This document shows, piece by piece, positions 1 to 20,399 of a DNA stretch of 20,399 nt; position 1 is the stretch's first letter, and each line of letters starts with the position of its first letter. Source of the DNA: a virus. The stretch is from positions 1 through 20,399 of the IMG/VR virus record IMGVR_UViG_3300032325_000051. One strand, written 5' to 3'. A model generated the notes under the pieces. That model ran no database searches, was not told where the DNA came from, and saw only the letters and a list, made by a program, of their open reading frames with translations. The position numbers were made by a program, and so were the translations under genes.

Positions 1-225
1 CTCTCAAATTAGCACGTTCCAAATCAGCACCTATCAAATCAGCACCTATCAAATTAGCATCTCTCAAATTAGCATCTCTCAAATTAGCACGTTCCAAATC
101 AGCACCTATCAAATCAGCACCTATCAAATTAGCATCTCTCAAATTAGCACCTTCCAAATTAGCACCTCCCAAATTAGCACCTCCCAAATTAGCACCTCCC
201 AAATTAGCACCTCCCAAATTAGCAC
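1..225 (-). repeat. 15-bp tandem repeat array encoding the pentapeptides, with a 75-bp higher-order duplication
   Basis: Fifteen consecutive 15-bp units fill 1-225, each close to CTNNCAAATTAGCAC on the plus strand. Positions 1-75 and 76-150 are a higher-order duplication: the first 60 bases are identical and the last unit differs only in its final base. Positions 166-225 are four identical units. The array is coding, one pentapeptide per unit on the minus strand, and the low divergence between units points to recent slippage or unequal recombination. Confidence 0.93.
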
Positions 226-298
226 GTTTTCCTCCTACTTCTGAATTTAACCACTTCTTGTGTAAATTCAATATTTCATTTAATTCTTCTTGTTTCAT
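1..298 (-). CDS. Pentapeptide-repeat protein, N-terminal part (runs off left edge)
   Basis: The frame starts with ATG at 298-296 and stays open to the window edge, so about 99 residues are visible and the C-terminus is missing. After a 25-residue head ([12 protein letters not shown]..., then [12 protein letters not shown]) it is nearly fifteen pentapeptides of the form A(N/D)LXX, such as [15 protein letters not shown] and ADLER. Pentapeptide repeats fold as a right-handed quadrilateral beta-helix; some members (Qnr, MfpA) mimic DNA and bind gyrase, but most phage members have no known role. The start is supported by a very strong Shine-Dalgarno sequence (AGGAGGT, 305-311) and a 4-base ATGA overlap with the upstream HTH gene. 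The family call is firm; the function is unknown. Confidence 0.9.
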
Positions 299-474
299 TT
301 TGATACCTCCTCTAATGCAGTTTTAATAACGATTAACGCCTTTTCTGATATAACATTGCCGTCAAGGTACTTTTTAACTGTGGGCAATGATACACCCGTT
401 TTTTGTGCAACGATTTTGTTTAAACCGTGCTTCTTTTTTAGTTTGATTTGTTTTATGATTTCTTGTAATTCCAT
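295..474 (-). CDS. Small helix-turn-helix DNA-binding protein
   Basis: This 59-aa basic protein begins [17 protein letters not shown]. Residues about 17-41 form a plausible helix-turn-helix: [11 protein letters not shown], a turn, then [11 protein letters not shown], resembling Xre/LacI-type recognition helices. It is followed by a helical end ([14 protein letters not shown]). Such small proteins in phages are usually transcriptional regulators or DNA-binding adaptors. The stop codon overlaps the start of the pentapeptide-repeat gene (ATGA), and the gene follows a 56-aa gene by four bases, all under one promoter. The HTH call is by motif only, and its operator and target are not visible. Confidence 0.75.
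305..311 (-). promoter_or_regulatory. Strong Shine-Dalgarno sequence of the pentapeptide gene
   Basis: AGGAGGT on the minus strand ends seven bases before the ATG at 298-296 and lies inside the end of the HTH gene. It fixes the start of the pentapeptide-repeat gene. A near-perfect Shine-Dalgarno is notable because Bacteroidota genes generally make little use of it. Confidence 0.75.
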
Positions 475-478
475 GATG

Positions 479-649
479 TTATTTAACGATGATTAATTCC
501 ATGTTTGATTTTTTCCAATCGTTTTCATTCCAGTACTCCATTTCTTCAAATTCTTGCTTTGATAATTCAGGTGTGCGATAAATACTACCATTGCTTTCAA
601 TAGTGTACGTTAAGTTGATTTCGTCTGCGCTTACTTTAAAATTTTTCAT
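479..649 (-). CDS. Small hypothetical protein, first gene of the left-edge unit
   Basis: The frame encodes 56 aa, beginning MKNFKVSADE and ending MELIIVK, with an acidic centre (KQEFEEMEYW). I do not recognise a family. Support for a real gene is positional: it starts 17 bases after the expected transcription start of a textbook Bacteroidota promoter, has a plausible Shine-Dalgarno (AAAGGA) eight bases before ATG, and ends four bases before the HTH gene. It is probably co-transcribed with the HTH and pentapeptide genes. Confidence 0.7.
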   Translation of the reverse strand: MKNFKVSADEINLTYTIESNGSIYRTPELSKQEFEEMEYWNENDWKKSNMELIIVK

Positions 650-672
650 AATGTTTTTCCTTTATTGTGATA

Positions 673-702
673 CAAAGATAAAAACTATTTTCAATATTGC
701 AA
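673..702 (-). promoter_or_regulatory. Bacteroidota-type sigma-70 promoter (TTG-N19-TATCTTTG)
   Basis: Reading the minus strand, TTG (702-700) is followed after exactly 19 bases by TATCTTTG (680-673). This matches the established Bacteroidota housekeeping promoter consensus, TTG at -33 and TAnnTTTG at -7. The start would fall near 666, giving a short leader before the ATG at 649. It sits just downstream of the terminator at 724-747, so it opens a new transcription unit read by the host polymerase. Confidence 0.8.
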
Positions 703-723
703 AATTATTTTTCAAAAAAAGGC

Positions 724-747
724 AAAAAAAAGGGGAACTTAATCCCC
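724..747 (-). terminator. Intrinsic terminator after the virion/lysis operon
   Basis: On the minus strand a 5-bp stem, GGGGA (747-743) pairing with TCCCC (736-732), has a six-base loop and is followed by eight T (731-724). The TAA stop of the upstream gene (741-739) lies in the loop. The stem is short but GC-rich and the T-tract is uninterrupted. Confidence 0.75.
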
Positions 748-1266
748 TCCTAATGACTTTGCGATATACTCCGCCATCCTATCCGATAGTATTTGCAACA
801 TTTTGTCGTTGACGTTCTGTGCAACGAATGGCTGTGCTTTCGTTCCTTTGCGGTGTATCTTTCGGGCAATTACATACGCTAACGCTTTGACTGTTTCGGC
901 TCTGCTTTGAGTTGAACTTGTACGGGTTTGTATTTTTTTTTCTACAATCCATTGTTCCAATGATTTAATTAAAGTCGGATTACTTGGAGATTTAGTACGT
1001 GTTGGTTTACGTCCGTATTCTATCCAGTACCAATAATCCTGCATTTCAACTTTGAGATTAAATCCTTTTGGTGTTGGCTTTGCTATTGATGCAATTGATT
1101 GAGATAATGTCTGCGAAGCGTTTGTTTTGTTTTTACGCAAATCTATACGCATCCGATTTGAAACCTCGTTGCCCCAATTTTGCACAATACGAAGTAACCC
1201 ATCTCCCGACGGGTTAAAATTTGCGAAATCTTCGCCTAATTCATCAATCGATTTGTTTACTGCCAT
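739..1266 (-). CDS. Tail completion / neck protein, HK97 gp10-like
   Basis: About 175 aa from MAVNKSIDEL; an in-frame ATG five codons earlier (1281) is possible but lies deeper in the lysozyme gene. The architecture fits the HK97 gp10 neck/tail-completion family: an N-terminal helical segment, the motif DYWYWIEYGRKPTR, then an SLEQWIVEKKI segment, ALAYVIARKIHRKGTKAQPF, and a C-terminal helix ending in the stop. The GRKP and GT(K/R)xxPF motifs are typical. Such proteins join the tail end to the connector. It overlaps the end of the GH108 gene and is the last gene of the long operon, its stop being inside the terminator hairpin. The family is assigned by motif recognition, without a search. Confidence 0.65.
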   Translation of the reverse strand: MAVNKSIDELGEDFANFNPSGDGLLRIVQNWGNEVSNRMRIDLRKNKTNASQTLSQSIASIAKPTPKGFNLKVEMQDYWYWIEYGRKPTRTKSPSNPTLIKSLEQWIVEKKIQTRTSSTQSRAETVKALAYVIARKIHRKGTKAQPFVAQNVNDKMLQILSDRMAEYIAKSLGGD

Positions 1267-1903
1267 ATAAATAAAAATCATTCATTCGACGCATCCACCC
1301 CGTTCCGAATGTCTTAAACGATTTCAACGATTGAAGGAAATCTACTCTATGGTTATACATTGCTTCAAATGCCCATTTAACCCCCTTATCTTTAACCAAT
1401 TTGTTTAGTTGCTCAATTGTCTTTCTACCAACAACTCCGTCAACTACAACGCTATAACCGTGTTTGTTTAAAAATTGTTGCATTTCAATTGATGCACGTG
1501 ATACACCGCTACCCCACGCAAAATCTGCCCATAAGTCAGCAATAATTTGTTCTTGGATTAAATCTCCTTTTACACCTTTCCAAAACCCATTAAAGATAAC
1601 TAACCATTTGTCATCTGTCATTTCGTAGAAATTCTTAATAGATTGCTTTGAACTTCCGAAAACCGATGACCAAGCTCTCCACGTTACACCCTTGTTAGTG
1701 TGATACCCCGAACCATCAGGAACGGGAAACGCTGACGCACTATCTTTTTGATGTTTGGATAAACCACCCTCCCATTTGAGAATATAGTCGATGTTAAATT
1801 TGTCTATTTTTGCCATTGTGTAATTATATGCGAATTGTTTGTAGTTGTAATTATCCGCTATGCTTAAAATAATACATCCCAAGAATAACCAATATTTTTT
1901 CAT
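1244..1903 (-). CDS. GH108-type lysozyme (endolysin, N-acetylmuramidase-like)
   Basis: The 219-aa frame carries the GH108 pattern: ILKWEGG, with the likely catalytic Glu at E45, then GSGYHTNKGVTW near 64-75, and a C-terminal peptidoglycan-binding-3 region (LWADFAWGSGV, then FLNKHGYSVVVDGVVG to residue 160). This family cleaves peptidoglycan and serves as phage endolysin. The start at 1903 gives an ATGA overlap with the upstream gene but adds about 29 residues with a hydrophobic stretch (YWLFLGCIILSIA) before the usual domain start at MAKIDKF (1816). The extension could be a signal anchor or poor lipobox for export; otherwise the shorter start is right. The domain call is strong; the start is uncertain. 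Confidence 0.88.
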   Translation of the reverse strand: MKKYWLFLGCIILSIADNYNYKQFAYNYTMAKIDKFNIDYILKWEGGLSKHQKDSASAFPVPDGSGYHTNKGVTWRAWSSVFGSSKQSIKNFYEMTDDKWLVIFNGFWKGVKGDLIQEQIIADLWADFAWGSGVSRASIEMQQFLNKHGYSVVVDGVVGRKTIEQLNKLVKDKGVKWAFEAMYNHRVDFLQSLKSFKTFGTGWMRRMNDFYLYGSKQID

Positions 1904-2103
1904 AACTCTTTTATTAACCTATCTAAATACCATTGTGCTTTTTTTAAATCTTCAACTCCGTTTTTTCGGTCATATCTCCATATGTATTTTTGAATATTCC
2001 CTTTTAAATAACCGATAAATTGAGAATTTGACATTGATGCTTTAATTGCATCTATACACTCAATATCGCCTTGATAATGTGGTGGTTTGTTTACGCTATC
2101 CAT
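1900..2103 (-). CDS. DUF3310 family protein
   Basis: 67 aa. It shows the DUF3310 signature: NKPPHYQGDIECIDAI near the N-terminus, then GNIQKYIWRYDRKNG and EDLKKAQWYLDRL. These small proteins are frequent in phages and sometimes annotated as nucleotide-kinase-like; their biochemical role is not settled. The gene overlaps the preceding 79-aa gene by 13 bases and the lysozyme gene by four bases (ATGA), so it lies inside the lysis/auxiliary operon. Confidence 0.88.
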   Translation of the reverse strand: MDSVNKPPHYQGDIECIDAIKASMSNSQFIGYLKGNIQKYIWRYDRKNGVEDLKKAQWYLDRLIKEL

Positions 2104-2330
2104 AATTGATAAAATTCTTCTATTGGCAAATCTATAATAAAAGTATGACCACTACTGCAATATACTTGCGTCATTTCATAATTTTGTGACGCACCAATGA
2201 CAGTATCAAGGTTTAAATAGCCATCTTCAAGTATTTCCACGAAGTCAGCATCTTGTTCTAAACCGATTTCTTTGTATAACGGATCAATTCCGTCATCCTG
2301 AAAAACATAAGTAACGGGAACTATCCTCAT
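2091..2330 (-). CDS. Small acidic hypothetical protein
   Basis: 79 aa, beginning MRIVPVTYVFQDDG, strongly acidic in the middle (EIGLEQDADFVEILEDG) and ending LPIEEFYQLWIA. No family recognised. The start is fixed by an ATGA overlap with the metallophosphoesterase stop, and the end overlaps the DUF3310 gene. Tight packing on both sides supports a real, co-translated gene. Confidence 0.75.
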   Translation of the reverse strand: MRIVPVTYVFQDDGIDPLYKEIGLEQDADFVEILEDGYLNLDTVIGASQNYEMTQVYCSSGHTFIIDLPIEEFYQLWIA

Positions 2331-3307
2331 ATAATTTTGCCGTTAATGATTTTCATATTGTTTACGTGAAAAGTCAAATCTTCGTTTACATCTACACACG
2401 CAAAACCGTGACTCCATTTAGTATAGGCGTAAGGTCTGTAATCAGGGGATAAACTACAAAGGCAACCCATAGACCACACGCCCGTAGATTCTCCATTTAT
2501 GTTGTTTTCGCTATGGTGTGAAACTTGGTGATTATGTCCGAAAATAGTTGAACTCTTTGCTTTTAAAAACATACCACGTGCAGGGTTAACTGGACTAAAT
2601 ACGCTTTCACCCATTTCATGACCGTGCAACACGTTTAATTTGCCTAATTTGATAATCTCACGGTTTACCAAATGTATGTTAAACTCATTCAATGAAAGCA
2701 AGTTTTCAAATTTCAAATTGTCAACGTCACTAAACTCTTTTGCTTGACGAAGTAAATAATTCTTTACTCTTTCTTCGTGATTGCCTAACTTATAGTAAAT
2801 AGGTATAATTGGAAACAACTCACGCAAATAAGTGAAAAACGCCTTTGTCATTTCAATTTCTTCTCTTAATGATGGTTGCCCAACATCTTTGATAAATGAC
2901 GAAACGGGATAACAGTCCATAATATCCCCATTTAGCACAATGCAGTCAATGTCATTATTTAACCCCCATTCTAACGCTGTTGTTAAAGCATCCTCATCGT
3001 GGTAAGGTATATGTACATCTGATAAAATCAAATAACGTCCTTCCTTTAAATGTACGTTTTGCATCTCTTTGTTATGAGATACAATTTTGAGTTTATTTAA
3101 CCCCTCTTGTATGGTAGATTTGTTTATCATTCTTGCTTCGTTTATCCTATTAATTCCTTGACATCCTGTAATATATCTTATTGCACCTCTAATGCTTTCA
3201 ATGTTTCCTATATGTGGATTTTCTTGAAGTATTAATTTCGCCAATGTCCTTTTAGGATAGTCAGGGTATCTTTGTAAATAGTCAAATGCTAAATCTCGGA
3301 GTGTCAT
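2327..3307 (-). CDS. Calcineurin-like metallophosphoesterase with N-terminal HTH-like region
   Basis: 326 aa from the ATG at 3307, which forms an ATGA overlap with the upstream stop; an ATG 20 codons earlier lies deep in the upstream gene and is less likely. All five motifs of the two-metal phosphoesterase fold are visible: SDVH (D97, H99), GDIMD (D128, D131), GNHE (N176, H177), HGH (228-230) and GHNH (257-260). The first 55 residues (DLAFDYLQRYP, KRTLAKLILQEN, ESIRGAIRYITG) look like a small helical, HTH-like DNA-binding module. The enzyme class is firm; the substrate (nucleic acid, nucleotide or protein) is unknown. Confidence 0.88.
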   Translation of the reverse strand: MTLRDLAFDYLQRYPDYPKRTLAKLILQENPHIGNIESIRGAIRYITGCQGINRINEARMINKSTIQEGLNKLKIVSHNKEMQNVHLKEGRYLILSDVHIPYHDEDALTTALEWGLNNDIDCIVLNGDIMDCYPVSSFIKDVGQPSLREEIEMTKAFFTYLRELFPIIPIYYKLGNHEERVKNYLLRQAKEFSDVDNLKFENLLSLNEFNIHLVNREIIKLGKLNVLHGHEMGESVFSPVNPARGMFLKAKSSTIFGHNHQVSHHSENNINGESTGVWSMGCLCSLSPDYRPYAYTKWSHGFACVDVNEDLTFHVNNMKIINGKII

Positions 3308-3621
3308 CTTAAAACTAATATAGTAACTAATATTGAATAAATACCCAAAACTTGAATTATACTGCACTTTTTTCTGTTATCTGACATACTTACTTCGTAT
3401 TGTTCAGATAATTGATTTAAATCGCTTTTATAGCGTTGTATCGTGATACTGTCTTGCTTTGATAACTTTTGATAAACTCGTATCTTTTCCCGACATTCTG
3501 CTCCTTGTAAAAGTCGATAGTTGACCTCCTGAATCAATGTATCTGTGAATTGCGAGTAGCCATTGCGTGGTGTTAACACTACCATCAATGCGAATAGTGT
3601 CGTAAATAGTTTCGATTTCAT
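3304..3621 (-). CDS. Exported coiled-coil protein with C-terminal membrane segment (spanin candidate)
   Basis: 105 aa from the ATG at 3621. The N-terminus MKSKLFTTLFALMVVLTP followed by RNGYSQ is a typical Bacteroidota signal peptide. A longer in-frame start (3729) would bury this signal, so it was not chosen. The mature part is helical and coil-like (CREKIRVYQKLSKQDS, YKSDLNQLSEQYEVS), and the end (IIQVLGIYSILVTILVL) is a probable membrane segment. The gene overlaps the 117-aa membrane protein gene by 194 bases in another frame, like Rz/Rz1 spanin genes. It precedes the lysozyme by three small genes. A lysis role is inferred from architecture and position only. Confidence 0.65.
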   Translation of the reverse strand: MKSKLFTTLFALMVVLTPRNGYSQFTDTLIQEVNYRLLQGAECREKIRVYQKLSKQDSITIQRYKSDLNQLSEQYEVSMSDNRKKCSIIQVLGIYSILVTILVLR

Positions 3622-3781
3622 GTATCTGTTTGGTATAGTTTTGGCGAATAATACTATCTCTAAAATATGCCGTATCGTTGTAATAATAATTGTTAACAAC
3701 ACGTTCTTTGTGTTTTGGAATAATAGCAAACAACACTATAATGATAGTGATGTAAACGGCATCTTTAAACTGGAATGTCAC
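3428..3781 (-). CDS. Membrane-anchored periplasmic protein (i-spanin candidate)
   Basis: 117 aa. Residues about 8-22 (AVYITIIIVLFAIIP) form a single N-terminal membrane anchor followed by basic KHKERVV and a hydrophilic, probably periplasmic helix (YFRDSIIRQNYTKQIHEIE, then TIYDTIRID). This is the layout of inner-membrane spanins such as Rz. The C-terminal half is coded over the start of the exported 105-aa gene in a different frame. It begins 17 bases before the end of the 143-aa connector gene. The C-terminal half is compositionally less convincing, so the true length could be affected by selection on the overlapping frame. Confidence 0.6.
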   Translation of the reverse strand: MTFQFKDAVYITIIIVLFAIIPKHKERVVNNYYYNDTAYFRDSIIRQNYTKQIHEIETIYDTIRIDGSVNTTQWLLAIHRYIDSGGQLSTFTRSRMSGKDTSLSKVIKARQYHDTTL

Positions 3782-4196
3782 AATATGATTCTAAATAAGG
3801 TGTACGAATGGTAAAATCTATTGCGTGTCCTGCTACCACATCTGTGCTACTATCAAAGAAAGGTTCAGCAGTTCCGTTCACAATCATTTCAAAATTTGCC
3901 TCATATCTTCGTAGAAGTGTGACAATATCCAAAATAATCCCTGCACTATCTGAAAGCACATCAATAGTGTTGGAATCATCTTCCCACTTACGATCCATTA
4001 CCATCATTGCAAATTGATAGTCAACCGTTCTATTGTCTGTGCTAAAATTAAATCCGTTGGGAATAATCCAAACAATAGGGTAATATTTAACTTCGTCAAC
4101 TGCAAAATCATAGTCAGCACCAACGGCAACTTTATTTACCATTTTGTGGCTGTCCGCTTGGTTTTGGATTATTTGGATTATTTGGTTTAGTGTCAT
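3765..4196 (-). CDS. Probable head-tail connector / tail terminator-like protein
   Basis: 143 aa, starting MTLNQIIQIIQNQADSH and ending in IRTPYLESYCDIPV. The pattern of an N-terminal helix, a YYPIVWIIPNG strand, repeated beta-strands (DYQFAMMVMDRKWED) and a long helix (VLSDSAGIILDIVTLLRRYE) fits small neck/terminator proteins found after the portal and adaptor genes in Bacteroidota phages. No catalytic motif. Placement between the 184-aa adaptor-like protein and the lysis genes supports a connector role, which is inference. Confidence 0.6.
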   Translation of the reverse strand: MTLNQIIQIIQNQADSHKMVNKVAVGADYDFAVDEVKYYPIVWIIPNGFNFSTDNRTVDYQFAMMVMDRKWEDDSNTIDVLSDSAGIILDIVTLLRRYEANFEMIVNGTAEPFFDSSTDVVAGHAIDFTIRTPYLESYCDIPV

Positions 4197-4245
4197 ACAA
4201 TTTAATTAGTTTTTGCTCGTTCTTTTGCCTCCACTTATTTGTCAT
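4132..4245 (-). CDS. Very small basic hypothetical protein (doubtful)
   Basis: A 37-aa frame, MTNKWRQKNEQKLIKLYD followed by a Pro/Asn-rich tail (PNNPNNPKP). It starts 11 bases before the end of the 184-aa gene and bridges to the 143-aa connector gene, which it overlaps by 65 bases. The bridging position fits the overlapping style of this genome, and an ATG two codons upstream (4251) is an alternative. Because of the long overlap, its repetitive end may be just the shadow of the connector's NQIIQIIQNQ. Confidence 0.4.
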   Translation of the reverse strand: MTNKWRQKNEQKLIKLYDTKPNNPNNPKPSGQPQNGK

Positions 4246-4789
4246 AATCATAATTAAAAAAACATTCATCTTCGCCACCTGGTAAGTACATACCTCCGAA
4301 AAATGCGGTGTTACTCGGTCTGATAACATCAAAGCCACTACCTGGATTTTGAAACAACGGGTATTGTGTGGTGTTCTCTTTCAAATAGTCACGTAAACGT
4401 TCAGCGTAATACTCCGCTTTATCTCGGTATCTGTGTTCAATCAAACTCAAATCACTTGGTGTTGCAGGATTTGCAAATTCAGCGGTGCGAGTTGCTACAC
4501 TCTTATTCAAGAATTTAAACGTTAAAGGTAGCATTGATTCAACCAACGTGTAATATTTCAAACACGGAGCAATGTAGTTATCTATTAAGGTAGTATTTAA
4601 GTTAGTTAAGGTGTTCGCAAACGCTTGTGTTTGAATCTCGTTATATAACCCACTTCCGATAATATCCCTTATATAGACCTCTTGTGCCTCTTTTATGGCG
4701 TTTTTTAACAACTTATCGTCCAAGTTGTCGTTTAATGGCGTATTCTCTTTCAAATATGCCGTACCTATCAAATAAACAAAGTTAGCCAT
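4235..4789 (-). CDS. Head-tail adaptor-like protein (DUF6712-like)
   Basis: 184 aa, mainly helical: LIGTAYLKENTPLNDN, LLKNAIKEAQEVYIRDIIG, DNYIAPCLKYYTLVESMLP, then YRDKAEYYAERLRDYLKEN. This resembles the Bacteroidota-phage family I know as DUF6712, found directly after portal genes and likened to helical connector (adaptor) proteins. A Shine-Dalgarno (AAGGAG) lies eight bases upstream of the ATG. It overlaps the portal gene by eight bases. The role is inferred from fold type and position. Confidence 0.65.
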   Translation of the reverse strand: MANFVYLIGTAYLKENTPLNDNLDDKLLKNAIKEAQEVYIRDIIGSGLYNEIQTQAFANTLTNLNTTLIDNYIAPCLKYYTLVESMLPLTFKFLNKSVATRTAEFANPATPSDLSLIEHRYRDKAEYYAERLRDYLKENTTQYPLFQNPGSGFDVIRPSNTAFFGGMYLPGGEDECFFNYDYDK

Positions 4790-6530
4790 TAATCTTTCTC
4801 CTTACTGTTTGTGCAATCCAACTATGTCGGCAATATGGTACGTGTAACGCTGGGGATGAATTTTTAACAGTCATCCAACCGCCACGCCTTCTCCATACGT
4901 CATACCCTAAAATATTCGTCATTTGGTCTATTTCCTCACGGGTGTACAATTTATTAAACCCAATAATACGTTTACAGAAATCCCGTGAAGTTGGTATAAT
5001 ATCTCCACCGCTTATTCCTGCACTTTTGCCGTATTTGTAACGTACTACAATTTCAGTTCCTAAATTAGAGTTGCTCAATTCTCTTAATCCATCGGGTGTA
5101 TTTTGAATTTGTCCGTTTACGCTTTCAACTAACCCACGTGCTATAAGGTCATCTACTGCCGTTTGAATTACTTCCGCATCTTGTTTGATGAAGTTAACAA
5201 CATCTGCAACGCTAATAAGTCCGTTTTGACCTAAATACTGCAAAATCATTAAATCTAATGCAGTACCAAATTTAAAAGGTACTTCCTCAAAGTTATTTGC
5301 GTCCTCGCCAAATTGATTAAAAACTGCTATATCTTTGTCATCGTTCCAATTAAACGGATTTTGTTGCGACATCTGTACGGGCAAAGTTGCCATCCCTAAC
5401 TCTTTTCTCGCCTCGTCTTGGGTAATCAATCCCTTTTCAAAAAGAACAACGTAATCCAAGCCAATAACGGGTTTATTTTTGGTTACCAACTTAACAGGTG
5501 CAATGTACTTAAATACGCTCGTTAACGCTCTATCAATTTGCGTTTGTCTTGGTTCAACATAACTCGTTTGGAACGCTTCGTAACTTTCAATTAATTCACT
5601 TCTACCTCCTAATTGTCCTTCTGTTTTGATTCCAAACAACATTGGCGAAGTAACACGATGTCCGCTAAATATCTCTTGTTGTACGCTTTGATTTAACTGC
5701 AAAAACATTTTATCAAAGTCGGTTGGCGTTAAATTGTTAACCACCGTTTCACGCTCATTTGGATCATTAAACTGAATAATTATTGACCCTGCATTATCCG
5801 TACCTGTGAAATTATCTTTGAAACGTTTAATCGTTTTTCGTGCCTCATCCGCTGGGGGCATACCTTTAAACATTTGGACTAATGTCTGTGCAGAAAAACC
5901 ACTCTTAATGCTATTCAAATGGAAATTAGCAATCTCGGTGTCAATCTCAATGTACTTTAACGCTGACACGTATTCAGGTAGCGGATATTCCTCTTGTCCT
6001 GCACGATAAAACTTAAAGTAATACACTTGTTTGTTTTCCCTTGTCGTTGGGTTAAAACTTGGGTATTCTTTAATCTCGCAACGTCTGTCGTTCCAATCCT
6101 CGCTATACATATAACCACCATCAATAGCACAGCGTACATTTTGAAAGGGTAAGTGATACAACTCGGCAATTGCAGTTTTCGCTTTATTCCAAATAACCTC
6201 TAATGCAAACCCGTTAAATAATTCAGCATCTTGACAAATTTTCGCTTTTAAGTCATCAAAACTTTCATAAGCGTTGATGCTGTTCATATTATTTTCTGCT
6301 TTGGCTTTGTCTTCGGTATTAATTGCAATAACCTCCGTTTTATCCCCTGCCAAATACGATGCTTTTTGAGTTACAATTGCTCCGTGTTTAGGACTTTTGT
6401 TATATAAGTCTATTAATTTATTTGGGTAATCGTTTTTCTCGCCAAAAGTAATGTAACCTTTTGCCTTGTTCTCTTTGAAAACTGGCAATGAAGATTCAGC
6501 GAAATTTACCCTGTATATACTATTTTCCAT
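4782..6530 (-). CDS. Portal protein with C-terminal winged-helix-like and MuF-like regions
   Basis: 582 aa. Residues 1-380 look like a phage portal: EKNDYPNKLIDLYNKSPKHG near the start, an acidic/aromatic clip region, and a helical stem/crown segment with LNQSVQQEIFSGHRVTSP and GIKTEGQLGGRSELIESYE. The ring-shaped portal is the DNA channel of the procapsid. Residues about 423-487 (LMILQYLGQNGLISVADV, then AVDDLIARGLVES) resemble a winged-helix. Residues 514-578 (SRDFCKRIIGFNKLYTREEI, GYDVWRRRGGW, PYCRHSW) resemble the C-terminus of MuF/minor head proteins. It is longer than a minimal portal of about 450 aa. The portal call rests on these patterns and on flanking adaptor genes. Confidence 0.82.
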   Translation of the reverse strand: MENSIYRVNFAESSLPVFKENKAKGYITFGEKNDYPNKLIDLYNKSPKHGAIVTQKASYLAGDKTEVIAINTEDKAKAENNMNSINAYESFDDLKAKICQDAELFNGFALEVIWNKAKTAIAELYHLPFQNVRCAIDGGYMYSEDWNDRRCEIKEYPSFNPTTRENKQVYYFKFYRAGQEEYPLPEYVSALKYIEIDTEIANFHLNSIKSGFSAQTLVQMFKGMPPADEARKTIKRFKDNFTGTDNAGSIIIQFNDPNERETVVNNLTPTDFDKMFLQLNQSVQQEIFSGHRVTSPMLFGIKTEGQLGGRSELIESYEAFQTSYVEPRQTQIDRALTSVFKYIAPVKLVTKNKPVIGLDYVVLFEKGLITQDEARKELGMATLPVQMSQQNPFNWNDDKDIAVFNQFGEDANNFEEVPFKFGTALDLMILQYLGQNGLISVADVVNFIKQDAEVIQTAVDDLIARGLVESVNGQIQNTPDGLRELSNSNLGTEIVVRYKYGKSAGISGGDIIPTSRDFCKRIIGFNKLYTREEIDQMTNILGYDVWRRRGGWMTVKNSSPALHVPYCRHSWIAQTVRRKING

Positions 6531-6681
6531 CTTTACTAAATATTAGGACTAAACCACCTGCAATAAATGCGGTTAGTTCGGTCATTGATGCTTTACCATA
6601 CCAAACAAATACAAAACCAACGGCAATTATTGCTAAGCCAAAAGTTGTTGACTTCCAATTTTTAAAAATTCTGTTAATCAT
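6520..6681 (-). CDS. Small two-segment membrane protein (holin candidate)
   Basis: 53 aa: basic start MINRIFKNWKST, hydrophobic segment FGLAIIAVGFVFVWYG (14-29), short linker KASMTE, second hydrophobic segment LTAFIAGGLVLIF (36-48) and charged end SKDGK. This is a compact two-segment, class II-like holin layout. A Shine-Dalgarno (AGGAG, six-base spacer) precedes the ATG, which overlaps the stop of the preceding small membrane gene (ATGA). It overlaps the portal start by 11 bases. Holin function is inferred from topology only. Confidence 0.65.
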   Translation of the reverse strand: MINRIFKNWKSTTFGLAIIAVGFVFVWYGKASMTELTAFIAGGLVLIFSKDGK

Positions 6682-6827
6682 TTTTTTCTCCTTAACGCTT
6701 TAATTGATACGGCAATAGCTAACACAACTGCTATAAATTGTAGCAATGGTAAAAAAGGGGTTAAAATAGACGTGGCAACTCCTACCCACGCTAATATAGC
6801 TTCAATAATATCTTTCTTATGGTTCAT
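6678..6827 (-). CDS. Small hydrophobic membrane protein
   Basis: 49 aa: MNHKKDIIEAILAWVGV, then TSILTPFLPLLQFIAVVLAIAV and a basic end KALRRKK. One long or two short membrane segments span about residues 8-42. It overlaps the 70-aa gene by 11 bases upstream and the next membrane protein gene by four bases (ATGA), so the two membrane proteins would be made in coupled fashion. It may be a holin/antiholin partner or a virion membrane protein. Confidence 0.6.
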   Translation of the reverse strand: MNHKKDIIEAILAWVGVATSILTPFLPLLQFIAVVLAIAVSIKALRRKK

Positions 6828-7029
6828 CAATTTCAATTGTTGTAAATTCAATTATTTCTAATTCGTTTAATTCATCGTGAATTTCGGAAAAGTTGGGATC
6901 TGATAAAACCTCTAAACCAACAATATAACGTCCGCTACCGTCCAAAACAAATACCAATTTACTTGAATTGTTTTGATAGCCATTCAATGCGTTGTATTGC
7001 TCTGTATTTGGATGTAGTACTTGTATCAT
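6817..7029 (-). CDS. Small acidic hypothetical protein in virion cluster
   Basis: 70 aa, beginning MIQVLHPNTEQYNALNGYQN and ending with an acidic stretch (NELEIIEFTTIEIDEP). No family recognised. It starts with an ATGA overlap at the end of the 264-aa adhesin-like gene, so it probably works with that protein, for example as a small assembly helper or tail component. This is inference from linkage. Confidence 0.65.
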   Translation of the reverse strand: MIQVLHPNTEQYNALNGYQNNSSKLVFVLDGSGRYIVGLEVLSDPNFSEIHDELNELEIIEFTTIEIDEP

Positions 7030-7820
7030 AATAATGCAACTGCTGTCATGTATTTATTAACGGCATTATAGAAAGCGGTTGCCTTATTAGACAAATCGCC
7101 ACCGCTAAATATAATCGAGATAGTATTTGTGGAAAATGCCATTACCCCACCCTCTGCAAGTGCCGTAAAATTAGTGGTTGATGCTAATTTTGTAACTCCC
7201 GTATTACTTGTAGCTAATGCACCATTTATATACTGCTGTGAGGAGTTTAATGCGCTTCTATTCATGTGGTATAACCCAGTTGTTAGCGTACCAATACCAC
7301 ACGTATTCCCCATGATATTATCAGTAACGCCACCTCTAACGGTATTAGTTAATTGCAAAGTTGCAGTCGTTGCCCCACACAATGAAGTCGCACCCGATTG
7401 CAAAGTTGTAAAACTCCAACCGCCAAAACTACCCGTTGAATTTAGAAAATCAAAATTTACACCTGCGTCCATAGTAACGCCCAAGTCCAAATAACTTGAA
7501 GTACCATTACCCGTCCACCCTTGTTTTGCAGTGAATGTAGGTGTATTTGCTAATGTATATTCGGCTTTTCTAATCCAATCTATACGGCTAAAATCGCTTT
7601 TCCCGTCGTTGGCAAATACTCCAAAGTTATCCAATAATGCAAATACGCCATCTGCTTTTAAATCTAATACTAATTGATTTTGGATAACTTGACACGCGGA
7701 TGATGGTAATGTTCTACCCAACGAAGTAGCATAATTTAAAACGGCTTGATAGTCCGCATCAAAGCTAACACCACTGCCAAAGCGTTGCCTTCCAACTCCA
7801 ACTCCTATGCCTACAAACAT
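7026..7820 (-). CDS. LamG/concanavalin-like virion protein (putative adhesin)
   Basis: 264 aa. A Gly-rich start (MFVGIGVGVGRQRFGSG) leads into a conserved helical stretch (YQAVLNYATSLGRTLPSS) and then a beta-rich domain: GWTGNGTSSYLDLGVTMD, STGSFGGWSFTTLQSG, YHMNRSALNSSQQYINGAL, ending SNKATAFYNAVNKYMTAV. The order of strands, the SxYLDLG motif and the QQYINGxL motif fit laminin-G/concanavalin-like sandwich proteins common in Bacteroidota phages. A host-surface or glycan-binding role on the virion is inferred. The start overlaps the previous stop by one base (TAATG). Confidence 0.65.
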   Translation of the reverse strand: MFVGIGVGVGRQRFGSGVSFDADYQAVLNYATSLGRTLPSSACQVIQNQLVLDLKADGVFALLDNFGVFANDGKSDFSRIDWIRKAEYTLANTPTFTAKQGWTGNGTSSYLDLGVTMDAGVNFDFLNSTGSFGGWSFTTLQSGATSLCGATTATLQLTNTVRGGVTDNIMGNTCGIGTLTTGLYHMNRSALNSSQQYINGALATSNTGVTKLASTTNFTALAEGGVMAFSTNTISIIFSGGDLSNKATAFYNAVNKYMTAVALL

Positions 7821-8086
7821 TATTCGTTATATAAAACGATTGAACCCGATGCTAAAGTGATTGAAGTTATCACTAAATCTTCGCTCACGGGAATGTAAAT
7901 ACCTTGTTTCAATGTTACGCCCGTTAGTCCTAATGGTGTCATCAAATTTGTTGCACCACTCAAACAAGCGGAAACAATCGCATCGCTATTAACAACAAAA
8001 CCTCTATAACGCCCTGTTTTTGCGGATGTATTACTCAAAACGGTGCAACCCGTGAAACCTGCTGAAAATGCTGTACTTGAACTCAT
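7820..8086 (-). CDS. Small beta-rich virion-associated protein
   Basis: 88 aa, Ser/Thr/Gly-rich and free of charged clusters: MSSSTAFSAGFTGCTVLSNT, GRYRGFVVNSDAIVSAC, LKQGIYIPVSEDLVIT, ending TLASGSIVLYNE. It looks like a compact all-beta structural protein, as in small decoration or fibre-associated proteins. It is coupled to the 119-aa gene by an ATGA overlap and to the adhesin-like gene by one base. The function is not recognised. Confidence 0.65.
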   Translation of the reverse strand: MSSSTAFSAGFTGCTVLSNTSAKTGRYRGFVVNSDAIVSACLSGATNLMTPLGLTGVTLKQGIYIPVSEDLVITSITLASGSIVLYNE

Positions 8087-8442
8087 AATGTTTTTTCTAT
8101 TAGTGTTGGATTATATTCTGTTTGACCTTGAAATATTTCTGTTACCTTTAAAATACCTACTTCAATTAATGTAGCGTTTAAAGGGTTTAAATTACTGTTA
8201 CTGCTTTGCTCGTAAACTTGGTATAAATGTTCGCACGGATCAAGTGTGAAGATAGTTCCCTCTATTACGTTAAATTTATTATAACGCTCTTTGTAGTTTG
8301 ATACGTCTGTAAGTATTACGGCTGTTTTAGAATTGGTTAAACGATTGATGAAAACAAATAAAAACTTCGGGTTAGCGATACTAACCTTTTCAGTAAGTGT
8401 CAAGTACCACGACTTCGTTTCTCCCTTGTTTATTTGTAGCAT
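8083..8442 (-). CDS. Virion-associated protein of the adhesin cluster
   Basis: 119 aa, beginning MLQINKGETKSWYLTLTEKV, with a strand-rich middle (PKFLFVFINRLT, FNVIEGTIFTLDPCEHLYQV) and ending YNPTLIEKTL. It resembles a small protein I associate with Bacteroidota phage structural clusters, of unestablished role. It is the first gene after the strong terminator at 8476-8506, and its ATG directly abuts the 30-bp element at 8443-8472. This suggests it begins a separately controlled segment. Confidence 0.6.
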   Translation of the reverse strand: MLQINKGETKSWYLTLTEKVSIANPKFLFVFINRLTNSKTAVILTDVSNYKERYNKFNVIEGTIFTLDPCEHLYQVYEQSSNSNLNPLNATLIEVGILKVTEIFQGQTEYNPTLIEKTL

Positions 8443-8472
8443 TATATATAATTAGCGTTTTTAACTTTTTGG
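8443..8472 (-). promoter_or_regulatory. 30-bp start-proximal element, copy A
   Basis: Read on the minus strand: CCAAAA at element positions 1-6, an A-rich stretch, then CGCTA at 16-20 and TTATATATA at 22-30, followed at once by the ATG of the 119-aa gene. It matches copies B and C without gaps; 22 of 30 positions are identical in all three. The terminator T-tract ends three bases upstream. Confidence 0.7.
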
Positions 8473-8475
8473 AAT

Positions 8476-8506
8476 AAAAAAAGGGGATAGAAGTTAATCT
8501 ATCCCC
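8476..8506 (-). terminator. Strong intrinsic terminator after the capsid/tail tube genes
   Basis: On the minus strand a perfect 9-bp stem, GGGGATAGA (8506-8498) with TCTATCCCC (8491-8483), closes a six-base loop and is followed by seven T (8482-8476). It lies 24 bases after the 168-aa gene. It would end or attenuate transcription of the highly expressed head genes. Confidence 0.88.
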
Positions 8507-8530
8507 CTCAATCATGAAAAACAAATGAAA

Positions 8531-9037
8531 CTATATACCAAGTGCAGTAACTACGTTGGCTTGTAATTTGTAAGGCGCTTCGGCTTCAATAGCAGACAAT
8601 GTAAAATCATATCCTACACTATCCCCCATTGCAGTACCTGTGCCACCCGTCATTGCAGTAATATCGCAACCGTACTCACGTCCACACAACCAATAGTTGT
8701 CGTTATTGTCTCGAACAATACAGAAAACTCTGTTTTGAGCTAACAACTTTAACTCGTTGCGTTTAGTAGTTGACAATTTTCGTAAACGTGCTACAATGTC
8801 AGTTTGATTAAATACCGTTCCGTTTTCTTGAGAAACGTTAGTAGTGATGGTCATGCTACCCGTTGCCTTTGGTAATTCGTATGTGAATACAGTACCACTC
8901 GCAACAGTTGTTGCAGTCACTTCGCCACCGCTTACTGTAAATCCTGTTTTTGCCCAATCCACCAAGTGAATGGACTTTACACCCCCGACTGAATCTTTAC
9001 AGTCAAGGGTGAATCCTGCGGTTAACGAACAAGCCAT
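8531..9037 (-). CDS. Virion structural protein, probable major tail tube protein
   Basis: 168 aa, beginning MACSLTAGFTLDCKDSVGG, a signature I associate with a protein encoded directly after the capsid gene in Bacteroidota phages. The rest is beta-rich with one helix (RLRKLSTTKRNELKLLA) and a C-terminal GTAMGDSVGYDFTLSAIEAE segment. The G(Y)xxTLxAxE end resembles major tail proteins, in which the last strands form the tube. It lies three bases after the capsid gene and ahead of a strong terminator, as expected for an abundant virion protein. A head structural protein is the alternative. Confidence 0.6.
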   Translation of the reverse strand: MACSLTAGFTLDCKDSVGGVKSIHLVDWAKTGFTVSGGEVTATTVASGTVFTYELPKATGSMTITTNVSQENGTVFNQTDIVARLRKLSTTKRNELKLLAQNRVFCIVRDNNDNYWLCGREYGCDITAMTGGTGTAMGDSVGYDFTLSAIEAEAPYKLQANVVTALGI

Positions 9038-9040
9038 CTA

Positions 9041-9979
9041 TTACGCTAATTTAAATTGAACTAATTGATCAGGGAATGCGATTTGAACACCGTATTTCAT
9101 TGATGCTCTATAACGTACTTCGTCGTTATCTTGGCTATACCAGAATTTGAACTCTTCTTCTTCATTTGCAAGGTCAGTACCTGCAAAGAAGTTGTTCAAA
9201 CGACCTAAGAACAAACGGTTAGTACCATCTAATCCACCTACTGCAACTAATTTAACATTTGTACCTGGAATGATTGTTTCCATTTCAGCAGTTGCGTCAG
9301 CCATATAATGGAACAAATTAGCATTCTTCAAGTTAACCAAATACTTCTTGTAAGTGTCGATACCACAGAAACAAACCAAATCAGATTCAGTTGCGATGTC
9401 AGATGGAATAACGGCATACATTGCGTCTAAAATATCGTCAATGTTTGAAGTAGTGATTGCAGTTGCGCTAATGGTGTTACCTGCGATTGTAGATGCAGAA
9501 GCAGCGTCAATGATTTTATTAAAACCATCGAAACGGTTAGTGTTAGGGTTAGTGTTAGTTGAAGCGGTGTCACCTTGCCACATTGCTACTTCTAACAATT
9601 TAGCAATACGTGATGCTTTCTCACGACCAATTTGCTCTTCAAATGGAACTTCTACTGCTGAACCTGGTGCGATTTGAGTTTGCATCCATTTTGCCTCCAA
9701 AGTTTTAGGACACAAAGTCTCTTCTACTTTGATTGCTCCTACTGTGATATTACGTTGAGTGTAGGTTGTTAATCCACTCGGACTATAACCACATCCGTCG
9801 CTTTGAAAAAATACAGTTGAAGTCAAGATGTTAAGTGCAGATGCACTCTTAACTCCTACTTGTACTTGACCTGCGTTAAACAACATCTCTGCTGTTTTGC
9901 TTCCGAATAATGAACGAGTCAAAAGATCGGTTCTTTGCTCGTCGGTGTAATTTGCTAATGATGATACTACGAATGACAT
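9041..9979 (-). CDS. Major capsid protein
   Basis: 312 aa, in the usual size range for an HK97-fold capsid protein. Visible pieces: LANYTDEQRTDLLTRSLF at the start, PFEEQIGREKASRIAKLLEV (a long spine-helix-like segment near 120-140), DDILDAMYAVIPSDIA, the strand LVCFCGIDTYKKYLV, and a C-terminal YSQDNDEVRYRASMKYGVQI ending near LVQFKLA. This matches the capsid protein I know from related Bacteroidota phages. Position after protease and scaffold-like genes and before the tail tube candidate supports it. The first residues show no long delta domain, consistent with a separate scaffold gene. Confidence 0.85.
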   Translation of the reverse strand: MSFVVSSLANYTDEQRTDLLTRSLFGSKTAEMLFNAGQVQVGVKSASALNILTSTVFFQSDGCGYSPSGLTTYTQRNITVGAIKVEETLCPKTLEAKWMQTQIAPGSAVEVPFEEQIGREKASRIAKLLEVAMWQGDTASTNTNPNTNRFDGFNKIIDAASASTIAGNTISATAITTSNIDDILDAMYAVIPSDIATESDLVCFCGIDTYKKYLVNLKNANLFHYMADATAEMETIIPGTNVKLVAVGGLDGTNRLFLGRLNNFFAGTDLANEEEEFKFWYSQDNDEVRYRASMKYGVQIAFPDQLVQFKLA

Positions 9980-9983
9980 TTTT

Positions 9984-10535
9984 TTATTTTTTAAGTTGTT
10001 GTGCTAATTTGATAATGTTTGCGAATTGTTGCTCTTTTTTAGATAATTGTTTTGATGGTGCTTTTGTTGGCTCTTCACTTGGTAGATTTGCAACCGCTTC
10101 TACTAAATCAACTGTTTTAGAAAATACTGATTTCATTGAATTAAATTTATATTCTGTTTCAACTAACTTCTTCTCAAGTGCTTCTAAACGGCTAACTGCG
10201 TCATTGAATGCTGACATTAACGAGTTGAAAGATTCAAGCGATGCAAATTCAGATGCTTCAACTTCAACCTCTACTTCGGTTTCTGTTTCAACGATTTCGG
10301 TAACGATCCCGTCAACGGTTGTAACTAACATCCCCCCCTCAACTTCGTGAGTTGCGTCAGGTGCTTTGATTAACCCCTCGCCAGTTTGTACGAAGATTGC
10401 AGTACCAACGCCAAGTTCGCCTTCCCATTCAACAATAGTTCCGTCAATCAATGTGGCTGTTGCCATTTCTGTTTTAGTTTCTTCGGAAAACCCCAACAAT
10501 GAGCGTATTTCCTGAATTACTTCTTTACTGTTCAT
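9984..10535 (-). CDS. Capsid scaffolding-like protein
   Basis: 183 aa. After a short helix (SKEVIQEIRSLLGFSEE), residues 25-82 form a beta-rich module with TATLIDGTIVEWEGELGVG and HEVEGGMLVTTVDGIVTEIV. A Glu/Val alternation (TEVEVEVE, 86-93) leads into a coiled coil (FNSLMSAFNDAVSRLEALEK) and a basic Lys/Gln C-terminal helix (KKEQQFANIIKLAQQLKK). The acidic/coiled-coil body plus basic C-terminus is the usual scaffold plan, the tail contacting the capsid protein. It sits between protease and capsid genes. Copy B of the 30-bp element precedes the ATG by three bases. Confidence 0.7.
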   Translation of the reverse strand: MNSKEVIQEIRSLLGFSEETKTEMATATLIDGTIVEWEGELGVGTAIFVQTGEGLIKAPDATHEVEGGMLVTTVDGIVTEIVETETEVEVEVEASEFASLESFNSLMSAFNDAVSRLEALEKKLVETEYKFNSMKSVFSKTVDLVEAVANLPSEEPTKAPSKQLSKKEQQFANIIKLAQQLKK

Positions 10536-10538
10536 TTT

Positions 10539-10568
10539 TATATATAATTAGTGATTTGGTTTTTTTGG
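10539..10568 (-). promoter_or_regulatory. 30-bp start-proximal element, copy B
   Basis: Read on the minus strand: CCAAAA at 1-6, three more A, CCAAAT, then CACTA at 16-20 and TTATATATA at 22-30. It ends three bases before the ATG of the scaffold-like gene. It occupies almost the whole gap between the protease stop (10570) and that start. Confidence 0.7.
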
Positions 10569-10569
10569 C

Positions 10570-11463
10570 TCAATTTTTTCCATTCCATTTCCCTGCAATG
10601 GTTTTTAACTTGCTCATCAAAGCGTTTACTATTTTATCTTCTTTCGATTCGTCAAAGTCAAAATATCCCTCAACTGAAAACCCTTTAAACTCCCCGTCTT
10701 TTACCTTTTGCCATATTGTTTCGTCGTTCACGATATACGACAAAAACCAACTGCCGTCCGCTACTTCTTCATATCCTTTTGGTGGCATTATTCCACGCTC
10801 ACGATCAATAATAAACGATTCAAATAGCGAAAGTCCGTTTGTTGCTTTGTCGTGGTGTATGTTAACGCTATCGTATTTGTCCCCCATTGCCCACTTCTTG
10901 GCAATTTGGAAAATCGTGTCTTTGTCAAATACAACATAGTATTCCCCACGTGCTTCGTCATAGCGATAAATTGGTAAATCCGCAATCATTGCAGGTCCAC
11001 TAATAATCCGCTTCTCTTCATCTTGAATGCTAAACTTTTTACGGGCTTTGCTTAATTCCAACTCTTCTAACTTTCTTTCAGTCCATCTTAACATCTCATC
11101 TCCACCCCATAACAGATAGGAAATAGTTCCACACGCTTTTGTGTCGTTGGGATTGTAATATTCTTTCGCTCTACTCAAATAGGAATAAGTGCGTTTAATC
11201 GTTTCAATGGATAGATTTTCACGTGCTACTAACTGCCTTGCACGATTTTTCCCTACAAGCGTTGCGCAATCGTTGTTCACTTTTGCATTTAGATTAATTC
11301 CACGTTGTGCGTTTTGACTTGCACCTTGTGGATAGTCGTTAAAAAACTCGTGTCTGTTAAAATATAAAAAGTCCTTTTCGATTGCAGGATTTGTAACAAG
11401 TGAAACAAACTCCACCCCCGTTTCGTCTTCTTCGTTAATTACTAACTTGTAAATAGGTAGCAT
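10570..11463 (-). CDS. Prohead protease, XkdF-like, with extra N-terminal domain
   Basis: 297 aa. Residues 150-270 match the XkdF-like phage protease pattern: RIISGPAMIADLPIYRYDE, GEYYVVFDKDTIFQIAKKW, NIHHDKA (H203/H204), LFESFIID (S216), DGSWFLSYIVND and VKDGEFKGFSVEGYF. Such proteases mature the procapsid. The start, YKLVINEEDETGVEFVSLVT, is usual for this family. Residues about 48-135 are an inserted module: AQRGINLNAKVNNDC, VGKNRARQLVARENLS, TIKRTYSYLSRAKEYY and ACGTISYLLWGGDEMLRW. This module also occurs in other phage proteases as I recall. Copy C of the 30-bp element abuts the start codon. Confidence 0.82.
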   Translation of the reverse strand: MLPIYKLVINEEDETGVEFVSLVTNPAIEKDFLYFNRHEFFNDYPQGASQNAQRGINLNAKVNNDCATLVGKNRARQLVARENLSIETIKRTYSYLSRAKEYYNPNDTKACGTISYLLWGGDEMLRWTERKLEELELSKARKKFSIQDEEKRIISGPAMIADLPIYRYDEARGEYYVVFDKDTIFQIAKKWAMGDKYDSVNIHHDKATNGLSLFESFIIDRERGIMPPKGYEEVADGSWFLSYIVNDETIWQKVKDGEFKGFSVEGYFDFDESKEDKIVNALMSKLKTIAGKWNGKN

Positions 11464-11492
11464 ATATATAAATAGTGTTTTTAGTATTTTGG
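11463..11492 (-). promoter_or_regulatory. 30-bp start-proximal element, copy C
   Basis: Read on the minus strand: CCAAAA at 1-6, TACTAAAAA, then CACTA at 16-20 and TTATATATA at 22-30. Its last A is the first base of the protease ATG. It fills the entire gap between the tape measure stop (11495) and the protease start. Confidence 0.7.
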
Positions 11493-11494
11493 CT

Positions 11495-13459
11495 TTATTC
11501 TACTACTGATACTGCACGTGTGTTGTTGACGTTGTTGATTGTTCGGGTAATATCTCCTTGCAACACATATACTCTTCTATCCGCAGTTACAAACTCGTTA
11601 CCCACGTTTAAATTAGATGAACGCAAAGTTGATGGAACGGATACAGAACCTGATGAAATTGAACCAACAGATCCACCCGATTTATTTACATTCCCACTTT
11701 TAACAATATCAATCGCTCTTTTAGCATTTGTTGCAATTACCGTTGCGAGTGTTAAATATTTTGCAATACCTGCTAATCCACCCGTAGCGACGTTATCAGG
11801 AGTAGGACTATTTGAGTTAGCCAATGCCCCACTTAATGCCCTCGCAGTATCTGCCCCAATTTGTGCTAATGCAATGCCTTTACCTATTTTTGTTTGATTA
11901 CCTATTAAATTGACTAACGCTGTTGCTAATTCTTGTGAAGCGTTATATACGTCTTCTTCTGATTGTTTTCTAATATCATTTAAACGCTTTGTTTCTTCTA
12001 CGGTTTTCTTTTTAGCGTCTAACTTTTTATTCTCAATGTCAATTTCAGTTTGAGTAGTAGTTTGCCCATAGTCCTTTTGAGCAGTAATAATTTTATTTAA
12101 ATGCTCATTCTCTAACGCTTCGTTTTGTTCATCATATTGTTTTTGAGTTATTTGAGCATTGTTTAACTGTTGTAATAATAATAATTGACGCTGTTTGTAA
12201 AATTCATCTAATCGCGCTAATGTGTCATCATATTCGCTTTTAGTAGCAGATTGAAAATCCTTTTCTATTTGTAATAAATGTTCTTTATGCGCTTTCTCTT
12301 TTTCAAGTTCTTCTTCACGTTTCTTTTTTGAATCTTCTGCTTCTTTTTTGTCCTTTTCTTTTTTAGCATCGTAAGCGTCTTGATCTATTTTCTTAATCGC
12401 TAATTGGTGACCTGCTAAATTATTTTTCAAGTTCAATAATTGCTTTTCAGTCGCTTGTATTGTTTCATTCCCTTTTTTTTCTACTTCTTCGGGATCAAAA
12501 ATAAAATTAGCAATCCCACTCACATAACTCTCTGCTAAATCACTTGTTTGACCGACTGCTCTTCGTACTAAATCAATACTTTTAAGAATTGCGTAAATAG
12601 GTGCTTGTACAAATCGTAATATACCCGTTAATATTTCCTTATTACGCTTAGCCGTTTCAATTTGACTTTCTGTGATTTGTTTCTGTGTAAGCAACTGTGC
12701 TTCAAGTCCTGTAATTGCGCTTTTAGTTTGGGCAACTTTTAATTGTAAAATCTCACGTTCTGTTTTACCTTGTAAACGCAAAATGTTTTCTTGACCGCTA
12801 ATGCTATCGAGTTGCTCTTGTGCCTTTTTACTTGTTTCGGTTTGCAAGTCTAATAAGTCGCTTTGCTCTTTGCTAACTCCTATTAAAGATGCTTTAATTT
12901 GATCCCAATAGGCAACCAAACTACCAACGGCAACAACAAGCACTCCTATACCTGTTGAAGCAATCGCAGTTCGTGCAACAGTCCCAAAAGATTTAAACGC
13001 TGAAATCAATGGTCCAGTTACACCACTTGCAAGGTTTTTAATAGCAGGTGCAAATTCTTTCAAGTCTTTTAAACCTTGTGAGAATATCATTGCACCTTGA
13101 ACCTTTACTAATATTTTGTTAAGATCTTCGCTTTCACTTCCGAACAACGCCATCGCACCCGTTGCAACCTCAAAACCTGCCGTTACGCCTTGAACGGCTC
13201 TAAACAAAGTCTCTTGACCGCCTCTATGTGCGTCAATGGCTTGATCTAATTGCTCTAACTGTTGTTTATAACGTCCTGCCGTCTTGATTGCTTCTTTTGT
13301 ACGTTCATCGTTAATACCATACTGCAACGCAAGTTCTTCGGCTTGTCGTTGGGTTTTGGCAAACGCATCCCCTAAATCCTCATAAGCAAGTGACGCTTGT
13401 TTTACACTCTGTGTTCCATCGACATTTACGTCAATATTTACCGCTGTATTTATACTCAT
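11495..13459 (-). CDS. Tape measure protein
   Basis: 654 aa. It starts with NTAVNIDVNVDGTQSVKQAS and a helix-rich region, has one hydrophobic segment at about 164-184 (VARTAIASTGIGVLVVAVGS), then long helices and a Lys/Glu-rich coiled coil at about 365-455 (KKKREEELEKEKAHKEHL). A Gly/Ser-rich stretch (NKSGGSVGSISSGSVSVPST) leads to a C-terminal VYVLQGDITRTINNVNNTR. This is the standard plan of tail length determinants: helical rod, membrane segment for DNA ejection, flexible end. By the usual ~1.5 A per residue rule the tail would be near 100 nm. It starts one base after the 886-aa gene, so translation is coupled. Confidence 0.85.
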   Translation of the reverse strand: MSINTAVNIDVNVDGTQSVKQASLAYEDLGDAFAKTQRQAEELALQYGINDERTKEAIKTAGRYKQQLEQLDQAIDAHRGGQETLFRAVQGVTAGFEVATGAMALFGSESEDLNKILVKVQGAMIFSQGLKDLKEFAPAIKNLASGVTGPLISAFKSFGTVARTAIASTGIGVLVVAVGSLVAYWDQIKASLIGVSKEQSDLLDLQTETSKKAQEQLDSISGQENILRLQGKTEREILQLKVAQTKSAITGLEAQLLTQKQITESQIETAKRNKEILTGILRFVQAPIYAILKSIDLVRRAVGQTSDLAESYVSGIANFIFDPEEVEKKGNETIQATEKQLLNLKNNLAGHQLAIKKIDQDAYDAKKEKDKKEAEDSKKKREEELEKEKAHKEHLLQIEKDFQSATKSEYDDTLARLDEFYKQRQLLLLQQLNNAQITQKQYDEQNEALENEHLNKIITAQKDYGQTTTQTEIDIENKKLDAKKKTVEETKRLNDIRKQSEEDVYNASQELATALVNLIGNQTKIGKGIALAQIGADTARALSGALANSNSPTPDNVATGGLAGIAKYLTLATVIATNAKRAIDIVKSGNVNKSGGSVGSISSGSVSVPSTLRSSNLNVGNEFVTADRRVYVLQGDITRTINNVNNTRAVSVVE

Positions 13460-13460
13460 T

Positions 13461-16121
13461 TTAGTGTCCTTCTGAAATTATATGATAGTTAGTTCCGTCG
13501 CTTACAAGTTGATCCCACGAATGGTTATTCGTTTGATTATGCGTTGCGCTTCCGTCAATTAATCCGCCCTCTGTTTCGATTGTTACTCTGTGTCCTGAAT
13601 TAACCTTTTTAATCACAAACATTTTACCTTTGTTGGTAGTTGCATTTGGTAGTGTAATTGTTATATTGCCACCGCTTGTATTGCAAACAATCATCCAATC
13701 TTCTTTCGTTGCCGTGTAGTTAGCAGTTTTACTTACAATGTTTCCACTTGCTAACCAGTTCGGGTACATCAAATAACCACCAACGTGAAATCCCTCTACT
13801 TTTGGCGTGTAATCTGTGCTACCTATTACCGTTGTGTTGCTGAAATTATCGGGAATAAACACACGCTCACTACCTAATACTGTATTATGTGTTCCGTTAA
13901 TGTTGTTTAAATCCCCTACTACAATATTATCTCCCGTACCTCCTAAATTATTTCCTATATAAACGCCTCTATTATCACTTGAAAGGTTGTTGGTTTTGCG
14001 TCCGCTTGGATTTACTCCATTGTATGTATCTGCCCAATTTGTGCCTACTGATTTAACCACGCTTAACGATGGTTCATAATACTTCGATAGTGCAAATTCG
14101 CATTCATACAACCCATCTACATCGGGATTGTAATTAGAAATACTTTGTAGTTTCCAATAGTTATTAGCAAAGAAATACTGATTGCTGAATTTAAGCGTCA
14201 ACCAGTCTTTTTTAGTGATACTAAAATATCCCCGAAACAATTTAGCGTCCTTATCTGCAATCTCGCTAATCATTTTGTAGTAGTATTGATTAACTAAATT
14301 TTGATTGCTATACTCTAAATTCAGTTCAACATCAATAGACAAAGGCGCACCAAAATTTAAATCAAACTGCATATTTGAAACGCTATCTATATGCAATGTC
14401 AAAGGGTACTTGGTAATAGGATTTACGCTCGTTGTCGTTGTTTCGTACACTTTGTATGCGCTTGTAGTTGCTACACCACCGAAATACAACACTCTTAATT
14501 CGCCTGTGCTATCTTTGCTTTCAATTACGCTATAAATCTTGTCTTGTAACTGTCTTATAGGCGTTGGAACAAAACTAACTTCTATCTTTTTTTCGCTCTT
14601 TACAAAGTCATTGTCAATTCGCACAATTCTATCGCCATACGTTCTGTTGTACGTTTCTTTGTACTCACTATTAGTCGTGTCTTTGCCGTCTTTAAACGTA
14701 AATACATACGGGTTAGATTGCAAATCTCCCATTGGTATAATCGTTTGCGGTTGGTCGTAATCGAGTTTCTCACTCCAATCTAATCCTACACCGTTGTAAA
14801 ATTCATCACGTGGAACAAATCGTAACTCTTTACTTCCGTTGTCTTCAACATACAAATTGAACATTTTAACGAAGTTGCTCAATAGTTCGCTTTGAGTGTA
14901 TTCGCTACCTGAAAAGAACGCTTCAAAGTTGATGACGTTGTTGTAAAAGTATTGATTTGCAGATACCTTATTAAATATGTAAGTGTCGCCCGTAATGTTT
15001 AACGTATCTACTGGGATATTATTAGTTGACGAATCCAAAAACTTCATTTCAACTTCATCTCCACTAATTAAATTAACAGATACGCCCTCCGTATTTTCAA
15101 AAGTAAAAACGTTACTTAATGCCGTTGTTTGAAAGTTAATCAACCCAACTTGTACACCATTTATAAAAACTCCAAAATTAGCAAATCCGAAATCCCCATC
15201 GGTTGCAGTATAGTTAAACGAACCATTTAACGCCACGAAAAACATAAAATTTCCCGATGTTGGTGCGGTGTATTTGTAGGTAGTATTATTGAAGTTGCCT
15301 CCATTGTCAAAGTTACCCCCCGTACTATCGTTTGACGTGGGTATAATATTACCAGCGTTTAGAGTAGTTGAACCGCTGACTTGTGCTTGAAATAACCTTG
15401 TGTTTTGAGTTGTTTCGTCTGCTTGGAATCCTAAATTAGTGTATGGAATTATAAGCCGTTTGAACCTATCCGAATTGAAAAATGAATCACTTGTATAGGT
15501 ATAACCTACATTGCTGAATATCTTATCTACAATGGTTTTAGCGTAAAGGCAAGGAATATGGTCATCAACACGCCAAAATCTAATATTTGAATTTTGCGTT
15601 GCTCGTTTCGGTGCTATCTGTGAGTAAACATAACCTTTGCCGTATTCAAATGGTGTAGTAGTGCTGTTTACAATAATTGAAGTGTCCCACGAATTAATAA
15701 CATTATCACGGTTTAAAGTGTGGTTGTATTCACTGAAATCGAGATCCGATAACTTTAAATTCTTAATGTCATTGAACAAATCAGATAACTGCCCGTGAAT
15801 GGTTATGTTATAACTCATCTGCTCATCGTTTGCGACAATATCCGTTAACCTAATAAACCCTTGCAAGTGAACCGCACCATCGACCAAAAGTAAGCAACTC
15901 GCTTTCTTATTTGGGTTATACTGAAATTGCGTGATACTTTTGTTTACATCAAATATATGATTGAATAGTTTGTTGTTATTTGGAGTACCTGGAATAGTTA
16001 TGGTTTTACTCCATTCGCTTTGACGTTGTTGTGGCTCACGTATGTCTGCAATGTTTTTGGTTATTTGCAGGTCGATTTCATCAAACTCTAACGCTTGGTT
16101 GTTTACTATTATCTCAATCAT
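13461..16121 (-). CDS. Large tail/baseplate protein with fibre-like C-terminus
   Basis: 886 aa. The N-terminus (MIEIIVNNQALEFDEIDLQI, then QRQSEWSKTITIPGTPNNNK and LFNHIFDVN) matches a conserved tail protein of Bacteroidota phages. The centre (300-690) is beta-rich with tail-hub-like features. From about 723, NLGGTGDNIVVGDLNNINGT and HNTVLGSERVF resemble YadA-head-like short repeats. The last ~90 residues (NITITLPNATTNKGKMFVIK, then SWDQLVSDGTNYHII) form a beta-domain common at fibre tips. It is probably the adhesion-carrying tail tip protein. The start overlaps the 546-aa gene by four bases (ATGA). Confidence 0.7.
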   Translation of the reverse strand: MIEIIVNNQALEFDEIDLQITKNIADIREPQQRQSEWSKTITIPGTPNNNKLFNHIFDVNKSITQFQYNPNKKASCLLLVDGAVHLQGFIRLTDIVANDEQMSYNITIHGQLSDLFNDIKNLKLSDLDFSEYNHTLNRDNVINSWDTSIIVNSTTTPFEYGKGYVYSQIAPKRATQNSNIRFWRVDDHIPCLYAKTIVDKIFSNVGYTYTSDSFFNSDRFKRLIIPYTNLGFQADETTQNTRLFQAQVSGSTTLNAGNIIPTSNDSTGGNFDNGGNFNNTTYKYTAPTSGNFMFFVALNGSFNYTATDGDFGFANFGVFINGVQVGLINFQTTALSNVFTFENTEGVSVNLISGDEVEMKFLDSSTNNIPVDTLNITGDTYIFNKVSANQYFYNNVINFEAFFSGSEYTQSELLSNFVKMFNLYVEDNGSKELRFVPRDEFYNGVGLDWSEKLDYDQPQTIIPMGDLQSNPYVFTFKDGKDTTNSEYKETYNRTYGDRIVRIDNDFVKSEKKIEVSFVPTPIRQLQDKIYSVIESKDSTGELRVLYFGGVATTSAYKVYETTTTSVNPITKYPLTLHIDSVSNMQFDLNFGAPLSIDVELNLEYSNQNLVNQYYYKMISEIADKDAKLFRGYFSITKKDWLTLKFSNQYFFANNYWKLQSISNYNPDVDGLYECEFALSKYYEPSLSVVKSVGTNWADTYNGVNPSGRKTNNLSSDNRGVYIGNNLGGTGDNIVVGDLNNINGTHNTVLGSERVFIPDNFSNTTVIGSTDYTPKVEGFHVGGYLMYPNWLASGNIVSKTANYTATKEDWMIVCNTSGGNITITLPNATTNKGKMFVIKKVNSGHRVTIETEGGLIDGSATHNQTNNHSWDQLVSDGTNYHIISEGH

Positions 16122-17758
16122 CTTCTTGTATCGTAATAACTCACTTCAACTTCTAATGTCAAGTTAAACACTTTGTCTTTCACGTGTTGCTTTTCTTCAT
16201 ATGTATTTGTCACGATAGTAACGCCTTTTATTTGCCCGTCATACATCCATACTTTAGGAGAACTAACTAATTCCTGTAACCATTCCGCTTCTTCTTCTGT
16301 TATGAAATTTGAGTTTAAGACTAATCGCTCACGTGTTTCGTTTAGGTAGTTGGAAAGCGTATGCCCTTGTTTAGAGTAGTTGTACGTGTTTACGTTTAAA
16401 CTATACGGGTTTTTGCGGTACGTTTTACGCTCAACATTATGCGTCTTCGTGTGAATCATATCAAATCGGAACGATTCAACAGCACCTAAACGATTAACGA
16501 AGAACAAATCTATACTTGGATATTTACTGCATCTGTCATCTATATCAATGGTGTAAGGTGTGCCTACTAATGCACCGCCCGTTTGAATAGGTGTTACAAT
16601 GTACCCATCAATTCCCAAAGGAATACCATCTGGAATATTGCTACCTATTGGAAAACGGCATATAGTGCCACTCTTTGCGCTTATTAGTTTTGTTGGTACA
16701 TAGTTATTTAGCGTTGCTCCTATCGTGAATTGAGGTCTTGAAACTAATGCTGTTGCCGTTGCATTTTCCGTACTTGTACCAACTCCGAAGCGAGGGAATC
16801 CAATACCTGCCGTTGCACCTACTCCAAGAACTAACGCTAATCTTCCCGTTTGCGCTTGACTATTTTCATTAACCAAAATCCCATTGCGATAATATGTAAA
16901 GGTGCATCCGATCGGAACAGCCGCAATCGTTAGAATATCATTGTAATTAATTGTACCGCTTACTTGCTCTAAATCAATGCTAAAAACATACGATGTATTA
17001 GCTGTTAATGTAATTGAGTTTGCTACTTGTAAAATCTGCTTTCCACTTGTTACCGTGTTAATATATGCCGTTGAATAACTATCTATTGTCGATGCGGTTG
17101 GTGTGCTTGTTCCTGTTCCAATAACACTCCAAAAAGTTGGCGAAACACCCTCTAATACACTATTGTAGAAAAGATTTCTAACAGAATCACTCCAATTAAC
17201 GCTAAGGTAGCCAATACTACTGCCGTGTAAAGCGTAAAGCCATTCTTTTTGATCAATGTGTATTCTCTTGTTAAAGTTATTAGTTAGGAAATTCGCAGTT
17301 GAACCCGAAGCCATTAAGTAGTCTGCTTGGTCATAATCCAACCATTCAAAAGGATCTAAAACCGCATTAAAAACGCTTCTACTTGAAATCGTAGTATCTC
17401 CACTAACGGGAACTATTGGCGAAGTAGTGCCTGTGCTATACTCGTAACCAAATGCAACTTGATAACCGAATCTTTGTGTTTGACAGTCCTTACTTTCAGT
17501 ATCGTTAAAATCCCAATCCGTTATAACATAGTCGCAAAGTATCTGACTAATATTAAACACCGCCTTGTTAGTTGTGCCGTAGTAAATAGGTGCTTTTAAT
17601 CGTGCGAGTAAATTTCCGCTTCCGTCTTTTACGTCTGCAAGTATCTTTACATTGTTCTGACTTGTTACGCCCGTCGGTGCAGTAACTACAAATATGTTAT
17701 CGTTTTGGCTTGGTTTGTAAGTCGAACTAACCTGCTCAACTACTGTCAATATCCCCAT
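16118..17758 (-). CDS. Distal-tail/baseplate-like protein with inserted binding-type domain
   Basis: 546 aa. The ends (MGILTVVEQVSSTYKPSQND at the start, then CSKYPSIDLFFVNRLGAVES and a beta-rich end LTLEVEVSYYDTRR) look like one tail protein. The middle (about 195-355: NLFYNSVLEGVSPTFWSVIG, ANTSYVFSIDLEQVSG, TFTYYRNGILVNENS) looks like a carbohydrate-binding-module-type jelly roll spliced in. Lectin-like insertions are known in distal tail proteins of other siphophages. The exact assignment (distal tail versus other baseplate protein) is inference from the position before the tail tip gene. Confidence 0.6.
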   Translation of the reverse strand: MGILTVVEQVSSTYKPSQNDNIFVVTAPTGVTSQNNVKILADVKDGSGNLLARLKAPIYYGTTNKAVFNISQILCDYVITDWDFNDTESKDCQTQRFGYQVAFGYEYSTGTTSPIVPVSGDTTISSRSVFNAVLDPFEWLDYDQADYLMASGSTANFLTNNFNKRIHIDQKEWLYALHGSSIGYLSVNWSDSVRNLFYNSVLEGVSPTFWSVIGTGTSTPTASTIDSYSTAYINTVTSGKQILQVANSITLTANTSYVFSIDLEQVSGTINYNDILTIAAVPIGCTFTYYRNGILVNENSQAQTGRLALVLGVGATAGIGFPRFGVGTSTENATATALVSRPQFTIGATLNNYVPTKLISAKSGTICRFPIGSNIPDGIPLGIDGYIVTPIQTGGALVGTPYTIDIDDRCSKYPSIDLFFVNRLGAVESFRFDMIHTKTHNVERKTYRKNPYSLNVNTYNYSKQGHTLSNYLNETRERLVLNSNFITEEEAEWLQELVSSPKVWMYDGQIKGVTIVTNTYEEKQHVKDKVFNLTLEVEVSYYDTRR

Positions 17759-17776
17759 ACACTAAAATAGCGTTTC
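17757..17776 (-). promoter_or_regulatory. Partial fourth copy of the start-proximal element
   Basis: Before the ATG of the 546-aa gene the minus strand reads AAACGCTATTTTAGTGTATG. Aligned on the start codon with copy C, 15 of 20 positions agree, including CnCTATTT. The 5' half (CCAAAA) is not conserved, so this is a weak or decayed copy at best. Confidence 0.35.
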
Positions 17777-17788
17777 GGGTAAAGTGTC

Positions 17789-18067
17789 CTAAATCAACTC
17801 ATTCAATACCGCCATTACATAACTTTCAAAGGATGTTGCACTTTTTTCAAGTCGCTTCTGTTGTTCTCGTTTTATTGTAACGTGGTATGACAAAGTGTTC
17901 AAAAACTCCTTAATTGGCATATTAAGTATGATATCCCATTCAGCACGTCTACCTCCTGCGAGTTTATCAATCAATGCTAACCATCCGAAAGCATCGCCTT
18001 TGCCTCCGTCATCTTCTCCATCAAATAGATTCGGGTAGCATCCAATAATTTCGGATAAAGTGCCGAA
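17789..18067 (-). CDS. Tail assembly chaperone, -1 frame extension (gpT-like part of a gpGT-type fusion)
   Basis: This -1 frame has no ATG, GTG or TTG between its preceding stop (18112-18110) and a TTG at 17974, yet reads sensibly through: FGTLSEIIGCYPNLFDGE, then GDAFGWLALIDKLAGG, ILNMPIKEFLNTLSYH and a helical end to ELI. The GW...LAGG...W pattern is what I know from the second half of tail chaperones. Entering from the upstream gene at the T9 run gives 153 residues plus 92, a 245-aa fusion spanning 17789-18525. The 61-aa frame from TTG would lack the conserved start of this domain. Fusion chaperones load the tape measure during tail assembly (as in lambda gpGT). Confidence 0.75.
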   Translation of the reverse strand, partial: FGTLSEIIGCYPNLFDGEDDGGKGDAFGWLALIDKLAGGRRAEWDIILNMPIKEFLNTLSYHVTIKREQQKRLEKSATSFESYVMAVLNELI

Positions 18068-18525
18068 AAAAAAAGCGCATAGTTGTAAAAGGCAATTACA
18101 GGAAGTGTTTTAAATTCCTTTACTTTGTCTTCAAAGTCATCGTTTATTCTGCGCCCAAAAATATTAACTCGATATGATAAGCACCCAATAATTACGGGTA
18201 GCACCTCAATAGTATCTTTTTTCATTAACTCCTGCAATTCAATAAAGTGATGCGCTTTCATTTCCTTTGCTGTGCGCACTAACTTATATCGTTTGCCGTT
18301 GTGTTTGAATTTAAACTTTAATTTGCTTTTAGGTATCTCGTTTAGAAAACTGATATCTACCTTTCGTAATTCGTCAAGTGTCCATTCCTCAACTTCGCTA
18401 TATGGTATGCCTTTTAGTATTGATACTATGTGAGAGGTCTTTTCAATAGCGTTAAACGAATCATCTAATTCGCTTATCTCTTGTAGTTTTTCGATTGTTA
18501 TATTATTCCAATTCATATTATCCAA
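17977..18525 (-). CDS. Tail assembly chaperone, short form (gpG-like)
   Basis: 182 aa, mainly helical: NNITIEKLQEISELDD, TSHIVSILKGIPYSEVEEW, LVRTAKEMKAHHFIELQEL, DKVKEFKTLPVIAFYN. The size, helicity, lack of catalytic motifs and the overlapping second frame fit phage tail assembly chaperones. A nine-T run lies at codons 151-154 (CTT TTT TTT TCG), from which the -1 frame is open for 92 more codons. The zero-frame end (ALYPKLLDATRIYLMEKM and on) would be the short product. The start overlaps the terminase gene by eight bases. Unlike most phages, it is separated from the tape measure gene by two long tail genes. Confidence 0.75.
   Translation of the reverse strand: MDNMNWNNITIEKLQEISELDDSFNAIEKTSHIVSILKGIPYSEVEEWTLDELRKVDISFLNEIPKSKLKFKFKHNGKRYKLVRTAKEMKAHHFIELQELMKKDTIEVLPVIIGCLSYRVNIFGRRINDDFEDKVKEFKTLPVIAFYNYALFFSALYPKLLDATRIYLMEKMTEAKAMLSDG
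18066..18074 (-). promoter_or_regulatory. Slippery T9 run, putative -1 frameshift site
   Basis: Nine consecutive T on the coding strand are read CTT TTT TTT TCG in the zero frame. A -1 slip re-pairs TTT on TTT without mismatch, the ideal X-XXY-YYZ case, and continues with TTC into the chaperone extension. Polymerase slippage adding one U (net -1 frame) would have the same effect. The -1 frame becomes open only just upstream (stop at 18112-18110). Confidence 0.78.
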
Positions 18526-19705
18526 AATAAAATATTCCTTTACGATTATGTTGTTTGCAATCCCACGCCAACGCTAACGAACATACAGCGTCATCGTGCA
18601 ACCCTTGTGGTGCGGTGTACTTAACTCCTGTGCGTGTATATTCAAACTCAAAGTTCTTCATCTCATCTGCTATTATCCCATCGGGGAACGCAATCTCATT
18701 GTTTTGTACTGCCATTACTAAGCCCTCAATAAGTTGTTGTTTGCTTTGTGATGTGAATTTAAACCCTTGAACACGTGGGTGTGTTCGTTGTAACTGTTCA
18801 ACAATCGGATCTCCAACGCCCGTACTATCCAAGTAAGTAGGTGTGTTTCCAATTACCCTGCTAATTCTTTGCATAGTTTGCGCCCAATCCATTTGAAAGC
18901 GTTCAAAGTGGCAAACGTGTCCATTCTCGTTTAATCCTATTATAACCGTCCAGTCCGAATACTTTGCAAGGTCAATACCAAATGCAACGGGCGTACCCGA
19001 GAGGGTGTTGTTAATGCACTTGTCTATGTTATCGTACCCGAAAGGGTTTGAATTGTCTTCTGCTGGTTCTGCTAAATACAACTCTTTGAACACGTAGTCG
19101 GGTAAATCTCGTTTGGCTTGTTCTACTTCGTCAAGTTGTAATATCCCCTCTTTAACCGCATCGTATGCCGTTATTTTAAAATACTCTAAATTAGGTTCTC
19201 CTGACTTCGCCTTTTCCCCTAACTTGTAAAACCAATTCTTTTTCCCTTTTACGTTTCCGATTAGTTTACATTTACCTTGTGTTGCCGTTAAAGTTGAACG
19301 CAATGCAAACCACGCATCTTCTCTCGCTCTACTCGCCTCATCAAATACTGCTGAATAAACGTCATCACCATAAAGGTTATCGGGTTTTTCTGCTGACTTA
19401 AATTCTATCCGTGAACCCATTGGAGTAGTTAATACTAACTTTGATTCGTTGGAATGGAAAAAGTCCTTTGCAGTTACTTGCGCTTTCATACGCCTGAACG
19501 CTATTTCCGCTTGTTGGTAAACAGGAGCAACCCACCAAACGGCTTGGTTTTCTTTTAACTTCAATGCTTCTTCAAACAACCATATAATATGAGATGCCGT
19601 TTTGCCCGTCTTGGTAGATGCACTTGTTATCGTGTAACGTGCAGAACTGTCAAGAATGGCTTTTTGGTAACTCGTGAGATATGGTCGCTTGTAGTTAATT
19701 TGCAT
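18518..19705 (-). CDS. terL: Terminase large subunit
   Basis: 395 aa DNA-packaging motor with two domains. The N-terminal ATPase has a Walker A at 29-36 (ASTKTGKT), a Walker B at 118-123 (SAVFDE) and a coupling-type motif GNVKGK at 150-155. The C-terminal RNase H-like nuclease has acidic residues in FGIDLAKYSDW (D245), LDSTGVGDP (D293) and HDDAV (D371/D372). It translocates DNA into the procapsid and cuts it at headful or cos sites. It overlaps the 54-aa gene by 11 bases and the chaperone gene by eight. No small terminase is recognisable in the window; it may lie to the right of 20399 or be one of the two unassigned small genes. Confidence 0.93.
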   Translation of the reverse strand: MQINYKRPYLTSYQKAILDSSARYTITSASTKTGKTASHIIWLFEEALKLKENQAVWWVAPVYQQAEIAFRRMKAQVTAKDFFHSNESKLVLTTPMGSRIEFKSAEKPDNLYGDDVYSAVFDEASRAREDAWFALRSTLTATQGKCKLIGNVKGKKNWFYKLGEKAKSGEPNLEYFKITAYDAVKEGILQLDEVEQAKRDLPDYVFKELYLAEPAEDNSNPFGYDNIDKCINNTLSGTPVAFGIDLAKYSDWTVIIGLNENGHVCHFERFQMDWAQTMQRISRVIGNTPTYLDSTGVGDPIVEQLQRTHPRVQGFKFTSQSKQQLIEGLVMAVQNNEIAFPDGIIADEMKNFEFEYTRTGVKYTAPQGLHDDAVCSLALAWDCKQHNRKGIFYFG

Positions 19706-19859
19706 TGTCTATCGTTTCTTCGGCATTACGTTCTTTCCACGCGTTAACAACCGTATCAATGGCAATGCCTATTTGTTTTGGATCAGGCATTGGTATCTCA
19801 TCGCCACGCCTCCAATCGTTGTAGGTAATTAGCAATAGTATCGCTTCTTTTTCGGTCAT
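19695..19859 (-). CDS. Small conserved-type phage protein
   Basis: 54 aa: MTEKEAILLLITYNDWRRGD, EIPMPDPKQIGIAIDTVVNA, then WKERNAEETIDNAN. I recognise the pattern (YNxWRRGDEIPMPxPxxIGxAID) as a small protein of unknown function frequent in Bacteroidota phages. The start makes an ATGA overlap with the 67-aa gene and the end overlaps the terminase start by 11 bases. This coupling makes it a real gene despite its size. A DNA-related or packaging role is possible but unsupported. Confidence 0.8.
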   Translation of the reverse strand: MTEKEAILLLITYNDWRRGDEIPMPDPKQIGIAIDTVVNAWKERNAEETIDNAN

Positions 19860-20059
19860 AGGTTTTCAATTTCCTCTTTAAGTTCTAACAGCTCATTAAG
19901 TTTAGAGTAATATTCTATCCCAGTATTGGTTATTTCCGTAAGTAATGAAATCATTTCATCAACACAAATCAATGCACACTCTACTCCCTCTTCACGTTGT
20001 TGCAATCCAACTCTACTGAATTTTTCTACAAGTTCCTTTGCTTTTTCTTTCGGTGTCAT
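19856..20059 (-). CDS. Small conserved-type phage protein, helical
   Basis: 67 aa, predicted all-helical: MTPKEKAKELVEKFSRVG, CALICVDEMISLLTEI, then YYSKLNELLELKEEIENL. Proteins with MTPKEKAxELVxKF and CALIxVDEI are common hypothetical proteins in Bacteroidota phages. It lies one base after the glycosyltransferase stop and overlaps the 54-aa gene by four bases. No function is known to me; the position just before terL invites comparison with small terminases, but it is too short for a typical one. Confidence 0.8.
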   Translation of the reverse strand: MTPKEKAKELVEKFSRVGLQQREEGVECALICVDEMISLLTEITNTGIEYYSKLNELLELKEEIENL

Positions 20060-20060
20060 A

Positions 20061-20399
20061 TCAAATTACGCTTTTAATAACTTCTAATCGTGTTTGGTTT
20101 ATTGTTTGTAGGTTGTGGTTTCTGTTGCAGTATTCACCATTCTTTTGTCCTCGTTCATCGTGTTCGGCAATCGCTTGTTCAATGCAACTCCAATCGTTTT
20201 TATATGCAAACAACGCACCGAAATTGTTTAGATGGTTAGTGTACGGCTCAACTGATGAACATACGATAGGCAATGAGTACGCACTCGCCTCAATTATCTT
20301 CAACTCGGATTTGTATCTGTTAAAGTGTTCCCCCGTTAAAGGTGCAAGTACTACATCAATCTCCGAATAGAAAGCACCGTATTTGTCGGCACTCGTTCC
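20061..20399 (-). CDS. Glycosyltransferase (GT-B, GT4/GT1-like), C-terminal part, runs off right edge
   Basis: 112 codons are visible and the frame is open to the right edge. The residues KYGAFYSEIDVVLAPLTG, FNRYKSELKIIEASAYSLP and IVCSSVEPYTNHLNN match the C-terminal nucleotide-sugar-binding half of GT-B glycosyltransferases. The conserved (K/S)xLKxxEAxAxxLPxV segment normally positions the sugar donor. The N-terminal acceptor domain is outside the window. A TTG at 20303 is not a credible start because the conserved sequence continues upstream. In phages such enzymes may glycosylate virion proteins, DNA, or host surface sugars; which applies here cannot be told. Confidence 0.82.
   Translation of the reverse strand, partial: GTSADKYGAFYSEIDVVLAPLTGEHFNRYKSELKIIEASAYSLPIVCSSVEPYTNHLNNFGALFAYKNDWSCIEQAIAEHDERGQKNGEYCNRNHNLQTINQTRLEVIKSVI

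Follow-up and report, generated by a model that had tools for sequence, protein, structure and literature searches.

Promoters read by ECF sigma factors consist of two short boxes approximately 15–17 nt apart, and the late promoters of bacteriophage T4 carry the -10-like box TATAAATA and, to our knowledge, no -35 element. In T4, gp55, a small and highly diverged protein of the sigma-70 family, directs the host core polymerase to the late genes; the sigma2 and sigma4 roles are split between gp55 and gp33, and the sliding clamp activates (PMC2988020). In F. psychrophilum, CGT within the -10 region has been used as an indication of ECF promoters (PMC9723704). In leaderless mRNAs such as lambda cI, the promoter is set so that the 5' end lies at the AUG or within a few nucleotides of it (PMC9031893).

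The window analysed here was a 20.4-kb IMG/VR fragment (20,399 nt), to which all window counts refer. A recurrent element was located on its minus strand at the starts of late genes. Across 81 sequences of the phage family (750 kb), siphoviruses of about 30 kb that probably infect Flavobacteriia, its consensus was GCCA-N15-TAnnTATAnnTA. The AT-rich -10-like box was shared with the T4 late promoters, whereas the -35-like GCCA box at a fixed 15-nt spacing set the element apart from the T4 -10-only type. Moreover, the sigma-like protein of the family, unlike the T4 pair, was predicted to have region-2-like and region-4-like parts in one chain. The two short boxes 15 nt apart resembled ECF promoters, as did the putative two-domain sigma2–sigma4 layout of the protein, the best structural neighbours of its predicted models being SigL, AlgU and SigE. 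However, the family boxes were GCCA and TAnnTATA rather than AAC and CGT, and the protein remained below the curated family cut-offs. Boxes containing AAC and CGT occurred in the cultured Nonlabens phage P12024S. As in the primary-sigma promoter of the Bacteroidota (-33 TTTG and -7 TAnnTTTG), the TA was placed at -12/-11 from the presumed start, and the early promoters of the family were of this host type; in contrast, TTTG was replaced in both boxes of the element (GCCA; TATAnnTA), with T-7 and G-5 of the -7 box exchanged in the consensus. By inspection, the consensus held no GG and GC at the spacing of the sigma-54 motif GG-N10-GC. The geometry of both the late and the early promoters agreed with a putative leaderless 5' end within a few nucleotides of the start codon; the difference from known leaderless cases is that the arrangement apparently recurs throughout a phage family, for early and late messages alike, the main virion operons included. 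No description of such an element was found in open-access papers, and the first-pass annotation likewise knew of none of this form.

Architecture and placement of the element

The copies in the window and the genes behind them were as follows:

8443..8473, minus strand: late element A, TCCA-N15-TAATTATATATA, 0 nt 5' of the ATG (8442) of the 119-aa gene
8480..8509, minus strand: intrinsic terminator with a 12-bp stem and a T run, immediately 5' of element A
8083..8442, minus strand: 119-aa gene of the virion block, without known family
10539..10569, minus strand: late element B, GCCA-N15-TAATTATATATA, 3 nt 5' of the ATG (10535) of the scaffold-like gene
9984..10535, minus strand: 183-aa scaffold-like gene, named from its position between the protease and the major-capsid-like gene; no family match
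11463..11493, minus strand: late element C, GCCA-N15-TATTTATATATA, its final A also being the first base of the protease start codon (11463)
10570..11463, minus strand: protease gene (Pfam Peptidase_S78_2, XkdF-like, E 2.4e-13)
17758..17788, minus strand: late element D, GACA-N15-TATTTTAGTGTA, which takes in the first base of the start codon (17758) of the 546-aa gene
16118..17758, minus strand: 546-aa late gene, upstream of the tape measure

Three minus-strand 30-mers at 8472-8443, 10568-10539 and 11492-11463 had been reported in the first-pass annotation, with 22 of 30 positions identical and ends 0, 3 and -1 nt from the respective ATGs. The positions were exact, as were the distances to these start codons (8442, 10535 and 11463), and a count by eye gave the same identity. 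The 30-base unit was real, but one further base, a G or T before CCA, belonged to it, extending the copies to 8473-8443, 10569-10539 and 11493-11463. The weak fourth copy was a true copy, which in register occupied 17788-17758 and was better than had been judged: element D scored only 2.6 on the matrix in this phage, whereas its orthologues were clear in L009, L029, L031, L041, L074, G005, G007 and G008, and G010 was also clearer. Element B began directly after the protease stop codon. In the window, CTANTTATATATA occurred three times on the minus strand and not on the plus strand, compared with 0.01 expected per strand. The nearest relative (G001), whose major-capsid-like protein is 98% identical, carried the same three strong copies.

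The claim had been made to depend on further copies in relatives, and the motif search found them in abundance across the family. In the 81 family sequences, the weight matrix returned approximately 150 coding-strand matches at 11 bits or more, compared with one match (11 bits) or none on the opposite strand, and zero in Markov-shuffled DNA. The distance from GCCA to TA was 15 nt in 115 of the 125 distinct upstreams when spacing was left free, and in 85 of 95 sites found with a strict pattern. The distance to the ATG drifted, the first T of the -10-like box lying 10–16 nt 5' of it, while the spacing between the boxes remained constant. A purine directly followed the element, at the predicted +1, in 127 of 130 cases. 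Two conserved boxes at fixed spacing around a variable interior correspond to a sigma-dependent phage late promoter, and so does the placement on the coding strand 5' of late genes. A few weaker matches within genes or in the early region were apparently due to chance, or unexplained; the window match at about 2127-2097 (score 13) lay inside a coding sequence and was judged a chance match. In a scan of IMG/VR with one exact core, 15 of 72 new loci were non-family among the matches listed; these look like chance level and were mostly away from gene starts.

The element was present in all 50 distinct upstreams of scaffold orthologues and, at a matrix score of at least 10, in 47 of 53 upstreams of 119-aa orthologues, with a weaker form visible by inspection in the other six. 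For the protease the figure was 30 of 41 at the same score, the low scorers including genomes without a gap upstream of this gene. The protease had no element in L054, L060 and L062; in L060 and its relatives L055 and G008, the element preceded a relocated 88-aa gene instead. No score of at least 10 was obtained among the orthologue upstreams of the capsid-like (0/52), 168-aa (0/51), tape measure (0/32) and terminase (0/14) genes. A hairpin equivalent to the terminator of element A was located 5' of the element of the 119-aa gene in 51 of 53 relatives, compared with 0 of 231 control upstreams. Because of this terminator, the 119-aa gene would lack an obvious message if no promoter followed.

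A candidate sigma factor and a parallel phage

A divergent ECF-type sigma-like gene, located outside the window, was found in all ten long relatives through a sub-threshold family search; the nearest relative, G001, also carries it. The NCBIfam model sigma70-ECF (TIGR02937) matched 9 of 10 members, with a best E of 2.2e-4, under the 42.9-bit cut-off, and Pfam Sigma70_r2 gave 11–13 bits in 4 of 10 genomes, below the curated cut-off; by the curated sequence cut-offs of Pfam and NCBIfam, the phage protein falls outside the ECF/sigma-70 group. It had no sequence match in the PDB. AlphaFold models of two of these proteins reached pLDDT values of 74 and 78. When both were searched against the PDB with Foldseek, the 50 best matches were nearly all sigma factors at E of only 0.009–0.4; the probability was up to 0.99 (1.00 for region-4 matches), with best E-values of only 0.009–0.03. 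In 41 of 41 distinct sequences, the predicted start codon of the gene was AUC, AUU or AUA and never AUG, and it was placed 3' of a box resembling the host -7 box, at a distance of 4 nt in 39 cases and otherwise of 3 nt. No sigma was found among the ATG-started open reading frames, the gene lacking such a start. Scanning with a divergent sigma for new clades gained little.

The phage sigma factor probably reads the late element, as suggested by the co-occurrence of the two in ten related genomes and by one parallel phage. Other conserved DNA-binding proteins were present, namely a 59-aa HTH protein and a DnaA-C-like protein of 153 aa, either of which could be the activator instead.

Two scans of bacterial genome contigs, carried out to fix the host, found no family relatives. 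Among cultured relatives, the capsid-like and sigma-like proteins were without match, and only distant matches to cultured phages were obtained, for the portal and the protease. In P12024S, gp33 was sigma-like (Pfam Sigma70_r2 E 1.4e-5, over the cut-off; NCBIfam E 5.7e-8), and AACAAA-N13/14-CGTTAATA-N4-ATG preceded six genes, whose ATGs lie at 179, 3031, 5412, 23961, 25201 and 26802, one of them with CGTTACTA, the 4-nt distance holding in 6/6. Aligned directly as profiles, the two phage sigmas matched only weakly, in region 2 (E 0.023, probability 2%). To judge from the sequences, P12024S shows a parallel to the family, with a different sigma-like gene and a different motif.

The late promoter reading and its rivals

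We consider it quite likely that the element is a late promoter of a phage sigma factor, which would give leaderless or nearly leaderless virion mRNAs. This reading is favoured because the box gap is rigid, the ATG distance drifts, a terminator precedes one copy, the element stands before a relocated gene in some relatives whose protease lacks it, a sigma-like gene is present and P12024S offers a parallel. GCCA would act as the upstream (-35-like) box and TAnnTATAnnTA as the downstream (-10-like) box, and the purine that comes next would be the first base of the RNA, at the ATG or up to about 4 nt 5' of it; with the predicted start so placed, the virion mRNAs would have little or no leader. 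In the early phase, the host primary sigma would use the TTTG/TAnnTTTG promoters of the early genes, and a similar host-type box precedes the putative sigma gene. The phage sigma would then guide the core enzyme of the host to the late elements, each opening one late segment: the 546-aa gene, the protease, the scaffold and capsid, and, behind the terminator, the stretch from the 119-aa gene to lysis.

Of the two readings that the first-pass annotation had left side by side, the evidence supports this one over an AU-rich translation-initiation enhancer, which would recruit ribosomes within a continuous polycistronic mRNA in place of a Shine-Dalgarno sequence. The element directly adjoins the ATGs, and in the Bacteroidota, which lack Shine-Dalgarno sequences, an A at -3 is preferred, as are upstream motifs rich in A (PMC6847099). 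However, an enhancer would be expected at a constant distance from the start codon, whereas here the 15-nt box gap is rigid and the ATG distance is not. The conserved GCCA box about 30 nt upstream, the terminator immediately 5' of the 119-aa gene's element in 51/53, and the capsid-like and 168-aa genes without an element point the same way, and the enhancer, which appears quite improbable, was rejected chiefly on box spacing and the terminator. It is unlikely, though less so, that the late promoter is read by the host RNA polymerase with its primary sigma and a phage activator on the GCCA box in the style of Mor/C, Ogr or MotA, with some other function for the ECF-like protein. The element has TA at -12/-11 and T at -8 and -6 in common with the host -7 box (PMC6847099), and conserved HTH proteins are available for such a role. 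The host TTTG, however, is lost from the element (TAnnTATA) and yet kept in the early promoters of the same phages; the sigma-like gene occurs in 10/10 long relatives; and in P12024S both the sigma-like gene and the -10-like box that accompanies it (CGTTAATA) differ, in line with a sigma as the reader. A promoter for a single-subunit or other phage-encoded RNA polymerase is scarcely credible. Such an enzyme would suit a long recognition sequence that is family-specific and at chance level elsewhere, but no phage RNA polymerase was seen in ten relatives of 28–32 kb, whose records are perhaps incomplete and whose large frames look like virion or replication genes. A PF00940 search was negative, as was its control, so that it counts only weakly against such an enzyme, and this reading was rejected for want of a candidate gene.

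The early genes may likewise have leaderless messages. In the family genomes, TAnnTTTG boxes ended 3–5 nt 5' of the early ATGs, and exactly 4 nt in 13 of 17; this 4-nt spacing is the transcription start spacing reported for F. johnsoniae (PMC6847099). Both the early and the late classes of message look leaderless. A broader proposal, to which we give a little less than an even chance, is that this flavobacterial phage family relies on leaderless mRNAs for much of its programme, RNA starting at the start codon from host-type early and phage-sigma late promoters alike, and that the message of the sigma itself begins with a non-AUG codon as a built-in brake on late expression. It counts against the late promoter reading that leaderless mRNAs are a minority in the Bacteroidota: 5' UTRs under 10 nt make up 3.7% in B. 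thetaiotaomicron, and leaderless mRNAs 5.5% in F. psychrophilum (PMC9723704).

Phage-encoded late sigma factors were known before; here the promoter, the candidate sigma and the timing would be readable from sequence in little-studied phages, with late messages apparently leaderless in a phylum where Shine-Dalgarno sequences are absent from the mRNAs. The parallel in cultured P12024S makes the idea testable at the bench, and the element may serve as a promoter signature for locating late operons in uncultured phages. The conserved non-AUG start, if real, would be an unusual means of restraining a viral switch. A sequence comparable with the early boxes of the relatives was also present in the window, behind a second terminator:

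728..751, minus strand: intrinsic terminator closing the lysis/late operon
673..705, minus strand: host-type early promoter-like sequence, TTTTG ... TATCTTTG

Copies of the element in the window and its relatives

The genes of the 20,399-base IMG/VR virus fragment lie on the minus strand, and the features needed here are as follows.

Minus strand, late genes: terminase large subunit, 546-aa, 886-aa, tape measure, XkdF-like protease, scaffold-like, major-capsid-like, 168-aa
Minus strand, after those: 119-aa gene, then portal, further genes, metallophosphoesterase, GH108-type endolysin
17788-17758, minus strand: weak fourth copy of the element, before the 546-aa gene
8509-8480: intrinsic terminator, followed by the element copy of the 119-aa gene
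751-673, minus strand: terminator, then host-type promoter-like sequence (TTTTG...TATCTTTG), between the late block and the 56/59-aa genes
1-250, left end: pentapeptide-repeat protein (GANLxGANLx) encoded by an array of 15-bp repeats

A flavobacterium is the probable host, since the closest cultured matches were the Nonlabens phages P12024S/L (portal 31% identity, protease 36%). The capsid-like gene had no relative among cultured phages, and scans of bacterial genomes found no relative. The three 30-mers described in the first-pass annotation were recovered as claimed, with 22/30 positions common to all three and ends 0, 3 and -1 nt from the ATGs. CTANTTATATATA had three occurrences on the coding strand and none on the opposite strand (0.01 expected per strand). 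The weak fourth copy was also genuine, because orthologues in other genomes have cleaner versions at the same place; in register it reads GACA-N15-TATTTTAGTGTA.

The capsid-like protein search gave 448 related places, of which 80 were kept; two further scans returned overlapping sets and some new loci. In these 80 loci and the window (750 kb), a weight matrix found about 150 coding-strand matches at 11 bits or more, which supplied the copies in relatives that the first-pass annotation had asked about. The other strand gave one match, of 11 bits, and Markov shuffles none. TTATATATA was almost always located within the element and adjoining an ATG. Outside the family, an exact-core scan of IMG/VR returned only chance-like matches among those listed. 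Each of the ten long relatives (28-32 kb) carried about three or four copies in the virion block, with a few lower-scoring matches inside coding sequence or, for G002, in the early region. At L302:6338 (= G002 12612), L290:7519 and L293:1998, early-region matches of 14-20 bits had no ATG directly behind; the sequence there, GCCAATTTGCTATCTTTGCTATATACTAATA, also contains a host-type TATCTTTG.

Among distinct upstreams, the element (matrix score 10 or more) preceded orthologues of the scaffold (50/50), 119-aa (47/53) and protease (30/41) genes, and reached this score before none of the capsid-like (0/52), 168-aa (0/51), tape measure (0/32), 886-aa (0/15), terminase (0/14) and endolysin (0/18) genes. 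A weaker form was still visible in the six low-scoring 119-aa upstreams. The low-scoring protease upstreams included genomes with no gap before the gene, the preceding coding sequence extending into it. In L060 and the related L055/G008, the element stood not before the protease but before an 88-aa gene that has moved to behind the tape measure. Hence, the element goes with location (whichever gene comes first after a gap), not with gene identity.

Promoter or translation signal

The element had been read as either a late promoter with leaderless mRNA or an AU-rich translation-start enhancer. With spacing left free, the gap from GCCA to TAnnT was 15 nt in 115/125 distinct upstreams, whereas the distance from box to ATG ranged over 10-16 nt. 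This rigid gap and loose ATG distance indicate that both halves are recognised as one unit in the DNA, with the start codon at no strict distance from them. Moreover, a hairpin and T run equivalent to the window terminator lay upstream of the 119-aa gene in 51/53 relatives and of other virion genes in 0/231; a message ending there needs a restart. The base following the element was a purine in 127/130 cases, as would be expected of a transcription start. If this purine is +1, the TA of the element falls at -12/-11, as in the flavobacterial -7 box TAHHTTTG (T-12 A-11 T-8 T-7 T-6 G-5), from which transcription starts 4-5 nt after the box (PMC6847099).

Host-type early boxes, TAnnTTTG, in the same genomes ended 3-5 nt before early ATGs (13/17 at exactly 4), and counts at other distances were near background. 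Examples at 4 nt, from the early regions of G001-G010, are G001 20682 and 27408, and G005 4367, 6029 and 15718; in many cases TTTTG lies some 20 nt farther upstream. The like distances of early boxes and late element to the ATG suggest one geometry, in which RNA starts are placed at the start codon. Most messages in the hosts studied do carry a leader: the leaderless share is 5.5% in F. psychrophilum (PMC9723704), and 5' UTRs under 10 nt make up 3.7% in B. thetaiotaomicron (PMC7366714).

A candidate sigma factor and its start codon

None of the ten long records showed a phage RNA polymerase; a family search for one, whose control failed, adds little weight to this. Sub-threshold matches to sigma region 2 in four genomes led to a frame of about 180 aa that lacks an ATG start and is present in 10/10 long records. 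The frame contains a region-2-like stretch (DLYQELF...GYWxGFVIRIxLNQ) and a region-4-like helix-turn-helix (SARSISRxTGISRQEILRVI). NCBIfam sigma70-ECF matched 9/10 members, the first over residues 14-167, with a best E of 2.2e-4, under the cut-off; sequence-only PDB, Pfam and PHROGs searches gave no confident match. The 50 best PDB matches of two AlphaFold models (pLDDT 74 and 78) were almost only sigma factors, ECF first (SigL, AlgU, SigE), with probabilities up to 0.99 and no E-value below 0.009. The protein is a probable divergent ECF-type sigma factor. Its gene lies outside the window's 20.4 kb and is present in the nearest relative, G001 (25230-25781), as well as in G005 (9433-9957), G009 and others, and in loci L225-L304. 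At 24625-25086, G001 also encodes a conserved 153-aa early protein that matches Pfam Bac_DnaA_C (E 1.4e-14), the C-terminal DNA-binding domain of DnaA, and has homologues in 10/10 long relatives.

In all 41 distinct sequences (80 loci), the sigma-like frame opened with AT[C/T/A] (27/11/3) and never with ATG, GTG or TTG, and no NTG codon was common downstream. An in-frame TAA or TGA, immediately or one codon before the opening codon, excludes an upstream start in most relatives. In 39 sequences TTTG ended 4 nt before the opening codon, and in the other 2 it ended 3 nt before it. The simplest reading is that a host promoter would give a message with no leader, translated from a non-AUG codon, and sigma would then be kept scarce. 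Two points count against this reading: leaderless messages usually favour AUG (PMC9031893), and the box around this TTTG is less perfect than elsewhere.

Beyond what was established here (the element, its conservation, rigidity and placement, the terminator, the sigma-like gene and the parallel phage described below), the host sigma would most likely transcribe the early genes, the sigma gene included. The phage sigma would then take the host core polymerase to the GCCA-N15-TAnnTATAnnTA sites, which would open each late segment, and virion mRNAs would be made leaderless or nearly so. A phage late promoter with a phage sigma is of a known kind, T4 gp55 being the classic example (PMC2988020); new to it would be a box in two parts, the leaderless placement and a start codon other than AUG.

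A parallel arrangement in Nonlabens phage P12024S

In P12024S (NC_018271), gp33 exceeded the Pfam Sigma70_r2 cut-off (E 1.4e-5) and was also matched by NCBIfam SigE-type models (E 5.7e-8). The motif AACAAA-N13/14-CGTTAATA-N4-ATG, with box spacing read by eye, preceded six genes (179, 3031, 5412, 23961, 25201 and 26802), one site having CGTTACTA and a divergent upstream box. The distance from the -10-like box to the ATG was exactly 4 nt in 6/6. CGTTAATA occurred five times on the plus strand, all at these sites, and twice on the minus strand (1 expected). The sigma proteins of P12024S and the window family compared weakly. The sigma-like gene and the -10-like box differ between the two; the architecture is shared, as is the distance of 12 nt between the start of the box and the ATG. 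This is the pattern expected if the sigma reads the element.
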